Of a DNA stretch of 64,000 bases, positions 1-64,000 are shown in pieces. A program made the translations under genes and the position numbers. The notes under the pieces are model-generated. The model was not told the DNA's origin. It was given only the letters and a program-made list of their open reading frames with translations, and did not search any database. The stretch covers positions 124,001 through 188,000 of the forward strand of contig CAMDBB010000001.1 of NCBI GenBank assembly GCA_945889195.1, read 5' to 3'. Within the stretch, counting starts at the first letter, position 1. Each line of letters opens with the position of its first letter. This DNA is from Bifidobacterium breve. Lineage in GTDB: Bacteria; Actinomycetota; Actinomycetes; Nanopelagicales; Nanopelagicaceae.

Positions 1-966
1 GTACTAGTCCATCATTTAATCGCGTTCGAATATCTTGGTTGAAGTTACCTTCGAAGGCTGCAATCGCAGCTGCTGCATTAAGCAAGACAGCATCTCGCGG
101 CGCTCCTCGTTCGCCCTTGAAAATGGCTCTGCTGATTTCAGCATTATCAGCGGCATCTCCCCCAACAATTGCTTCCAGTGGCGCGTTAGCAATTCCAAAA
201 TCTTTGGCGTCAATTCGATCGCTCTTAATCTCGCCTTCACCAATAATCAATATAGAAGTTGTTGTAGCTAGGGTTATCTCATCCAGTCCATCATCACCGC
301 GGAAGACAAAACCATCGCAACCTTTGGCAGCGAGCACCTGCGCCATTACAAGATGCATTCGCTCATTGGCAACGCCAATCGCTGCAGCTTTTGGCTGGGC
401 AGGGTTAGCTAGCGGTCCCAAGATATTAAAGACCGTTGGTACGCCTAACTCTTTACGAGCAGGGGCGGCGAAGCGCATCGCTGGGTGAAAAATTGGCGCA
501 AAGCAGAATCCAATACCGAGTTCACGGACTGTGCGCTCTACGCCCCTTCCATCAAGTCCTGGAACAACGCCGAGCGCTTCCAGAAAATCAGATGCACCTG
601 AACGCGATGAAACAGCGCGGTTACCATGTTTGACGACTCGGGCGCCTGCAGCGGCTGCGATGATCGCCGCAGTTGTGGAGATATTGATGGTGTGTGCTCC
701 ATCGCCGCCAGTACCAACGGTATCTACCGCCCTCTCGGTAATGGAGATAGGAGCCGAGTGTCGGTACATCTCGGCAACGAGCGCGCTTACTTCTTCAGCA
801 GTTTCACCCTTTGCCTTAAGAGCCAACAGGAAGCTCTTGATATTTTCAATCTCTGCATCTCCTTGAAGAATCTGACGCATCACAGATTGAATCTCATCTA
901 TTTCCAGATCAAGACCAGTATTTAACTTTGTGAGAGTCTGCTTCCAAATATCGAGTGACTCAGTCA
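1..966 (-). CDS. trpD: Anthranilate phosphoribosyltransferase, C-terminus cut by window edge
   Basis: TrpD transfers phosphoribosyl from PRPP to anthranilate, the second committed step of tryptophan synthesis, in the cytoplasm. The 322 visible codons show the family signatures in order: the PRPP-binding loop VGTGGDGAHTINIST near residue 82, KHGNRAVSSRSGASDFLEALG region following it, and a GPLANPA motif near residue 165. The start at 966 gives the normal N-terminal helical domain (MTESLDIWKQTL). The frame stays open to base 1, so the last few residues and the stop are outside the window. It lies 13 bp downstream of the receiver-like gene on the same strand, so the two probably share a transcript. 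Family identity is certain from the motifs. Confidence 0.95.
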
Positions 967-979
967 TGAAAACTTCTGA

Positions 980-1411
980 CTAGACAGTGGCAATAGTGCG
1001 AGAGCGAAGTAAATCAGCGACTGTGTGGGCAAGGGTAAATGGGTCTACTGGATGAAGAACATTTGCTTCAGCGCGAGACCATGCGGCCAACCACGCATCT
1101 TCCTTGCGACCCGTCATGACCATCACTGGTGGGCAGTTAAAGACTTCATCTTTGAGCTGGCGCGCCATTCCAATGCCACCTTCAGGAACTGCTTCTCCAT
1201 CAAGGATGAAGAGATCGATTGGTGAATCACTCCCTGGCTTCTTTGCATCAACAAAGAGTCGAAGCGCCGCCCCTGTAGCAAACTGATGGATGACATGTTC
1301 TGCCATCTCAGGTGCAACACGGGTACCAAGGGCGGCGATAACCGCTTCTCGGACTGTGACATCGTCTGAGTACAGGACTATTGAGTATTTGCGCTCTCGT
1401 GCTTCTGACAT
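980..1411 (-). CDS. Receiver-like (CheY-fold) protein without output domain
   Basis: This 143-residue protein resembles a lone response-regulator receiver domain: a beta strand YSIVLYSDD near residue 10, a hydrophobic strand DLFILDGEAVPEGGIGMARQL in the position that normally holds the phospho-acceptor aspartate, then PPVMVMTGRKEDAWLAAWSRA and a last helix. The acidic and lysine residues of a true receiver are only partly preserved, so phosphorylation is uncertain. A longer reading would start at 1429, but a TAGACT element lies exactly 7 nt before the ATG at 1411, favouring the shorter start. From memory, proteins of this kind sit between trpD and ctaE in many actinobacteria. The role is unknown; a link to respiration or tryptophan synthesis would be a guess. 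Confidence 0.8.
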   Translation of the reverse strand: MSEARERKYSIVLYSDDVTVREAVIAALGTRVAPEMAEHVIHQFATGAALRLFVDAKKPGSDSPIDLFILDGEAVPEGGIGMARQLKDEVFNCPPVMVMTGRKEDAWLAAWSRAEANVLHPVDPFTLAHTVADLLRSRTIATV

Positions 1412-1418
1412 AGGGCAA

Positions 1419-1424
1419 AGTCTA
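1419..1424 (-). promoter_or_regulatory. Leaderless -10 element TAGACT for receiver-like gene
   Basis: TAGACT lies 7 nt upstream of the ATG at 1411. No Shine-Dalgarno sequence precedes that ATG, so transcription probably starts at or next to the start codon. It would also serve trpD. Confidence 0.55.
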
Positions 1425-1563
1425 GCCATCCGGTGGCGCCAATTTGGAGGTGGCTTTTGCCTACCAACGCGTGACCCTTTTCACCTCAAATAGTCGGCAA
1501 ATCCCGCTTATCTCAGGGCTTCTAAATAGGTTTGCGCGAGCCTTTTCGGGAATAATGCCACCC

Positions 1564-2193
1564 ATGACAAGTGCGAGCGTGAGCGATCATCACAAGATAA
1601 CCCGCCCCAATATGGTGGCGGTCGGAACCATCGTCTGGCTCTCCAGCGAACTTATGTTCTTCGCAGCGCTCTTTGCAATGTACTTCACTACTCGCGCAGT
1701 TCAAGGCCCAGAAATTTGGGGTGAATCAACAGAGTTCCTCAATATTCCATTCGCTGCCGTTAACACCACAGTTCTTGTTCTTTCATCTGTCACATGCCAA
1801 TTCGGTGTCTTCGCAGCAGAGCGTTACCAAGCGCGACGTACCGGTTCAATCTTTAAAGTTTCATCTTGGGGAATGCGTGAATGGTTCTCACTCACATTCT
1901 TGATGGGCGCCTTCTTTATCTCCGGTCAGATCTATGAATATGCCTTCTTAGTTTCTGAAGGGTTAGCCCTTTCCTCAAATGCATATAGCTCAGTCTTCTA
2001 TATTGCAACCGGCTTCCACGGTCTGCACGTGACCGGTGGTTTGATCGCCTTCCTCATCGTGATGATTCGTGTAGCTAAAGCTCGTCGCTTTACTCAAGGT
2101 CAAGCAACGACTGCAATTGTTGTCTCGTACTACTGGCACTTTGTTGACGTTGTTTGGATCGCCCTCTTTGCCGCAATTTATCTCATCAAATAA
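1564..2193 (+). CDS. ctaE: Cytochrome c oxidase subunit III
   Basis: CtaE is the third core membrane subunit of the aa3-type terminal oxidase. The 209-residue protein has five evident membrane segments and the subunit III motifs [15 protein letters not shown] near the N-terminus, [10 protein letters not shown] around residue 157, and a closing [15 protein letters not shown] chose ATG 1564 ([11 protein letters not shown]) because the family begins close to this point; the open frame extends upstream to 1444 with non-homologous residues, and an ATG at 1555 is also possible. It is followed 21 bp later by qcrC, matching the actinobacterial order ctaE-qcrC-qcrA-qcrB, where bc1 and aa3 form one supercomplex. 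Confidence 0.95.
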
Positions 2194-2214
2194 TTTCCAA
2201 CCGAAAGGAAAACA

Positions 2215-3006
2215 GTGAAGCGTCTATCGCGACTACGCAGACATCGTGCGGCAGGGCCAGTTCTCTTGATCTTCGCACTCTTCACCATCGGCACCACTTT
2301 TCAGGTTGCCAGCGCAGTCAATCAAGAGAATGCGAACGTTCAATCCCGATCTGCGGCGATTGCAGAAGGCAAGGAAATCTTCCTACGAGGATGCTCTTCT
2401 TGCCACGGACTTAACGCTGAAGGCCAAGAGATTGCACCATCACTGATCGGAGTTGGCGCCGCTTCTGTAGATTTCCAAGTTGGCACTGGCCGCATGCCGA
2501 TGGCTGATATGAGCCAGCAAGCGATGCGTAAGGCTCCTGTCTATTCACCAGAAGAAGTCCATGCACTTGCAACCTATGTTGCATCCCTTGCTCCAGGACC
2601 TGCGGTTCCGGGTGATGAACTTTTAAATTATGAGCGTGATGGTTCTGTTGCAGAAGGCGGAGAGCTTTTCCGGACTAACTGCGCGATGTGCCATAACTTT
2701 GCCGGACAAGGTGGAGCGCTTACTCAAGGTAAGTACGCTCCCACCGTTATGGGCGTTCAACCAAAACATATTTATGAAGCGATGATTACTGGTCCGCAAG
2801 CGATGCCAGTTTTTAGCGATAAGACTCTTACCCCTGAAGAGAAACTCTCCATTATTAAGTGGATTAAATCTGCCGAATCAGAGCCACAACTTGGCGGAGT
2901 AGCTCTTGGTCGAGTGGGGCCAGTTACTGAAGGCCTCCTTGCATGGACACTAGGAATCGGATTGCTCATTGGTGTAGCAGTATGGCTAGCAGCGAAGGCG
3001 AGATAG
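2215..3006 (+). CDS. qcrC: Diheme cytochrome c subunit of the bc1 complex
   Basis: QcrC carries electrons directly from the bc1 complex to the aa3 oxidase in actinobacteria, replacing a separate soluble cytochrome c. The 263-residue protein has an N-terminal signal anchor (residues 13-35), two c-type heme sites, CSSCH near residue 61 and CAMCH near residue 157, and a C-terminal membrane helix (LLAWTLGIGLLIGVAVWLA). The start is a GTG at 2215 preceded by GAAAGGAAAA. The next gene, qcrA, begins 3 bp after the stop, indicating one operon. The two-domain length is normal for the family. Confidence 0.96.
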   Translation: MKRLSRLRRHRAAGPVLLIFALFTIGTTFQVASAVNQENANVQSRSAAIAEGKEIFLRGCSSCHGLNAEGQEIAPSLIGVGAASVDFQVGTGRMPMADMSQQAMRKAPVYSPEEVHALATYVASLAPGPAVPGDELLNYERDGSVAEGGELFRTNCAMCHNFAGQGGALTQGKYAPTVMGVQPKHIYEAMITGPQAMPVFSDKTLTPEEKLSIIKWIKSAESEPQLGGVALGRVGPVTEGLLAWTLGIGLLIGVAVWLAAKAR

Positions 3007-3009
3007 ACA

Positions 3010-4014
3010 ATGTCTAATTCAGAGTCACGAGAAGTAGATCTCATAAAAGATCCTGGACTTCCAGCCCACGTCCATCGCAGAACTGATACTGACCCAGTTG
3101 CTGCAAAGCGCGCCGAACGGCAAGTAGCGATTCTCTTCTCTCTATCGGCCCTCGGTACTCTCCTTCTGATCTTCTCATTTATCTTTGTGAGCGATGAAAC
3201 CTTTTTCTTCATTCCAGTTATGGGCCAGACCAATGCTCATCAACTTGGCATCGGACTCGGAATGGCGATTGCGCTCTTCTGTATCGGAGCAGGAGCTATT
3301 CACTGGGCAAAGACTCTGATGCCTGATGAGGAAATTGTTGTGCAACGCCATGAATTTCGTTCCGATGATGAAGATCGCGCTGACTTTGTAAAGACTGTAA
3401 AAGAGGGAGCTGAAAACGCAGGGCTTGGAAGACGTCCGCTCATTAAGCGAACTCTCGGAGCAGCTCTCGGTCTTTCAGGGCTTACTCCCCTCTTGCTCCT
3501 TCGCGATCTAGGTCCTCTCCCAGGCGATGATCTCAAGAAGACAAACTGGAAAGCTGGAACTCGTTTAGTAACCGATCCCGGCGATCGCCCAATCCGCCCT
3601 GAAGATCTTGAAGTTGGCGCAGTTGCACAGACGCAGCCCGAGTTTGCCGAAGGTAAAGAACGCCACCTGGAAGATATCGCTAAGGATGCTGTTCTCTTAA
3701 TTCGCATGCGCCCAGAAGAATTTAATCTTGATAGCGAGAGACTTTCTTGGACATATGAAGGCATCATCGCCTTCTCGAAGATTTGTTCACATATGGGGTG
3801 CGCCGTTGCGCTCTATGAGCAGACAACAAAGCACCTTCTCTGCCCATGCCATCAATCAACCTTTGATGTCACTCGCGCTGCCAAAGTTATCTTTGGCCCC
3901 GCAGCTCGACCTCTGCCACAATTAGCAATCACAGTGGATGCGCAAGGTTACTTAGTAGCTCAGGCACCATTTACTGAACCTGTAGGACCTAGCTTCTGGG
4001 GGCGTTTATCATGA
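3010..4014 (+). CDS. qcrA: Rieske iron-sulfur subunit of the bc1 complex
   Basis: QcrA holds the 2Fe-2S cluster that takes electrons from menaquinol. The 334-residue protein shows the long actinobacterial N-terminal part with three membrane segments (about residues 38-58, 72-95 and 150-170) and a C-terminal Rieske domain with the paired cluster motifs CSHMGC (near 258) and CPCHQS (near 278). The N-terminal region is much longer than in proteobacterial Rieske proteins, as usual for actinobacteria. The last codons overlap the ATG of qcrB in an ATGA arrangement, which suggests coupled translation. Confidence 0.96.
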   Translation: MSNSESREVDLIKDPGLPAHVHRRTDTDPVAAKRAERQVAILFSLSALGTLLLIFSFIFVSDETFFFIPVMGQTNAHQLGIGLGMAIALFCIGAGAIHWAKTLMPDEEIVVQRHEFRSDDEDRADFVKTVKEGAENAGLGRRPLIKRTLGAALGLSGLTPLLLLRDLGPLPGDDLKKTNWKAGTRLVTDPGDRPIRPEDLEVGAVAQTQPEFAEGKERHLEDIAKDAVLLIRMRPEEFNLDSERLSWTYEGIIAFSKICSHMGCAVALYEQTTKHLLCPCHQSTFDVTRAAKVIFGPAARPLPQLAITVDAQGYLVAQAPFTEPVGPSFWGRLS

Positions 4015-5600
4015 CAGCACGCGAAAGAGTCGCCGGCAACGTTGCAAGTTATGTTGACGACCGCACAGGCGGCGCAAAGTGGATGAAGAAGAACTTACAA
4101 AAGGTCTTCCCTGATCACTGGTCATTCCTCCTCGGTGAGATCTGCTTGTACTCATTCATTATTCTTCTTCTCTCTGGAACATTCCTGACCTTCTGGTTCG
4201 ACCCTTCAATGCGTGAAGTGGTTTATGAAGGTGCATACGAGCCACTACAAGGCGTAAAGATGTCAGCGGCCTACGCGTCAGCTCTTGAAATCTCTTTCGA
4301 AGTTCGCGGTGGCCTACTTATGCGCCAGATTCACCACTGGGCAGCTCTTATCTTCATGGTGGGAATTGTTGTTCACTTGATGCGCGTCTTCTTTACCGGT
4401 GCATTCCGAAAGCCACGTGAATTCAACTGGATTATTGGTGTTGGACTTCTTACCCTCGGAATCGTGGAAGGTTTCTTGGGTTATTCACTTCCTGATGACC
4501 TTCTCTCAGGAACTGGAATTCGAATTGCAGAGGCAATTATTCAAGCGATTCCAGTAGTAGGTTCATACCTTTCCTATTTTGCCTTCGGTGGAGCGTTCCC
4601 AGGGCTCGCCTTTATTCCGCGCATCTATGTTGTACATGTTCTTCTTCTGCCTGGCATATTTTTAGCTCTCATCACAGTTCACCTCATGCTCGTCTGGTAC
4701 CAGAAGCACACTCAATTCCCTGGTCCTGGACGCACTGAAAAGAACGTTGTTGGTTATCCACTTATGCCTGTCTACATGGCAAAGGCTGGTGGATTCTTCT
4801 TTATCGTCTTCGGTGTTACTGCATTCTTAGGCGCTGTTGCATCCATCAACCCAATTTGGTTGTACGGTCCATACAACCCTGGACAAGTTTCTGCAGGTTC
4901 ACAACCTGACTGGTACATGGGTTGGCTCGATGGTTTAGTTCGCATGTCCCCACCACTTGAAACTTACCTCTTTGGATACACAGTGTCATGGAACATTCTG
5001 ATTCCAGGTTTGATCTTGCCGGGAATTATGTTCACAGGGCTTGCTCTCTATCCATTTATCGAAAGTTGGATTACTGGAGATAAGCGCGAGCACCATCTCC
5101 TTGATCGTCCACGTAATGCGCCAAACCGCACAGCGATTGGCGTCATGGCCCTTACCTTCACACTCGTCTCTTTGATTAACGGTGGAAACGACATCATCGC
5201 CACTACCTTTGATCTGACCATCAATCAGATGATGTGGTTCTCTCGAATTGCAATCATTGTTCTGCCACCGATCGCCTTTATTGTGACTAAGCGCCTCTGC
5301 CTATCGCTACAGCGCGCAGATCGCGACTTGGTATTGCATGGCCGCGAAACGGGTCGACTCGTGCGCATGCCAAGTGGTGAGTTTGTTGAAGTACACGAGC
5401 CAATCACTCCAGAGAAAGCGTGGCTACTTACATCTCACGAACAGCTTGCTCCACTAGAGCTTCCTGAAATTGATGGTGCCGGTGTTCGTCGTCCTGCAGC
5501 GATTCGCAATAAGATTCGTAATCGAATTTCACGTGCGCATGCAGTTGCAGTACCTAAGGCAACTGAGACTGAGCGTCGCGAACTAGAGGGCCATCACTAA
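4011..5600 (+). CDS. qcrB: Cytochrome b subunit of the bc1 complex
   Basis: QcrB is the membrane core of the bc1 complex, binding two b hemes and menaquinol. The 529-residue protein has eight or so hydrophobic helices, the heme-ligand regions RQIHHWAALIF and VHVLLLPGIFLALITVHL, and the quinol-oxidation motif PDWY (in SQPDWYMGW, about residue 300) where mitochondria and proteobacteria have PEWY; PDWY is the actinobacterial form. A hydrophilic C-terminal extension of about 110 residues is also typical of actinobacteria. It closes the ctaE-qcrCAB operon. Confidence 0.96.
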   Translation: MTARERVAGNVASYVDDRTGGAKWMKKNLQKVFPDHWSFLLGEICLYSFIILLLSGTFLTFWFDPSMREVVYEGAYEPLQGVKMSAAYASALEISFEVRGGLLMRQIHHWAALIFMVGIVVHLMRVFFTGAFRKPREFNWIIGVGLLTLGIVEGFLGYSLPDDLLSGTGIRIAEAIIQAIPVVGSYLSYFAFGGAFPGLAFIPRIYVVHVLLLPGIFLALITVHLMLVWYQKHTQFPGPGRTEKNVVGYPLMPVYMAKAGGFFFIVFGVTAFLGAVASINPIWLYGPYNPGQVSAGSQPDWYMGWLDGLVRMSPPLETYLFGYTVSWNILIPGLILPGIMFTGLALYPFIESWITGDKREHHLLDRPRNAPNRTAIGVMALTFTLVSLINGGNDIIATTFDLTINQMMWFSRIAIIVLPPIAFIVTKRLCLSLQRADRDLVLHGRETGRLVRMPSGEFVEVHEPITPEKAWLLTSHEQLAPLELPEIDGAGVRRPAAIRNKIRNRISRAHAVAVPKATETERRELEGHH

Positions 5601-5625
5601 TTTCTTAGCGCACCACAGGTAGGGC

Positions 5626-6978
5626 TTACTTGCCTGTGTAATGGCCTGCAATTGCGGTAAATGCCTGATCCAGGATTGCGAAGCCTTCACGAAGTTCTGC
5701 CTCGCTCACATTACATGGCGGGCAGATATGCATTCTGTTGTAATTGGTAAATGGCATCAGCCCTAACTTCTTGCAGGCAGCAACTAGCTCACCCATCGCA
5801 GGACTTGTTCCACCATATGGCGCGAGTGGTTCGCGAGTCTGACGGTCTTTGACTAAGTCCAGGGCCCAGAAAGTTCCACGACCACGGATTTCACCAATCA
5901 CTTTATGTTTAGCCATCAGCTCTTCTAGAAGCGGTTTGATCACTCGCTCGCCCATATCGGCAGCATTCTCAACAATCTTCTCTTCGGCCATCACATCTAA
6001 AGTTGCCACAGCTGCAGCACATGCAAGTGGGTGTCCACTGTAGGTAAGGCCACCCGGGAAGACGCGATCATCGAAAGTCTTGGCGATCTCATCGCTAATG
6101 ATGACTCCACCAAGAGGCACGTAACCGCTATTAACACCCTTGGCGAAGACAATCAGATCTGGCTCAGCGCTTGAATGTTGATAGGCAAACCATTTTCCGG
6201 TACGTCCAAAGCCTGCCATTACTTCATCTGCAATCCATTTGATTCCATACTTATCGCAGAGCGCTCTTACTCCTTCGAGGTAGCCAGCAGGAGGTAGCAG
6301 AACGCCAGCTGTGCCCACTACGGATTCGATAAGAATTGCGCCAATTGTTGCGGGCCCTTCAAAGATGATGACTTGCTCAAGGTGTTCTAGGGCCCGCTTG
6401 CACTCTTCTTCCTCTGTCGTTGCCCAGAAAGCTGAACGGTAGAGATAAGGGCCAAAGAAGTGGACGTGGCCATATGCGTATTCATTAGGCCAACGTCGTG
6501 GATCACCCGTTGAGGCAATCGCAGCCGAAGTGTTTCCATGATAGCTGCGGTAGAACGAGAGAACTTTGTGGCGATTGGTATGCAAACGAACCATGCGAAT
6601 GGCGTTCTCAACTGCATCGGCTCCGCCATTAGTGAAGAAGACTTTGTTGTGATGGGCGCCAGCGCGTGCAGTGATGCGCTTTGCTGCCTCACCTCGCGCC
6701 TCGTTTGCATGCTGCGGTGCGACAGTTGTCAGCGCCCCGGCTTGCTCTTGGATCGCTTTGATTACCTTATGGTGTTGAAAACCAATATTAGTAAAGACCA
6801 ACTGGCATGAGAAATCCAAATATCTCTTTCCATCAAAGTCCCAGAAGTAACTGCCTTCTCCCCCTGCCACAGGAAGGGGTGCAATCTGTGATTGCGCGCT
6901 CCAGGAGTGAAAGACATGGGCGCGGTCGGTGGCAAATACCTCTTTACCGCGTTCTGGATTGGCAGTTGGCTGTGTCAT
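5626..6978 (-). CDS. Class III PLP-dependent aminotransferase
   Basis: The 450-residue protein belongs to the class III (omega) aminotransferase family, which moves amino groups from non-alpha amines such as taurine, beta-alanine, GABA or ornithine to pyruvate or 2-oxoglutarate. Visible motifs are FYRSYHGNTSAAIASTGDPRRW (PLP phosphate region, about residue 145), the DEVMAGFGRTGKWFA block with the PLP-contacting aspartate (about 255), and the Schiff-base lysine in VFAKGVNSGYVPLGG (about 285). Substrate cannot be told from sequence. It sits convergent to qcrB, inside the respiratory region but unrelated to it. No Shine-Dalgarno precedes the start; a TTAGAT element lies 7 nt upstream. Confidence 0.9.
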   Translation of the reverse strand: MTQPTANPERGKEVFATDRAHVFHSWSAQSQIAPLPVAGGEGSYFWDFDGKRYLDFSCQLVFTNIGFQHHKVIKAIQEQAGALTTVAPQHANEARGEAAKRITARAGAHHNKVFFTNGGADAVENAIRMVRLHTNRHKVLSFYRSYHGNTSAAIASTGDPRRWPNEYAYGHVHFFGPYLYRSAFWATTEEEECKRALEHLEQVIIFEGPATIGAILIESVVGTAGVLLPPAGYLEGVRALCDKYGIKWIADEVMAGFGRTGKWFAYQHSSAEPDLIVFAKGVNSGYVPLGGVIISDEIAKTFDDRVFPGGLTYSGHPLACAAAVATLDVMAEEKIVENAADMGERVIKPLLEELMAKHKVIGEIRGRGTFWALDLVKDRQTREPLAPYGGTSPAMGELVAACKKLGLMPFTNYNRMHICPPCNVSEAELREGFAILDQAFTAIAGHYTGK

Positions 6979-6985
6979 GGACGCT

Positions 6986-6991
6986 ATCTAA
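6986..6991 (-). promoter_or_regulatory. Probable leaderless -10 TTAGAT for aminotransferase
   Basis: TTAGAT is 7 nt before the ATG at 6978, a variant of the TANNNT spacing seen throughout the window. Confidence 0.35.
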
Positions 6992-6997
6992 TCACTT

Positions 6998-7861
6998 TTA
7001 ACTTTGAATGACGAGGGCGACTCCGAGCGCCGTCAGAACGATTCCAACAATTCCTATCGCTCCAACCTTCTCTTGAAAGAGTACATAGGCTTGCAGAACT
7101 GCCATCGGTGGAACGAGGTAGAGCAGACTTGAGACCTTTGCTGCTGATCCATGGTTTAAGAGCCAGAGCAGTAACAAGATAGCTGCTATCGATGTGACTA
7201 AAACTGCCCACGCCATCGCCCAGAAAGATGTGTGGGTCAATTCAAAGCGAGTTCTACCGCGCGCGATTGAAATAGCGAGCATCACAACTCCGGCTATCAG
7301 GAATTGGTAGGTAGTGCCGATCATCAAAGGTATATCGCGACCGATCTTCTTCTGGAGCAAGGTTGCAATAGTGCTACCGGCCAATGCAACAAAGAGCAGT
7401 GCCAGTGATTCAGCGGTAAATCCACTTGCGCCAGTCAGCCTCGGCAGCACGACGAGCACCACTCCAGCTAGCCCGAAGAAGAGTCCAGCAATCTGCTTTC
7501 TGGTCAGCGGTTCAGCCAGCAGTCGAACAGCCAATACCGAAACAAGGATTGGTTGCATGCTGGTAATCACAGAAGATAAACCTGCCGGGGCTCCCAGTTC
7601 GATGGCATACCAAACCCCACCTAGATAGAGACCGTGGAGAGAAAGACCGATAAGAACTGTGGCATAGAGATCTTCGCGAGAGAGTTTGAGAGGTTGGCGT
7701 AGAACCACCGTGAGCAGGAAGAGAATTACTGCAGCCAACAGTAAGCGCAGCGCTAAGAAGTAGAGAGAGTCGCTATCTTCAAATCCATATTTGGCAACGA
7801 CAAAGCCTGAGCTCCAGATGAGGGTAAATATCCAAGGAGCGACAAGGGCCAGCTTCTTCAT
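6998..7861 (-). CDS. EamA/DMT-family transporter
   Basis: A 287-residue integral membrane protein with ten predicted helices arranged as two five-helix EamA repeats, beginning WIFTLIWSSGFVVAKYGF. Such proteins export or import amino acids, nucleotide-sugars or other small metabolites; the substrate cannot be inferred here. It lies between the ctaF gene and the class III aminotransferase on the same strand, with about 20 bp on each side, so it may be read from the cox transcript. A functional link with the aminotransferase is possible but unproven. Confidence 0.85.
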   Translation of the reverse strand: MKKLALVAPWIFTLIWSSGFVVAKYGFEDSDSLYFLALRLLLAAVILFLLTVVLRQPLKLSREDLYATVLIGLSLHGLYLGGVWYAIELGAPAGLSSVITSMQPILVSVLAVRLLAEPLTRKQIAGLFFGLAGVVLVVLPRLTGASGFTAESLALLFVALAGSTIATLLQKKIGRDIPLMIGTTYQFLIAGVVMLAISIARGRTRFELTHTSFWAMAWAVLVTSIAAILLLLWLLNHGSAAKVSSLLYLVPPMAVLQAYVLFQEKVGAIGIVGIVLTALGVALVIQS

Positions 7862-7882
7862 ATTGAAGGGAGCGCCAGCAGG

Positions 7883-8281
7883 CTAGTGCTGTGGCTCTGG
7901 TTTTTCGTACTCGGTAACCATTCCAATAATGCTCAGGACAAGTGTTCCTAAAGCGATGAGTACCAACCACCAACCGATGATGAGGCCAAGGCTGAGCGCT
8001 GTAGCGCTGAGAGCAACAGGAAGTGGCCACCATGAATGAGGGCTATAGAAACCAAGTTCGCCAGCATCATCTGCGATCTCAGCATCATCGTTATCTGAAG
8101 GTATCGCTACGCCAATTCTCTTCTGAGTAAACCAGAGGTAGAAGCCGACCATTCCAGCAAGGCATGCCGCCAGAGTCATTCCAGTAATACCAACAGGTTC
8201 TCCGCCGATAGCCCAATACACCACAGTCATGGCGACATAAAAGACTGCTAGGAAGGTGAAGAGTTTCCAGTTAGCTTTCAT
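7883..8281 (-). CDS. ctaF: Cytochrome c oxidase subunit IV (actinobacterial type)
   Basis: CtaF is the small fourth subunit of the actinobacterial aa3 oxidase. The 132-residue protein has four hydrophobic segments (about residues 7-25, 31-50, 80-97 and 99-118) separated by an acidic loop (DNDDAEIADDAGELGFYSPHSWWPL), a layout and length typical of the family. It begins 3 bp after the ctaD stop and therefore belongs to the ctaC-ctaD-ctaF operon. Confidence 0.93.
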   Translation of the reverse strand: MKANWKLFTFLAVFYVAMTVVYWAIGGEPVGITGMTLAACLAGMVGFYLWFTQKRIGVAIPSDNDDAEIADDAGELGFYSPHSWWPLPVALSATALSLGLIIGWWLVLIALGTLVLSIIGMVTEYEKPEPQH

Positions 8282-8283
8282 GC

Positions 8284-9942
8284 TTAGTGACCTTCTGTCT
8301 TAATGTGTGGATGGTGGAGATCGAATGCCGGACGTTCAGAACGAATGCGTGGCATTGATAAGAAGTTATGGCGTGGTGGTGGACACGATGTAGCCCACTC
8401 GAGAGATGAACCGTAACCCCAAGGGTCATCAACTTCGACCTTTGGAGATTTACGTGTAATCCAGACGTTGACGAAGAATGGAATCATCGAAAGCGCAAGA
8501 AGGAATGATCCAACAGTTGAAATCATATTCATCTCGGTAAAGCCATCGGTAGATAGGTAATCCGCGTAACGACGTGGGAAGCCTTTAATACCAAGCCAGT
8601 GCTGGATGAGGAAGGTGATGTGGAAGCCGAAGAAGAGAGTCCAGAAGTGGATCTTTCCAAGAGTTTCATTGAGCATGCGCCCTGTGAACTTCGGCCACCA
8701 GAAGTAGAAGCCGGCGAACATCGCAAAGACCACGGTGCCAAAGAGAACGTAGTGGAAGTGAGCCACCACGAAGTAGGAGGCTGATACTGCGAAGTCAAGT
8801 GGTGGGGATGCCAGGATGATTCCTGTAATTCCACCGAAGAGGAATGTCACAAGGAAGCCCATTACCCAGAGCATTGGAGTTTCAAAGGTGACGTGGCCGC
8901 GCCACATGGTGCCGATCCAGTTAAAGAATTTCACACCGGTCGGAACACCGATAAGGAATGTCATAAATGAGAAGAAGGGAAGGAGAACCTTTCCGCTGGC
9001 AAACATGTGGTGCGCCCACACAGCTACTGAGAGCGCAGAGATCGCGATGGTTGCAGCGATAAGGCCTTTGTAACCAAAGATCGGTTTACGGCTAAAGACC
9101 GGCAAAATTTCAGTTGCGATTCCGAAGAATGGCAGCGCCAAGATATAGACCTCGGGGTGCCCAAAGAACCAGAACAAGTGTTGCCAGAGCATGGCTCCGC
9201 CGTTAGCTGGATCAAAGATATGTGTACCAAAGAGTCGATCTGATTCAAGTCCTAGGAGCGCCGCAGCGAGCGGTGGGAAGGCAAGAAGTACAAGGATTGA
9301 GGTAAGTAGTACGTTCCAAGAGAAGATAGACATACGGAACATCGTCATACCAGGTGCGCGCATTGTGAAGATGGTCGTAATGAAGTTAACGCCACCAAGA
9401 ATTGTTCCAAGACCTGAGATAGCAAGGCCCATAATCCAGAGATCCCCACCGATTCCAGGAGAGTAAGTGGAGTTCGAGAGTGGAGCGTATGCAGTCCATC
9501 CGAAGGAGGCAGCTCCTCCAGGAGTTAAGAATCCGATTGTTGCTTGGATTGAACCGAATAAGTAAAGCCAGTAGGAGAGCATATTAAGACGCGGAAAAGC
9601 CACATCAGCTGCGCCAATCTGCAGTGGCATGATGACATTTGCAAAACCGACAAAGAGGGGTGTTGCAAACATCAGCAACATAATCGTTCCGTGCATCGTA
9701 AATACTTGGTTGTACTGCTCAACGCTCATGAACTGCATACCTGGACGGGTCAGCTCGGCGCGGATAAAGAGAGCAAGAACGCCGCCGATAAGGAACCAAG
9801 CAAAAGATGTTGCTAAGTAAAGGTAGCCGATGCGCTTGTGGTCAGTTGAGGTGATTGTCTTTACAAATTGGCTTCCAAGCGAAGTCTTCTGAACTCCTTG
9901 GCGGGGCGCTGCAATCGTTGGACGTTCTGCAAATGTTGTCAT
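8284..9942 (-). CDS. ctaD: Cytochrome c oxidase subunit I
   Basis: CtaD is the catalytic subunit of the aa3 oxidase, carrying heme a, heme a3 and CuB and pumping protons. The 552-residue protein has about twelve helices and the expected signatures: an early heme ligand in [13 protein letters not shown], the cross-linked His-Tyr motif HPEVYIL (about residue 263), the paired CuB histidines in [10 protein letters not shown] (about 312), and the heme ligands in [22 protein letters not shown] (about 395). The start codon overlaps the ctaC stop by 4 bp (ATGA), indicating translational coupling. Confidence 0.97.
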
Positions 9943-10709
9943 GCTGCGCTCGCCTTCAATGAGTCAAGATATTTCTGATACTGCTCTGGAGTTACAACTT
10001 TGACCTTAAAGAGCATCTGTGAATGGTTTCGCCCGCAGAGGATGTTGCATCGGCCGGGGAACTCACCCAACTTATTGGCGGTGAACTGGAGCTTGTTGGT
10101 TTCACCTGGCAGGTTCTGCATCTGAATCATGAATGCTGGAATCCAGAATCCATGGACCACATCAGTTGCCGTCAAAGTGAAGCGAACCTTTTCGCCTTGT
10201 GGAAGATACAAAGTTGGTGGCTGGGCAGGTGTTCCTGTAACAACTGCCTTATCTCCCGCTTCTGGGTAACCAAACTGCCAAGACCACTGGAAGCCATTGA
10301 CGTTGATCTCATGCTTAACCGGTGAGGTCTTATCAACAATTTCTGTCTGCTTAATGGCAGTGAAGTAGAAAAGTACAAAGACGATAATGAATGGAATTAC
10401 TGTGTAGAGAATTTCAACGGGGATGTTGTACTGCGTCTGCTTTGGAAACTCGCCCTTGCTCGCAGATGCACGATGGAAAACAGCTGGCCATAAAAGTAGA
10501 ACGAGAGTAATAATTCCAACTACCGCTGCTGCGATCCAAGCTCCTTGCCAGAGTGAGATCGAGATGTCATTGACGCTGGAAGCATCCTTCGGGAATCCCA
10601 TGCCGGAAATGTTCTTTGTATCAAAAGAGCAACCGCTCAGCGCTATTGCGAGTGGCGCGAGAACCGCAGCCGCTCGGACTGGGCGCCATCGGCGCGAAGT
10701 ATGAGACAT
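9939..10709 (-). CDS. ctaC: Cytochrome c oxidase subunit II, lipoprotein
   Basis: CtaC holds the dinuclear CuA centre that receives electrons from QcrC. The 256-residue protein starts with a lipoprotein signal ending in a LSGC lipobox (Cys about residue 27), followed by two membrane helices (about 53-75 and 96-116) and a periplasm-facing cupredoxin domain with [13 protein letters not shown]. CuA ligands are visible as the His of VVHGFW and the Cys/Cys/His/Met set in [14 protein letters not shown]. Divergent from the gene at 10733 with only 23 bp between them; a TATCCT element sits 7 nt from its ATG. Confidence 0.97.
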
Positions 10710-10716
10710 AGGGCTA

Positions 10717-10722
10717 AGGATA
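10717..10722 (-). promoter_or_regulatory. Leaderless -10 element TATCCT for ctaC operon
   Basis: TATCCT lies 7 nt before the ctaC ATG at 10709 and there is no room for a leader with a Shine-Dalgarno site because the divergent gene starts 23 bp away. Confidence 0.55.
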
Positions 10723-10732
10723 GTGGTGTGGT

Positions 10733-11794
10733 GTGCATGCGCTCGCCGGAGCGAGTAGCGTTCATTCGGTGGTTCGTGTCACAGGAAATTTCACCTCTGA
10801 AAACCCGCTCCATCCTGCCGCCAAAGAGGCGTTACTGGCGGCTTTTGACCAAGGCTGGGCTGACCCAAAGAAGATTTCACAGAGCTCTGCACGTGCTGCG
10901 ATCCTGAGAAATCAATCGCTAGAAAACATCGCCAACCGCCTCGGTCTTCGCCCAGATGCAATAGAAATCATAGGAGAGCCGGCGCTCGGCCATTTCCTTG
11001 CAATCGCCGGACTCTTATCCCCCACCCAGAACTTTGCTTACGCATCCATCGACAAAGGAAAAATTCGTGCCATCGCCCGCGCGCATTCTGGATCGGTGCA
11101 AGAGCTGGAAGTCGATAGCGAAGGTCAGATTTTAGAAACATCGGCACTGACCGATGACACAGTTCTCTCTCTTCAATTGGCTAACGGAGAAACTGGAGCC
11201 AATCAAAAGTATCGCCCGGCTCAAGGAGCGAAACTTGCAGTCGATGCTACCGCCTCAGGTCCACGACTTCCGCTCCCCGAAAATTGGTCAACCGCGCTCT
11301 TTGATGCCCAATCGTGGGGCGGTCCATCGGGTCTTGGAGTTCTGGCAATTAACGACTCTGCATACACCTACCCGTTGCCTCGAATTGCGCCCATTAAATC
11401 CCCGGGTACTTTCTCACTCCCTCTGCTGATTGCTGCAGCAATTGCCTTAGAGAATTTCACGCCAGAAGATCCCGAAATTCGCAGTTATCTCATCGACTCT
11501 CTTTCAGAGATTGAAGGCGTAGATATCGTTGCACCGAATACAGAGTCGCTGGCAAATAAAATTTCCCTGTACGTCTCAGGGGTTGCGGGAGAACAATTGG
11601 TGCGCGCCTTAGCTGAAGATGGAATCGATATCGATTCTGGTTCTGCCTGTTCGGCGGCAGATCTACAGCCCAGCCACGTCCTGGCAGCGATGGGATATCC
11701 AACAACTGGCCATCTCCGATTGACGCTTCATAGTGGAACTACGCGCAGTGAAATTGACTCGCTAAAGGAAGCCTTCTCTCGCGCGATTTCTTAG
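10733..11794 (+). CDS. Class V aminotransferase / cysteine desulfurase-like protein without PLP lysine
   Basis: The 353-residue protein has the class V fold of NifS/IscS enzymes: an N-terminal segment like PLHPAAKEALLAAFDQGWADP, a central LAVDATAS with the pyridine-contacting Asp171, and a C-terminal cysteine loop DSGSACSAADLQPSHVLAAMG with Cys306. In active desulfurases the PLP lysine sits in an (S)xHKxxGPxGxG motif; here the aligned stretch is DAQSWGGPSGLGVL, and residue 194 is serine. It may be an inactive or repurposed desulfurase, or belong to an actinobacterial subfamily that shares this change. The GTG start at 10733 is the first in frame. From memory the same family occupies this place beside ctaC in Streptomyces. 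Confidence 0.8.
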   Translation: MHALAGASSVHSVVRVTGNFTSENPLHPAAKEALLAAFDQGWADPKKISQSSARAAILRNQSLENIANRLGLRPDAIEIIGEPALGHFLAIAGLLSPTQNFAYASIDKGKIRAIARAHSGSVQELEVDSEGQILETSALTDDTVLSLQLANGETGANQKYRPAQGAKLAVDATASGPRLPLPENWSTALFDAQSWGGPSGLGVLAINDSAYTYPLPRIAPIKSPGTFSLPLLIAAAIALENFTPEDPEIRSYLIDSLSEIEGVDIVAPNTESLANKISLYVSGVAGEQLVRALAEDGIDIDSGSACSAADLQPSHVLAAMGYPTTGHLRLTLHSGTTRSEIDSLKEAFSRAIS

Positions 11795-12768
11795 GCTGGT
11801 AAGTGGGCCGCGATCTCACTGACCGCGCTCTCGCCATATGCTTCTAAGAAGCGGGCAAGAAACTCGTCGCGAGTAAAGCGATATTCCTGAGTTCCGGTGG
11901 TTTCAATAACGTAGGTTGCAATCATCGACCCTAATTGGGCGCAGCGCTCTAACGAAAGCCCCCAAGCAAGTCCTGCGACAAAACCTGATCTAAATGAATC
12001 GCCAACTCCAGTTGGGTCAATCTTCGCCTTCTCTTTGGCGCAGCGAACCTTGATAAAAGTTCCATCTTTACTCTCAACGCGCGCACCTTCAGATCCTTGC
12101 GTGACAACGCGGTAGGTCACTTTCTCTAGAATTTCGCGATCGCTCCAACCTGTCTTTTGAATAGCTAGCGCAAGTTCGTATTCATTCATAAATAGATATG
12201 TGGCCCCGGCAATCAACTTCTTAATCTCTTCACCACTCATGCGCGCCATCTGTTGTGAAGGATCAGCTGCCACAGCAACTCCCATTGATAGCGCTACTTC
12301 TGTGTGGCGCAGCATCGCCTCAGGGTCATCTGGAGAAACTACTAAGAGATCTAACTTGCCGACCTTATCCATGATCGGTTTAAGTTCGATGTTGCGCGCC
12401 TCAGACATAGCGCCCGGAAAGAAGGATGCGATCTGGTTAAGTTCAGTATCAGTGGTCACTGTGAAATGCGCAGTGTGTTGTTCGGTGGAGACAAGGGCGT
12501 GAGAAGTATTGACTCCGTGGCGCGTAAGCCAAGCATCGTAATCCGCGAAATCTTTTCCAACCGCTGCAATCAAAATTGGATTAAGTCCAAGCACACCGAG
12601 CCCAAATGCGATATTGGCAGCGCATCCCCCGCGACGGACATCGAGCCCATCTACGAGGAATGAGAGAGAGACTTTTTCAAGTGAGCCAGCAACTAAGGAA
12701 TCTGTAAATTTGCCCGGAAAGGTCATGAGATGGTCTAACCCGACTGAACCTGCCACGCCTATTTTCAT
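11791..12768 (-). CDS. adoK: PfkB-family kinase, probable adenosine kinase
   Basis: A 325-residue ribokinase-fold sugar/nucleoside kinase. It has the N-terminal glycine-rich RRGGCAANIAFGLGVLG block (about residue 45) and the C-terminal anion-hole and catalytic-base motif DPTGVGDSFRSGFVAG (about residue 260). The position next to ctaC and the DPTGVGDxFRxGF form match the adenosine kinase AdoK (Rv2202c) of mycobacteria, which converts adenosine to AMP in purine salvage; a different sugar substrate cannot be excluded. It overlaps the end of the upstream convergent gene by 4 bp. A TTAGAT element lies 7 nt upstream of its ATG. Confidence 0.82.
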   Translation of the reverse strand: MKIGVAGSVGLDHLMTFPGKFTDSLVAGSLEKVSLSFLVDGLDVRRGGCAANIAFGLGVLGLNPILIAAVGKDFADYDAWLTRHGVNTSHALVSTEQHTAHFTVTTDTELNQIASFFPGAMSEARNIELKPIMDKVGKLDLLVVSPDDPEAMLRHTEVALSMGVAVAADPSQQMARMSGEEIKKLIAGATYLFMNEYELALAIQKTGWSDREILEKVTYRVVTQGSEGARVESKDGTFIKVRCAKEKAKIDPTGVGDSFRSGFVAGLAWGLSLERCAQLGSMIATYVIETTGTQEYRFTRDEFLARFLEAYGESAVSEIAAHLPA

Positions 12769-12775
12769 AGGCCGT

Positions 12776-12781
12776 ATCTAA
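12776..12781 (-). promoter_or_regulatory. Probable leaderless -10 TTAGAT for adoK
   Basis: TTAGAT is 7 nt before the ATG at 12768; same sequence and spacing as before the class III aminotransferase. Confidence 0.35.
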
Positions 12782-12808
12782 CTACAAGCGATGAAGGCTA
12801 AGTACTTG

Positions 12809-13168
12809 TTAGCTAAAGGAATCGCCGCATGCGCATGAACCACCCGCATTTGGATTATCGATTGTGAAACCTTGCTTCTCAATGGTGTCAACGAAATCGA
12901 TGCTTGCACCCATGAGGTATGGATCGCTCATCTTGTCCACGACAACTTTGACAGCGCCAAATGAGCGAGCGATATCGCCTTCTTGATTGCGATCGTCGAA
13001 GTAGAGCTGGTAACGAAGACCTGAGCAACCACCTGGTTGGACTGCAACGCGAAGGTAGAGATCATCGCGGCCTTCTTGAGCAAGAAGGGCTGCAACCTTC
13101 GCAGCCGCCACATCAGTAAGGGTGATACCGGTTGTGATGTCGACAGAAGTTGTTGTTTCAGTAGTCAT
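12809..13168 (-). CDS. erpA: HesB/IscA-family Fe-S cluster insertion protein
   Basis: A 119-residue A-type iron-sulfur carrier. The three cluster-binding cysteines are visible: one in QPGGCSGLRY (about residue 48) and two in GGSCACGDSF at the C-terminus. Such proteins receive clusters from the SUF machinery and pass them to apoproteins. Placement directly divergent from nadA, whose product needs a 4Fe-4S cluster, and near the desulfurase-like gene fits that job. Its ATG is preceded by TATCCT at 6 nt. Confidence 0.92.
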   Translation of the reverse strand: MTTETTTSVDITTGITLTDVAAAKVAALLAQEGRDDLYLRVAVQPGGCSGLRYQLYFDDRNQEGDIARSFGAVKVVVDKMSDPYLMGASIDFVDTIEKQGFTIDNPNAGGSCACGDSFS

Positions 13169-13174
13169 GCGTAA

Positions 13175-13180
13175 AGGATA
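13175..13180 (-). promoter_or_regulatory. Leaderless -10 element TATCCT for erpA
   Basis: TATCCT with a 6-nt spacer to the ATG at 13168; no Shine-Dalgarno sequence is present. Confidence 0.55.
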
Positions 13181-13227
13181 GCCGCGTCAGGTTGCCGATG
13201 CGAACCGAAACACAGGAGAATTGGGCC

Positions 13228-14373
13228 ATGACCATCTCGCTGCAGGACTTATTGGTCCTTGGACAAGGGCGTGACCTTGCCTCAGAGCGTGGCGTTTCAT
13301 GCACAGGCGAACTTCCTGCAGCCAGTGATCCTGACCTCGTTGCACGAGCGGTAGCTGCCCGAGCTGGTCTTGGTTCGCGTGCGCTGATTCTGGGCCATCA
13401 CTACCAACGCGATGAAGTTATTCAATTCGCAGATATCACCGGCGACTCATTTAAATTAGCGCAAGCTGCGTCAGTGCAGAGCGATGCTGAATTCATATTC
13501 TTCTGCGGAGTTCACTTTATGGCTGAGAGCGCAGACATTCTCACCTCACCACAACAGAAGGTGATACTTCCTGATTTAGCCGCCGGTTGTTCGATGGCGG
13601 ATATGGCAACAGCATCACAGGTGCAAGAGTGTTGGAAAGAGCTTGAGCGAATTGGTGTAGCCAGCACAACAATCCCTGTTACTTACATGAACTCATCCGC
13701 TGCCATAAAGAGTTTTACTGGTGAAAATGGTGGAACCATCTGCACCTCATCCAATGCACAAAAAACTATGGAATGGGCGCTCACAAAGGGAAGCAAGATT
13801 CTCTTCCTCCCCGACCAGCACCTTGGTCGCAACACAGCTGTTCTATCTTTAGGGCTATCTCTCGACGATTGTGTTCTCTGGAATCCTTGGAAACCGATGG
13901 GCGGCCTCACGGAAGATCAAATCAGGAGTGCGGCTGTCATTTTGTGGCGCGGACACTGCTCGGTTCACGGACGCTTCACCCGAGATTCTGTAAATGAAGT
14001 TCGCGCGCGTATTCCAGGAGTCAATGTCATTGTGCATCCTGAATGCACCCACGATGTAGTTACTGCAGCAGATGTTGTAGGTAGCACCGAGAAGATTATT
14101 CAGACAGTTTCTCAATCTGCTCCAGGTAGTAAGTGGGCGGTAGGAACAGAGCTCAATCTCGTCTCGCGCCTTGCCGCCAATAACCCAGATAAAGAAGTCG
14201 TCTTTCTCGATAAAGCAGTCTGTTACTGCTCAACGATGAATCGAATTGATCTGCCACACCTGGTCTGGGCGATGGAATCAGTGCTGGCCGGCCATATCGT
14301 CAATCACATCAAGGTAGATGAACGGGTGGCCCGTTTCTCGAAGTTAGCCCTTGACCAGATGCTCGCCCTATAG
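13228..14373 (+). CDS. nadA: Quinolinate synthase
   Basis: NadA condenses iminoaspartate with dihydroxyacetone phosphate to quinolinate in NAD synthesis and carries one 4Fe-4S cluster. The 381-residue protein has HHYQRDEVIQFADITGDS near residue 60, FFCGVHFMAESADIL (about 92), GCSMADMA (about 121), HPECTHDVV (about 272) and CYCSTMNRI (about 330), which include the cluster cysteines. I chose ATG 13228 because AGGAGAA ends 7 nt upstream; the longer frame to 13192 would begin with TTG and gives non-conserved residues. Neighbours nadB and nadC are not in this window. Confidence 0.94.
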   Translation: MTISLQDLLVLGQGRDLASERGVSCTGELPAASDPDLVARAVAARAGLGSRALILGHHYQRDEVIQFADITGDSFKLAQAASVQSDAEFIFFCGVHFMAESADILTSPQQKVILPDLAAGCSMADMATASQVQECWKELERIGVASTTIPVTYMNSSAAIKSFTGENGGTICTSSNAQKTMEWALTKGSKILFLPDQHLGRNTAVLSLGLSLDDCVLWNPWKPMGGLTEDQIRSAAVILWRGHCSVHGRFTRDSVNEVRARIPGVNVIVHPECTHDVVTAADVVGSTEKIIQTVSQSAPGSKWAVGTELNLVSRLAANNPDKEVVFLDKAVCYCSTMNRIDLPHLVWAMESVLAGHIVNHIKVDERVARFSKLALDQMLAL

Positions 14374-14374
14374 T
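14369..14374 (+). promoter_or_regulatory. Leaderless -10 element TATAGT for DUF3043 gene
   Basis: TATAGT spans the nadA stop codon and lies 6 nt before ATG 14381, which supports that start over the longer frame beginning at 14351. Confidence 0.5.
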
Positions 14375-14380
14375 TGCGCC

Positions 14381-14905
14381 ATGACTGAAGCCACTAAAAA
14401 AGGACGCCCAACTCCAAAGCGCAAAGAGGCAGAAGCTGCTCGTAAAGTTGCATCTCTTGCACCTGCTTCAACAAAGATCGAGAAGAAGCGCGCCAAGGAA
14501 GCATCTCGCGCAGCTCGCATCACAGCTCGCGCTGCCTATATGCGCGGAGATGAGAACGCACTTCCCGCACGCGACAAGGGGCCAGTTAAGAGATTTGTTC
14601 GTAACTACGTAGATACACGCCGCTCCATCGGTGAGTACTTCCTGCCAATTATCTTTGCAGTTTTGATCATGACGCTCGTTCCGCTTCCAGCATTTCAACT
14701 TGGAAGTATCGCCCTGATGTACGGAGTTCTCTTGATCTCTGTCATCGATGGAATTTTCCTTAGCCGCAAAATCAAAGCTGCTGCGGCAGAGCGTTTTCCT
14801 GGTGGAGAGTTCAAGGGCATCGGAATGTACGGATGGCTCCGCTCAACTCAGATGCGACGCATGCGTATGCCTAAGCCACAGGTAAGTCCTGGGGATTCAA
14901 TCTAA
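14381..14905 (+). CDS. DUF3043 family membrane protein
   Basis: The 174-residue protein has a long basic, alanine-rich N-terminal region (KKGRPTPKRKEAEAARK, then repeated KRAKEASRAAR), the conserved ARDKGPVKRFVRNYVDTRRSIGEYF block, two membrane helices (about 93-113 and 118-137) and a basic tail. This is the pattern of the actinobacterial DUF3043 family, whose function is unknown. The basic N-terminus may contact membrane lipid or nucleic acid, which is only inference. It follows nadA directly, an arrangement I recall from other actinobacteria. Confidence 0.88.
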   Translation: MTEATKKGRPTPKRKEAEAARKVASLAPASTKIEKKRAKEASRAARITARAAYMRGDENALPARDKGPVKRFVRNYVDTRRSIGEYFLPIIFAVLIMTLVPLPAFQLGSIALMYGVLLISVIDGIFLSRKIKAAAAERFPGGEFKGIGMYGWLRSTQMRRMRMPKPQVSPGDSI

Positions 14906-14926
14906 AAGAGAGTTTTACCCCAAAGT

Positions 14927-15928
14927 TTAGGGACGTGGATTGGGGCTGACGTTCTTCTTAGGATCGCGCTCTGCGACCTTTCCAATAGCGCCATCAATCG
15001 CCTTCATTACCTCAGGAGGTAACTTCACACCGGATGCCTTGACGTTATCTTTGATCTGCGCTGGTTTGGTAGCGCCCATGATTGCGCTAGAAATATTTGG
15101 ATTCTGCAGCACCCAGGCCAGCGCCATTTGAGACATTGAAAGATCAACGCTCTCTGCAATTGGCTTAAGCAGCTGCACAGCTTCAAGAACATCGTCTTTC
15201 ATCCAGCGCGAAATCATTGCGGCACCGCTCTTCTTATCGGTTGCACGTGATCCAGCTGGAGCCTTCTTTCCAGGAAGGTACTTGCCTGTTAAGACTCCTT
15301 GCGCCATCGGCGACCAGACTATTTGGCCGATTCCTTCGCGCTGAGATAGTGGAACAACTTCGGCTTCAATAACTCTCCAGAGCGCTGAGTACTGCGGTTG
15401 ACTGGAGACAAATCGGTTGTAGCCACGTTGATCCTGAATCTTAAGTCCGCGAGCTATCTGCTCTGCAGTCCATTCAGAGAATCCGACATACATGACCTTT
15501 CCTTGGCGTACTAGGTCATCGAGTGCACCGAGAGATTCTTCGAGAGGAGTTTCGAAATCAAATCTATGTAGCTGATACAGATCAATGTGGTCAGTATTAA
15601 GACGCTTCAAGGATGCGTGGCATGACTCCATGATGTGTTTGCGTGAAAGTCCGCGATCATTTTTTCCTGGACCTGTTGGCCAATACACCTTGGTAAATAG
15701 TTCGTAGGATTCACGGCGTACGCCTTTGAGAGCTTTAGCGAGAACTACCTCAGCCTTTGTATTTGCATAGACATCTGCTGTATCAAAGGTAGTAATTCCT
15801 TGATTGAGCGCCTCTCGTACGCACTTAATTGCAGATTCTGTTTCAACCTGGGATCCATGTGTAATCCAATTTCCATAGGAAATTTCTGAGACATACATTC
15901 CGGTACTGCCAAGGCGTCTATATTCCAT
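14927..15928 (-). CDS. Aldo/keto reductase
   Basis: A 333-residue NADPH-dependent TIM-barrel oxidoreductase. The catalytic tetrad is visible: Asp and Tyr in FDTADVYANTKAE (about residues 50-55), Lys in LFTKVYWPTG (about 80) and His in DLYQLHRFDFETP (about 120). The C-terminal cofactor region reads AIMGATKPAQIKDN. The opening MEYRRLGSTGMYVSEISYGNW resembles the AKR11/KCNAB-like group that reduces aldehydes. Physiological substrate unknown. It is divergent from the riboswitch-controlled cassette. TAGGGT lies 6 nt before its ATG. Confidence 0.92.
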   Translation of the reverse strand: MEYRRLGSTGMYVSEISYGNWITHGSQVETESAIKCVREALNQGITTFDTADVYANTKAEVVLAKALKGVRRESYELFTKVYWPTGPGKNDRGLSRKHIMESCHASLKRLNTDHIDLYQLHRFDFETPLEESLGALDDLVRQGKVMYVGFSEWTAEQIARGLKIQDQRGYNRFVSSQPQYSALWRVIEAEVVPLSQREGIGQIVWSPMAQGVLTGKYLPGKKAPAGSRATDKKSGAAMISRWMKDDVLEAVQLLKPIAESVDLSMSQMALAWVLQNPNISSAIMGATKPAQIKDNVKASGVKLPPEVMKAIDGAIGKVAERDPKKNVSPNPRP

Positions 15929-15934
15929 CCGCCT

Positions 15935-15940
15935 ACCCTA
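15935..15940 (-). promoter_or_regulatory. Leaderless -10 element TAGGGT for aldo/keto reductase
   Basis: TAGGGT with a 6-nt spacer to the ATG at 15928. Confidence 0.55.
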
Positions 15941-15998
15941 GAGCGGGCGTGGTGAGTTGCCAACAACCAACCGCTGTGGTTCTCTTCGCATACAACTT

Positions 15999-16139
15999 CA
16001 TAGGTGGCTTGTAGGGGAAGTTCGGTGAAATTCCGACGCTGACCCGCAACCGTAAGAATGGCTTCCAAATCTCGAAAGAATCTTGTCGAAAGAATCTTCT
16101 AGAGAACTTTGGTGCTATTTAAGTCGGATTACCTACATG
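15999..16139 (+). ncRNA. Cobalamin riboswitch aptamer
   Basis: The stretch contains the conserved cobalamin (B12-box) core in order: AGGT and GGGGAA at 16002-16018, GGTGAAATTCC at 16024-16034, and GCTGACCCGCAACCGTAA at 16038-16055, then a variable arm and the closing GTCGGATTACCTAC at 16123-16136. CAT/ATG and AGGT/ACCT at the two ends can pair to close the structure. It lies in a 334-bp gene-free stretch (15929-16262) directly upstream of the SCO2322/ECF cassette, which is the expected target: these riboswitches shut off corrinoid uptake genes when adenosyl- or methylcobalamin is plentiful. Confidence 0.93.
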
Positions 16140-16151
16140 TCACTTGTTTTT

Positions 16152-16185
16152 GACCAACACCCGCCGAGGTTTGCGGGGTGTAGTC
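16152..16185 (+). other. GC-rich stem-loop downstream of the riboswitch aptamer
   Basis: GACCAACACCCGC and GCGGGGTGTAGTC can pair, with small bulges, around a GAGGTTT loop region. It lies between the aptamer and the coding region and may be part of the switching platform; no U-tract follows directly, so it does not look like a standard terminator. Confidence 0.4.
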
Positions 16186-16229
16186 CAAAGGTTTTAGGCT
16201 GTTTTTTAGCCGAGCGCTAGCGAGCTACC

Positions 16230-16252
16230 CCTGTGAGACTTCCTGACACAGG
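16230..16252 (+). promoter_or_regulatory. Shine-Dalgarno-sequestering hairpin of the cobalamin riboswitch
   Basis: CCTGTG at 16230-16235 is exactly complementary to CACAGG at 16247-16252, whose last two bases are the first of the GGAG ribosome-binding site (16251-16254) for the gene starting at 16263. This suggests that ligand binding blocks translation initiation rather than transcription. Confidence 0.55.
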
Positions 16253-16262
16253 AGTTCCACAC

Positions 16263-16802
16263 ATGAAGAAAAGTACATACATCACAATCGCGATGAGCAT
16301 TGCTCTCACATTTTCACAGGTAATTACGATGCCAGCAGCACAAGCTGCATCTAAAGGTTGGCGCTACTGGGGATATTTTCAAGCAGCTCCAGGTGCAACT
16401 GAATGGAAGGCGGCTATGACTGGCCCAACGGTTGATATCGAAGATGGGGCCGTTGAAGGATGGTCTTTCGTCTTTAGTAGCGATGATGTTCCATCTGCTG
16501 CCCCGCTCGTCAAACCAAGCTTTTCCAAGATTTGCGGAAAGGTGAAGAAGGATCCAGATACAAAGCGGATCGCTCTCGTCATTGATTTTGGCAGCAAGGC
16601 CTATGCACCTAAAGGCGAGAAGGTGCCAAGAACTATCGTTCGCTGCGTAACAACAGCTAAGGGATCACAAGGAATCGATGTCTTGGGCCAGGCCATAAAG
16701 GTTCGCTCTGCGGCCTCAGGACTCATCTGCGGATTTAATGGATATCCAAAGAAAGAGTGTGGCGTAGAGATTGAAACTCCAGCCGCACTTCTTAAGAAGT
16801 AG
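16263..16802 (+). CDS. SCO2322-family secreted protein of the corrinoid-uptake cassette
   Basis: A 179-residue exported protein with a signal peptide (basic MKKSTY, hydrophobic core, AQA-A cleavage near residue 28). The mature part opens with SKGWRYWGYFQAAPGATEWK and has DIEDGAVEGWSF, ICGKVKK, RIALVIDFGSKAYAPKGE and SGLICGFNGYPKKECG, a pattern I recognise from the SCO2322 family next to ECF transporter genes in actinobacteria. Three or four cysteines suggest disulfides. Function is unknown; as the first gene under a cobalamin riboswitch it may bind or deliver a corrinoid at the cell surface. GGAG lies 8 nt upstream of ATG 16263. Unlike many relatives it shows no C-terminal membrane helix. Confidence 0.85.
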   Translation: MKKSTYITIAMSIALTFSQVITMPAAQAASKGWRYWGYFQAAPGATEWKAAMTGPTVDIEDGAVEGWSFVFSSDDVPSAAPLVKPSFSKICGKVKKDPDTKRIALVIDFGSKAYAPKGEKVPRTIVRCVTTAKGSQGIDVLGQAIKVRSAASGLICGFNGYPKKECGVEIETPAALLKK

Positions 16803-16827
16803 CCAGTTCGATTAAAGAGCTCTGACG

Positions 16828-17571
16828 ATGAAACGTTCGCTACACCCACTCACCATGTGGATCTGGGCGCTGCTGCTGATTACAGCAGTTGTGCTGACAG
16901 ATCGCGCATGGGTTGCGCTCGGTGCAATTGGTGTAGCGACCGTTCTCGTCAAGGCACGAAGTGATGGCTCGCCTTGGGGTAGAAGTTATTGGATCGCCCT
17001 GCGCATTGGTGCTGTCATTCTCGTAATTCGCGCCGTTGTTGGAGTTCTTATTGGGGTTCCAATTCCAGGAAGAATCTTGTTTACCGTCCCCATCATCGAC
17101 CTGCCTTCTTGGATGCCAGGAATTAGATTGGGTGGAGCAGTAACGTTAGAACGTTTGTCATCATCTCTGCACGAAGGCTTGATCATCGCAACTGTGATTG
17201 CGCTCTTCGGAGCGGCGACTTCGCTGACAAGCCCACACAAAGTCCTACGCACTCTGCCATTCTTTATCTACGAAATTGGAATCACTCTGGTCATAGCAAC
17301 CTCTCTCTTTCCTCAACTGGCGCAAAGCGCACGCCGTATTCGTTTAGCGCAACAACTACGCGGACACGAGAAAGTCTCTTGGCGAGGGCTTGCTCTGCCG
17401 CTCCTCGAAGAATCGCTCTCTAGATCACTGCAACTGGCAGCTTCTATGGACTCTCGCGGATTTGGTGTCAGCAGAAAGCGAAGTCGTTACAGGCCAGAGA
17501 AATGGCAGATCAGCGATAGCGCGGTTGTAGCCCTTACTCTCTTGGTTAGTTCGGCGTTGGTGTTGGCATGA
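16828..17571 (+). CDS. ECF transporter T component (CbiQ-like), probable corrinoid uptake
   Basis: The 247-residue membrane protein is the EcfT scaffold that couples ATPases to the substrate-binding S subunit. It has about five to six helices and, near residue 200, the coupling helix region with SLQLAASMDSRGFGVSRKRSRY, matching the A-R-G/SRG signature of EcfT. Begins 25 bp after the SCO2322-family gene; its stop overlaps the ATPase start by 4 bp. With the upstream riboswitch the likely cargo is cobalamin or a precursor. Confidence 0.9.
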   Translation: MKRSLHPLTMWIWALLLITAVVLTDRAWVALGAIGVATVLVKARSDGSPWGRSYWIALRIGAVILVIRAVVGVLIGVPIPGRILFTVPIIDLPSWMPGIRLGGAVTLERLSSSLHEGLIIATVIALFGAATSLTSPHKVLRTLPFFIYEIGITLVIATSLFPQLAQSARRIRLAQQLRGHEKVSWRGLALPLLEESLSRSLQLAASMDSRGFGVSRKRSRYRPEKWQISDSAVVALTLLVSSALVLA

Positions 17572-19172
17572 TTAAATTTTCAAATGTCTCACTGATCTAT
17601 CCACACTCAACTAAGACCATCATTGAAGACCTCACTTTTTCCATTCAAGAGGGCGAGATGGTCCTGGTCATGGGCGAAACTGGTTCTGGAAAATCATCAC
17701 TTCTGCGTCTGATTAATGGCCTAGTCCCCCATCACACCGGCGGCATTTTGGCAGGTGATATCAGCGTTGATGGCATCTCGACCCGTGAAGTAAAGCCCGG
17801 TTCTCTCGCGCATATTGTTGGAATTGTTGGGCAAAATCCCCTTAATGGATTTGTCGCCGATATCGTTGAAGAAGAGTTGGCCTTCGGAATGGAAGCTCTT
17901 AACTTCCCACACGATGTCATGCGAAAGCGCGTAGAAGAGGTTCTTGATCTGCTCGGCTTAAACGGAGTGCGACATAGATCTATTGCCACTCTCAGCGGAG
18001 GCGAACAACAACGAGTTGCGATCGGCGCAGCTCTTGTCATGCACCCCAAAGTTTTGGTCTTGGACGAACCGACCAGCGCACTGGACCCGATAGCCGCCGA
18101 AGAAGTTCTCTCACTCTTACATCGTCTTGTTCACGATCTCAGCGTCACCGTTGTCATAGCCGAACATCGTCTTGAGCGGGTCATTCAATTTGTCGATCGC
18201 ATCATTTACATCGAAGGTAATGGTGAGACTGCTATAGGCCCCGCCGAAGAGGTTCTGAGAACTGCCCAATTAGTCCCTCCCATCATTCGCTTAGCGCGTG
18301 CGCTCAATCTCAGTGAGGTAGGAACCAGCGTGAGAGAAGTTCGGCGCTTAACTGAAGATATTCGCGCGCAAACTTTTGAGGCCACAGAACAGATAGCTGC
18401 CAGCTCTGATGTTGTTATCGAAGTAGACGAACTGACGATTAGCTACGGAAATCACCGCGCTCTCAAAGGCGTTTCGACCAAGATTTGCGCAGGAGAAATC
18501 GTGGCAGTGATGGGACGCAACGGTGCAGGTAAGAGTTCACTCTTACAAGCGATAGTTGGTTCGCAGCTGGCCACGAAGGGAAGCGTTCGGGTCCACCAAA
18601 AGGATCCTGCGCTATTGAAGGGCGCAGAGCGAAGGCGAAGTATTGGTTACGTTCCTCAGGAGCCGAGTGATTTGCTCTACGCCCAATCGGTGCGCGCTGA
18701 ATGTGCACAGGCAGATCGCGATAATGAAATCGCAGAAGGCTCCACCTTTGCTTTTCTCTCTCGCCTTGTTCCACATATTTCGGAAGAGACTCATCCAAAT
18801 GATCTCTCTGAGGGTCAACGTCTTGCACTTGTTCTGAGCATCGTTCTCTCTGGTAATCCTGAACTGCTCGTTCTCGATGAACCAACTCGAGGCCTTGATT
18901 ATCAAGCGAAGAACCTCTTCGCCCTTGCCCTGAAGGAGTATGCAAGTACCTTCAACCGCCCGGTGATATTGGCAACTCATGATGTTGAGTTAGTTGCAGA
19001 GCTCGCGCACCGCGTTCTCTTCTTGGCAGAGGGTGACATCGTCGCCGACGGCTCCACTCTTGATGTACTTCTATCTTCTCCCGCCTTTGCACCACAAGTT
19101 GCCAAGGTGATGTCACCTAAGCCGTGGCTTACTGTTTCCGATGTTGTGCAGGCGTTAGAGCAGCAACCATGA
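17568..19172 (+). CDS. ECF transporter double ATPase (EcfA-EcfA' fusion)
   Basis: The 534-residue protein contains two ABC ATPase domains in one chain. Domain 1 has Walker A GETGSGKSS (36-44), signature LSGGEQQRVAIG and Walker B VLVLDEPTSALDP. Domain 2 (from about residue 285) has Walker A GRNGAGKSS, a signature that reads LSEGQRLAL rather than LSGGQ, and Walker B LLVLDEPTRGLD. It energises the T/S membrane pair. The fused layout is common in actinobacterial ECF systems. Overlaps both neighbours by 4 bp, so all four genes are translationally linked. Confidence 0.93.
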   Translation: MIKFSNVSLIYPHSTKTIIEDLTFSIQEGEMVLVMGETGSGKSSLLRLINGLVPHHTGGILAGDISVDGISTREVKPGSLAHIVGIVGQNPLNGFVADIVEEELAFGMEALNFPHDVMRKRVEEVLDLLGLNGVRHRSIATLSGGEQQRVAIGAALVMHPKVLVLDEPTSALDPIAAEEVLSLLHRLVHDLSVTVVIAEHRLERVIQFVDRIIYIEGNGETAIGPAEEVLRTAQLVPPIIRLARALNLSEVGTSVREVRRLTEDIRAQTFEATEQIAASSDVVIEVDELTISYGNHRALKGVSTKICAGEIVAVMGRNGAGKSSLLQAIVGSQLATKGSVRVHQKDPALLKGAERRRSIGYVPQEPSDLLYAQSVRAECAQADRDNEIAEGSTFAFLSRLVPHISEETHPNDLSEGQRLALVLSIVLSGNPELLVLDEPTRGLDYQAKNLFALALKEYASTFNRPVILATHDVELVAELAHRVLFLAEGDIVADGSTLDVLLSSPAFAPQVAKVMSPKPWLTVSDVVQALEQQP

Positions 19173-19996
19173 ACCGCACACCTGCAGCATTTTCATTTCG
19201 TGGATTAGCTCTTCCGGCACTCGTGGCAACTAGCGCAATCAGCGCACTGGGTTTCGTGTGGCCCTTTCTTATTTCAACTCCGCAAGCGCGACCACAATGG
19301 CTCTTTGCTTTAGCCGTTCCTTCTGCGCTCTTACTTCTCTTTGCCAGCGTCAGTAACGATAAGTTGGATACTAAATCGATTGCACTTCTTGCTGTCTTAG
19401 CTGCTGTTATTGCAGCGCTACGTCCGATGGGCACCGGTGCAGTCGGTATTGAACCGATGTGGTTTGTACTTATCCTCGCCGCCCGCGTCTTTGGTCCATC
19501 GTTTGGATTTCTTCTAGGTGCACTATCGATGGTGCTCTCAGCTTTTCTCACTGGTGGACTCGGTCCTTGGGTTGCCTACCAAGCGTTTGCAGCCGGTTGG
19601 ATTGGGCTCGGAATAGGACTCATCCCCCGCAACGTTCGTGGACGTAGTGAACTTGCCTTACTCGCACTTTACGGTGTTGTTGCTGCAGCGTTTTTTGGAA
19701 TAGCCATGGATCTGCAATTTTGGCCGTGGACGTTAGGAGTCGATACTCATCTTTCTTACCAAGCCGGAGCACCCATCTCAGAGAATGTAGACCGCTTTAT
19801 CTCTTACCACTTCTTATCAGCGATGGCATGGGATCTTCCTCGCGCAATTTTTACTGCATCACTCATTGCCATCACTGGCAAACCAATTTTGCATACCTTA
19901 CGTAGGGCGCATACTCGCGCCGCATTCTTTACTCCGATTGAATTTGTGAAGGTGCAGGCTAGCGAACGTGAGAAGGAAGAAAGGGCAGCGCAGTAA
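19169..19996 (+). CDS. ECF transporter S component, probable corrinoid binding
   Basis: A 275-residue membrane protein with about seven helices, containing GIEPMWFVLILAARVFGPSFGFLLGALSM and FLTGGLGPWVAYQAFAAGWIGLG, typical of the S subunits that accompany CbiQ/EcfA in actinobacteria. The start ATG at 19169 overlaps the ATPase stop (ATGA); the longer frame from 19124 lies inside the ATPase gene. Riboswitch control makes a corrinoid the best guess for its substrate. The 3' end overlaps the convergent gcvT gene by 38 bp. Confidence 0.88.
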   Translation: MNRTPAAFSFRGLALPALVATSAISALGFVWPFLISTPQARPQWLFALAVPSALLLLFASVSNDKLDTKSIALLAVLAAVIAALRPMGTGAVGIEPMWFVLILAARVFGPSFGFLLGALSMVLSAFLTGGLGPWVAYQAFAAGWIGLGIGLIPRNVRGRSELALLALYGVVAAAFFGIAMDLQFWPWTLGVDTHLSYQAGAPISENVDRFISYHFLSAMAWDLPRAIFTASLIAITGKPILHTLRRAHTRAAFFTPIEFVKVQASEREKEERAAQ

Positions 19997-21047
19997 TCTT
20001 TGCAGCGCACGCTCTTCCGCGTACATCGATCGCTACCTCAGTTCCTACTTCATATTCCGGCTCGATTAAGGCCAATGCAATTCCAACTTTGAGGCTCGGT
20101 GAGAAGGTTCCGCTAGTTACTTCACCAATTTCAGCGCCCTGGCTATTAAGAATCTTCATGCCAGCGCGTGGAATGCCTCGATCTAAGGAAGTTAACGCCT
20201 TCAAGGTGCGAACTTTTCCTGACTCTTTCTGTGCACGCAGAACTGCCTGCCCAACAAAACCGCTCTTCTTCCAGCCAATTGCCCATCCAGCACTGGCCTG
20301 AACAGGTGAAATTTCAAGTGAGAGTTCGTGGCCATGAAGTGGATAGCCCATTTCGGTGCGCAAAGTATCTCGGGCGCCTAATCCGCAGACCAGACCGGCA
20401 AAAGGATTCATAGCTGCGCAGATCGCATCCCAAACAAGGGCTGCATCTTCAACTTTTGGAACGATTTCAAATCCTTGTTCGCCTGTGTAACCAGTACGAC
20501 AGAGAATGACATCGCAGCCCGCAATGCTGACGTGAGCGAATGCCATGTAATCCATTACTGGATTGACTCCCAAGCTTTGCATCACTTCATGTGCTTGTGG
20601 GCCTTGCAGCGCAAGAACTGCATAGCTTGTATGCAGATTTGAAATTGAAATACCTGCGGGGGCGTTTGCCTGCAGCGCTGCTACGACATCTGTTGTATTT
20701 GAGGCATTAGGAATAAGGAAGAAATCCTCGGCGCTATTTCGGTAGACGATCAGATCGTCAATGACGCCACCTTCAGGTGTGCAGTACAAGGTGTACTGGG
20801 CCTTGCTATCGGTGATGCGATTTAAGTCATTGGTGAATTGCGAATTGAGAAAATCCAAGGCTCCAACACCGGTGACGTGAGCCTTACCTAAGTGAGATAC
20901 ATCGAAGAGCCCCACGCGCTCACGGACTGCAGCATGTTCAGCCAATACGCCAGCGCCGGGATATTCGATAGGCATGAGCCAGCCACCAAAGTCAGCCATC
21001 TTGGCCTGCAAATCGAGATGTTTCTGATGTAAAGGTGAAGTTTTCAC
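19959..21047 (-). CDS. gcvT: Glycine cleavage system T protein (aminomethyltransferase)
   Basis: GcvT transfers the methylene group from the aminomethyl-lipoyl H protein to tetrahydrofolate. The protein of about 362 residues starts SPLHQKHLDLQAKMADFGGWLMPIEY and has GLFDVSHLGKAHVTG, NDLNRITDSKAQYTLYC, GVIDDLIVYR and GARDTLRTEMGYPLHGHEL with the folate-contacting Asp/Arg region. The open frame allows a TTG start at 21056, but TAGGTT lies exactly 7 nt before GTG 21047, which fits the leaderless pattern. gcvP and gcvH are not in the window. Confidence 0.93.
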   Translation of the reverse strand: MKTSPLHQKHLDLQAKMADFGGWLMPIEYPGAGVLAEHAAVRERVGLFDVSHLGKAHVTGVGALDFLNSQFTNDLNRITDSKAQYTLYCTPEGGVIDDLIVYRNSAEDFFLIPNASNTTDVVAALQANAPAGISISNLHTSYAVLALQGPQAHEVMQSLGVNPVMDYMAFAHVSIAGCDVILCRTGYTGEQGFEIVPKVEDAALVWDAICAAMNPFAGLVCGLGARDTLRTEMGYPLHGHELSLEISPVQASAGWAIGWKKSGFVGQAVLRAQKESGKVRTLKALTSLDRGIPRAGMKILNSQGAEIGEVTSGTFSPSLKVGIALALIEPEYEVGTEVAIDVRGRACAAKITALPFLPSHVR

Positions 21048-21054
21048 AGGCTTC

Positions 21055-21060
21055 AACCTA
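21055..21060 (-). promoter_or_regulatory. Leaderless -10 element TAGGTT for gcvT
   Basis: TAGGTT with a 7-nt spacer to GTG 21047; this decides the start against the TTG at 21056. Confidence 0.5.
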
Positions 21061-21136
21061 CACTTACGCTCTGCCGCACGCTCGGTAAAACACCTCGTTC
21101 GCTATATCGCCATGAGAATCTCAAGGGAGCATGTAC

Positions 21137-22645
21137 ATGACATCGATTCGCCTCAGTGACGGAATCGTCAAGGATGAAATTCTGGTTGTGGGTCTCGCCG
21201 TGAAGGCGGCGAAGGCTGCCAAGTCCACCTCCTCATTGCAGATTGAATCTGGCGATATTGCACTCGATACAAAAGCCCTCCTTCAGACACTTGCAGATCT
21301 GGGCGCGACTGGAAAAGCAGATGAAGTAATCAAAGTTCCAGGTACTGCTACTCGCCTGATTGTCTTTACTGGTTTGGGCAAGCAGAGCGCTACCTATGAC
21401 AATGAAGTTCTCCGCCGCGCAGCCGGTGCCGCATCTCGTGCTCTCTCAGGAAATACCAGCGCCACTTTCTCGCTGCCTGCAAAGAATGAGAACGCGGTTC
21501 AAGCAATCGCTGAAGGCGCTGGCCTTGGAAACTATCTCTTCGATCAATTTAGAGGCTCTACCAAGAGCGCACAGAAGGCCCCACTCAAGACAATCACTGT
21601 TCATACATCTTTGGCGGCAAAGAGTTCAGCTAAGGATGCAGCCAAGGTTGCCGAAGTTATCTCAACGTATACATATCTCGTGCGCGACCTGATTAATACT
21701 CCCCCAAGCCACTTAACTCCTGAATCTTTCTGCACCGCCATTAGTGCGGCAGTCAAGAAAGCTGGAGGCGCAGCAGCTGGGCTCAAAGTTACTGTGATGA
21801 CTGATTCACAACTTCGCTCTAAGGGTTACGGTGGAATCATCGGCGTCGGTCAAGGTTCAGTTAATCCTCCCCGCTTACTTAACATTTCCTACACTCCGAA
21901 GGGCGTAAAGGCTAAGAAGAAATATGCCTACATTGGAAAGGGCATCACCTTTGATACCGGAGGTTTGGCCCTCAAGCCAGCTCTTGGCATGGAGGCGATG
22001 AAGTCAGATATGAGTGGCGCTGCCGCTGTCTGCGCTGCCACCATTGCGATTGCACTTCTTAAAGCACCCGTCGCAATCGATACCTGGGCACCACTTGCCG
22101 AAAACATGGTCAGCGATACAGCAACGAGACCAAGCGATGTAATCACAATTTACGGCGGAAAGACTGTTGAAGTTCTCAACCCTGATGCTGAAGGTCGTCT
22201 CGTTCTCGCCGATGCACTTGTGAAAGCGCAAGAGAGTAAAGATCTCGACGGTATTGTCGATGTCGCAACGCTTACTGGTGCACAGGTTGTCGCACTTGGA
22301 ACCCGTACTAGCGCGGTTATGACAAATAACCCAGAATTTTCTGCAGCATTTGTTGAACTCACTAAGAAAACCGGCGAAGCATTTTGGCCAATGCCGCTTC
22401 CAGTTGAGTTGCGTGCCTCACTAGATTCACCGGTCGCAGATCTTGCAAATATTGGAGAGCGAATGGGCGGCATGCTTGTCGCTGGACTCTTCCTCAAAGA
22501 ATTTGTTGCCGATGAACTTCCATGGCTCCACCTAGATATCGCAGGTCCTGCCTACAACGAAGGGGCTCCTCACGGATACACCCCAGTTGGCGGTACCGGC
22601 ATCGCCCTCCGCTCCTTGGTGCAATTGGCGCTGGAAGAGCGCTAG
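21137..22645 (+). CDS. pepA: Leucyl aminopeptidase (M17)
   Basis: A 502-residue cytosolic aminopeptidase that removes N-terminal residues from peptides using two metal ions. The C-terminal catalytic domain shows YIGKGITFDTGGLALKP (metal ligands), the catalytic lysine region, MKSDMSGAAAVCA, and the family signature NPDAEGRLVLADAL near residue 350, followed by DVATLTGAQVVALG. AAGGGAG lies 7 nt before ATG 21137; an ATG at 21131 in the same frame is too close to that site. Divergent from gcvT. Confidence 0.95.
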   Translation: MTSIRLSDGIVKDEILVVGLAVKAAKAAKSTSSLQIESGDIALDTKALLQTLADLGATGKADEVIKVPGTATRLIVFTGLGKQSATYDNEVLRRAAGAASRALSGNTSATFSLPAKNENAVQAIAEGAGLGNYLFDQFRGSTKSAQKAPLKTITVHTSLAAKSSAKDAAKVAEVISTYTYLVRDLINTPPSHLTPESFCTAISAAVKKAGGAAAGLKVTVMTDSQLRSKGYGGIIGVGQGSVNPPRLLNISYTPKGVKAKKKYAYIGKGITFDTGGLALKPALGMEAMKSDMSGAAAVCAATIAIALLKAPVAIDTWAPLAENMVSDTATRPSDVITIYGGKTVEVLNPDAEGRLVLADALVKAQESKDLDGIVDVATLTGAQVVALGTRTSAVMTNNPEFSAAFVELTKKTGEAFWPMPLPVELRASLDSPVADLANIGERMGGMLVAGLFLKEFVADELPWLHLDIAGPAYNEGAPHGYTPVGGTGIALRSLVQLALEER

Positions 22646-22750
22646 AGCTACCTCTTCTCTCCAGTTAGGCGAGCCCCCAAAAGGCTGGCAAGATATGGTC
22701 GTTAGAGCAGATGAAGTACTTGCGTAAGAGATGAAGAGGGAGCCTCACGG

Positions 22751-24118
22751 GTGTCGAATTTTGATCTAGTAGTTCTTGGTGGCGGAAGTGGTGGCTACGC
22801 AGCAGCTTTACGCGGAGCGCAGCTTGGACTCTCAGTCGCTCTCATCGAGAAAGACAAGGTTGGCGGAACTTGCCTACACCGTGGATGTATCCCAACAAAG
22901 GCGCTCTTACATGCAGGCGAGGTCGCCGATAGCGCTCGCGAATCAGCTCAGTTCGGCGTCAATGCAACCTTTAACTCCATCGATATGGCGGGAGTTAACT
23001 CCTATAAAGATGGCGTTATTGCTGGACTCCATAAAGGTCTCCAAGGTTTAGTTAAGTCTCGCAACATCACCTACGTCGAAGGTACCGGTCGTTTAGTTTC
23101 AGCAAATACCGTTGAGGCCAATGGCGTCCAATATGTTGGAAAGAATGTTGTTCTTGCAACTGGCTCATATGCGCGCACACTTCCTGGTTTAGATATTGAC
23201 GGTAAGCGAGTCATCACATCTGACCACGGAACATCTATGGATTACGTTCCAAAGAGCGTCATTGTTCTTGGTGGCGGAGTCATCGGTTGCGAATTTGCTT
23301 CGGTCTGGAAATCTTTCGGTTCAGATGTCACGATTATTGAAGGTCTACCTCACTTGATCGCCCTTGAAGATGAATCCTCTAGCAAGTTGCTAGAGCGCGC
23401 TTTCCGTAAGCGCGGCATTAAGTTTGAACTTGGCGTTCGCTTTAAATCCCATAAGGTCAATGGCGACAGCGTGACCGTAACGCTTGAAGATGGCCGTGAG
23501 TTCACCGCCGATGTACTTCTGGTCTCTGTCGGACGTGGCCCAGTCACCGATGGAATTGGGTACCAAGAGCTCGGCATCACCATGGATCGCGGCTACATCA
23601 CAGTCGATGACCACTGCCGTACCAATATTCCAGGCGTCTGGGCTGTTGGCGACATCATCCCAACGCTGCAATTAGCGCACGTTGGATTCCAAGAAGGCAT
23701 TCTCGTCGCCGAAACTATTGCAGGTCTAAACCCACGTCCAATCAATTACGACGGTGTGCCACGCGTTACATACTCCGAACCTGAGGTTGCATCCGTTGGA
23801 CTGTCTACAAAAGTTGCTAAGGAACGTGGTTACGACGTTGTAGAACTTGATTACAACCTAGCTGGAAATGGCAAGGCGCAAATCTTGAAAACTGCTGGCT
23901 CAATAAAGTTGATTGCAGAAAAAAATGGACCAGTACTTGGAATTCATATGGTGGGCGCTCGTGTTGGCGAACTCCTTGCTGAAGCACAATTGATTTACAA
24001 CTGGGAGGCAACGGCAGATGATGTCGCTCCTCTTATCCATGCACATCCAACAATGTCAGAGGCCATGGGCGAAGCTCATATGGCGCTGGCCGGCAAACCA
24101 CTTCACGCGCACGGTTAA
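22751..24118 (+). CDS. lpdA: Dihydrolipoyl dehydrogenase (E3)
   Basis: E3 reoxidises dihydrolipoyl groups of 2-oxo acid dehydrogenases and the glycine cleavage system, using FAD and NAD. The 455-residue protein has the FAD site VVLGGGSGGYAAAL, the redox disulfide GGTCLHRGCIPTKALLH (Cys about 42 and 47), the NAD site VIVLGGGVIGCEFASVW, and the C-terminal His-Glu pair in IHAHPTMSEAMGEA. The GTG start at 22751 follows GAGGGAG. It precedes sucB by 20 bp, so both parts of the same complex are likely co-transcribed. The 105 bp upstream (22646-22750) show nothing I recognise. Confidence 0.96.
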   Translation: MSNFDLVVLGGGSGGYAAALRGAQLGLSVALIEKDKVGGTCLHRGCIPTKALLHAGEVADSARESAQFGVNATFNSIDMAGVNSYKDGVIAGLHKGLQGLVKSRNITYVEGTGRLVSANTVEANGVQYVGKNVVLATGSYARTLPGLDIDGKRVITSDHGTSMDYVPKSVIVLGGGVIGCEFASVWKSFGSDVTIIEGLPHLIALEDESSSKLLERAFRKRGIKFELGVRFKSHKVNGDSVTVTLEDGREFTADVLLVSVGRGPVTDGIGYQELGITMDRGYITVDDHCRTNIPGVWAVGDIIPTLQLAHVGFQEGILVAETIAGLNPRPINYDGVPRVTYSEPEVASVGLSTKVAKERGYDVVELDYNLAGNGKAQILKTAGSIKLIAEKNGPVLGIHMVGARVGELLAEAQLIYNWEATADDVAPLIHAHPTMSEAMGEAHMALAGKPLHAHG

Positions 24119-24138
24119 GGTAAGAGGAGAAAATAGCG

Positions 24139-25809
24139 ATGTCATTCTCAGTCACAATGCCAGCTCTCGGTGAGAGCGTTAGTGAAGGAACCGTTACACG
24201 TTGGCTTAAGAACGAAGGCGACATGGTCGCAGTTGACGAGCCGCTCCTTGAAGTTTCAACTGACAAGGTAGATACAGAGATCCCGTCCCCTGTTGCAGGA
24301 GTTCTCTCAAAGATTGTCGTTGGCGTAGATCAGACAGTTGCTGTCGGCGCCGAACTTGCCATTATTTCTACAGATGCATCTGCGGCAGCATCCGTTGCTC
24401 CAGCCGCACCACCTGCACCTGCACCCGTGGTTGCAACACCTGCTCCAACTCCCCCACCAGTTGCAGCTCCTGCAGCTCCTGCAGCTCCTGCAGCTCCAGC
24501 TGCGACATCGGGCGGAACAGTTATCACGATGCCAGCACTTGGCGAATCAGTAAGCGAAGGAACTGTGACACGTTGGCTTAAGAACGTCGGCGATAGCATC
24601 GCAGTCGATGAAGCGCTCCTTGAAGTTTCAACTGACAAGGTAGATACAGAGATTCCATCACCTGTTGCAGGCACTCTTCTTGCAATCGATGTTCCTGTCG
24701 ATACAACAGTTTCTGTTGGAGCTCGTTTAGGTCTGATCGGTGTCAGTGGTGCAGCTGCACCTGCGGCCCCTGTTGCACCTGTTGTGTCCGAGCCAATCGC
24801 CCCTGTTCAGGTGGCACAGGTTCCAGCTCAAGTTTCTGCTCCAGTCGCTGCGCCTGTAACACAAGCACCAGTTTCACAGCCACAAGATGCTTATGTAACT
24901 CCTATTGTTCGCAAGCTTGCTAATGAACTTGGCATCAACCTTGCAAATGTACGTGGAACCGGAATCGGTGGACGTATTCGTAAGGAAGATTTACAAGCGC
25001 TAGCGCCACAATCAGCACCTACACCTGTTGCTAACACTGCAGCAGCGCCAGCTTCAACGGCTCCACGTCCTGCAGCTCCAGTTGCATCTCCTCTTCGTGG
25101 AACAACTGTGACGATGTCACGACTTCGCAAAGTTATCGCAGCGCGTATGGTCGAGTCTTTACAGGTCTCTGCTCAGCTCACAACAGTTATCGAAGTAGAT
25201 GTCACCAAGATTGCTCGTCTCCGCGATCGCTCTAAGGCGACCTTTGAAGCGCGCGAAGGTGTGAAGCTCTCATTCCTTCCATTCTTCTCAGTGGCAGTCT
25301 GTGAAGCGCTTAAGCAGCATCCAGTGCTTAACTCTTCCGTTGAAGGCGACCAGATTATTTATCACGGTGCAGAGCACCTAGGAATCGCTGTCGATACCGA
25401 GCGCGGCCTTCTTGTTCCGGTTATTCATAATGCTGGCGACCTCAACATGGGTGGCGTTGCTCGCAAGATTGCAGATCTGGCAGCTCGTACTCGCGATAAC
25501 AAGGTAACGCCTGATGAACTCGGTGGCGGAACATTTACACTCACCAACACTGGTTCACGTGGTGCTCTCTTTGACACTCCAATTATCAATCAGCCACAAG
25601 TCGCCATTCTCGGACTTGGCGCCATCGTAAAGCGCCCAATGGTTGTAAAGGGCGAAGATGGCGGCGAAACAATTGCTATTCGTTCGATGGTCTATCTAGG
25701 ACTTTCTTACGATCACCGCGTTGTCGATGGTGCAGATGCTGCACGCTTCCTCGTCACTCTCAAAGAGCGCCTCGAAGGTGGCGCATTCGAATCTGATTTG
25801 GGTCTCTAA
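24139..25809 (+). CDS. sucB: Dihydrolipoamide acyltransferase (E2) with two lipoyl domains
   Basis: E2 passes acyl groups from the thiamine-dependent E1 to CoA. The 556-residue protein has two N-terminal lipoyl domains, each with the lipoylated lysine in [15 protein letters not shown] (about residues 43 and 167), joined by alanine/proline-rich linkers, a peripheral-subunit binding domain ([33 protein letters not shown], about 250-285), and a catalytic domain with [15 protein letters not shown] near 522. Actinobacterial members of this type usually serve the 2-oxoglutarate dehydrogenase and often pyruvate dehydrogenase too. AGAGGAGAAAATAGCG precedes the ATG. Confidence 0.93.
24157..24300 (+). 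repeat. First lipoyl-domain repeat in sucB
   Basis: Direct repeat with 24529-24672. Within it, 24242-24281 is identical over 40 bp to 24614-24653, including wobble positions, while flanking sequence has diverged. Confidence 0.85.
24472..24507 (+). repeat. Tandem 9-bp repeat TGCAGCTCC in sucB linker
   Basis: Four consecutive copies of TGCAGCTCC encode part of the Ala/Pro-rich flexible linker between the two lipoyl domains. Confidence 0.85.
24529..24672 (+). repeat. Second lipoyl-domain repeat in sucB
   Basis: Partner of 24157-24300; it encodes the second lipoyl domain and shares the 40-bp identical core around the lipoylation lysine. Confidence 0.85.
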
Positions 25810-25814
25810 GACAT

Positions 25815-26705
25815 ATGTCTTTGCCACAACGCATCGCCATTACTGGCGCCTCCGGTCTTATTGGTACCGCTCTCGTTGGTCACCTAAAGAGTGAAGGACA
25901 CACAGTTCAACGTTTTGTGCGTCGTCCTGTTGTTGCACCCGATGAAATTCAATGGGATCCAAAGACTGGATATGTAGATATTGAAGCTCTACGCGGCGTG
26001 GATGCTGTTATCCATCTTGCCGGTGTAGGCGTTGGCGATAAGCGTTGGAGCAAGAAGTACAAAGCTGAAATTTTGAATTCTCGCCTCTTAGGTACAACTG
26101 CGATTGCTCGCGCAGTCTCTGAAGTAAAGCCACAAGTCTTTATCTCAGCTAGCGCTATCGGTTGGTATGGCGAATCAGGAAATCGCGCTGTCGTTGAAAG
26201 CGATCGAGTGGGAGATGATTTTCTCGCCGCCGTCTGTCGCGAATGGGAAGCTGCCGCTGATTTAGCGCAAGGAGTAAGAACGGTAAAGATTCGCACCGGT
26301 TTAGTTCTGGATCCAACTGGCGGCGCACTAGGCAAGATGCTTCCGCTCTTTCGTCTAGGCCTCGGTGGAAAACTCGGTAATGGTAAGCAGTGGTGGTCTT
26401 GGATCACCTTGCACGATGTGATTCGCGCAATCTCATTCCTTCTTGAGAGTAAAATCGAAGGACCAGTAAATCTCACCTCACCAAATCCAGTTACTAACCA
26501 GGAATTTACTTCAGCTCTTGCACGTGCGATGCACCGTCCAGCTCTCTTTCCGGCTCCAGCTATCGGTCTCAAGATTGCACTGGGTGGTTTCTCGAGCGAG
26601 ATCTTGGGGAGCAAGAAGGTAATGCCACAAGAACTTACCAACGCTGGATTTACGTGGGATTACCCGCACATCACCAATGCGCTAACTGCGCTCATCGAAG
26701 AGTAA
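25815..26705 (+). CDS. TIGR01777 family NAD(P)-dependent epimerase-like protein
   Basis: A 296-residue extended SDR protein with a Rossmann nucleotide site ITGASGLIGTALVGHL, a following RRPVVAPDEIQWDPKTG, the family block FISASAIGWYG (about residue 108) and a C-terminal DUF1731-type segment (PAIGLKIALGGFSSEILGSKKVMPQEL). The family (SulA/YfcH/SDR39U1-like) has no agreed function. It starts 5 bp after sucB and so belongs to the lpdA-sucB transcript. Its end overlaps the convergent amine oxidase gene by 24 bp. Confidence 0.9.
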   Translation: MSLPQRIAITGASGLIGTALVGHLKSEGHTVQRFVRRPVVAPDEIQWDPKTGYVDIEALRGVDAVIHLAGVGVGDKRWSKKYKAEILNSRLLGTTAIARAVSEVKPQVFISASAIGWYGESGNRAVVESDRVGDDFLAAVCREWEAAADLAQGVRTVKIRTGLVLDPTGGALGKMLPLFRLGLGGKLGNGKQWWSWITLHDVIRAISFLLESKIEGPVNLTSPNPVTNQEFTSALARAMHRPALFPAPAIGLKIALGGFSSEILGSKKVMPQELTNAGFTWDYPHITNALTALIEE

Positions 26706-27824
26706 CTCTTCCGCAGCCAAGCGGCCTGATAGCAGTGCACCGTTTTGTGAAGGCGCACTTCTGTAATCTCCTGCAACATAGATGTTGGTAGCCACCTTGG
26801 CCGAAGTTACGCCCTGAGCACCTGGGGCAAATATCGGTAGCGATTTTGGAATTTCATACTTAGCAATCAACGACCACTCTGATGACTGCGCCCCCCAGAT
26901 CAAAGCTAAATGGCGGCGCACCTCAGACTCTGAAGCAAAATCAACAGTTGTCGAAGAGAGCAGAACCTTGCCCGCCGGGGCATATGTTGGTGCAAGATTC
27001 GAGATTGCTATCGAGTTAACCACTGGCCCACGCTTTTGACCATCGATGACCATACACTTTGAAGATGTTAACTCTGTGGGAACTTCGTGATACCAGGTTG
27101 TACTAGCGGCTAGTTTTGGAACGCTTGTCATATCCAATAGTTGGGCTGCAGTCGTGACATCGGTTGCAACAATTACTGGGCCAGCTAGCTCGCTAAGTGA
27201 ATTGATATTCCGCCCAAGCTCAATATTTGTAATTCTCTTAGCCAACGCTGTGGCAAGTGCGCCTACTCCTTGAGCAGGGATGCCTGGCTTACCCGAGATA
27301 AATGAGCGGATGATCTCTTTGCCATTAACTGCGCTGACATGAGCTGGTGATGTGAGAAAAACCCCCGTCAAAAATGGACGAAGTACTCTCTGATAAAGAT
27401 CTCCAAGTTTTTGTAATTCATCCTCAACGCTGAGAGCGCTATTGGAGTGTGAATACAAGTATCGGAGGAAATTCACCTTAGAACTGAGCGAACCTGTCTT
27501 TGATGAAAGCGCTGAGAGTGGATGAGTTCTTGGATCTCCGAGAACTATTCGGTCCTGATCTAACGAAACTTCTACCGCGCGCGGTGCTGCAATGAAATCA
27601 ACTTCATCCATTACCTTCAGCCTCTTGAGCTCTGGGTACTGTGAGTTAATCAGCTGGAAGCCACGGTCAAGAGTGAAGCCATCAATGACATCGCTAGCTA
27701 CTCGCCCTCCAACGCGATCACTGGATTCAATCACTCTTACGGAGCGCCCCGCGCCCTGCAAAGTAAGTGCAGCGCTTATCCCAGCAAGTCCTGCACCAAT
27801 TACTGTTACCTCTTTATCGAGCAT
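26682..27824 (-). CDS. FAD-dependent amine oxidase/desaturase-like protein
   Basis: A 380-residue flavoprotein with an N-terminal dinucleotide site VTVIGAGLAGISAALTLQGAGRSVRVIE, the RVGGRVASD motif of the monoamine oxidase/phytoene desaturase superfamily, and the C-terminal FAD-contact block IYVAGDYRSAPSQNGALLSGRLAAE. Substrate unknown; relatives include protoporphyrinogen oxidase-like and carotenoid-related enzymes. I use ATG 27824, where the FAD domain begins; the frame extends to 27857. It overlaps the upstream Gfo/Idh gene by 11 bp and is therefore co-transcribed with it. Confidence 0.85.
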   Translation of the reverse strand: MLDKEVTVIGAGLAGISAALTLQGAGRSVRVIESSDRVGGRVASDVIDGFTLDRGFQLINSQYPELKRLKVMDEVDFIAAPRAVEVSLDQDRIVLGDPRTHPLSALSSKTGSLSSKVNFLRYLYSHSNSALSVEDELQKLGDLYQRVLRPFLTGVFLTSPAHVSAVNGKEIIRSFISGKPGIPAQGVGALATALAKRITNIELGRNINSLSELAGPVIVATDVTTAAQLLDMTSVPKLAASTTWYHEVPTELTSSKCMVIDGQKRGPVVNSIAISNLAPTYAPAGKVLLSSTTVDFASESEVRRHLALIWGAQSSEWSLIAKYEIPKSLPIFAPGAQGVTSAKVATNIYVAGDYRSAPSQNGALLSGRLAAEELLFDERS

Positions 27825-28821
27825 ATATTTCACGAGCTCTATCAATAATCCTTGCAACAGCTAAAACCTCTTCTTGCGAGATAGGCCAGGCAGCTCCATC
27901 GGTGAGCGCAGCCTTTACAGCGAGATAGAAGGCGCCATAGTTACCAGGAACTCCGGTGATCTCTTCCTTTGCATCGCCTTTGTAGATAAATGCGCGAGAT
28001 GTAGTCGGCACCTTCCACGTTCCGCCCTCGGGAAATTCGCCTGCGCGCAAAAGCACTTCTTGCGGATCTAAATCTTCAATGACTAGTGCACCTTCTGTTC
28101 CTAAGAGTCGAATGCGCGGCCCAGGATTTCCGGCAATTGCACTAGCCGAAAGATAGGAATCAACACCTGATTCGTGTTTTAAAGTCAGAACCACGTCATC
28201 TTCAGAGTCGCCCCGAATACTGCGAATCTGTGCACTTACAACTTGGGCCGGTCCAAACCAGTCAAGGGCGGTAGAGATTAAGTGGGTCTGCAGATCAAGG
28301 AGTAACCCTCCGCCATTTTCTGGGCTCTCATTCTCACGCCATGATGCTGGATTTAACTGCGGGCGAAAACGTTCGAAGCGAGAATCCAAACGGAAAGGTT
28401 TACCAATAAGGCCCTGCGTAATAACTCTCTTAATCGTCAGCGCATCGCTATCCCAAATCCGGTTATAGAAGACCGTAACCGGTACTCCTGCTTTGTCAGC
28501 TGCTGCAAATATTGCTTGCGTTTCTGCCACCGTTCGCGCTGCCGGCTTATCAATTACTACAGGGATACCCGCTGCGATTGCACCTAGCGCTTGTTCTGCA
28601 TGCGCCTTATTTGCAGTAGCAATAACAACAAGATCTAAATCTTGACGTAAGAGATCTGCAAAATTTTCAACAATCTTTACAAGCGGGAAATCCTCTTTTG
28701 CTTGACGCGCACGAGTCGAATTTGTTGTAAGGATTGCAGCAATCTCAAAGCCAGCACCTTTAAGTAAGGGGCCATGAAATGAGCGGCCAGCTAGGCCATA
28801 CCCTGCAATCCCAACGCGCAT
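27814..28821 (-). CDS. Gfo/Idh/MocA family oxidoreductase
   Basis: A 335-residue NAD(P)-dependent dehydrogenase with an N-terminal Rossmann domain (VGIAGYGLAGRSFHGPLLKGAG) and the family's substrate-site motif DKPAARTVAE near residue 92, where EKP is more usual. The C-terminal domain has GGGLLLDLQTHLISTALDWFG with the conserved Asp/His pair. These enzymes oxidise or reduce sugars, inositols or biliverdin-like compounds; the substrate here is unknown. It follows the MMPL gene by 6 bp. Confidence 0.88.
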   Translation of the reverse strand: MRVGIAGYGLAGRSFHGPLLKGAGFEIAAILTTNSTRARQAKEDFPLVKIVENFADLLRQDLDLVVIATANKAHAEQALGAIAAGIPVVIDKPAARTVAETQAIFAAADKAGVPVTVFYNRIWDSDALTIKRVITQGLIGKPFRLDSRFERFRPQLNPASWRENESPENGGGLLLDLQTHLISTALDWFGPAQVVSAQIRSIRGDSEDDVVLTLKHESGVDSYLSASAIAGNPGPRIRLLGTEGALVIEDLDPQEVLLRAGEFPEGGTWKVPTTSRAFIYKGDAKEEITGVPGNYGAFYLAVKAALTDGAAWPISQEEVLAVARIIDRAREIYAR

Positions 28822-28827
28822 GTCAGG

Positions 28828-30981
28828 CTACTTATTCTGTAATTTGGAAGGCCACCAGATCTTTGGACCAATCTCATGCACGAGCGCTGGAACCAAAATG
28901 GAGCGGACGATGATGGTGTCGAGGAGCACGCCAAATGCCACAGCGAAACCAAGTTGAGCAAGCGGCACCAGTGGAAGAAGGCCAAGTACTGCGAAGGTAG
29001 CTGCCAACACAATTCCGGCAGAAGTAATCACAGCGCCTGTCACCGTAAGTCCCTTGATAACTCCTGCACGAGTACCAATCTTGATTGACTCTTCACGGAC
29101 TCTGGTCATCAAGAAGATGTTGTAATCGATACCGAGCGCCACTAAGAAGATGAAGGCGAAGAGTGGGAACGAGGTATCACCACCGGCAAATCCAAAGATG
29201 TGGTTGAAGACCAGCGCACAGACTCCCAGCGTTGCAAAGTATGAGAGGACCACTGTTCCAAGGAGCAGCGCTGCACTGAGAATGCTTCGCAGCAATACTC
29301 CAAGAATGATGGTAATAACAAAGAGAATGATCGGAATAATCAACTTGTTATCTCGATCGTTAGCCTTTCGAATATCGAAAGAGACCGCACTTGTACCGCC
29401 CACAAGAGCGGTTGGGTCGGCCTCCTTAGCGAGTTCACGGATACGAGGAATGTCGTTAGAGGCTTCAACGCTATCTGGAGCTTTATCTAAGGTGACATTA
29501 AGAATTGCCTTGCCATTAACAACTTTCACTGGCGGCGTTGGTTGGCCCGGCGCTGCAAATCCATCGAGAGCTGGAACAACTGTTGTCACACCTGGTGCGT
29601 TCAGCACCGCGGCAGTTACTGCGCCGATTCTATCGACGTTCACAACAATCTGAGTTGGATCTCCTTCTCCCCCTGGGAAGTGAGTGACCAACAACTTCTG
29701 TCCGACTACTGATTCAGGATTCGTTGTAAAGGTATCGACAGTTCCAATTCCATCTGCCTTAAGCGTTGTAGAAGTAAAGGCAAAACCGAGAAGAATCACA
29801 CCTGAAATAACCCACGCTTTTCGTGGATTGTGTCCAATTGTGTTTCCTACCTTGGCCCAAGTACCTGAAAGAACATGATCATCGCCATCAAATTCTGGGC
29901 GACGGGGCCAGAAAATCCAACGTCCAAATATCAATAGGAAAGCAGGCAGCAAGGTCAAAATCGTGATCATGGAACAGACGATTCCGATTGCACCAACAGG
30001 TCCGAGACCTGCTGTGTTAGTTAATTGGCTGAAGAGAAGAATGAGGAGTGAGATAGATACTGTTGAACCGGATGCGATGATTGGCTCCCACACACCTTTG
30101 TACGCCGCGCGCATAGCATCGAAGCGATTCTCATGCAGGTGCAGTTCTTCTCGATAGCGCGCAATCAGAAGGAGCGCATAATCCGTCGCAGCGCCGATGA
30201 CAAGAACAGAGAGAATTCCCTGCGATTGACCATCCACATCGATGATGTCATTTTTTGCAAGCAGGTAGACAATTCCACCAGCCATCGTCAGTGCAAAGAG
30301 CGCCGATAACAACGGAATGATCCATAAAATCGGCGAGCGATAGACAACAATCAAAATCAGAGCAACGACAGCCAGCGTGGTCAGTAGGAGAGTTGAGTCA
30401 ATCGAACCAAAGGCGCCAAAGAGATCGCCGAGCAATCCCCCAGGACCAGTCACATATGGCGTTAAATTATTTGCCTTTGCAATGGGAGCGATATCTTCAC
30501 GAATCGCCTCAACAATCGCTGGCAATACTGGTTCATCGTTAGACAAGACTTCGCCAATCGCATTTCCATCTAGCGGAATATTGGCCAGAATTGCCTTGCC
30601 ATCTTCTGAAGGAAAGGCTGAGATTCGCTGTCCTGGCGCGACAAAATCTGAAATCTTGGCATCTGTGCCGGCAAGAGTCAGCGCACCGATCTCATCGAGA
30701 TGGTCATTAATTGCAGCTAGAGCTGCTGGAGTTGCTGCGCCTTCAAAGAGAACTAAGGTCGGAAAACTAAATGAGTCTTTCCCTGAGAAAGTCTGAATTA
30801 CCTCAGATGCCTGTGTCGCCTCGGCGCCCTTTGGCAAGAATGATGAGTTGTTATTTTCTTGTACTGAAGAGAGCTTGCCGAAGAGAGGTCCAAATACTCC
30901 TGTAAGAACAAACCAGAAGATGACCATCAACATGGCTAAGGCATAAGGCTTACGGTTATTGCGAGTAGTGATTGTCGACAC
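28828..30981 (-). CDS. MMPL family membrane transporter
   Basis: A 717-residue RND-superfamily protein with twelve predicted helices in two halves, each with a large extracytoplasmic loop (about residues 40-190 and 405-540). Membrane blocks include VLVIGAATDYALLLIARYREEL (about 262) and FIFLVALGIDYNIFLMTRVREE (about 610), the paired GxxxDY motifs of MMPL/HpnN-type exporters, which use the proton gradient to move lipids or drugs. The start is a GTG at 30981 preceded by GAAAGG. Substrate unknown; it is divergent from lipB. Confidence 0.92.
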   Translation of the reverse strand: MSTITTRNNRKPYALAMLMVIFWFVLTGVFGPLFGKLSSVQENNNSSFLPKGAEATQASEVIQTFSGKDSFSFPTLVLFEGAATPAALAAINDHLDEIGALTLAGTDAKISDFVAPGQRISAFPSEDGKAILANIPLDGNAIGEVLSNDEPVLPAIVEAIREDIAPIAKANNLTPYVTGPGGLLGDLFGAFGSIDSTLLLTTLAVVALILIVVYRSPILWIIPLLSALFALTMAGGIVYLLAKNDIIDVDGQSQGILSVLVIGAATDYALLLIARYREELHLHENRFDAMRAAYKGVWEPIIASGSTVSISLLILLFSQLTNTAGLGPVGAIGIVCSMITILTLLPAFLLIFGRWIFWPRRPEFDGDDHVLSGTWAKVGNTIGHNPRKAWVISGVILLGFAFTSTTLKADGIGTVDTFTTNPESVVGQKLLVTHFPGGEGDPTQIVVNVDRIGAVTAAVLNAPGVTTVVPALDGFAAPGQPTPPVKVVNGKAILNVTLDKAPDSVEASNDIPRIRELAKEADPTALVGGTSAVSFDIRKANDRDNKLIIPIILFVITIILGVLLRSILSAALLLGTVVLSYFATLGVCALVFNHIFGFAGGDTSFPLFAFIFLVALGIDYNIFLMTRVREESIKIGTRAGVIKGLTVTGAVITSAGIVLAATFAVLGLLPLVPLAQLGFAVAFGVLLDTIIVRSILVPALVHEIGPKIWWPSKLQNK

Positions 30982-31041
30982 GATGAATAGGCCTTTCGGA
31001 GTGCAGGTTATGCGTAATTCGCTAGAGCCCTAGCCTACCTT

Positions 31042-31047
31042 TAGGCT
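31042..31047 (+). promoter_or_regulatory. Leaderless -10 element TAGGCT for lipB-lipA
   Basis: TAGGCT with a 6-nt spacer to GTG 31054 and no Shine-Dalgarno site. Confidence 0.55.
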
Positions 31048-31053
31048 GTACCC

Positions 31054-31725
31054 GTGCCCCTTCTTAGCGCAGCCCAAAATGGAGTTATCTCTCATACTCC
31101 GCTGGCACTGCAGCGAGCAGGCCTCGTTGATTATGAGAAAGCGTTATCGGTGCAACGCAGCATCCATGCAGAGGTAGTCAGCGGAACTCGCGAGAACACC
31201 TTGTTACTTCTTGAGCACCCTTCAGTTTTTACCGCAGGCAAACGCACTCTTGATAATGAAAAGCCTCAAGATGGAACGCCTGTGATAGATGTAGACCGTG
31301 GTGGAAAAATCACCTGGCATGGCCCCGGTCAATTAGTGGGCTACCCAATCGTAAGACTGGCGAAGCCAACTGAGTTAGTTGGATTTGTTCGGGAGATCGA
31401 AGCTGGAATCATCGCTGTCTGCGAAGAGTTTGGAATCAAGGGGCAACGCGTCGATGGGCGCTCTGGTGTCTGGGTGCGTGATGATCGCGGCGATCGTAAA
31501 ATTGCAGCTATCGGAATTCGCGTCGCATCAGGCGTTTCTATGCATGGCTTTGCCATCAATGTGAATCCAGATCTGACGGAATTTGAGCGCATCGTTCCCT
31601 GCGGAATTGATGATGCCGCAGTGACTTCGATGGCGATTGAGCTCAATCGTGACGTCACGCTAGATGAGGTATTGCCTGTCGTTGAAAAGCATCTCTACGA
31701 GACTTTAGTTAAGGTAAGCTCATGA
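31054..31725 (+). CDS. lipB: Octanoyl-[acyl-carrier-protein] transferase
   Basis: LipB moves octanoate from ACP to lipoyl-domain lysines. The 223-residue protein shows [18 protein letters not shown] (about residue 75), the catalytic lysine in [23 protein letters not shown] and the catalytic cysteine in [14 protein letters not shown] (about residue 182). The stop overlaps the lipA ATG (ATGA). The products serve the E2 encoded at 24139 and the H protein used by GcvT. Confidence 0.96.
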
Positions 31726-32660
31726 CAATCGCACCCGAGGGTCGTAAGTTGCTCCGTATTGAGGCGCGTAACGCCGAGACTCCGATTGAACGAAAGCCAG
31801 AGTGGATCAAGACTCGCGCCAACATGGGCCCTGAATACACACGTTTGCGCTCCTTGGTAAAGAGCGAAGGTCTACATACCGTCTGCCAAGAAGCAGCCTG
31901 TCCAAATATCTTTGAATGTTGGGAGGATAAGGAAGCCACCTTCCTCATCGGTGGAGAGCGCTGTACACGTCGCTGCGATTTCTGCAATATCGATACTGGC
32001 AAACCTGAGCCGCTCGATCGCGATGAACCACGACGTGTAGCTGAGTCTGTGCAATCAATGGGGTTGAAGTACGCAACTATTACCGGTGTTACTCGCGATG
32101 ATCTTGAAGATGAAGGTGCATGGCTCTACGCAGAAACGATTCGCAAAGTTCATGAGTTAAATCCCGGAACAGGCGTTGAAATGTTGGCGCCAGATTTCAG
32201 CGGTAACCCAACTCTACTTAATGAAGTCTTTGAGACTCGCCCTGAGGTATTTGCTCACAATCTTGAGACTGTTCCACGTATCTTCAAGCAGATTAGACCT
32301 GCCTTTACCTACGAAAGATCACTCAACGTGATTTCACAGGCTCGCGCATTTGGGCTGATCACTAAGTCAAACCTCATCTTGGGGCTAGGCGAAACTCGTG
32401 AAGAAATCTCGCAAGCGCTCGTTGATCTCCATGCAGCAGGCTGCGATCTCATCACGATTACGCAATACCTTCGCCCTACCAACAAGCACCACCCTGTCGA
32501 GCGATGGGTAAAGCCAGATGAATTTGTTGAGTTAGCGAAGGAAGCAGAAGATATTGGTTTCAGTGGAGTAATGAGCGGTCCGTTGGTCCGCAGTTCATAC
32601 CGCGCTGGTCGTCTCTACAAGCAAGCACAAGAGAAGCGAGCCAGCATCTCTCATGGCTGA
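31722..32660 (+). CDS. lipA: Lipoyl synthase
   Basis: LipA is a radical-SAM enzyme that inserts two sulfurs into protein-bound octanoate. The 312-residue protein has both cluster sites: the auxiliary cluster cysteines in [14 protein letters not shown] (about residues 52-63) and the SAM cluster CTRRCDFC (about 79-86), plus [13 protein letters not shown] and a C-terminal SSYRAG motif containing the cluster-ligating serine. Overlaps lipB by 4 bp and the following acyltransferase by 8 bp. Confidence 0.97.
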
Positions 32661-33351
32661 TCTTGTCTATCCACCAGTAATCGTCGCCGTCAAAGCGTTC
32701 TGGAAGTACTTGGGCTTAAAGTTTGATTTCGAAGGCGAAGAGAACATTCCGCGTGAAGGTGGCGCAATTCTGGCTATCAACCATGTCGGATATTTGGATT
32801 TCGCTTTGGTAGGTACTGCCGCACTTCCTGCAAATCGCTACGTAAGATTTATGGCAAAGAAAGAGATCTTTGATAACAAATTGGCGGGGCCCTTGATGCG
32901 CGGAATGCACCACATCTGCGTAGATCGCTCTAATGGTTCCGCATCTTTCGTAGCAGCTCTTCGCGCCTTGCGCGGTGGTGAAATCATCGGCATCTTCCCT
33001 GAAGGAACAATTTCAGTAAGTTTTGAGATTAAAGAACTCAAATCGGGTGCAGTCCGCTTAGCTATGGGAGCTGGCGTCCCTGTGATTCCAACAGTTATAT
33101 GGGGCTCACAAAGAATCTGGACCAAGAAAGTTAAACGAAATCTCCGTCGCAAAAACGTCCCTATTACTGTCGCCTTTGGCGCCCCTCTCTACTTTGATAA
33201 GCAGACAGATGTCGAGGCGGGCGAGAAACTCTTACGCGAAACAATGATTGCTGCGCTGCATAAAATCCAAGAAAGGTATCCAGATTCACACGATGGCCAG
33301 CGCTGGGCGCCTGTGCGCCTTGGTGGAACTGCGCCTGCTCCCCTAAACTAA
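32653..33351 (+). CDS. 1-acyl-glycerol-3-phosphate acyltransferase-like protein
   Basis: A 232-residue PlsC-domain protein that probably acylates lysophosphatidate in membrane lipid synthesis. The catalytic HX4D motif is seen in [11 protein letters not shown] (about residue 38) and the substrate motif in FPEGTIS (about 115). It overlaps lipA by 8 bp. A second, related acyltransferase is encoded at 41100-41801; the two are only moderately alike. Confidence 0.92.
33344..33349 (+). promoter_or_regulatory. Leaderless -10 element TAAACT for DUF4191 gene
   Basis: TAAACT overlaps the stop codon of the acyltransferase gene and lies 7 nt before ATG 33357. Confidence 0.5.
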
Positions 33352-33356
33352 CGCTC

Positions 33357-34028
33357 ATGTTTAAGCGAAAGAAAAAAGAAGCAAAGATCAAGAAGCCACG
33401 TTTTCAGGCTTTCCGTGATGCTTACAAAGTAACCCGTGCTGAAAAGCCTTGGATTGGTGCAGCGCTCATCGCCATCTTCCTTCTGGTTCTCGTTGTCGGC
33501 GTAACTCTTGGATTTATCTTCGATCATCCAATCTATGGTGGCTTTGTCACGCTTCCGCTTGCAGCTCTTGCCACTATGTTCTTCTTTACTCGCGTTGCAG
33601 GTTCTGCAGCCTATGCATCCATTGAAGGTCAGATTGGCGCAGGAGCAAGTGTCTTGATGGCAATCCGTAAGGGTTGGACAACAACACCTGCAGTGGCCGT
33701 CAACAAGCAACAAGATATGGTTCATCGCAGCGTTGGTCGCGCGGGCATTGTTCTTACAGGTGAAGGTGGATTCGCAGTTCGCCAGATGGTCCAGGACGAG
33801 AAGAGAAAATCAGAACGATACGCACCAGGTGTTCCAGTGATTGAACTTTTTGTTGGAGATGGAGAAGGACAGGTTCCGCTTCGTAAATTGCAGAAGCATG
33901 TAACCAAACTTCCTAAGAAGCTCACACCTCACCAGATGCGCGAAGTTCGTGCGCGCCTTAAGGCTGTTGGTGGAATGTCACTTCCAATCCCTAAGGGCCC
34001 AATGCCTAAAGGTGTAAAGATCCGCTAA
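33357..34028 (+). CDS. DUF4191 family membrane protein
   Basis: The 223-residue protein has a very basic start (MFKRKKKEAKIKKPR), a block FRDAYKVTRAEKPWIGAALIAIF, two membrane helices (about 38-58 and 62-84) and a long cytoplasmic part with GQIGAGASVLMAIRKGW and a basic tail. This is the actinobacterial DUF4191 family, regularly found after lipA (compare Rv2219). Function unknown. Confidence 0.9.
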   Translation: MFKRKKKEAKIKKPRFQAFRDAYKVTRAEKPWIGAALIAIFLLVLVVGVTLGFIFDHPIYGGFVTLPLAALATMFFFTRVAGSAAYASIEGQIGAGASVLMAIRKGWTTTPAVAVNKQQDMVHRSVGRAGIVLTGEGGFAVRQMVQDEKRKSERYAPGVPVIELFVGDGEGQVPLRKLQKHVTKLPKKLTPHQMREVRARLKAVGGMSLPIPKGPMPKGVKIR

Positions 34029-34029
34029 G

Positions 34030-34407
34030 TTAAATTCTGCTCTTTACCAGAACAGTATTTGATAAGCGTTCGTTGATTCCACGACCATTTTCGTCGAAGG
34101 TAATTGCTGTCACCACGGGTAACAAGAGCGCAGTTCTGATGATTGCTTGAAGAGGCGTTACAGCTCCCCCATCTGAGAAGCGGACTACCTTCAACCCAAC
34201 AAGGCGATGGCCGAAAGAGGAGCCACCGAGTGCGACAAAGAGCGAATACTCGGCAAAGAGAAGTAAGAGAACCGGAAAGCGTGCTCCAGGAATACGGTCG
34301 GCGAGTGAGCCACTTCCCGCAAAGAAGCCGAGCGCGATGGCATAGCAGGCGAGCCAGTCGAAGGTGATCCCGAGGATGCGGCGGCCCTGACTCACACGTG
34401 GATACAT
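34030..34407 (-). CDS. RDD family membrane protein
   Basis: A 125-residue small membrane protein with the RDD layout: SQGRRILGITFDWLACYAIALGFF (first helix, Arg and Asp), a second helix around FPVLLLLFAEYSLFVALGG and the GHRLVGLKVVR block, then a third helix. Function of the family is unclear. Start chosen at ATG 34407 because TAGGCT lies 7 nt upstream; the frame extends to 34434. It corresponds in position to Rv2219A in mycobacteria. Confidence 0.88.
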   Translation of the reverse strand: MYPRVSQGRRILGITFDWLACYAIALGFFAGSGSLADRIPGARFPVLLLLFAEYSLFVALGGSSFGHRLVGLKVVRFSDGGAVTPLQAIIRTALLLPVVTAITFDENGRGINERLSNTVLVKSRI

Positions 34408-34414
34408 GGCGCCA

Positions 34415-34420
34415 AGCCTA
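34415..34420 (-). promoter_or_regulatory. Leaderless -10 element TAGGCT for RDD gene
   Basis: TAGGCT with a 7-nt spacer to ATG 34407. Confidence 0.5.
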
Positions 34421-34465
34421 TCGGCTACCTTCAATGAGGGTGGATGTGGGTCGCTCGGCCAAGAT

Positions 34466-34481
34466 GTAACACGGCCGTAAC
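34466..34481 (+). promoter_or_regulatory. GlnR-like operator upstream of glnA
   Basis: GTAAC-ACGGCC-GTAAC fits the half-site spacing of the actinobacterial nitrogen regulator GlnR (gTnAC-n6-GnAAC type). It lies about 120 bp before the glnA start in a 192-bp intergenic stretch, a usual place for activation of glnA under nitrogen limitation. No glnR gene is in the window. Confidence 0.55.
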
Positions 34482-34542
34482 ACTGCGATTATGACATTTT
34501 TACGCATGAGAACTAGCCTTCACTCCATCAGCGGTACTCAAC

Positions 34543-34568
34543 GATGAGCTGACTGGGATGAGCTGGCT
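34543..34568 (+). repeat. Two 12-bp near-identical repeats in glnA leader
   Basis: GATGAGCTGACT at 34543-34554 and GATGAGCTGGCT at 34557-34568 are 14 bp apart start to start. Function unknown; they may mark a regulator or RNA element in the leader. Confidence 0.5.
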
Positions 34569-34599
34569 GTGAAAAATCAGCCTCAATTGGAGTATCAAT

Positions 34600-36033
34600 A
34601 TGTTTAAGAACTCTGCAGAAATTTTTGCATACATTAAGAAGGAAGATGTAAAGCTTGTTGATGTTCGCTTTACTGATCTTCCTGGAATTCAGCACCACTT
34701 CAACGTTCCTGTTGAATCATTCGATGAAGCAGTCTTTACAGATGGCCTCATGTTCGATGGTTCCTCAATTCGTGGATTCCAAGCAATTAATGAATCTGAT
34801 ATGAAGTTGCTGCCAGTTCCAGAATCAGCATTTATCGATCCATTCCGTCTTGAGAAGACTTTGGTCATTATCTTCTCTGTTCACAACCCAGTTGATAACA
34901 CACCTTACTCACGTGACCCACGTGGTGTTGTTAAGAAGGCCGTGGACTTCATGAAATCAACTGGCATTGCTGATCAGGCATTCTTTGCTCCAGAAGCAGA
35001 GTTCTATGTTTTTGATGCGGTTCGCTTTAAGACTGGTATGAACGAGGCCTATCACCACATTGATTCATATGAAGGTGCATGGAACACAGGAATCGTTGCC
35101 GACCCAGATGGCACTCCAAACCGTGGATACCGCACACGTATCAAGGGTGGATATTTCCCAGTATCGCCAACAGATCAATTCGCCGACTTGCGTGACGAAA
35201 TGGTCATGGAGCTCGGTCGTGCTGGACTCTTGGTTGAGCGTTCACACCACGAAGTGGGAACAGCAGGACAGATGGAGATCAACTATCGCTTCACCGATAT
35301 TCTCTCTGCTGGCGATGAGCTCATGAAGTTTAAGTACATCATTCGCAACGTTGCATGGGAGGGCGGCAAGACAGCCACCTTCATGCCAAAGCCACTCTTC
35401 GGAGATAACGGTTCAGGTATGCACGTTCACCAGTCACTTTGGAAAGATGGCAAACCACTCTTCTTCGAAGCAGGTACATATGGCGATCTCTCAGATATGG
35501 CTCGTTGGTATATCGGTGGACTTTTGAAGCACGCTCCATCGCTTCTTGCATTCACTAACCCAACAGTGAACTCATATCGTCGCTTAGTTCCAGGATACGA
35601 AGCACCGGTGAACCGTGTTTACTCAGCTCGTAACCGCTCTGCATGTATCCGTATTCCAATTACCGGTTCATCACCAAAGGCAAAGCGCGTTGAATTCCGT
35701 TGCCCAGATCCATCTTCTAATCCATACCTCGCATTCGCTGCGATGCTCATGGCTGGAATCGATGGAATCGTCAACAAGATCGAGCCACCTGCACCGGTTG
35801 ATAAGGATCTCTACGAACTTGAGGGTGATGAAGCTGCTTCAATTCCACAGGTTCCAGGATCTCTCGATGCAGTTCTTGATTCACTTGAGAAGGATCACGA
35901 CTTCCTTACTAAGGGTGGCGTCTTCACAGAAGATCTCATCTCAACATGGATCGAGTGGAAGCGTAAGAATGAAGTTGATTATGTGCGACTACGTCCACAT
36001 CCAGCTGAGTTCGAGCTCTATTACGACATTTAA
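34600..36033 (+). CDS. glnA: Glutamine synthetase type I
   Basis: GlnA makes glutamine from glutamate and ammonia with ATP. The 477-residue protein is the normal GSI length and has [21 protein letters not shown] (about residue 50), the metal-binding EAEFYVFD and [15 protein letters not shown] (about 267), and the C-terminal [10 protein letters not shown]. Tyr405 in [11 protein letters not shown] matches the adenylylation site of the GSI-beta group, so GlnE-type control is likely. GGAG lies 9 nt upstream of ATG 34600. Confidence 0.97.
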
Positions 36034-36046
36034 AAGTTACTTACAG

Positions 36047-36083
36047 CTAAAGCCCCGTCAGAAATGGCGGGGCTTTAGTTTTT
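36047..36083 (+). terminator. Rho-independent terminator of glnA
   Basis: CTAAAGCCCCG (36047-36057) pairs perfectly with CGGGGCTTTAG (36068-36078) over 11 bp and is followed by TTTTT. It sits between the convergent ends of glnA and nhaA. This is the only textbook terminator I found in the window. Confidence 0.93.
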
Positions 36084-36087
36084 AAAG

Positions 36088-37287
36088 TTACTTGCTCTTT
36101 CGAGAAGCCAAGATGGTGAAGAGCAACCAGCTGATTAATCCACTTACGACAGATGCCACAATCACTGCCAGCACTGCAGTGTCTTGTAGCGCCTTCTCAT
36201 CAAAGGCAAGGTTTGCAATAAAGATGGCAACGGTGAAGCCAATTCCTGCAGCGCTACCTGTCGCAGCAATCTGACCAACGCCCGCACCTGCTGGGTAATC
36301 ACCAACGTTGCTCTTCTTTGCCAAGACAAGTGCGAGAACGATTCCCAGTGGTTTTCCGAGTACCAACCCAGCAAAGATTCCCCACGCTACTGGTGAGCTC
36401 ATCGCACTTTCTAGCGACGTAGCTGTTATCACTACTCCAGTATTTGCAAAGGCAAAGATTGGAATAATGACGAAGCTGCTCCAAGGATGGAGTTTTGCCT
36501 CTAACCACTCAATTACTGAAACGGAACCATCTACTTCGTCGTGAAGATCTGGATTTACCTTGGGTTGATTTGGAGTCAAAAGGCCCAGAATTACACCAGC
36601 AAGGGTTGCATGCACTCCGCTTCGGTAGAGCCCATACCAAAGGAGAGCTCCAACAACTACATATGCTGAGGTGTTGGTGACACCGAACTTCTTGATGGCA
36701 ACAATTGCGATAACTGCCAGTGCAGAAAACACAAACCATGAAACTTCTACTCCAGTGGAATAGATGAAGGCGATAATCAAAATCGCACCGATATCGTCGA
36801 TGACTGCAAGGCCGAGTAAGAAGGTGCGAAGTGGCGGCGCAACGGCAGTCCCCATCATTCCTAAGAGTCCAACTGCCAGAGCAATATCTGTTGCAACCGG
36901 GACTCCCCAACCACTTGGAGCTTCACGCCCTGCAATGAGAAGGTAAATCCCGGCCGGGACGAGCATGCCGCCGACAGCGCCGAGGAAAGGCATGATCGCA
37001 CTTCGGAATGAGGACAGGTGCCCAGAGGTGAGTTCTCGTTTGATTTCAAGCCCTACAACGAAGAAGAAGATTGTCATCAGCGCGTAGTTAATAACTTTGA
37101 GCGTGGTGAGTTTGAGATAAATCGAATCGCTACCGATATCAAAGGATGCGCTAAGGGTCGAGAAATAGGTACCTGACCACGGAGAGTTAGCTACTGCCAA
37201 GCCCGCAAGAGCTGCAACTAGTAGTAAGACTCCGCTTGCAGATTCGCGATGTAGAAAGTCGCGAAGAGGGGCGATTGAGCGGCGCAT
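36088..37287 (-). CDS. nhaA: Na+/H+ antiporter
   Basis: NhaA exchanges protons for sodium to control internal pH and sodium. The 399-residue protein has about twelve helices, FFFVVGLEIKRELTSGHL (about residue 77) and, near 145-180, VATDIALAVGLLG and GLAVIDDIGAILIIAF with the paired aspartates of the ion site, followed by helix-breaking regions. Length is normal for the family. It lies downstream of the NCS1 permease but has its own TAGTTT element. Confidence 0.95.
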   Translation of the reverse strand: MRRSIAPLRDFLHRESASGVLLLVAALAGLAVANSPWSGTYFSTLSASFDIGSDSIYLKLTTLKVINYALMTIFFFVVGLEIKRELTSGHLSSFRSAIMPFLGAVGGMLVPAGIYLLIAGREAPSGWGVPVATDIALAVGLLGMMGTAVAPPLRTFLLGLAVIDDIGAILIIAFIYSTGVEVSWFVFSALAVIAIVAIKKFGVTNTSAYVVVGALLWYGLYRSGVHATLAGVILGLLTPNQPKVNPDLHDEVDGSVSVIEWLEAKLHPWSSFVIIPIFAFANTGVVITATSLESAMSSPVAWGIFAGLVLGKPLGIVLALVLAKKSNVGDYPAGAGVGQIAATGSAAGIGFTVAIFIANLAFDEKALQDTAVLAVIVASVVSGLISWLLFTILASRKSK

Positions 37288-37293
37288 TACATC

Positions 37294-37299
37294 AAACTA
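37294..37299 (-). promoter_or_regulatory. Leaderless -10 element TAGTTT for nhaA
   Basis: TAGTTT with a 6-nt spacer to ATG 37287, immediately next to the stop of the upstream gene. Confidence 0.5.
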
Positions 37300-38712
37300 T
37301 CATGAAGCTAAATCTTGGCGGGCGATCTTTTTACGAGCAAGCAAGAAGTAGCCAACGAATCCAATCAGAAGCGCGAAGAAGACTCCAAGATTTGTATAAG
37401 CCCACGAACCTTCCTTGCCCCCAACTACGTTGAGGAAATAACCCTGCCACGAGAGCCAACTTGCAAAGGTATTGGTGACAAAACCCCAACCAACAAAAGT
37501 GCCGATAGCCATAATCGCAATCGACTGAACGTTCCAAGCTCCGTAGCGCCCGTTGTGGGAATACAGATCGGTTTCGCTATAAGTTTTACGCAAAAGCACA
37601 TCGGTGACAAAAATCGCTGACCAAACTGCAATTGGCACACCAAGAGTGATGAGAAAACCTTGGAAGGGATAGAAGAAGTTATCGGCAATCCAGACGAAGT
37701 AGATAACGCCAAGCAGCATCAAGACGGCATCAATGGATGCAGCGATATGGCGCTTGACAGGCAGTCCAATAGATATCAGGGCAAGACCAGATGAGTAGAG
37801 ATTAAGGATCGCTCCCCCAACTAGTCCCAATATGGCAACGAGTGCGAAGATAATTAGATACCAACTTGGAAGTATTGTGGTCAGCGCTCCAATTGGATCG
37901 CTAGCAATGGCATCTGAGAGTTTTTTGCTACTTCCTGAGAGAGCAGCTCCGTAAGTGACGAGAATGATTGGGACAACTGATGCCCCAAAGACTGTCCAGC
38001 CAACAACTGCCTTGCTGGATGTAGTGCGTGGCAGGTAGCGTGAATAGTCAGCAGCTGCATTTACCCAACCCAACCCAATTCCGGTTGCTCCAAAGATAAT
38101 GGCGCCGATAAAGCCTTGAGCATTTCCAGATGGAAGAGACGTAATCACTGACCAATCAACTTTGTTGAAGGTCAGGCAGATGTAAACAACCGTCATAACC
38201 AGCGTGACAATGGTGAGAATACGTTGGATGCGCATAATGACCGCAAAGCCAAGAACTCCTGCTGAGACAGTAAGAGCAATTGCAATCGCAAAACCGATAG
38301 CCATCGCAGTGTTTTGATCGAGGTTTCCTAAGCGGATGAAGACAGTTCCTGTGGCCAGGGTTGCTAGCGACATCAGCACAATCTCCCAGCCCACAAAGAC
38401 GAGATAGGAAAGGAGGCCTGGGATAACTGCGCCCTTTACGCCAAATGTCGCACGAGCTAACACCATCGTCGGAGCATTGGATTTTTTCCCAGCGAGTGAA
38501 CTAAAGCCAACCAGGAGGAAGGAGAGAACTGTTCCAAGAAGCGCTGCGAGCGTTGCCTGCCAGAAGGAGATTCCAAAGCCTAAAAAGAACGCACCATATG
38601 AGAGGGCAAGGAGTGAGACATTTGCTCCGCACCAAGGCCAGAAGAGTGAAGAGGCTTTTCCGCCCCGCTCGCTTTCATCAATAACATTGGTGCCATTTAG
38701 CTCAAGGTTCAT
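37300..38712 (-). CDS. NCS1-type purine/cytosine permease
   Basis: A 470-residue membrane protein with twelve helices, beginning with a short soluble tail and then SSLFWPWCGANVSLLALSYGAFFLGFG, which matches the CodB/cytosine-purine permease branch of the NCS1 family. It also shows APTMVLARATFGVKGAVIP (about residue 83) and GWVNAAADYSRYLPR (about 217). It likely imports a nucleobase, hydantoin or related compound with sodium or protons. No catabolic partner gene is next to it. Confidence 0.9.
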   Translation of the reverse strand: MNLELNGTNVIDESERGGKASSLFWPWCGANVSLLALSYGAFFLGFGISFWQATLAALLGTVLSFLLVGFSSLAGKKSNAPTMVLARATFGVKGAVIPGLLSYLVFVGWEIVLMSLATLATGTVFIRLGNLDQNTAMAIGFAIAIALTVSAGVLGFAVIMRIQRILTIVTLVMTVVYICLTFNKVDWSVITSLPSGNAQGFIGAIIFGATGIGLGWVNAAADYSRYLPRTTSSKAVVGWTVFGASVVPIILVTYGAALSGSSKKLSDAIASDPIGALTTILPSWYLIIFALVAILGLVGGAILNLYSSGLALISIGLPVKRHIAASIDAVLMLLGVIYFVWIADNFFYPFQGFLITLGVPIAVWSAIFVTDVLLRKTYSETDLYSHNGRYGAWNVQSIAIMAIGTFVGWGFVTNTFASWLSWQGYFLNVVGGKEGSWAYTNLGVFFALLIGFVGYFLLARKKIARQDLAS

Positions 38713-38718
38713 GCGCCA

Positions 38719-38724
38719 AGAGTA
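38719..38724 (-). promoter_or_regulatory. Leaderless -10 element TACTCT for NCS1 permease
   Basis: TACTCT with a 6-nt spacer to ATG 38712. Confidence 0.5.
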
Positions 38725-38745
38725 AAGGAGTTCGCTGCAGAGTTC

Positions 38746-39576
38746 TTAATCTAGGAAGAAATCGAGTAAGAAATCCTTAGTCCCAGGAACAACCGAATAC
38801 TTTTCAAGGTCTGTGATGCCCTCAGAGGCCAAAACTTCGTCATCGACAAAGAAGTTACCTGTGCACTCTTTCGAATTGCGATTCAAGATGATGTAGGCGC
38901 TATCGGAGAGAATTTCTGGAGTACGGCAAGCAGCAGTATCTACGCCTGGGATCATCTGTAGCGCAGCTGTATCGATTGCGGTCCGTGGCCAGAGCGCATT
39001 AACAGCGATTCCATCTCGTTTGAACTCCTCTGACATTCCAAGTACACACATACTCATGCCGTATTTCGCCATTGTGTAGGCGACGTGGTTCTTAAACCAC
39101 TTTGGCTTCATGGAGAGCGGTGGTGAAAGATTCAAGATATGTGGGTTGCGGCCAGCTTCAGCTGAATCTCGTAGAAACGGGATTGCTGCCTGAGAAGTTA
39201 AGAAGGTACCGCGAACGTTGACATCGAACATCAAGTCAAAGCGCTTTGCTGGAGTCTCTTCCGTGCGAGTGAGGTTAATGGCGCTTGCATTGTTAATCAG
39301 AATATCGATTCCGCCAAACTCAGCAGCTGCCTGCGCTACCGCTGCAGCAATCTGAGCCTCATCTCTTAAGTCACATTGAATCGGAAGCGCTGTTCCGCCA
39401 GCAGCCTTGATTTCTTCCGCTGCTGAATAGATAGTGCCAGGTAATTTTGGATTCGGTTCAGCAGTCTTGGCGGCGATTGCTACCGATGCTCCGTCTCGGG
39501 CGGCGCGAAGAGCAATTGCTAGTCCGATACCGCGAGATCCGCCTGTGATGAAGATGCGCTTTCCTTGTAGTGACAT
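38746..39576 (-). CDS. Short-chain dehydrogenase (HSDL2-like)
   Basis: A 276-residue SDR oxidoreductase with cofactor site ITGGSRGIGLAIAL, NNASAINLT and the catalytic region where NLSPPLSMKP precedes AYTMAKYGMSMCVLG (Tyr-x3-Lys). A long loop between NAD site and NNAS (KTAEPNPKLPGTIYSAAEEIKAAGG) and the closing ECTGNFFVDDEVLASEGITDLEKY are typical of the HSDL2-like branch linked to fatty acid metabolism. It starts directly after the enoyl-CoA hydratase gene, with no spacer, so the pair forms an operon. Confidence 0.9.
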   Translation of the reverse strand: MSLQGKRIFITGGSRGIGLAIALRAARDGASVAIAAKTAEPNPKLPGTIYSAAEEIKAAGGTALPIQCDLRDEAQIAAAVAQAAAEFGGIDILINNASAINLTRTEETPAKRFDLMFDVNVRGTFLTSQAAIPFLRDSAEAGRNPHILNLSPPLSMKPKWFKNHVAYTMAKYGMSMCVLGMSEEFKRDGIAVNALWPRTAIDTAALQMIPGVDTAACRTPEILSDSAYIILNRNSKECTGNFFVDDEVLASEGITDLEKYSVVPGTKDFLLDFFLD

Positions 39577-40320
39577 TTACTTGCCTCTCTTTGACATAAA
39601 GTTCATAAACGCTTCAGCTGCTTCCTCTGATTGGAGAGCCAGCGCAAATATTTCAAATTCAGCGCGCATCACTGCAGCAACTGCATCGTGCTTTCCAGCC
39701 TTCATCAGCGCCTTTGTATTGATAATTGCCTGCGGAGGTTGAGCGGCAATTTTCTCAGCGATAGATATCGCTTCGGCAAAGGCATCATCTGCAACCGTTG
39801 CGACTAGCCCCATCTCCTTCGCTTCATCTGCACCAAATGATTCACCAGTCATAAAGACCTTGGCAGCTCTTTGATAGCCGACCAGATTAGGAAAGAGCAT
39901 GCTCGAACCTGCTTCTGGAACTAAGCCGAGAGATGTAAAGGGCATGGAGAAGTTGGCAGTAGGGGATGCAACGACAACATCACAGTGCAGCAGCATCGTT
40001 GTTCCAACGCCAATTGCATTTCCTTTTACGGCAGCTAGCAGAGGCTTTGGAAAATCAAGAAGCGCACCCAAAAACTTGGCAACATCAGAATCTGATTCAG
40101 TTGGTGGGTTGGACATGAAATCGCGAATGTCGTTACCTGATGTGAAGTGATCGCCTTCGCTGGTGAGGACTACGCAACGGATTCCAAAATCTCCAGCTGC
40201 GTCATTGAGGTTCTGGGTAAGTCCTGCATACATCGAGCGAGTGATTGCATTCATCTTCTCAGGTCGATTAAAGGAGATTACGAGCGTCTGCCCCTGGCGC
40301 GAAGTCGTGATTTCGGTCAT
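39577..40320 (-). CDS. Enoyl-CoA hydratase/isomerase
   Basis: A 247-residue crotonase-fold protein. The oxyanion-hole segments read SEGDHFTSGNDIRDF (about residue 55) and AVKGNAIGVGTTMLLHCDVVVAS (about 100); the catalytic acid position falls in FTSLGLVPEAGSS, where Glu is present. It probably hydrates enoyl-CoA or isomerises a related thioester, together with the co-transcribed SDR. Exact substrate unknown. TAAGAT lies 6 nt before its ATG. Confidence 0.9.
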   Translation of the reverse strand: MTEITTSRQGQTLVISFNRPEKMNAITRSMYAGLTQNLNDAAGDFGIRCVVLTSEGDHFTSGNDIRDFMSNPPTESDSDVAKFLGALLDFPKPLLAAVKGNAIGVGTTMLLHCDVVVASPTANFSMPFTSLGLVPEAGSSMLFPNLVGYQRAAKVFMTGESFGADEAKEMGLVATVADDAFAEAISIAEKIAAQPPQAIINTKALMKAGKHDAVAAVMRAEFEIFALALQSEEAAEAFMNFMSKRGK

Positions 40321-40326
40321 CCGCGC

Positions 40327-40332
40327 ATCTTA
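40327..40332 (-). promoter_or_regulatory. Leaderless -10 element TAAGAT for enoyl-CoA hydratase
   Basis: TAAGAT with a 6-nt spacer to ATG 40320. Confidence 0.5.
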
Positions 40333-40404
40333 TGGTGTGGTTTCAGGTAAAGGAAGCACGTGTTGCGCAAAGCACTTGTCGGTACAGGACGAGAGAATAA
40401 GCGC

Positions 40405-41103
40405 ATGCGCAAACCAGAAACTCCGGCCCGCGAGACGATCGCGCCTTCAGATTTAACCTTTGGATTATCAACCTGCAAACGTTGCCTCTGGTTGAAGTAC
40501 TGGTTCAAATTTGAGCTCAAGAAAGAGTTTCCGCTTGTTAAACCACTTGCTGACTCGCAAGAAGAACATTTCAGACGAGCTCCTCTGCAATCTCTGCACC
40601 CTTCCCTTAAACCCGGCGTTGTAAAGCAGTGGGGTCAGTGGGTCAAGAGCGCACCCATTTCAATCAACGGTTTTGAGACCCGCTGGAAGATTCTCGGTAT
40701 CTACGACCTACTAGGACATTACGAAGATGGCACAGTTGCAATCATCGATTGCAAAGTCTCAGATTCAGATCGCGACAATGGACCCTTCTATGCCCCGCAA
40801 CTTGAGTCCTATGCCTATGCCCTTGAAAATCCTGATAAAGGAAAGCCTTTTCCAGTCTCCACCATGGGGCTACTCATCTGGAAGTTAGCTGGTGTTACCC
40901 AAACACGTCAGAGCGAGCTAGCTAGCAATTCACATGGCTTTGGCGTTAACCAACACTATGTCCCAGTAGAACGTGACAGCGCTACCTTTATGAACCTACT
41001 TGAAGAGCTGATCACCACTATCGAAGGTGGGATGCCTGACCCAGGGCCAGAGTGCAACGTCTGTAATTACTTAATCAAACGAGTTGAACTAGAGATTGAT
41101 TAA
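40405..41103 (+). CDS. Stand-alone Cas4/RecB-like PD-(D/E)XK nuclease with four cysteines
   Basis: The 232-residue protein has a PD-(D/E)XK core: Asp101 in LGIYDLL, Asp115-x-Lys117 in VAIIDCKVSD, and Gln132-x3-Tyr136 in APQLESYAYAL, the RecB/Cas4 QhxxY motif. Two CxxC pairs, CKRC (24-27) and CNVC (217-220), bracket the domain as in Fe-S nucleases of the Cas4/AddB type. There is no CRISPR array or cas gene here, so a repair role is more likely. The start is uncertain: the frame runs back to a GTG at 40360 with AGGAAG just upstream, but homology-like sequence begins near residue 10 of the form given. Confidence 0.75.
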   Translation: MRKPETPARETIAPSDLTFGLSTCKRCLWLKYWFKFELKKEFPLVKPLADSQEEHFRRAPLQSLHPSLKPGVVKQWGQWVKSAPISINGFETRWKILGIYDLLGHYEDGTVAIIDCKVSDSDRDNGPFYAPQLESYAYALENPDKGKPFPVSTMGLLIWKLAGVTQTRQSELASNSHGFGVNQHYVPVERDSATFMNLLEELITTIEGGMPDPGPECNVCNYLIKRVELEID

Positions 41104-41801
41104 TCGTTCTCTTCGCTATTTTCGACGTTAAGCCCTGACTTTCTTGCTTTGACAGCATAAGTGTCAACATATTCTTGACCTGACATCTGTTGGATGCGTT
41201 TCATAATCTGATCTGTTACTTCACGCAGATATTGCAAATCGCTGGAATCACCCTCAAAGTACATGGGTTCACCGAAGGTAATTCCGACTCTCATAATCTT
41301 TGGAATAACCGTTCCAGTTGGTTGAATCTTGTCGGTATTGAACATAGCGATGGGTACAACTGGTGCACCTGATTCGATGGCTAGGCGCGCAATACCTGTG
41401 CGTCCTTTATAGAGTCGCCCATCTGGAGAACGAGTGCCTTCGGGATAGATACCGAGTGAATTTCCCTCAGCCAGAACTTTTAGTCCAGTAATGAGCGCTG
41501 CTTCGCTACGACGTCCGCCAGAGCGGTCTACTGGAACTTGACCGAGTGCGATAAAAGTTAACTTCTTAATGAAACCTTTAGGCCCAGGCGATGTGAAGTA
41601 CTCACTCTTCGCCAAGAAGGTGACCTTGCGAGGAACAACCAGGGGCATAAATATTGAATCGCTAAATGAAAGATGATTAGAAGCCAGAATAAGAGGACCG
41701 GATGCTGGCACATTACGTAAACCTTTTACCTTGGGGCGAAAGGCCACCATCAGAAATGGTGTGAGGAATGCCCGCAGGGTGCCGTACGGCAGGTTCTTCA
41801 T
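41100..41801 (-). CDS. plsC: 1-acyl-glycerol-3-phosphate acyltransferase
   Basis: A 233-residue PlsC-family enzyme adding the second acyl chain of phosphatidate. It shows the HX4D motif in ASNHLSFSDSIF (about residue 42), VDRSGGRRSEAAL and the substrate motif YPEGTRSPDGRLYKGRTG (about 120). An acidic C-terminal tail ends NVENSEEND. Four bases overlap the convergent nuclease gene. The position next to the small acidic ORF, glucokinase and FadD15-like gene matches the Rv2182c neighbourhood. Confidence 0.93.
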   Translation of the reverse strand: MKNLPYGTLRAFLTPFLMVAFRPKVKGLRNVPASGPLILASNHLSFSDSIFMPLVVPRKVTFLAKSEYFTSPGPKGFIKKLTFIALGQVPVDRSGGRRSEAALITGLKVLAEGNSLGIYPEGTRSPDGRLYKGRTGIARLAIESGAPVVPIAMFNTDKIQPTGTVIPKIMRVGITFGEPMYFEGDSSDLQYLREVTDQIMKRIQQMSGQEYVDTYAVKARKSGLNVENSEEND

Positions 41802-41807
41802 GGCGCT

Positions 41808-41813
41808 AATTTA
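41808..41813 (-). promoter_or_regulatory. Leaderless -10 element TAAATT for plsC
   Basis: TAAATT with a 6-nt spacer to ATG 41801. Confidence 0.5.
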
Positions 41814-41846
41814 GCCTGAAAGCCTCCCTTTGTGCGAACATAAACC

Positions 41847-42116
41847 ATGACCACAGGCGGGCGATCTGATTCATTTGATGACGATGAACTGATTAAGGCT
41901 GAATTTGATTCCATGGTTGAAGGTCTCTCACTCGATGAATCTGCACCGACCACTTATTTGGATGAACTCGAAAAATTTGAAGACCTCAATCGTTTTACAC
42001 CGCCACCGATTGCAAAACGTGGAATCAGAGAGCAGATTCAAGACGCTAGAAAATCATTTAAGAAGTGGAAGAACAATCGGCAGAGCTACAATCCAGAAGA
42101 TGGTTCTGCGATTTAA
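41847..42116 (+). CDS. Small acidic protein of unknown function
   Basis: An 89-residue soluble protein with an acidic first half (DSFDDDELIKAEFDSMVEGLSLDES) and a basic second half (GIREQIQDARKSFKKWKNNRQ). I do not recognise a domain. Similar short acidic ORFs with a DEEF-x-x-hV-x-GL-x-L pattern occur at this place, between plsC and the ROK glucokinase, in other actinobacteria, which supports that it is a real gene. No membrane or signal segment. Confidence 0.7.
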   Translation: MTTGGRSDSFDDDELIKAEFDSMVEGLSLDESAPTTYLDELEKFEDLNRFTPPPIAKRGIREQIQDARKSFKKWKNNRQSYNPEDGSAI

Positions 42117-42119
42117 ACT

Positions 42120-43064
42120 TTAAAGACGAGCTAAATCTGCAACTCCAACAAGTCCTGCTTGGTTTCCAAGCGTTGCTCCCACAATTTCAGGCATAGGAAG
42201 AATCTCTGAGAATGGCATATGTCGCTTTGCCGCTTCGCGAATTGGTTCAAGAAGTAGTTCGCCAGCATCAATGACTCCCCCACCAATAACTACGGTTTCG
42301 GGATCTAAGATCGCAGATAGCGATGCAACGCCAGCGCCGATCCACTTACCGGTCGTTCTAAATGCCTCAATCGCAATGACATCGCCGTCGCGAGCTGCCT
42401 CCATAATCATCGTGCCGGTGAGGCCGGAGAAAGTTCCATCACCTCTCGCTAAGAGTTTCTCTGCAATTCCTGGGTTCTGTTCAATCGCCTCGCGAGTATG
42501 TCGCATCAACGCTGAACCTGATCCATATTGTTCGAAGCATCCCTTGGCTCCACACCCACATAAGAGTCCATCAGGAACAACTCTCATATGGCCTACCTCT
42601 GCTGCAATTCCAAAAGCGCCTCGATGTAACTTTCCATCAATAACAATTCCGCCACCAAGGCCTGTTCCAATAGTCAGAAGCAGAACATGCTGCTTGCCTT
42701 TCGCGGCACCAAAACGCGCTTCGCCCCACGCTGCACAATTTGCGTCATTCTCTAAAATAACTGGAAGTCCTATGAGGCCAGTAAGTTCTTGATGCAAATT
42801 TGCGCCATTCCATCCAGAGATGTTTGGTGTAGCAAGCATGGTTTTGCGATCTGATGAAACCCATCCTGCAGCCGATACCCCTACTGATTCGACCGGAAAT
42901 TGCACCTTCAATTCATTGGCAACTTCAGCGATTGCAGCGGTAAGTGCTGCACCACCTTCTTTGGGAGTATCGCGTCTAGCGGTCTTGTGAACTTCGCCAA
43001 ATTCATCGACAACGCCGCCTAGAACCTTAGTTCCACCGACATCTACTCCGATAGTGAAAGTCAT
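42120..43064 (-). CDS. glkA: ROK-family glucokinase
   Basis: A 314-residue sugar kinase that phosphorylates glucose. It has the ATP site IGVDVGGTKVLGGVVDEFG, the catalytic END region VILENDANCAAWGEARFG (about residue 100), the GTGLGGGIVIDGKLHRG motif, the ROK zinc motif CGCGAKGCFEQYGSG (about 170) and a second glycine motif near ETVVIGGGVID. The start overlaps the SRPBCC stop by one base (TAATG), so both are one operon. In actinobacteria this enzyme can also take part in carbon control. Confidence 0.94.
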   Translation of the reverse strand: MTFTIGVDVGGTKVLGGVVDEFGEVHKTARRDTPKEGGAALTAAIAEVANELKVQFPVESVGVSAAGWVSSDRKTMLATPNISGWNGANLHQELTGLIGLPVILENDANCAAWGEARFGAAKGKQHVLLLTIGTGLGGGIVIDGKLHRGAFGIAAEVGHMRVVPDGLLCGCGAKGCFEQYGSGSALMRHTREAIEQNPGIAEKLLARGDGTFSGLTGTMIMEAARDGDVIAIEAFRTTGKWIGAGVASLSAILDPETVVIGGGVIDAGELLLEPIREAAKRHMPFSEILPMPEIVGATLGNQAGLVGVADLARL

Positions 43065-43498
43065 TACGCCAGGTGCTCGCCGAGTTCCTTAAGGGCTGCA
43101 TCAATAGTCTGTTGCTGCGCCTTTGTAATCATCATGGCAGGAACTGGCAAAGAGACTGCAACTTCGAGTTCATAGGTAACCTGGGTGGAATCTGCGTCAA
43201 TCGCCTTGAGCGTGTATGTGCCATCCATCTGAGTCAACAGATCTGCTTCATCCATCGTGAAGGAAAGAATTGCAGGTTCTGCGCTCCAGTCGTAATCCAA
43301 GACGACGCGATCTTTCATCATTCCAGCATCAATCGAGAGCTTCGCCTTGGTTACGCGATTTTGTCCATCGCGTTCAATGACATCTACCTTCTTGATCGAG
43401 GAGAGCCATTCAGGATACGACTCAATGGAGAAGAGCGCGGCTTGAACATCGGCCAGCGGCGCATCAATGACAACTGTGGAAGTACTCTTCTGTGACAT
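43064..43498 (-). CDS. SRPBCC-fold (polyketide cyclase/START-like) protein
   Basis: A 144-residue single-domain protein with the SRPBCC pattern: STVVIDAPLADVQAALFSIESYPEWLSSIKKVDVIERD at the N-terminus, alternating beta strands and a long C-terminal helix (AKQQTIDAALKELGEHL). It likely binds a hydrophobic ligand. Its place before the ROK glucokinase mirrors Rv2185c/SCO2125-type genes. Ligand unknown. Confidence 0.88.
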   Translation of the reverse strand: MSQKSTSTVVIDAPLADVQAALFSIESYPEWLSSIKKVDVIERDGQNRVTKAKLSIDAGMMKDRVVLDYDWSAEPAILSFTMDEADLLTQMDGTYTLKAIDADSTQVTYELEVAVSLPVPAMMITKAQQQTIDAALKELGEHLA

Positions 43499-43504
43499 GC
43501 CCCA

Positions 43505-43510
43505 AGGCTA
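43505..43510 (-). promoter_or_regulatory. Leaderless -10 element TAGCCT for SRPBCC-glkA operon
   Basis: TAGCCT with a 6-nt spacer to ATG 43498. Confidence 0.55.
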
Positions 43511-43585
43511 CCAACTCCGCCTGAATTCTGAGATTCGAGGAGAAATCCAAGGTTGGACATCTTCCTTTTTTTAGGTTCAGACCGC

Positions 43586-43591
43586 TAGCGT
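43586..43591 (+). promoter_or_regulatory. Leaderless -10 element TAGCGT for FadD15-like gene
   Basis: TAGCGT with a 7-nt spacer to ATG 43599. Confidence 0.55.
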
Positions 43592-43598
43592 TAGCGCC

Positions 43599-45386
43599 AT
43601 GAACGAAGTCACAGTCCCGGCCATCATTCCTGCAGCTACTGAAGGAAACCTCACCAATCTCATTGCAGAACGCGCTTGGTTTGAACCAGATCGCGTCACG
43701 ATGTCACGTCCACTCGGCGATGGGTGGCAACCACTCACCGCACGACAAGTAGAAGAAGAGATCCGCGCTACCGCAAAGGGTCTTGTCGCTGCTGGAATCC
43801 AAATTGGTGATCGCGTAGCAATCATGGCGCGTACCCGCTATGAGTGGACAATCCTTGACTTTGCAATCTGGTATGCAGGTGGATGTGTTGTTCCAATTTA
43901 TGAAACATCTTCACCTGAACAAGTCGACTGGATTCTTAACGACTCTGGATCAGTCGGACTTATTGTTGAAACACCTGCGCACCGCGAGTTAGTAACTCCA
44001 GTTATTCCTTCACACACCAAGCACATCTGGATTATGACTGACGATGTGCTTTCAACTCTCAGAACTACAGGCAGCAATATCTCTGATGAAGAGATTGAAA
44101 GACGCCGAAACTCTCTTGCTCCTGCAAGTTTGGCAACTCTGATCTACACATCAGGAACAACAGGGCGTCCTAAGGGAGTTCAGCTCACCCACGCAAACTT
44201 CCTATCTGAATGTGGAAACGTTGTAGAAGGCGCAAGTGATCTCTTCTTAAAGCCTGGTGGATCAACTCTGCTCTTCCTTCCTGTTGCTCACGTTTTTGGT
44301 CGTATGGTGCAAATTGGCGCTATTCACTCAGGGCTTCACCTTGCTCACTGCAGCGACCCTGTTGGACGCCTACCGGCAGACCTTGCATCATTTAAGCCAT
44401 CCTTCGTCCTTGCAGTTCCACGTATCTTTGAAAAGATTTACAACGGAGCAGAAGCAAAGGCAGAGGCCGCAGGTAAAGGAAAGATCTTCCGCAAAGCAGC
44501 AGACGTTGCTATCGCATATAGCGAGGCAAAAGATAAGAGTGGCTTTAATCCACTTCTTACTCTCAAGCATGCGCTCTTTGACAAGTTAGTCTTCTCAAAG
44601 ATTCGCGCGGGTATGGGCGGCAACGTAGAAGCTGCTATCTCAGGGGGCGCACCTCTTGGAACTCGCCTAGGCCACTTCTATCGCGGTGCAGGCATCACAA
44701 TCCTCGAAGGCTACGGTCTTACTGAAACAACTGCGGGTGCAACTCTTAACCTCACAAAGAGTTTGCGCGTTGGTTCTGTTGGAAGACCAATCCCTGGAAC
44801 ATCAATCAAGATTGCCGAGGATGGTGAAGTTCTCATCAAGGGGCCAATCGTGATGCGCGGATATTGGCAGAACGATGCAGCAAACCAAGAAGTCTTTGAG
44901 GGCGAATGGTTTAGATCTGGAGATTTAGGTCGCCTTGATGATGAAGGTTATCTCTACATCACAGGACGTAAGAAGGAACTCATTGTTACCGCTGGTGGAA
45001 AGAACGTCGCCCCAGCAGTGCTTGAAGATCGTCTTCGCGCTCATCCACTCATCAGCCAGTGCATTGTTGTCGGTGATAATCAACCATTTATCGCATCACT
45101 CATCACAATTGATCCAGACATGCTCAAGGGTTGGATTGCATCAAATAATAAGACAGGAGCCACTGTTGAAACTTTGGTGAATGACCCTGACCTTATTGCA
45201 GTCATTCAAACAGCAGTTGATGAAGCCAATAAAGCTGTTTCAAAGGCTGAATCAATCCGTAAGTTCACCATCTTGGCGAAGGATTTCACAATCGCATCTG
45301 GCGAACTCACTGCGAAGTTATCTCTGAAGCGCCATGTGATCTCGCAGAATTACGCTGCCGAGATCGCTGCCCTCTTCACTAAGTAA
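43599..45386 (+). CDS. fadD15: Long-chain fatty-acid-CoA ligase (FadD15-like)
   Basis: A 595-residue AMP-forming acyl-CoA synthetase. It has the P-loop-like LIYTSGTTGRPKGVQLTH (about residue 184), EGYGLTETTAG (about 370), the hinge and nucleotide motif EWFRSGDLGRLDDEGYLYITGRKKELIVTAGGKNVAP (about 435-470). The C-terminal catalytic lysine region (ASGELTAKLSLKRH) is present. It activates free fatty acids for beta-oxidation or lipid synthesis. Position before the two-component pair and pimB follows the FadD15-PimB order of mycobacteria. Confidence 0.93.
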   Translation: MNEVTVPAIIPAATEGNLTNLIAERAWFEPDRVTMSRPLGDGWQPLTARQVEEEIRATAKGLVAAGIQIGDRVAIMARTRYEWTILDFAIWYAGGCVVPIYETSSPEQVDWILNDSGSVGLIVETPAHRELVTPVIPSHTKHIWIMTDDVLSTLRTTGSNISDEEIERRRNSLAPASLATLIYTSGTTGRPKGVQLTHANFLSECGNVVEGASDLFLKPGGSTLLFLPVAHVFGRMVQIGAIHSGLHLAHCSDPVGRLPADLASFKPSFVLAVPRIFEKIYNGAEAKAEAAGKGKIFRKAADVAIAYSEAKDKSGFNPLLTLKHALFDKLVFSKIRAGMGGNVEAAISGGAPLGTRLGHFYRGAGITILEGYGLTETTAGATLNLTKSLRVGSVGRPIPGTSIKIAEDGEVLIKGPIVMRGYWQNDAANQEVFEGEWFRSGDLGRLDDEGYLYITGRKKELIVTAGGKNVAPAVLEDRLRAHPLISQCIVVGDNQPFIASLITIDPDMLKGWIASNNKTGATVETLVNDPDLIAVIQTAVDEANKAVSKAESIRKFTILAKDFTIASGELTAKLSLKRHVISQNYAAEIAALFTK

Positions 45387-45392
45387 TTCGTG

Positions 45393-45971
45393 ATGTCGAC
45401 TCCCGAGCGCCTAGATGTGGCTCGGGAGCTACATGATGGAATTGCGCAGGATTTAGTTGCACTTGGTTACTCGTTAGATCTCCTCCTTGCAACAGATGGC
45501 TTACCGCAGAGCGCTCGTTCATCTATCCGAGAATCACGTTTACAGGTCGATGAACTCATGCGCAAGGTTCGCTCTGAAATTTTCAACCTGCGCAGCCAAT
45601 CGCAACAATCGATTTCTACTCAACTGCAATCTCTAATCTCGCAGGAGTACTCTGATTTCGAATTGGAGCTTGATATAGAGTCAGCAAGTGCACCGCCTGA
45701 AGTTGGCTACGAAATCATTTCAATTGCTCGCGAAATCCTACGTAATGTCAGGCTGCACTCTAGGGCTACCCGAATTGGCATCAACCTCTATCCCGTCAAC
45801 AATCGCATCTATCTTCAGATATGCGATAACGGGATTGGAGGAGCCAAAATGAAAGATGGGCGCTGGGGAATGACGGGTATCTCAGAACGTATAGCCAAGC
45901 TAGGCGGATCGATCGTAATTGAGAACAATTCTGCTACCGATTTAGGAGTTCGCATAACGATTCTACTGTGA
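45393..45971 (+). CDS. Soluble NarL-family sensor histidine kinase without sensor domain
   Basis: A 192-residue cytoplasmic kinase. It starts almost directly with a HisKA_3 dimerisation helix, ARELHDGIAQDLVALGYSLDLLL, whose His is the phospho-acceptor (about residue 15), and continues with an ATPase domain showing the N box AREILRNVRLHSRA, the G1 box DNGIGG and the GMTGISERIAKLGGSI segment. There are no membrane helices or PAS/GAF domain, so the signal must come from a partner or small molecule. GTG 45390 is an alternative start. It lies 6 bp after the ligase gene and overlaps the regulator gene. Confidence 0.88.
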   Translation: MSTPERLDVARELHDGIAQDLVALGYSLDLLLATDGLPQSARSSIRESRLQVDELMRKVRSEIFNLRSQSQQSISTQLQSLISQEYSDFELELDIESASAPPEVGYEIISIAREILRNVRLHSRATRIGINLYPVNNRIYLQICDNGIGGAKMKDGRWGMTGISERIAKLGGSIVIENNSATDLGVRITILL

Positions 45972-46579
45972 CTACCCGCGCTCTGATAATTGATGATCAT
46001 GCGGTTGTCAGGTCTGGGATTCGAAGGGCGCTGGAAGCTCGTGGAGAGACCCAAGTGTTTGAGGCCGCAACTAAGGCTGAGGCGCTGGCGCAGATTGCAC
46101 ATGTAAGTCCGCAACTGCTCATTATCGACATCAATCTTCCTGATGGAAGTGGCTTGGAAGTCGTGAGTTGGGTCCGCACCATCTCTGCCGAAATGGCAAT
46201 TATTGTCCTGACCTTTAACGAATCTGATGACTTTCTCTTCGCTGCTATGAACGCAGGGGCTAGCGCCTATGTGAATAAATCAGCGCCTCTGACTGAACTC
46301 ATTGCCGCCATTGAGCATGCGCAAGCATCACCAAGTTCATTTGCAGCTAAAGAGATAGTGGATGCGCTGCAGAGAAAGCAACTTAAATTTGGGTTATCGC
46401 AACGGGAGCTACAGATCATCTCTTTGCTTCCTACCGATGAACCGCTTTCAGCTTTGGCGAAATCCCTCTTCATCTCTGAATCAACGCTCAAAACACATCT
46501 GAATCATATCTATCAAAAACTCAGTGTGAAGAATCGATTACAAGCAATTAACGTTGCGCGAAAGGCAGGTCTTCTATGA
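45968..46579 (+). CDS. LuxR/NarL-family response regulator
   Basis: A 203-residue regulator with an N-terminal receiver (ALIIDDHAVVRSGIRRAL, phospho-acceptor Asp in LLIIDINLPDGSG about residue 55, and Lys in YVNKSAPL about 104) and a C-terminal LuxR helix-turn-helix (SQRELQIISLLPTDEPLSALAKSLFISESTLKTHLNHIYQKLSVKNRLQAI). The GTG start overlaps the kinase stop. Targets unknown. The 3' end overlaps convergent pimB by 32 bp. Confidence 0.92.
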   Translation: MTTRALIIDDHAVVRSGIRRALEARGETQVFEAATKAEALAQIAHVSPQLLIIDINLPDGSGLEVVSWVRTISAEMAIIVLTFNESDDFLFAAMNAGASAYVNKSAPLTELIAAIEHAQASPSSFAAKEIVDALQRKQLKFGLSQRELQIISLLPTDEPLSALAKSLFISESTLKTHLNHIYQKLSVKNRLQAINVARKAGLL

Positions 46580-47714
46580 GCAAGGCGTTGAACTCAGCAG
46601 CCCAGCGTTCCCAGCGCCACTCATCGATAATCCATTGACGACCACGTGCACCCATCTCTCGGGCTAGCTCAGAGTTCTGTAAAAGCCTGATCGCAGCGCT
46701 TGCAACATCAGATGTCGACTCTCCATCAACAACTAATCCGGTCTGGCCATCAAGAACAGCATCCGGTGCTCCCCCAGAAGTTCCTCCAATGACAGCAATG
46801 CCACACGCGCTTGCTTCGAGATAGACAATTCCAAGTCCTTCAACTTCAAGGCCGGCAAGGCGCGAGCGAGATGGCATGGCGAAAATATCTCCGGCGCAGA
46901 TGTACTGCGGCAAATCTTGGTACTGAATTCTTCCGATGAAAGTGATGTGTGCGGTAACGCCAAGTATCTCGGCCCGCTTCTGCATAAATTCTCTCCGTGG
47001 TCCTTCACCGACAAAGAGAAGATGCGCATCAGGTACATCGCGCAGAATCATGGGAAGCGCCTCTACTAAGGTGTCCTGACCCTTACGATGCACTAAACGT
47101 CCCACGCTTACAATAATTTTCTTATCGTTGATCTTTAGATTGCTGCGCAACTTAACGGCTCCTGAATGAGGCGCAAAGTGGTTGGTATCAATACCGGGTG
47201 CGATCTTCACCATCGCGCTCTGCGCACGTGGCGAAAGCGCTTTTGCAATACTGCGCCCCGTAAATTCACCGAGGAAAGTCAGGTGATCAACGCCTGTCCC
47301 AATCCTGCGCAGCAACACCGAAAAGGGCCATACCTTTGCCCACCAGACTTCATGGCCATGCGTAAGGGCGATAATTCGCTCAACACCTGCGCTACGCAAA
47401 CCTTGCGATAACAAACCAAGCGGCGCTGCCGCCCCAAAGAAGACGCGCGTAATCTGACGTTGCTTCACTAAAGCTCGAACAGCTCTTCCCACTCTTAGTG
47501 AAGGAAGAAGGGTGCGAGAGCGATCGCGAATAACCTCCACACCGTAGTTCTGCAACCATGCTTGATCAAAGGGCGCCGAACCCTCTTGGCTCGATGTGTA
47601 GACAACTACCGAGTTCTTAGGAAGCCTTTCAATGAGGCCTATGACGAATGTTTCAATACCGCCCGCGCGAGGCCCAAAGTCATTTGTTATGCAAAGTATT
47701 TTTCTGGCTGACAT
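46548..47714 (-). CDS. pimB: GT4 glycosyltransferase, probable PI-mannoside mannosyltransferase
   Basis: A 388-residue GT-B enzyme. The N-terminal half has CITNDFGPRAGGIETFVIGLIERLP, the C-terminal half IIVSVGRLVHRKGQDTLVEALP and the nucleotide-sugar motif EASACGIAVIGGTSGGAPDAVLDGQTG (about residues 310-335). By family and by position between fadD15 and NlpC/P60 it matches PimB (Rv2188c), which adds mannose from GDP-mannose to phosphatidylinositol mannoside at the inner membrane face. Whether this organism makes PIMs is inferred. Confidence 0.86.
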   Translation of the reverse strand: MSARKILCITNDFGPRAGGIETFVIGLIERLPKNSVVVYTSSQEGSAPFDQAWLQNYGVEVIRDRSRTLLPSLRVGRAVRALVKQRQITRVFFGAAAPLGLLSQGLRSAGVERIIALTHGHEVWWAKVWPFSVLLRRIGTGVDHLTFLGEFTGRSIAKALSPRAQSAMVKIAPGIDTNHFAPHSGAVKLRSNLKINDKKIIVSVGRLVHRKGQDTLVEALPMILRDVPDAHLLFVGEGPRREFMQKRAEILGVTAHITFIGRIQYQDLPQYICAGDIFAMPSRSRLAGLEVEGLGIVYLEASACGIAVIGGTSGGAPDAVLDGQTGLVVDGESTSDVASAAIRLLQNSELAREMGARGRQWIIDEWRWERWAAEFNALLIEDLPFAQR

Positions 47715-48724
47715 TAGAAGCGGCGGACTGCAACAAGTGGCTTACGTCCCATATCAAGTGGTGCCACCTTCACACGTGAACCTGAACGAGGCGCATGGAC
47801 CATTCGCGCGCCACCTAGATAAATTCCAACGTGCGAGACAGGGCGACCAAAGAAGATGAGGTCGCCTGGCTTCTTCTGGCTAAATGGAACAGATTTTCCC
47901 ATGCGAGATTGCGCCGCTGATGAATGCGGAAGTTTTACTCCGGCAGATTGGAAAGCACGCATCGTCAGCCCTGAACAATCCCAAGTGGTCATTCCATCAG
48001 CGCCGAAAACATAACGGTCACCGATCTGCTGGAGCGCATACTTGAGCGCAATTCCCGAGCGCCCCGATAGGCCAAGCGCGCTCTTCGCCGCCTTCAGCGA
48101 AGACTGTTGATCTGCATTTTCACGCTCTTCGGCCAAACGCGCTAGCCGTTCGCGATCTTCCTTCTTTAACTTAGAAAGAAGTAGCTCCGCTTGAGCCAAT
48201 TTCCGTTGCGCGAAGGCGCTGCGCTCTGCCAGCTTCTTCTCCAGCGCCTTTACCTGCGCGAGGCGATCTGCAACAGTGAGTGAGGTTGCATTCAGTTGCA
48301 GTTCAGCAGTTTGAAACTTTCGTAGCTGCGTCGATTTGCGGCGGGTGATCGCTTCAAGAGATCCTGCAGAGGATAAGTAGAGCGTTGGGTCGGTAGAGAA
48401 GAGAAGTTCTAGGCTCTGGCTAAGAGTGCCTGACTTATATTGATTGACTGCAATAGTTCCTAGCACCTTAGAGATTTCATCTACCGTCTTGGCTTGTAGC
48501 GCAGCTTGAGCCTGGATTCCTGCCAAGCTACGAGTGAGGGTAGCTAACTTCACCTTCGCCTCTTGCGCACCTTCGGCAGCGGTCGTTGCCTCTTCCTCTA
48601 AACGAATAACTTGAGCTTGCACTTGAGCCAACGTTTGCGCAGCTGCAACAGGAGTCGCCGGGAGCAGGGTAATCAGAACCATGAGGGATGCAGAGATTGC
48701 ACCTGTGGTTAGCCCTTTTCTCAT
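47714..48724 (-). CDS. NlpC/P60 peptidoglycan hydrolase with coiled coil
   Basis: A 336-residue exported protein. It has a signal peptide ending near AAA-QTL (about residue 28), a long coiled-coil region (about 30-210) rich in Ala, Glu, Lys and Leu, and a C-terminal NlpC/P60 domain with catalytic Cys in TWDCSGLTMRAF (about residue 248), His in VSHVGIYLG (about 300) and third-site His in MVHAPRSG. It likely cuts peptide stems of peptidoglycan during division, as RipA/RipD-type proteins do. The stop shares a base with the pimB start. Confidence 0.92.
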   Translation of the reverse strand: MRKGLTTGAISASLMVLITLLPATPVAAAQTLAQVQAQVIRLEEEATTAAEGAQEAKVKLATLTRSLAGIQAQAALQAKTVDEISKVLGTIAVNQYKSGTLSQSLELLFSTDPTLYLSSAGSLEAITRRKSTQLRKFQTAELQLNATSLTVADRLAQVKALEKKLAERSAFAQRKLAQAELLLSKLKKEDRERLARLAEERENADQQSSLKAAKSALGLSGRSGIALKYALQQIGDRYVFGADGMTTWDCSGLTMRAFQSAGVKLPHSSAAQSRMGKSVPFSQKKPGDLIFFGRPVSHVGIYLGGARMVHAPRSGSRVKVAPLDMGRKPLVAVRRF

Positions 48725-48730
48725 GTTTTA

Positions 48731-48736
48731 AGGCTA
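48731..48736 (-). promoter_or_regulatory. Leaderless -10 element TAGCCT for NlpC/P60-pimB
   Basis: TAGCCT with a 6-nt spacer to ATG 48724. Confidence 0.5.
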
Positions 48737-48803
48737 ACGCTCATCTGCGCCCAATTTCAATGTGAAGCGGGGTATATGGCGGATAAAAGAGTGAGAAATT
48801 TAA

Positions 48804-48809
48804 TATTCT
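48804..48809 (+). promoter_or_regulatory. Leaderless -10 element TATTCT for RibD-C gene
   Basis: TATTCT with a 7-nt spacer to ATG 48817. Confidence 0.5.
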
Positions 48810-48816
48810 TACGCTC

Positions 48817-49308
48817 ATGACCGTGACTGTAACCCTTGTAACAGGCTCAGATGGATCTACTGCAAAAGGGGGTAACTCAGCCGGTGTGAGCAGCGCTGCC
48901 GATAGAACTTCATTTCTTGCCAGACGTCGCGCCGCTGATTGCATTCTCATCGGTGGAAACACGGCGCGAACAGAGCCTTACCAGAGAACACCTGTTCCAG
49001 TTGTTGTTATTTCACGATCGCTGATTAATCCACTCGTCAATAATCGATTAGCGCATTGTTGGAATCTGACGCCGGTAAAGGCTCTCGATCGCGCCATTAA
49101 GACATTTGGTCCCAATGTGCATGTGGAAGCCGGCGCAAGCATTATTGATCAATTGATCTTGGCTGGCCGAGTTGATGCGCTCGAGCTCAGCATTACTCAC
49201 GTAATTGATGGTGAAGATAAAATCGATATTGCTAAGTTGCTTAACTACTTTTCGCAGCAGAGCGAGACGATGATAGATGGCACCAGGTTTATCTCAGCGC
49301 GCAAGTAA
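48817..49308 (+). CDS. Short RibD C-terminal domain (dihydrofolate-reductase-like) protein
   Basis: A 163-residue protein resembling the reductase domain of riboflavin biosynthesis protein RibD: LVTGSDGSTAKGGNSAGVSSAADRTSFLARRRAADCILIGGNTARTE near the start, VEAGASIIDQLILAGRVDALELSI in the second half. Typical members are over 200 residues, so a central segment is reduced here. It may be a pyrimidine reductase, another NADPH reductase or a relic. No rib genes are adjacent. Divergent from the NlpC gene. Confidence 0.72.
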   Translation: MTVTVTLVTGSDGSTAKGGNSAGVSSAADRTSFLARRRAADCILIGGNTARTEPYQRTPVPVVVISRSLINPLVNNRLAHCWNLTPVKALDRAIKTFGPNVHVEAGASIIDQLILAGRVDALELSITHVIDGEDKIDIAKLLNYFSQQSETMIDGTRFISARK

Positions 49309-49309
49309 T

Positions 49310-50152
49310 CTAGAAAGCTGAGATGAGAGCAACGCCTAGAACGGCTGAGGCGATTCCCACATATTGCACTTTATGTAACCGCTCATGAAGCAACAGATAG
49401 GCCAAGAGCGCAGTAGCGATTGGATAGAGCGAGCCAAGGACCATCGCCAATGAGACTAGGCCCTTTGTCGTGGCAACACCCAAGAGTAAGTTGGCTGCGA
49501 AATCTGCGACTCCGATGAAGATCAAAACCGGGAGTTCAGCGCGAGTAAATCGAATCGACCCACGGTATTTATACAAGACAAATAAACCGATCAACAAGGT
49601 GGATGTTCTCATCGTGGTCATGGTCATCAGCGCGCTTGACTCAGAGCCAATCGCCATAAAGATTAAACATGTTCCAAAGAAGAGCGCTGCTCCAATCGCA
49701 AGAAGGAGCGGTTTAAGAGGAACTCCTTGAGAAACTTCTGGACCACTGGCGAGAAATCCACCGAGGATTGCAAGAACTACTCCCAGAGAAATAAGAAGAG
49801 AGAGCTGGTCTCCTTTATAGATCAAGGCGTAACCAAGGGGAATAACAGCCGCTAGCGCACTTATCGGTGAGACAACTCCCATGCGTCCAGTAGAAAGTCC
49901 TGCATAGAGGCAGACCAAGCCACCATATCCAGTGAAGCCTGCGATGATCCCTGGAATCAGATAACCACCGCTGCCGAGCGCCTGCGCACTCCATGCGCCG
50001 GTAGCAACTACGAGAATTACACCAGTGAGAAAGCCAAAGAATTGCTGCGCACCCAGAACTACAAAAGCTGGATATTTTTTACTGAGTTTGCCGCCAAAGA
50101 AATCCGCGGTACCCCATAACGCGCTAGAAAGTAGCGCAAGCAGGCTGGCCAT
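49310..50152 (-). CDS. EamA/DMT-family transporter
   Basis: A 280-residue membrane protein with ten helices in two EamA repeats (LLALLSSALWGTADFFGGKLSKKYP at the start; LFFGTCLIFMAIGSESSALMT opening the second half). Substrate unknown. It is only distantly like the EamA protein at 6998-7861, so the two are not recent duplicates. TAGAGT lies 7 nt before its ATG. Confidence 0.86.
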   Translation of the reverse strand: MASLLALLSSALWGTADFFGGKLSKKYPAFVVLGAQQFFGFLTGVILVVATGAWSAQALGSGGYLIPGIIAGFTGYGGLVCLYAGLSTGRMGVVSPISALAAVIPLGYALIYKGDQLSLLISLGVVLAILGGFLASGPEVSQGVPLKPLLLAIGAALFFGTCLIFMAIGSESSALMTMTTMRTSTLLIGLFVLYKYRGSIRFTRAELPVLIFIGVADFAANLLLGVATTKGLVSLAMVLGSLYPIATALLAYLLLHERLHKVQYVGIASAVLGVALISAF

Positions 50153-50159
50153 TGGGTGG

Positions 50160-50165
50160 ACTCTA
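50160..50165 (-). promoter_or_regulatory. Leaderless -10 element TAGAGT for EamA gene
   Basis: TAGAGT with a 7-nt spacer to ATG 50152. Confidence 0.5.
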
Positions 50166-50210
50166 CCTTCCTTTGCTGCCAGCCTCCCACTCGAAAGGCG
50201 ATGTGAACTT

Positions 50211-50216
50211 TAGAAT
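50211..50216 (+). promoter_or_regulatory. Leaderless -10 element TAGAAT for DUF3000-rnd
   Basis: TAGAAT with a 6-nt spacer to GTG 50223. Confidence 0.5.
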
Positions 50217-50222
50217 TAACCA

Positions 50223-50819
50223 GTGAAGTCGCCAGCATCGTTCTCGTTTGAAGAGATGGTTGAGCATCTGCGCACAATCACCCCGCGCAGCGAAATAATC
50301 TTAGAAGAAGTTCCGGCGCCTCAAAAGCTTGCAACCTACTCCTTTGCTTTCACAGCAGATGTCTCGGCCCAGCCACATCTAGATAGTTCAGAGAGTGATG
50401 AAGTTGCCTCTGGCCGATTTGTCATCTTGCACGAACCAGGTGGACAAGACACATGGGAAGGCGACTTTAGATGCGTTACTTTCTTACGTGCTGATGTTGA
50501 TTCGGAGATGCAAGAGGATCCTTTATTTCCTGAAGTCGGTTGGAACTGGCTCCTTGATTCACTCAACGCTACCGGCGCCCAATACAAAGCACCGAGTGGA
50601 ACTGTGACGAGAGTTTCTAGCGCCTCCTTTGGAAAGTTAGCACCGCGAAGTGATGGCTCAGAGATTGAAATACGCGCTTCTTGGACACCCATTATTGAAT
50701 CGCGCGACGATATCTTTTCTCACGTAAACGCCTGGTGCAATCTCATGAGCGAAGTTTCTGGGTTGCCACCGATTCCAGATGGCGTTGCATCTATTGGTTC
50801 AGCCCGACGCCGTGGTTGA
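50223..50819 (+). CDS. DUF3000 family protein
   Basis: A 198-residue soluble protein of the actinobacterial DUF3000 family, with RSEIILEEVPAPQKLATYSFAFTADV, RFVILHEPGGQDTWEGDFRCVTFLRADVD and EVGWNWLLDSL blocks and GTVTRVSSASFG. Function unknown. It is regularly found directly upstream of the RNase D-like gene (compare Rv2680-Rv2681), and here the two overlap, so a shared role in RNA metabolism is conceivable but unproven. GTG start at 50223. Confidence 0.9.
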   Translation: MKSPASFSFEEMVEHLRTITPRSEIILEEVPAPQKLATYSFAFTADVSAQPHLDSSESDEVASGRFVILHEPGGQDTWEGDFRCVTFLRADVDSEMQEDPLFPEVGWNWLLDSLNATGAQYKAPSGTVTRVSSASFGKLAPRSDGSEIEIRASWTPIIESRDDIFSHVNAWCNLMSEVSGLPPIPDGVASIGSARRRG

Positions 50820-52104
50820 AAACGAAGAACTTCCCGCCCCGACTCCCCTCTTACATCCATCTGCAGGGCTACCTGCAGTCATTGATACTGAAGCTGCACT
50901 TACCGATGCAATCGCAGAACTCGCTCGAGGTAGCGGCCCCTTTGCCTTAGATGCAGAGCGTGCATCTGGTTATAAATACAGCGCACGCGCATATCTGATT
51001 CAACTCAAGCGCGAAGGTGGCGGCTTACATCTGATTGACCCCATCCCCTTTGGGCCAGGACACCCGCTACTTGCTCAACTCAACCAACTATTGCAAGGTG
51101 AAGAAGTCATCTTGCATGCAAGCACGCAAGATCTTCCCTGTCTGCGTGAACTTGGAATTAATCCATCTCTGCTCTTCGACACCGAACTTGGTGCGCGTAT
51201 CGCAGGGCTACCTCGAGTTGGTCTAGGGCCACTTCTAGAATCGCTGATGGGCGTATCTCTGGCTAAAGAACATTCAGCGGTGGATTGGTCGCAACGTCCA
51301 CTTCCAACCGACTGGTTAAATTACGCAGCCCTCGATGTAGAACTTCTCGTGGAACTTCGCAATAAGGTGTATCAGCTATTGGAAGTTGCTGGAAAGTTGC
51401 AATGGGCTTTAGAGGATTTTGCCGCAATCTTGGCGGCTCCCCCAGCACCACCTCGAGTAGATCCTTGGCGTAGAACTTCAGGTATGCATAAGGTGAAGAA
51501 GCGAAACCATATGGCGGTCGTACGCGAACTCTGGCAAGAGCGAAATTTACTCGCTGAAGAGTTAGATGTATCTCCAAGTCGATTGCTCTCGGATGCGGCG
51601 ATCACTGAAATCGCACTCGCTTCAGATAAAGGACCAATTACAAATCGCAAACATTTAGAGAAGATATTGAAGCCGCTCGGCTTGCGAGCGCGCTGGCTTG
51701 AAAATGCGGCAACATGGATTAGTTGCATTACCGATGCCATTGCGATGCCAGAAGATCAATGGCCAGAAGCGCGGAGCAAGAGCGATGCGATGCCACCCAT
51801 CAAGATTTGGCGCGAGCGCTTTCCTGAAAAGTTTGCGCCGCTATCTCACGCGCGCTTTAACTTACAGGTGCGGGCAGAAGAGCTCTCTATCCCGCTAGAA
51901 AATCTCATCTCCCCCGAACTTGTGCGCCGAATCTGCTGGCAACCACCAGAGACAACCGTTGCCGAGGCTCTCGTTGCTATGGGTGCGCGCCGCTGGCAGA
52001 GTGAAATTGCTGCCCCAATCTTGGAGGCTGCGCTGCTTGAGAAGGAACCGCTAGAAGTTGAAGAATTAAGCGATTCAGAAGTTACTGACGAGAAAAGTAT
52101 CTAA
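50779..52104 (+). CDS. rnd: Ribonuclease D-like 3'-5' exonuclease
   Basis: A DEDD-family exonuclease with a C-terminal HRDC domain, likely trimming tRNA and other stable RNA 3' ends. Motif I reads FALDAERASGYKYSARAYLIQL, motif II HASTQDLPCLRELG, and motif III WLNYAALDVELLVEL (Tyr-x3-Asp). The HRDC-like part runs from about residue 215 (KRNHMAVVRELWQERNLLAEELDVSPSRLLSD). ATG 50779 overlaps DUF3000 by 41 bp; a GTG at 50812, just before the DUF3000 stop, is an equally good start. The end overlaps the convergent ABC ATPase by 23 bp. Confidence 0.9.
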   Translation: MALHLLVQPDAVVENEELPAPTPLLHPSAGLPAVIDTEAALTDAIAELARGSGPFALDAERASGYKYSARAYLIQLKREGGGLHLIDPIPFGPGHPLLAQLNQLLQGEEVILHASTQDLPCLRELGINPSLLFDTELGARIAGLPRVGLGPLLESLMGVSLAKEHSAVDWSQRPLPTDWLNYAALDVELLVELRNKVYQLLEVAGKLQWALEDFAAILAAPPAPPRVDPWRRTSGMHKVKKRNHMAVVRELWQERNLLAEELDVSPSRLLSDAAITEIALASDKGPITNRKHLEKILKPLGLRARWLENAATWISCITDAIAMPEDQWPEARSKSDAMPPIKIWRERFPEKFAPLSHARFNLQVRAEELSIPLENLISPELVRRICWQPPETTVAEALVAMGARRWQSEIAAPILEAALLEKEPLEVEELSDSEVTDEKSI

Positions 52105-53125
52105 CTGGGCCGAGGTGTTGTAGGAATACCTTCTGTCCGACAGTGAAATCAGCAGGGCCAGCAACGCGGGCCTTAATAGGTGTGCTTGATTGCGCGACGC
52201 TTACCGTCAGCATCGCATCATGGCCGTAATAATCGATATGGATAAGAGATCCCTCAACGCCCATATCCGCGCTCGTTGATACACGGATCTCTTCGGGTCT
52301 AATGACTACATAGCCAGTCTCGCTGCCAACGCTCGCGGCACCTTCCAGTGAGAGTGGATAGAAGGTGGCTCCAGAACCCGACTGCTGAGCAGGAAGAATC
52401 AGTACATCCCCCGTGCTTGCTGCAATCTCAGGAGAAATAGGCGCTTCGTAGACCTCTTCCGGCGTTCCGTTCTGGGCAACCTTGCCATCGCGCATCAGAA
52501 TTACGCGATCGGAAGAGACCAGCGCCTCTTCACGATCATGGGTAACAAGGATTGCAGTCGAACCTAATTCGCGCAGTAAGCCAACAACTTCTGTACGTAG
52601 CTCATCGCGCAGAACTGCATCAAGTGCTGAAAACGGTTCATCGAGCAAGATCAACTTAGGTTTAATCGCAAGGGCTCGAGCTAGAGCTACACGCGTCTGC
52701 TGTCCACCCGATAGTTGAGAGGGAAGTCGATCTTCCATCCCTTTCATGCCAATGAGCCCAATCATCTCGTGGGTGATATCGGCAATCTCAGACTTTGTAT
52801 ACGTGTTCTTATCAAGGCCGAAGGCGATATTTTTTGCAACAGTTAAGTGAGGAAAGAGCGCACCTTGTTGAGGGACATATCCAGTACCGCGCTTATGAGG
52901 TGGAAGCACCACTGATGAGACGCCCACCAGTTGTGAGCCAAATCGAATTGCTCCGCTCGCCGGCTGGATGAGACCAGCAATAGCACGCAAGAGGGTGGTC
53001 TTTCCGCACCCTGATGGACCTAAAAGGGAGGCAATCTCTCCTTGGCGAAGTTCAATGGAGAGATCAGAGATAACCGTGCGGCTACCAAAATTTACAGTGA
53101 GATGAGAAACGCTCAGTGAGGTCAT
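52082..53125 (-). CDS. Iron(III) ABC transporter ATP-binding protein
   Basis: A 347-residue ATPase of the FbpC/FutC type. Walker A is GPSGCGKTT (about residue 36), the signature LSGGQQTRVALARAL (about 137), Walker B LILLDEPFSALD, and the switch His is in LVTHDREEAL. The C-terminal extension (from about 240) has a TOBE-like domain with GYVVIRPEEIRVS. It energises the permease encoded directly upstream with no spacer. Iron rather than another anion or polyamine is inferred from the partner genes. Confidence 0.88.
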   Translation of the reverse strand: MTSLSVSHLTVNFGSRTVISDLSIELRQGEIASLLGPSGCGKTTLLRAIAGLIQPASGAIRFGSQLVGVSSVVLPPHKRGTGYVPQQGALFPHLTVAKNIAFGLDKNTYTKSEIADITHEMIGLIGMKGMEDRLPSQLSGGQQTRVALARALAIKPKLILLDEPFSALDAVLRDELRTEVVGLLRELGSTAILVTHDREEALVSSDRVILMRDGKVAQNGTPEEVYEAPISPEIAASTGDVLILPAQQSGSGATFYPLSLEGAASVGSETGYVVIRPEEIRVSTSADMGVEGSLIHIDYYGHDAMLTVSVAQSSTPIKARVAGPADFTVGQKVFLQHLGPVRYFSRQ

Positions 53126-54673
53126 TTAGAGATTACTCACCTTCTTCTCAGTTTCCTTCTGGACAGTTCGCGGAATAGTTAATATAAAAGTCGGAATTGC
53201 TGCGATGAGTACCAATAATAGTGCATATGGAGCGGCCTCATTAAATCTACTAATTGCTGCATAGCTCCAGATCTCTGTCGCTAACGTGTCCATTCCTGTT
53301 GGTCTGAGCATCAAAGTTGCTGGTAGCTCCTTCATCGCAGTCAAAAAGACCAGTAATACTCCGAGGGCTAAATTTGGTAGCGCAATCGGAAAGACAACTT
53401 GCATCGTCACCCTCGATTTACTCTTACCAAGAGTTGCAGCAACTTCCTTGAGCTGCGGTGATACAAGGCTCAGAGCTGCAGAAGTCGATGCCACAGATTT
53501 TGCAAGAAAGAGCACTGCATAGGCAAAGGCAAGTAAAAATATTGATTGGTAGAGAGGACCTAAGCGGGAACCGAATGAAACGAGCGCTAAACCAACTACT
53601 ACGCCAGGAAGCGCGTGGGCCATCAGAGTTACCTTCTCTGTTACCGAGGTAAAGGCGCTAGCACCTTGTGTTGCCAGAAAGGCGAGTGGCAGAGAGAGTA
53701 CAAATGCAATGAAAGCACCCATCGCAGCAACTGAGATAGTTGAAAGCGCCGCAGTTGCTAAATCTGAGATCGCAACTGCACTTGGATTTTGCAGGTAACG
53801 CGAGATGAGTACATAGAAGGGAAGAACGACAGCCAAAAGACTATAGAGCGCAAGGACTGCAGTGGTAAGAATTGAGAGAGGAAGGTTATTTACTCGGCGT
53901 ATACGTTCTTGAAATCCTTCAGCGCTCTTTGATTCAAAGTCACGCCCCTTAAGTACAGATTCGAGTGAGACAAATATGGCAGCAGCCAGAAAGAGGAGCA
54001 GTCCAATTACTGAGGCAGCGCTGCGATCGTATGAAGATTTGAAGAGATTCTGAATCGAGACAGTGAGCGTTTCGACGTTGAGCAGAGAGACTGCGCCGAA
54101 GTCGCTAAGGACATAGAGGCCAGATAGAAGTGCGCCGGCACTGATGCTGCGGCGCACCTGCGGCAGGATGACTCGGGTAAAGACAGCAAATTTAGAGAGC
54201 CCAAGAGAGCGCGCAACCTCAATCAGCCCAGAGTCGATACGTGCAAATGAGATTGAGACAGCGAGCAACATATAAGGCATCGTGGATAGAACCAGGATGA
54301 AAGCTGCCGCCCATAAACCTTGCAGGGATGGGATCAGCGCTATCCAGGTATAGGTAAAAACATATGAAGGAATTGCCAGCGGCAAAATTGTAGAAACAAA
54401 GAGCGCGCGTGGATATGGAATTCGCACATAGTGAAGTCCAGCGGCAATCGCTGTGCCAAGAAAAACGTTAACCGCAACGACAATACAGAGCAGCGCCAGA
54501 GTCAGGCCGAGAACTTCGAGCGTCTTCTGCCGGGTTAAGAGCGCAATAACGTCTGTGCCGGACTTCTCAGAGGCTCGGATAATCAAGTAAATCAGCGGTT
54601 GTGAAATGAGTATGAGGACCCCCACTACGAGGGCCCTCAAACCATAACTTCCTAAGTCTTTCTGAGTTTTCAC
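53126..54673 (-). CDS. Iron(III) ABC transporter permease (FbpB/FutB-like)
   Basis: A 515-residue permease with about twelve helices in two fused halves, each with the EAA-type loop: EVARSLGLSKFAVFTRVILPQVRR (about residue 160) and EVAATLGKSKSRVTMQVVFPIALP (about 415). The double-length permease paired with a lone binding protein is characteristic of Fbp/Fut/Afu iron importers. Starts 15 bp after the binding-protein gene. Confidence 0.9.
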   Translation of the reverse strand: MKTQKDLGSYGLRALVVGVLILISQPLIYLIIRASEKSGTDVIALLTRQKTLEVLGLTLALLCIVVAVNVFLGTAIAAGLHYVRIPYPRALFVSTILPLAIPSYVFTYTWIALIPSLQGLWAAAFILVLSTMPYMLLAVSISFARIDSGLIEVARSLGLSKFAVFTRVILPQVRRSISAGALLSGLYVLSDFGAVSLLNVETLTVSIQNLFKSSYDRSAASVIGLLLFLAAAIFVSLESVLKGRDFESKSAEGFQERIRRVNNLPLSILTTAVLALYSLLAVVLPFYVLISRYLQNPSAVAISDLATAALSTISVAAMGAFIAFVLSLPLAFLATQGASAFTSVTEKVTLMAHALPGVVVGLALVSFGSRLGPLYQSIFLLAFAYAVLFLAKSVASTSAALSLVSPQLKEVAATLGKSKSRVTMQVVFPIALPNLALGVLLVFLTAMKELPATLMLRPTGMDTLATEIWSYAAISRFNEAAPYALLLVLIAAIPTFILTIPRTVQKETEKKVSNL

Positions 54674-54688
54674 GTCATAGCTTTTTCA

Positions 54689-55711
54689 CTAAAGCAGGCC
54701 AACCCTGATCAATAAGTCCTGTGTTCTCTGCACATTCTCAAGTGCGCCAAGATCTACTTGCGGTGAACCAATACTCTTTAAATCAGGAAGAGCTTCTGGC
54801 GACTTAACTCCAGAGATCAGCGAGTATTCATGAGTATCTTCTACAAAGGCAATCTGAGTTGTTTCAGAAGTTAAATAGTTGATGAGGTCGATAGCGGCAT
54901 CATTCTTCTGGCTAGTTGCAAGAGCTCCGATTCCTGAGACATTCACGAGATTGCCAATATCTCCGGGTAGAAAGAATCCATTCTCAACCTTAATCTTTCG
55001 GCCGAGCGCTTCGCTGACTTCCCAGGTGTAGTAATGGTTAACTAAACCTAAATCGATTTCACCTTTATCGATAGCTTCAACGATGGCGCTATTTTTTAAG
55101 AAAATCTTCGCTCCATTTGATTTAATCCCCGTGAGCCACTGCTCGGCAAACTTCTCGCCCTTTTCATTGATGAGCGCTGTGACGAAGGCTTGGAATGATG
55201 CATTACTTGGCGCGATTCCAACCTTGTCCTTATAAGCTGGTTTAGTCAGATCGGCGACAGATTGCGGAAGTGTTGTCACGGCTCCTGGGCGATAGGCAAA
55301 GACGCGAGCGCGCCCTGTGACTCCTACCCATGTGCGATCGCCGGCGATGTACTTGTTCTCAATCTTATTTGCCGCAGAGTCAGGAAACTTTGTAAACAAC
55401 CCAGCTGCAGATACCGCTCCAAGAGAACCCGCATCCTGTGAGAGAAAGAGATCAGCTGGTGAATTCTTGCCCTCTTCCAAAATCTGGGCAGCTAGTTCGG
55501 CAGAATCTCCGTAGCGGATGTTGAGTTTGATTCCAGACTCTTGCTCCCACTCGGCAAAGAATGGGGCGATGAACTCTTCCGACCTGCCAGAGTAAATGGT
55601 GAGCTCTTTGACCTCATCAGTGGCCTTATTTGAACCCATTCCGACCCATGCTGCGCCGCCGATAACGAGCGCACCTGCAATAACTCCAACACCTATCAAA
55701 AGCTTCTTCAA
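54689..55711 (-). CDS. Iron(III) ABC transporter substrate-binding protein (FutA/FbpA-like)
   Basis: A 340-residue exported binding protein with an N-terminal signal anchor (LLIGVGVIAGALVIGGAAWVGMG) and the ferric-binding family pattern LTIYSGRSEEFIAPFFAEWEQESGIKLNIRYGDSAELAAQILEEG and DLFLSQDAGSLGAVSAAG. A tyrosine pair (VNHYYTWEVSEALG, about residue 215) fits the iron ligands of FbpA/FutA proteins. It starts with TTG at 55711 preceded by AGGGGAG at 4 nt. A DtxR/IdeR-like site lies upstream. Confidence 0.9.
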   Translation of the reverse strand: MKKLLIGVGVIAGALVIGGAAWVGMGSNKATDEVKELTIYSGRSEEFIAPFFAEWEQESGIKLNIRYGDSAELAAQILEEGKNSPADLFLSQDAGSLGAVSAAGLFTKFPDSAANKIENKYIAGDRTWVGVTGRARVFAYRPGAVTTLPQSVADLTKPAYKDKVGIAPSNASFQAFVTALINEKGEKFAEQWLTGIKSNGAKIFLKNSAIVEAIDKGEIDLGLVNHYYTWEVSEALGRKIKVENGFFLPGDIGNLVNVSGIGALATSQKNDAAIDLINYLTSETTQIAFVEDTHEYSLISGVKSPEALPDLKSIGSPQVDLGALENVQRTQDLLIRVGLL

Positions 55712-55743
55712 GTGACTCCCCTAATGTAGATACTCCCGTGTAA

Positions 55744-55762
55744 TAAGAGCAGGCTAACCGAG
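55744..55762. promoter_or_regulatory. DtxR/IdeR-like iron box upstream of iron transporter
   Basis: Read on the minus strand the 19-mer is CTCGGTTAGCCTGCTCTTA. It matches the classical mycobacterial IdeR consensus TTAGGTTAGSCTAACCTAA at 13 of 19 positions with a complete GGTTAGCCT core, and it lies about 33 bp upstream of the transporter start. Repression of uptake by Fe2+-loaded regulator is the simplest reading. The second half-site is poor. Confidence 0.5.
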
Positions 55763-55768
55763 GGCGGG

Positions 55769-55798
55769 GAATTACGCAACATTATTGTTGCGTAATTC
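55769..55798. promoter_or_regulatory. 12-bp perfect inverted repeat between iron transporter and fadA
   Basis: GAATTACGCAAC (55769-55780) and GTTGCGTAATTC (55787-55798) are exact reverse complements around ATTATT. No U-run follows in either direction, so an operator for one of the divergent transcription units is more likely than a terminator. Confidence 0.6.
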
Positions 55799-55804
55799 GT
55801 CACA

Positions 55805-55817
55805 TCACCGGTGGTGA
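55805..55817. promoter_or_regulatory. Palindrome TCACC-GGT-GGTGA overlapping fadA -35
   Basis: The repeat overlaps a GTGACA -35-like hexamer by its last four bases and so could be the operator of a fatty-acid-responsive repressor. The regulator is unknown. Confidence 0.45.
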
Positions 55818-55843
55818 CAAAGTGGGCTACTGGCAAGTAACCT
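55814..55843 (+). promoter_or_regulatory. Candidate fadAB promoter
   Basis: GTGACA at 55814-55819 and TAACCT at 55838-55843 are 18 bp apart. They would give a short leader containing AAGAGG (55861-55866) before the fadA ATG at 55876. Confidence 0.4.
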
Positions 55844-55875
55844 TGAAACATCACTACCGAAAGAGGCCCTTTCTC

Positions 55876-57075
55876 ATGTCCAACACTCTTCGCTCAGTCG
55901 TTCTGGTTGATGCAGTTCGTACTCCTTTCGGAAAGGCCGGCAGCATGTATGCCGGAACGCGCGCCGATGATCTGATGGTCCGTGCGATGCGTGGGCTTCT
56001 TGAGCGCAACCCCAAGGTCGCACCTGATGCGATTGAAGATGTTGCAATCGCTGCGGCAACTCAAACTGGTGATCAAGGGATGAATATCGGTCGCAGCGCA
56101 ACGTTATTGGCTGGACTTCCAAAGACTGTTCCTGGTTATTCAGTCGATCGCTGGTGCGCAGGAGCGCTGACTGCAACGACAACTATCGCGGGCGCAATTG
56201 CAATGGGCGCAATTGATATCGCTATCGCAGGTGGCGTTGAACATATGGGCAACCATCCAATGGGCGAGCTCATGGATCCCAATCCCCGTTATTTGGCAGA
56301 GAAGTTGGTAGAACAAGATGCGCTCGCCATGGGTGCAACTGCAGAACGTTTACATGATCGTTTTCCACACTTAACTAAAGAGCGCGCCGATCGCTATGCC
56401 TATAACTCTCAGATGAAGACTGCTCAAGCATATGCCGATGGAAAGTTACAGCGAGATTTAATTCCAACAGCCGCACGTAGCGCAGAGCTTGGTTGGGGCG
56501 TAGCAACTATTGATGAAGGTCCACGTCCAACAACAACAATGGAAGGCCTAGCAGGGCTGAAGACTCCATTTCGTCCCGCAGGTCGCGTCACTGCTGGAAA
56601 TTCATCCGGTCTCAATGATGGCGCAACCGCGGCGTTACTAGCGAGTGAAGATAAGGCGAATGAACTCGGCTTAACAATTAAGGCGCGTCTTGTGACTTTT
56701 GCCTTCGCTGGAGTCGAACCTGAGGTAATGGGCTACGGACCAGTTCCTGCAACTATTAAGGCTCTTACAAAAGCTGGGCTCAAGATTGAAGATATCGGCG
56801 CCTTTGAAATCAACGAGGCATTTGCTGTACAAGTATTAGCTTTCCTTGATCACTTTGGAATTGCCGATGATGATCCTCGCGTTAATCCTTACGGTGGCGC
56901 AATCGCTGTTGGCCATCCACTTGCCTCCTCTGGTGTGCGCCTAATGCTCAACCTGGCACGTACCTTTGAAGAGAAGCCTGACGTGCGTTACGGCATCACC
57001 ACCATGTGTATCGGTCTCGGTATGGGTGGAACTGTTATTTGGGAGAACCCTCACTACACAGGAGGAAAGAAGTAA
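55876..57075 (+). CDS. fadA: Acetyl-CoA acyltransferase (thiolase)
   Basis: FadA cleaves 3-ketoacyl-CoA in the last step of beta-oxidation. The 399-residue protein has DAVRTPFGKAGSMYAGTRADDL at the N-terminus, the nucleophilic Cys in DRWCAGALTATTTIAGAI (about residue 94), the His in GGAIAVGHPLASSG (about 355) and the second Cys in MCIGLGMGGTV (about 385). ATG 55876 has AAGAGG 9 nt upstream and starts at the conserved RSVVLVDAVRTP; the frame upstream to 55822 is not conserved. It overlaps fadB by one base. Confidence 0.95.
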   Translation: MSNTLRSVVLVDAVRTPFGKAGSMYAGTRADDLMVRAMRGLLERNPKVAPDAIEDVAIAAATQTGDQGMNIGRSATLLAGLPKTVPGYSVDRWCAGALTATTTIAGAIAMGAIDIAIAGGVEHMGNHPMGELMDPNPRYLAEKLVEQDALAMGATAERLHDRFPHLTKERADRYAYNSQMKTAQAYADGKLQRDLIPTAARSAELGWGVATIDEGPRPTTTMEGLAGLKTPFRPAGRVTAGNSSGLNDGATAALLASEDKANELGLTIKARLVTFAFAGVEPEVMGYGPVPATIKALTKAGLKIEDIGAFEINEAFAVQVLAFLDHFGIADDDPRVNPYGGAIAVGHPLASSGVRLMLNLARTFEEKPDVRYGITTMCIGLGMGGTVIWENPHYTGGKK

Positions 57076-59186
57076 TGACAACTGCAATCACGCTTCCAGA
57101 AGGCGCTCCTGAAGAAGTTATTACCCACGCACTTGTGCGCGATGTTGATCTGACTCTCTTTGGAGGTAAGGGCTCACTTGCTCTCATCACTCTCGATAAC
57201 GGACTCGATCACACTCGCCCAAATACCTTTGGACCACAATCTGTTGCCGCCCTCGATGCGGCAATTACCGATGCGGCATCCCGTAAGCCGGCAGCAATTG
57301 CAATTACAGGAAAGCCATTTATCTTTGCAGCAGGTGCAGACCTATCCGCTCTCTCCTATTTAGCAAAGCGTGAACAGGCGCTAGCTATTGGAAAACTGGG
57401 ACATGATGTATTTCGACGTCTTGATGAAATCGGAATTCCGACCTTTGCCTTCATCAATGGACTTGCTCTCGGTGGCGGCTTAGAAGTTGGACTTCATTGC
57501 AACTATCGCACCCTAGCAACCACCGCATTTACCGCTCTCCCAGAAGTTTTCCTTGGACTTGTTCCAGGTTGGGGCGGCGCCACAATCTTGCCAAAGCTGA
57601 TTGGACCAGAGCGAGCAGTGCAGGTAATTATCCATAACGCGCTTAACAACAACACCATGATGAAGGCTAAGGATGCACTCGCTCTTGGCGTAGTGGATGC
57701 AGTCTATGAACCAGCTGATTTCCTTGAAAAATCTGTCGCCTTCGTTGCATCAGTTCTTAATGGAAGCACAAAGATCGAACGTAAGGATTACTCAAATGAT
57801 CCTGCTTGGGATAGCGCACTCGCTGCAGGACGCGCTGCTGCTCTCAAAAAGTATGGAGGCGCAGAGATTGCCTCACCTATGAAGGCCCTTGAGTTAATCA
57901 AAGCTGCCCAGAAGAATACAAAGGGCGAAGGTTTTGATGCAGAAGATGCGACTCTGGCAGATCTCACCATGTCAGATCCACTACGCGCATCGCTCTATGC
58001 CTTTAATCTCATTCAGAAGAAGCGTAAAAAAGTAGAGGGTGCGCCAAAGCCCGCCCTTGCTCGAAAGGTTGCACGAGTCGGCGTTGTAGGAGCCGGACTC
58101 ATGGCTTCACAACTTGCACTTCTTCTTGTCCGTAATCTCAAATGTCCAGTTGTCATGACTGATATCGACCAAGAGCGCGCGGATAAGGGCGTTGCCTGGG
58201 TTCGCAACGAACTAGGTAAGTTAGTTGAGAAGAAGCGTATGAGCGCAGAGTCAGCCGCTCGCCTCTCTCTCCTTGTCAGCGGTAGCGCAGATCAGAGCGC
58301 ATTCGCAGGATGTGACTTCATCATTGAGGCCATCTTCGAAGAGCTGTCGCTCAAGCAGGATCTCTTTAAGAAGCTTGAGAAGATCGTGGGACCAGAATGT
58401 ATCTTGGCCACAAATACCTCATCACTTTCAGTAGAACGTATGAGCGAAGGGCTAGAACATCCTGAGCGAGTTGTTGGATTCCACTTCTTCAATCCTGTTG
58501 CGATCATGCCGCTCCTTGAAATTGCCCGCACCTCAAAGACAGATGATGCAACAACTGCAACGGCTGTCAGTATTGGAAAAGAACTTAAGAAGACCATGAT
58601 CATCTGTAAGGATGCGCCAGGTTTTGTTGTGAACCGACTGCTCACCCGCTTTATGGGCGAAATTACTGATGCTGTCGATGAAGGAACAGATCCAGCAACT
58701 GCAGATAATGCAATGCGATCTATTGGATTCCCGATGTCTCCATTTGAACTGCTTGGTCTGGTTGGACCTGGCGTTGCGCTCCATGTCGCCGAAACCTTGC
58801 ATGAAAACCTTGGTCCGCGCTATCGCATCTCCCCTACGATGCAAGCGATGGTCAAGGAAGGCGTTAAGACTTTCTACATCAAAAATGAAGATGGCAGCTT
58901 TGGCCCAAATCCTGCAGCCGTTGCACTTGTCCATAAGGGAACTACTGCCTCAACTGCTGAGCAAGTGCGTGCACGCGCGCTGAAAGCTCTTGCAGAAGAG
59001 GCGCGCATGATGCTCGATGAAGGTGTTGTCTCAACCCCTGCAGAAATTGATCTCTGCATGTTGATGGGCGCTGGTTGGCCGATGCACCTCGGAGGAATTT
59101 TGCCGTACTTAGATCGCGAAGGAATTAGCGAGTCTGTTTGTGGTCAGCGTTTTCATGCGCCGGGAATTGCATCTCTTCCACAGTAG
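57075..59186 (+). CDS. fadB: Fatty acid oxidation multifunctional protein (hydratase/dehydrogenase)
   Basis: A 703-residue enzyme joining an N-terminal enoyl-CoA hydratase domain (oxyanion motifs [14 protein letters not shown] near 78 and [19 protein letters not shown] near 130) to a C-terminal 3-hydroxyacyl-CoA dehydrogenase. The NAD site near residue 335 reads [18 protein letters not shown], with Ala where the third Gly of GxGxxG usually lies. [11 protein letters not shown] and [11 protein letters not shown] carry the dehydrogenase signature. GGAGGAAAG precedes ATG 57075. The 3' 62 bp overlap convergent dxs. Confidence 0.94.
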
Positions 59187-61041
59187 AACTCCACTCGACG
59201 ATATCGCGTGAAATCTTCTGAGCTGTAATTCCAAGATCTTCTAGGATTTCAGCGCGCTTTGAGTGCTCGATAAATTCAAGTGGAACGCCGATGCTATGAA
59301 GAGCTACGTTGAGCCCTGCTTCACGGAATAGCTCTGAGATAGAGCTAGCGATTCCAGCATGACGAATACCATCTTCTAGAACAACGACGCTCTTGTAACG
59401 CTGCGCCATTGAGACCAAGGTCTGCGGAAGTGGCTTTACCCAGCGTGGATCAATCACAGTTACTCCAACGCCTTCGCGGTAAGCCTGAGATGCAGCTTCG
59501 ACAGCGATAGCTGCCATAGAGCCCACGCTAATGAGGAGAACATCTGCGCTTTCACCGCGATAGAGAACATCGATTCCATCACGTCGTTCAAATGCAGGGA
59601 TATCGCTTTGCACCGCACCCTTTGGGAAGCGGATCAGAGATGGCGCATCGCTAATCTCAACTGCTTCGCGGAGCGTTTCGCGCAGACGTGCCGCATCACG
59701 TGGTGCTGCAACATGGAGCGTTGGAACAATTCCAGTAAGTGCTAAATCCCAAATACCGTGGTGTGACGGTCCATCATCGCCAGTAATTCCAGCGCGGTCT
59801 AAGACAAAGGTAACCCCAGCCTTGTGGAGCGCAACATCGAGAAGTAATTGGTCGAAGGCGCGATTAAGGAATGTGGAGTAGACAGCAACTACGGGGTGCA
59901 TCCCCGCATAGGCAAGTCCAGCGGCGCTAGTCACAGCATGTTGTTCGGCGATACCAACATCAATGGTGCGCTCTGGGAACTCTTTCTCGAATTTATCAAG
60001 ACCTGTTGGCCCCAACATCGCAGCCGTTATTGCCACAATATCTTTACGGGTACGTCCTAAAGCGATTAACTCATCAGCAAAGACGCTGGTCCAACTCGTG
60101 GCAGATTTGGCAAGTGGTGTTCCTGTCTCAGGATCGACAACGCCAACTGCGTGGAACTTCTCTGCCTCATCAGCAACCGCTGGCTTATGGCCCCGTCCCT
60201 TTTCGGTGATGACATGTACAAGAACTGGTTCGCCAAATTCTCGTGCTTGAGCAAAAGCTCGCTCCATCGCAACGATGTCATGTCCATCGATTGGACCAAC
60301 ATATTTAAGTCCAAGATCTTCGAACATTCCTTGAGGAGCAACGATGTCCTTGATGCCCTTCTTCATGCCATGGAGAGTCTCGTAGATAGGCGTACCGACA
60401 ACGGGAGTCTTTGAGAGAACTTCCTTGCCCCAATCTAAGAAACGCTCATAACCTTGGGTAACGCGCAGCGTTGAAAGATAAGTTGCTAGCCCGCCAATAG
60501 TTGGTGAGTAAGAACGTTCGTTATCGTTGACGACAATCATCAAATTACGATCTTCAGCTGCTGCAATGTTATTGAGCGCCTCCCATGACATTCCACCGGT
60601 AAGGGCGCCATCGCCGACAACGACAACAACGTGGCGATCGGTCTGTCCCGTCAGGGTAAATCCACGAGAGATTCCATCTCCCCACGAAAGGGCAGTTGAG
60701 GCGTGAGAATTTTCAATGACATCGTGTTCGCTCTCGCGACGATTTGGATATCCCGCAATGCCGCCTCGCTGACGTAACCCATCAAATTGATCGGCGCGAC
60801 CAGTAATAATTTTATGAACGTACGACTGATGTCCTGTGTCAAAGAGGATGACATCTTTTGGCGAATCGAAGGTGCGATGGAGCGCAATCGTTAACTCGAC
60901 AACGCCCAAGTTAGGACCTAGGTGGCCACCAGTCTTTGAGACCTTGGTGATGAGAAATTGGCGAATCTCTTCAGATAACTCATTGAGCTGTTCAGGGGTG
61001 AGCCCGCGCAGATCATCTGGTCCTTTGAGAGATTCGAGCAT
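59125..61041 (-). CDS. dxs: 1-deoxy-D-xylulose-5-phosphate synthase
   Basis: DXS condenses pyruvate with glyceraldehyde 3-phosphate using thiamine diphosphate, the first step of the MEP isoprenoid pathway. The 638-residue protein shows [17 protein letters not shown] (about residue 38), the ThDP motif [34 protein letters not shown] (about 140-175), the second-domain [20 protein letters not shown] (about 350) and [15 protein letters not shown]. The start has TAGACT 7 nt upstream in the 15-bp gap after acnA, so it has its own promoter. Confidence 0.96.
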
Positions 61042-61048
61042 AGGGATG

Positions 61049-61054
61049 AGTCTA
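61049..61054 (-). promoter_or_regulatory. Leaderless -10 element TAGACT for dxs
   Basis: TAGACT with a 7-nt spacer to ATG 61041, in the gap between acnA and dxs. Confidence 0.55.
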
Positions 61055-61056
61055 GA

Positions 61057-63714
61057 TTAACCGCGCAGCTGGCGCAGTACGTACTGCATGATTCCGCCGT
61101 GGCGATAGTAATCCGCTTCGCCTGGCGTATCGATACGTACCTTTGCCTGGAAAACCTTATCTCCTGCGGTCACAGTGACCTCTTTAGGGATAGCGCCGTT
61201 ATTGAGAGCTGTTACCCCTGCAATAGAAAATACTTCATCGCCCTTGAGGCCAAGTGATTGCGCAGTTTCTCCGTTAACGAATTGCAATGGCAGAACGCCC
61301 ATTCCAATCAAGTTCGAACGATGGATACGTTCAAAACTTTCTGCAATCACAGCGCGTACACCTAGGAGCGCAGTTCCCTTAGCGGCCCAGTCACGCGATG
61401 ATCCTGATCCGTACTCTTTGCCAGCGAGAATAACGAGCGGAACGCCAGCTGCTTGATATGCGACAGAGGCATCATAAATTGTGCTCTGATCACCATTGCT
61501 CAAGAAGTTGCGAGTAAATCCGCCTTCAACGCCATCAAGAAGTAAATTCTTGAGGCGAATATTTGCAAAGGTGCCGCGAATCATTACTTCGTGATTTCCG
61601 CGTCGGGAGCCATAAGAGTTGAAGTCCTTACGATCGACTCCGTGCGCTTCAAGATACTTTCCAGCAGGAGAATCAGCTTTAATGTTTCCGGCCGGTGAGA
61701 TGTGATCTGTTGTGACGGAATCTCCAAGAATGGCCAAGACGCGTGCGCCAGAAATATCTTTTACCGCTTCTGGCTGCGCAGGCATTCCATCAAAGTATGG
61801 AGGTTTACGTACATACGTAGATTGTGGATCCCATTCGAAAGTCTTTCCTGTTGGGGTATCCAGTGACTTCCAGCGGTGATCGCCTTCAAAGACGGTCGCA
61901 TAATCCTTGGTAAACATCTCAGATGAGATAGATGCATCGATAACTGCTTGAATTTCAGCAGCTGATGGCCAGATATCTTTAAGGAGAACTGGATTGCCAT
62001 CCTTATCGTTGCCGAGTGAATCCTTCTCAAAATCATGATCCATCGTGCCAGCAAGGGCGTAGGCAACAACGAGTGGAGGTGAAGCCAGATAATTCATCTT
62101 TACATCTGGGCTGATTCTGCCTTCAAAGTTGCGGTTACCTGAAAGAACAGCTGTAACAGCTAAATCGTTCTCATTGACCGCTCTGCTAATTTCAATTGGT
62201 AGCGGCCCAGAGTTACCGATACAGGTAACGCATCCGTAGCCGACCAAGTTAAAGCCGAGCGCCTCCATATATGGAGTGAGCTGAGCGCGATCGTAATAAT
62301 CGGTAACGACCTTAGATCCTGGAGCGAGCGTGGTCTTTACCCAAGGCTTAGAGGTAAGTCCCTTTTCTACCGCCTTCTTAGCAAGGAGAGCTGCGCCAAT
62401 CATTACTGATGGATTAGAGGTGTTGGTACAGGAGGTAATGGAAGCGATGACGACATCGCCATTCTTGATGGTCGTTGCCTTCTCTCCCACCTTTACTGGG
62501 TATGCACTCTTTCCGGTCTTCTCGGAGAAGTAAGACGGCAAAACCTTTTCAAATGCGCTCTTTGATGCAGTCAGAGAGATGCGATCTTGCGGACGCTTTG
62601 GTCCAGCGATAGATGAGACAACGGTAGAGAGATCGAGCTCGATATGTTCAGAGAAGCGAGGTGAAACCGCTGGGTCATGCCACATTCCCTGCGCCTTCGC
62701 ATACTTTTCAACAAGAGCAACTTGATCTTCGGTGCGACCTGTCAGGCGTAGATAACGAAGCGTCTCTTCATCAATGGGGAAGATGGCGCAGGTAGAACCA
62801 TATTCAGGTGACATATTTCCGATTGTTGTTCGGTTTGCCATTGGTACTGAGACAACTCCCGGACCATAGAACTCAACAAATTTGCCGACGACGCCATGCT
62901 TGCGCAACATTTCGGTAATAGTCAGAGCCATATCGGTCGCAGTTGTTCCGACCGGAAGTTCGCCAGAGAGCTTAAATCCAACTACACGTGGGATGAGCAT
63001 GGAAACTGGCTGACCTAAGAGCGCTGCTTCTGCCTCGATTCCACCGACTCCCCAACCGAGTACGCCGAGGCCGTTGACCATCGTTGTATGTGAATCTGTA
63101 CCAACAACGGTATCTGGATAAGCGCGAAGAACGCCCCCGACGGTACGAGTCATAACAACACGAGCTAAGTATTCGATATTTACCTGGTGCACAATGCCAG
63201 TTCCAGGTGGAACGACTTTGAATTCATCAAAAGCGCCCTGGCCCCAACGTAAGAAGCGATAACGCTCGCGATTTCGCTCGTACTCAATATCTGTGTTTTT
63301 TTCAAAAGAATCCTTAGTTCCAAAGACGTCTGCAATCACTGAGTGGTCGATGACGAGTTCAGCTGGAGCTAGTGGATTGACCTTTGCTGGATCTCCACCT
63401 AGCTCAACAATTGCTTCACGCATCGTCGCTAAATCAACGATGCAAGGAACGCCGGTGAAGTCCTGCATAACAACGCGGGCAGGGGTAAATTGAATTTCAG
63501 TATCTGGCTCGATCGATGGATCCCATTCGGCTAACGCCTTAATGTGATCGACGGTGATGTTGGCGCCATCTTCGGTGCGCAAGAGATTTTCTAAGAGAAT
63601 CTTGAGCGAGAAAGGAAGATCTTTTGCTGCTGCCAAGGTTGAGATATCGAAGATTTCATAATCTTTACCTGCAACAGTGAGGTTCTTCTTGGTACCGAGG
63701 GAGTTCTTACTCAT
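61057..63714 (-). CDS. acnA: Aconitate hydratase
   Basis: Aconitase interconverts citrate and isocitrate with a 4Fe-4S cluster. The 885-residue AcnA-type protein has all cluster cysteines: [19 protein letters not shown] (about residue 430) and [16 protein letters not shown] (about 495-502). [23 protein letters not shown] (about 207) and the C-terminal swivel domain ([18 protein letters not shown], about 775) are also present. AGAAGG lies 6-7 nt before ATG 63714, so this gene has a true leader, unlike most neighbours, and a 20-bp palindrome sits in it. Confidence 0.97.
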
Positions 63715-63733
63715 CCCGAGCCTTCTTTCATAA

Positions 63734-63753
63734 GTATCTTGACGTCAAGATAC
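63734..63753. promoter_or_regulatory. 20-bp perfect palindrome upstream of acnA
   Basis: GTATCTTGACGTCAAGATAC is identical to its own reverse complement. It begins 20 bp upstream of the acnA ATG, covers the stop codon of the upstream methyltransferase gene, and overlaps the only plausible promoter sequences (TATCTT on the minus strand). It looks like an operator for a dimeric regulator of acnA. Confidence 0.75.
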
Positions 63754-64000
63754 CTTATCTAAAGTCAGGAGCGCAACACTTTCGATGTGATGTGTCATAG
63801 GAAAGAGATCGAAGGCGCGTAGCTGCTGCAGCGCATACCCGTGTTCGCGCAGGTATGAAACATCGCGCGCCAGCGCCGCTGGGTCGCAGGCGACGTAGAC
63901 AATCGTTCGCGGGAGCAGGCGAGCACATTCGCCAATTACCTCTTTACCCGCTCCTTCTCGAGGCGGATCAAGGATGATGACGTTTGCCTGGCTAAAGCGC
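63745..64000 (-). CDS. TrmA/RumA-family RNA methyltransferase, N-terminus outside window
   Basis: Only the last 85 codons are present. They read, in order, ANVIILDPPREGAGKEVIGE (SAM/catalytic DPPR motif), TIVYVACDPAALARDVSYL with the catalytic nucleophile Cys, and the closing FDLFPMTHHIESVALL of 5-methyluridine methyltransferases. Actinobacterial members (compare Rv2689c) usually carry a TRAM domain at the missing N-terminus. The target nucleotide in tRNA or rRNA cannot be told. Stop TGA at 63747-63745 lies inside the acnA palindrome. Confidence 0.92.
   Translation of the reverse strand, partial: RFSQANVIILDPPREGAGKEVIGECARLLPRTIVYVACDPAALARDVSYLREHGYALQQLRAFDLFPMTHHIESVALLTLDKVS

Follow-up and report, generated by a model that had tools for sequence, protein, structure and literature searches.

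An operon that begins with the gene of a secreted protein and continues with those of a membrane transporter raises two questions: what is imported, and what does the secreted protein contribute? Such an operon, from a genome of the acI freshwater actinobacteria, occupies positions 15989 to 19996 of the window (the whole stretch of 64,000 nucleotides analyzed here), where a riboswitch is followed by a SCO2322-family gene and then by genes for EcfT, a fused double ATPase, and an S component. This gene order is kept in all 54 related acI loci with enough downstream sequence.

Cobalamin riboswitch in the leader

The leader carries a cobalamin riboswitch aptamer of the AdoCbl type (15989 to 16149, forward strand), recognized from Rfam matches, orthologues, and conservation. 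RF01482, the AdoCbl model, matches over its full length (model positions 1-149) with 41.6 bits and an E value of 2e-6 in a 451-base stretch, and RF00174 matches with 28.6 bits and an E value of 1.2e-5 in the whole 1.43-Mb genome, where it is the only RF00174 match. Both scores lie below the Rfam gathering scores (50 and 31.5, respectively; clan CL00101), and a default scan of the window at the curated cut-offs returned no entries; the aptamer was recovered by an E-value scan and from orthologous leaders. Among 20 loci scanned, 11 are acI loci with leaders at or above a gathering score (AdoCbl up to 66.7 bits, one with RF00174). The core GGGGAAGTTCGGTG...GACGCTGACCCGCAACCGTAA...AAGTCGGATTACC is invariant in the conserved columns of 13 acI leaders, and both core motifs occur in order in all 72 related acI loci for which 600 nt or more of upstream sequence is available. 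Thus, the window aptamer falls short of the class by covariance-model score at the curated cut-off, which closely related leaders reach, but belongs to it by a full-length model match and by its conserved core, which lies upstream of B12-related genes in their 5' leader. The B12 box of the initial annotation is borne out by the covariance-model search, and B12 control of the operon is supported by the leaders of the window and its orthologues.

The presumed expression platform (16157 to 16254, forward strand) is delimited by columns conserved in the 13 leaders. It consists of an invariant ACACCCGCCGAGGTTTGCGGGGTGT hairpin, a conserved CTACCCCTGTGAGAC segment, and the Shine-Dalgarno sequence AGGAG at 16250-16254. 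Single-sequence folding of this region was no better than that of shuffled sequences (z -0.26), and the switching mechanism that we assign to it is putative.

A complete ECF transporter

The three transporter genes lie on the forward strand. The transmembrane energy-coupling subunit EcfT (16828 to 17571) matches PF02361 with 39.1 bits (cut-off, 25). The fused double EcfA ATPase of 534 amino acids (17568 to 19172) matches PF00005 in two stretches and TIGR04520 with 292.8 bits. The S component (19169 to 19996), which has extra N-terminal helices, matches PF07155 with 44.9 bits (cut-off, 26.7), and its model has the S-component fold, with a VIA-align Z of 13.8 to 4hzu_S (158 residues, 2.7 A). Its most likely start is the ATG at 19169, overlapping the ATPase stop, rather than the GTG at 19124 of the long open reading frame. 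EcfT, two ATPase domains, and an S component are encoded together, as in ECF transporters of the dedicated type, and the transporter is complete, as originally annotated.

In comparison with PDB sequences, the S component has no detectable relation to any solved one, CbrT included; CbrT is also not among the fold matches listed for the model, a listing that excludes nothing. Pfam did not recognize the S component as CbiM. The genome encodes proteins that use B12, namely a B12-binding domain in an open reading frame of 1173 amino acids (a MetH-like size) and a PduO-type adenosyltransferase.

A circularly permuted domain in the first slot

The first gene (16263 to 16802, forward strand) starts at an ATG behind the AGGAG and encodes a secreted protein of 179 amino acids, with a signal peptide (16263-16346) and a mature domain (16347-16799). 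It matches NF040672 (SCO2322_fam) with 153.4 bits (cut-off, 85) over model positions 2-144 of 144, and its AlphaFold model has a pLDDT of 90 and a pTM of 0.86. Since it lacks a membrane anchor, a binder of this kind would be lost by diffusion if freely secreted, unless the signal peptide remained attached or the protein docked on the transporter. A Pfam search with the protein gave no match, PF14478 (DUF4430) included. Searches of PDB sequences with the SCO2322 profile and with that of its canonical relatives (see below) gave chance matches only, and our literature search found no mention of SCO2322. Foldseek found nothing significant in the PDB for the fold model, possibly because sequential alignment can miss permuted folds.

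In other actinobacterial families, the same operon slot holds a domain, here called canonical, in which the two halves come in the opposite order to that in SCO2322. Profile comparison places the C-terminal half of this unpermuted beta domain at the N terminus of the window protein (16353 to 16475, forward strand; motif RYWGYF...W...GP...DGAVEGWSFVF). The N-terminal half follows at 16563 to 16769 (forward strand; motif KRIALVIDFG...C...GIDVL...GLICGFNGYP..ECG), a segment that also aligns to residues 313-379 of transcobalamin (VIA-align to 2bb6). A single sequence in canonical order aligns to SCO2322 proteins in two segments of exchanged order, each with an i-E of about 1e-7 at best, and the canonical profile, run against whole genomes, finds two swapped SCO2322 pieces, each with an E value of 1e-6 to 1e-8. 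When the halves were rejoined, the profile score rose from 77 (38 columns) to 135 (97 columns), with a shuffle maximum of 27. These comparisons identify SCO2322 as a circular permutation of the canonical domain; its halves are swapped relative to the DUF4430 order, which its relatives in the same operon slot have.

Distant similarity to the transcobalamin beta domain

The canonical family scores 27.3 against the beta domains of intrinsic factor, haptocorrin, and transcobalamin over 71 co-linear columns; none of 200 shuffles reached this score (maximum, 19.2), and the reversed control scored 10.0. We take this sequence analysis to show a distant similarity of the unpermuted domain to the transcobalamin/intrinsic factor beta domain. 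Compared directly with transcobalamin, permuted SCO2322 gives a borderline 19.5, reached by 2 of 200 shuffles, and the link therefore runs via the canonical family. Among solved structures, the best aligned with the SCO2322 model is the beta domain of bovine transcobalamin (2bb6), weakly, with a VIA-align Z of 2.6 in a list where an unrelated deaminase has 2.5; the alignment (59 residues, 2.5 A, 22% identity) stops just before the permutation point. DUF4430 is the family of the transcobalamin C-terminal domain (PMC4350170). A comparison of the canonical family with one Streptomyces DUF4430 pair (two sequences only) was not significant, and a DUF4430 Pfam search across the class had matches in 2 of 148 genomes, which means that the family studied here escapes this Pfam model. 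The initial annotation had described the first gene as lacking a known function; it does have relatives, however, being a permuted form of a transcobalamin-related beta domain.

An alpha/alpha-toroid partner and wider distribution

The beta-EcfT-EcfAA-EcfS synteny extends over about 25 actinobacterial families. In most of those other than acI, a gene for an alpha/alpha-toroid protein (SCO2321 type) lies upstream of the beta gene, just as the alpha domain precedes the beta domain in transcobalamin. In one genome (L203), the two are fused into a protein of 1228 amino acids, and at another locus (L213) a true Pfam DUF4430 gene lies downstream of the alpha gene in the ECF operon. The alpha family scores 31.3 against transcobalamin alpha over 139 columns, with no shuffle above 18.6. 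Against the PDB it matches squalene-hopene cyclase toroids at 2.6e-32, with transcobalamin absent among the matches listed, and by sequence it is closer to these toroids than to transcobalamin. The alpha profile NF053823 had no match in the genome studied here or in 60 genomes of the same genus, and PF13243 had none in the former; by these searches, the alpha partner has been lost from acI.

Conservation of the gene set across many actinobacterial families agrees with the earlier view that the exported protein belongs to the system, and a survey of these sets found them next to cobalamin riboswitches as well as ECF genes. Three Rfam models (RF00174, RF01482, and RF01689) occur in front of them. 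Cobalamin riboswitches of differing subclasses lie just upstream of alpha or beta at L034, L035, L038, L039, L040, L043, L051, L144, L186, L187, L189, L192, L195, and L196. The Streptomyces loci and several others have no riboswitch at the cut-off. Another riboswitch class lying consistently in front of the same genes would have contradicted the initial annotation; at the curated cut-offs, only the cobalamin class was found across the families, with no other metabolite riboswitch.

Relationship to known systems

An ECF module behind cobalamin/AdoCbl riboswitches has been proposed as a cobalamin transporter in acI (Kang 2017, PMC5301498), the same lineage; strain IMCC25003 of that study is in our locus set (L055). 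The link between riboswitch and ECF genes in this lineage was thus already published. In the available part of that paper, nothing is said of the first gene or its family, nor of the permutation or the relation to transcobalamin. What is new here, from sequence comparison, is that the first gene encodes a permuted beta-type domain related to transcobalamin/intrinsic factor. ECF-CbrT of Lactobacillus delbrueckii is likewise an ECF-type importer, for cobalamin and cobinamide, with its S component as the binding protein in the membrane, but it uses a shared (group II) ECF module and needs no extracytoplasmic protein (PMC5997447); we found no sequence relation between its S component and that of the window.

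The initial annotation regarded a secreted partner of a cobalamin ECF importer as a new arrangement. That the exported protein belongs to the system is supported, but there is some precedent: a protein list for Lacticaseibacillus rhamnosus contains an "Additional lipoprotein component of putative cobalamin ECF transporter" and a DUF4430 protein adjoining rtpR (PMC9963975), and the available part of this source does not state whether the two entries are one protein. The labeled component is similarly annotated as an additional extracytoplasmic subunit of an ECF transporter for B12, but it is a lipoprotein of a Firmicute, putative in function and with no permutation described there.

Animal transcobalamin, intrinsic factor, and haptocorrin (2bb6, 3kq4, and 4kki) consist of an alpha toroid and then a beta domain, which is co-linear with the unpermuted actinobacterial domain and on which half of the permuted model superposes weakly. 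In contrast, alpha and beta are separate genes in most of the bacteria, beta is permuted in the SCO2322 family, alpha is lost in acI, and the system would serve an ECF transporter instead of an endocytic receptor. BtuF of BtuCDF and BtuG of Bacteroides are also extracytoplasmic corrinoid binders that serve importers, but their folds and transporters are unrelated to the SCO2322/ECF system.

Proposed function and alternatives

Sequence analysis shows the operon, its riboswitch class, the permutation, the distant beta similarity, the alpha-beta synteny, one fusion, and the loss of alpha. From these, we think it likely that the operon encodes a B12 importer in which an extracytoplasmic beta module, predicted to bind corrinoid, serves the ECF transporter. 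Low intracellular adenosylcobalamin would lead the riboswitch to permit expression, if the direction of control is as we suppose. The exported permuted beta domain would bind corrinoid outside the membrane and pass it to the S component or hold it nearby, and EcfT and the double ATPase would power import. In most other families, beta and the SCO2321-type toroid may form a clamp of two parts that resembles transcobalamin. In acI, where alpha has been lost, beta would have to work by itself or against the S component. We see about an even chance for the fuller scheme, in which an actinobacterial two-part surface clamp delivers to a dedicated ECF importer, beta is permuted in the SCO2322 branch, and in acI this beta alone acts directly on the S component by capping or loading it.

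It is unlikely that the transporter imports corrinoid unaided, with SCO2322 serving at the surface as an accessory (in assembly, protection, or B12 remodelling, for example) and binding no vitamin. ECF-CbrT manages without a soluble protein (PMC5997447) and acI lacks the alpha partner, but beta holds the first slot in every one of the 54 acI loci and is retained in about 25 families. It also looks like the half of the animal carriers that grips B12, and one genome has it fused to the toroid. Convergence on a small alpha/beta fold, which would make the likeness to transcobalamin beta uninformative about the ligand, also seems improbable. The co-linear motif match exceeds 200 shuffles, the alpha-beta gene order parallels transcobalamin, and the whole operon stands under B12 riboswitches, whereas the structural Z is only 2.6, the profile probability is only 42%, and the comparison with the two Streptomyces DUF4430 sequences was negative.

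Transporters of cobalt and of precursors are also controlled by B12 riboswitches. B12-controlled import of something other than a whole corrinoid (such as cobinamide only, dimethylbenzimidazole, or cobalt) would fit with this, with a CbiMQO-like set upstream at L043, and with the failure to relate the S component by sequence to any solved one. We consider it very unlikely, as the transcobalamin-like alpha-beta partners suggest a whole corrinoid and Pfam does not call the S component CbiM. Furthermore, no cobalamin biosynthesis pathway was found in acI, according to the available part of the earlier study (Kang 2017, PMC5301498), and cobalt would therefore be of little use.

Uptake of B12 by a beta module and an ECF transporter, the reading that we prefer, suggests that extracytoplasmic carriers are possible for ECF B12 importers. 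It offers a testable function for two families without one, SCO2321 and SCO2322, and provides a case in which a single operon slot holds a domain and its naturally permuted form. The animal B12 carriers, on whose deeper origin we found no discussion in the literature searched, would gain a relative in bacteria; if the two-part clamp is real, they and a bacterial uptake module would have a common ancestor. Freshwater microbial communities are shaped by B12 auxotrophy, and acI ranks with their most abundant lineages.

Gene content and regulation of the operon

The first gene of the operon belongs to the SCO2322 family (153 bits), and the genes that follow it in the window encode EcfT, a double ATPase and an S component, as the initial annotation had proposed. 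Gene order is unchanged in 54 of 54 loci, and the fold predicted for the last protein is that of an S component (Z 13.8). As an observation the proposal was right; the interpretation built on it was broadly right but incomplete, as it missed the probable identity of SCO2322 as a permuted transcobalamin-like beta domain.

The claim of a cobalamin riboswitch ahead of these genes stands with one reservation. A full-length match to the AdoCbl riboswitch model lies at 15989-16149 on the forward strand (41.6 bits, E 2e-6 for the scanned stretch), the only cobalamin-riboswitch match in the whole genome. Its score is below the Rfam cut-off, but 11 acI orthologues among the 20 loci first scanned exceed this cut-off, and the aptamer core is unchanged across 13 aligned acI leaders. 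All 72 loci that reach far enough carry the two core motifs ahead of the SCO2322 gene; across 1.97 Mb, both strands counted, the first motif was seen 74 times. On the 3' side of the aptamer (16157-16245), the segments ACACCCGCCGAGG...GCGGGGTGT and CTACCCCTGTGAGAC are nearly invariant in the 13 leaders and probably form the switching platform.

The genome (1.43 Mb) has among its near relatives Candidatus Planktophila versatilis and the acI isolates IMCC25003, IMCC26103 and IMCC19121, and therefore represents an acI freshwater actinobacterium. It encodes a PduO-type adenosyltransferase and, in a 1173-residue open reading frame about as long as MetH, a B12-binding domain, so an imported corrinoid would have a use in the cell.

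SCO2322 as a probable permuted beta domain

In several families (L144, L145, L050, L051, L146, L147, L148 and L150), the slot between the alpha gene and EcfT holds a protein with its halves in the reverse, canonical order. A single canonical-order query matched SCO2322 proteins as two swapped pieces, and with a profile of eight such sequences the swap was seen in genome-wide scans of dozens of genomes (in G169, for example, 61-110 comes first and 3-64 second); in the genome that holds the window the profile matched two pieces (best E 1.7e-5). With the SCO2322 halves exchanged in silico, the profile-profile score is 135, compared with 77 for the natural order (shuffles, ≤27). At the level of sequence, SCO2322 is thus established as a circular permutation of the canonical domain.

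The unpermuted family aligns co-linearly over 71 columns with the beta domains of intrinsic factor, haptocorrin and transcobalamin, taken from PDB chains (score 27.3; maximum of 200 column shuffles, 19.2; reversed control, 10.0), with HYWAYF matching TYWQFL and EGASTYQP matching EGVADYIP. Animal transcobalamin beta thus shares its order with the unpermuted actinobacterial family, whereas the halves are swapped in SCO2322. Bovine transcobalamin (2bb6) is the top structural match to the protein's AlphaFold model (pLDDT 90), with model residues 69-141 placed on transcobalamin residues 313-379, a match that is weak by itself (59 residues, 2.5 Å, 22% identity, Z 2.6) and spans exactly the domain half preceding the permutation point.

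Distribution and the alpha partner

The SCO2322-EcfT-EcfAA-EcfS synteny is found throughout the class, with a SCO2321-family (alpha) gene ahead of the SCO2322 slot in Streptomyces as in most other families. SCO2321 is an alpha/alpha toroid akin to the repeats of squalene-hopene cyclase; it ends in a membrane anchor in Streptomyces and, at locus L043, in an LPXTG-like sequence (weak Pfam match). An alignment of the alpha family to transcobalamin alpha spans 139 columns (score 31.3 versus shuffles ≤18.6), although squalene-cyclase toroids are closer by sequence. In one genome (locus L203), beta and alpha are fused in a 1228-residue surface protein (5736-9419, reverse strand) made up of a beta domain, what looks like an Ig-like stretch, the alpha toroid and then a membrane anchor. 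No SCO2321 match was found in 61 genomes of the window's genus, nor a PF13243 toroid in the window genome; acI thus appears to use the permuted beta alone.

In 14 loci of different families, alpha or beta has a cobalamin riboswitch (three Rfam models in all) just upstream. The gene set might have lain elsewhere behind another riboswitch class; at cut-off, the related loci scanned gave cobalamin models only, with no metabolite riboswitches of other classes. In other actinomycetes, loci L186 and L187 carry three to four cobalamin riboswitches arrayed around alpha, the ECF genes and two unpermuted beta copies, and in L150 and L194 the S-component gene is immediately followed by another, divergent copy of the unpermuted beta gene. 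In a Streptomyces-family operon (L213), canonical beta, EcfT, EcfAA, EcfS, alpha and a Pfam DUF4430 protein are consecutive; a strong cobalamin riboswitch (5575-5768, reverse strand, 91.6 bits) lies just upstream on the opposite strand. At L040 (6694-8873), alpha and SCO2322 follow an AdoCbl-II riboswitch, and the 8 kb downstream showed no ECF genes; this pair may therefore serve another transporter.

Implications for B12 uptake

Kang et al. (PMC5301498) had already proposed the ECF module behind cobalamin riboswitches in acI as a cobalamin transporter, so there is no novelty in the regulated transporter itself; a cobalamin biosynthesis pathway was not found in acI in that study. According to PMC4350170, transcobalamins have DUF4430 as their C-terminal domain. 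A Lacticaseibacillus protein list (PMC9963975) has an entry "Additional lipoprotein component of putative cobalamin ECF transporter," and a DUF4430 gene lies near rtpR there; for Firmicutes, annotation had thus suggested an extra component outside the cytoplasm.

In the mechanism that we propose, the riboswitch would control operon expression, a step that the sequence supports. The beta protein would be exported and, as distant homology and context suggest, would capture a corrinoid, presumably delivering it to the S component, with ATP-driven import to follow. Soluble beta could be held near the cell by an uncleaved signal peptide or by docking on the transporter, both of which are possible. 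The advance, as judged from sequence comparison, is that the SCO2322 family, part of a B12 uptake system of actinobacteria, is probably a permuted beta domain of the transcobalamin type.
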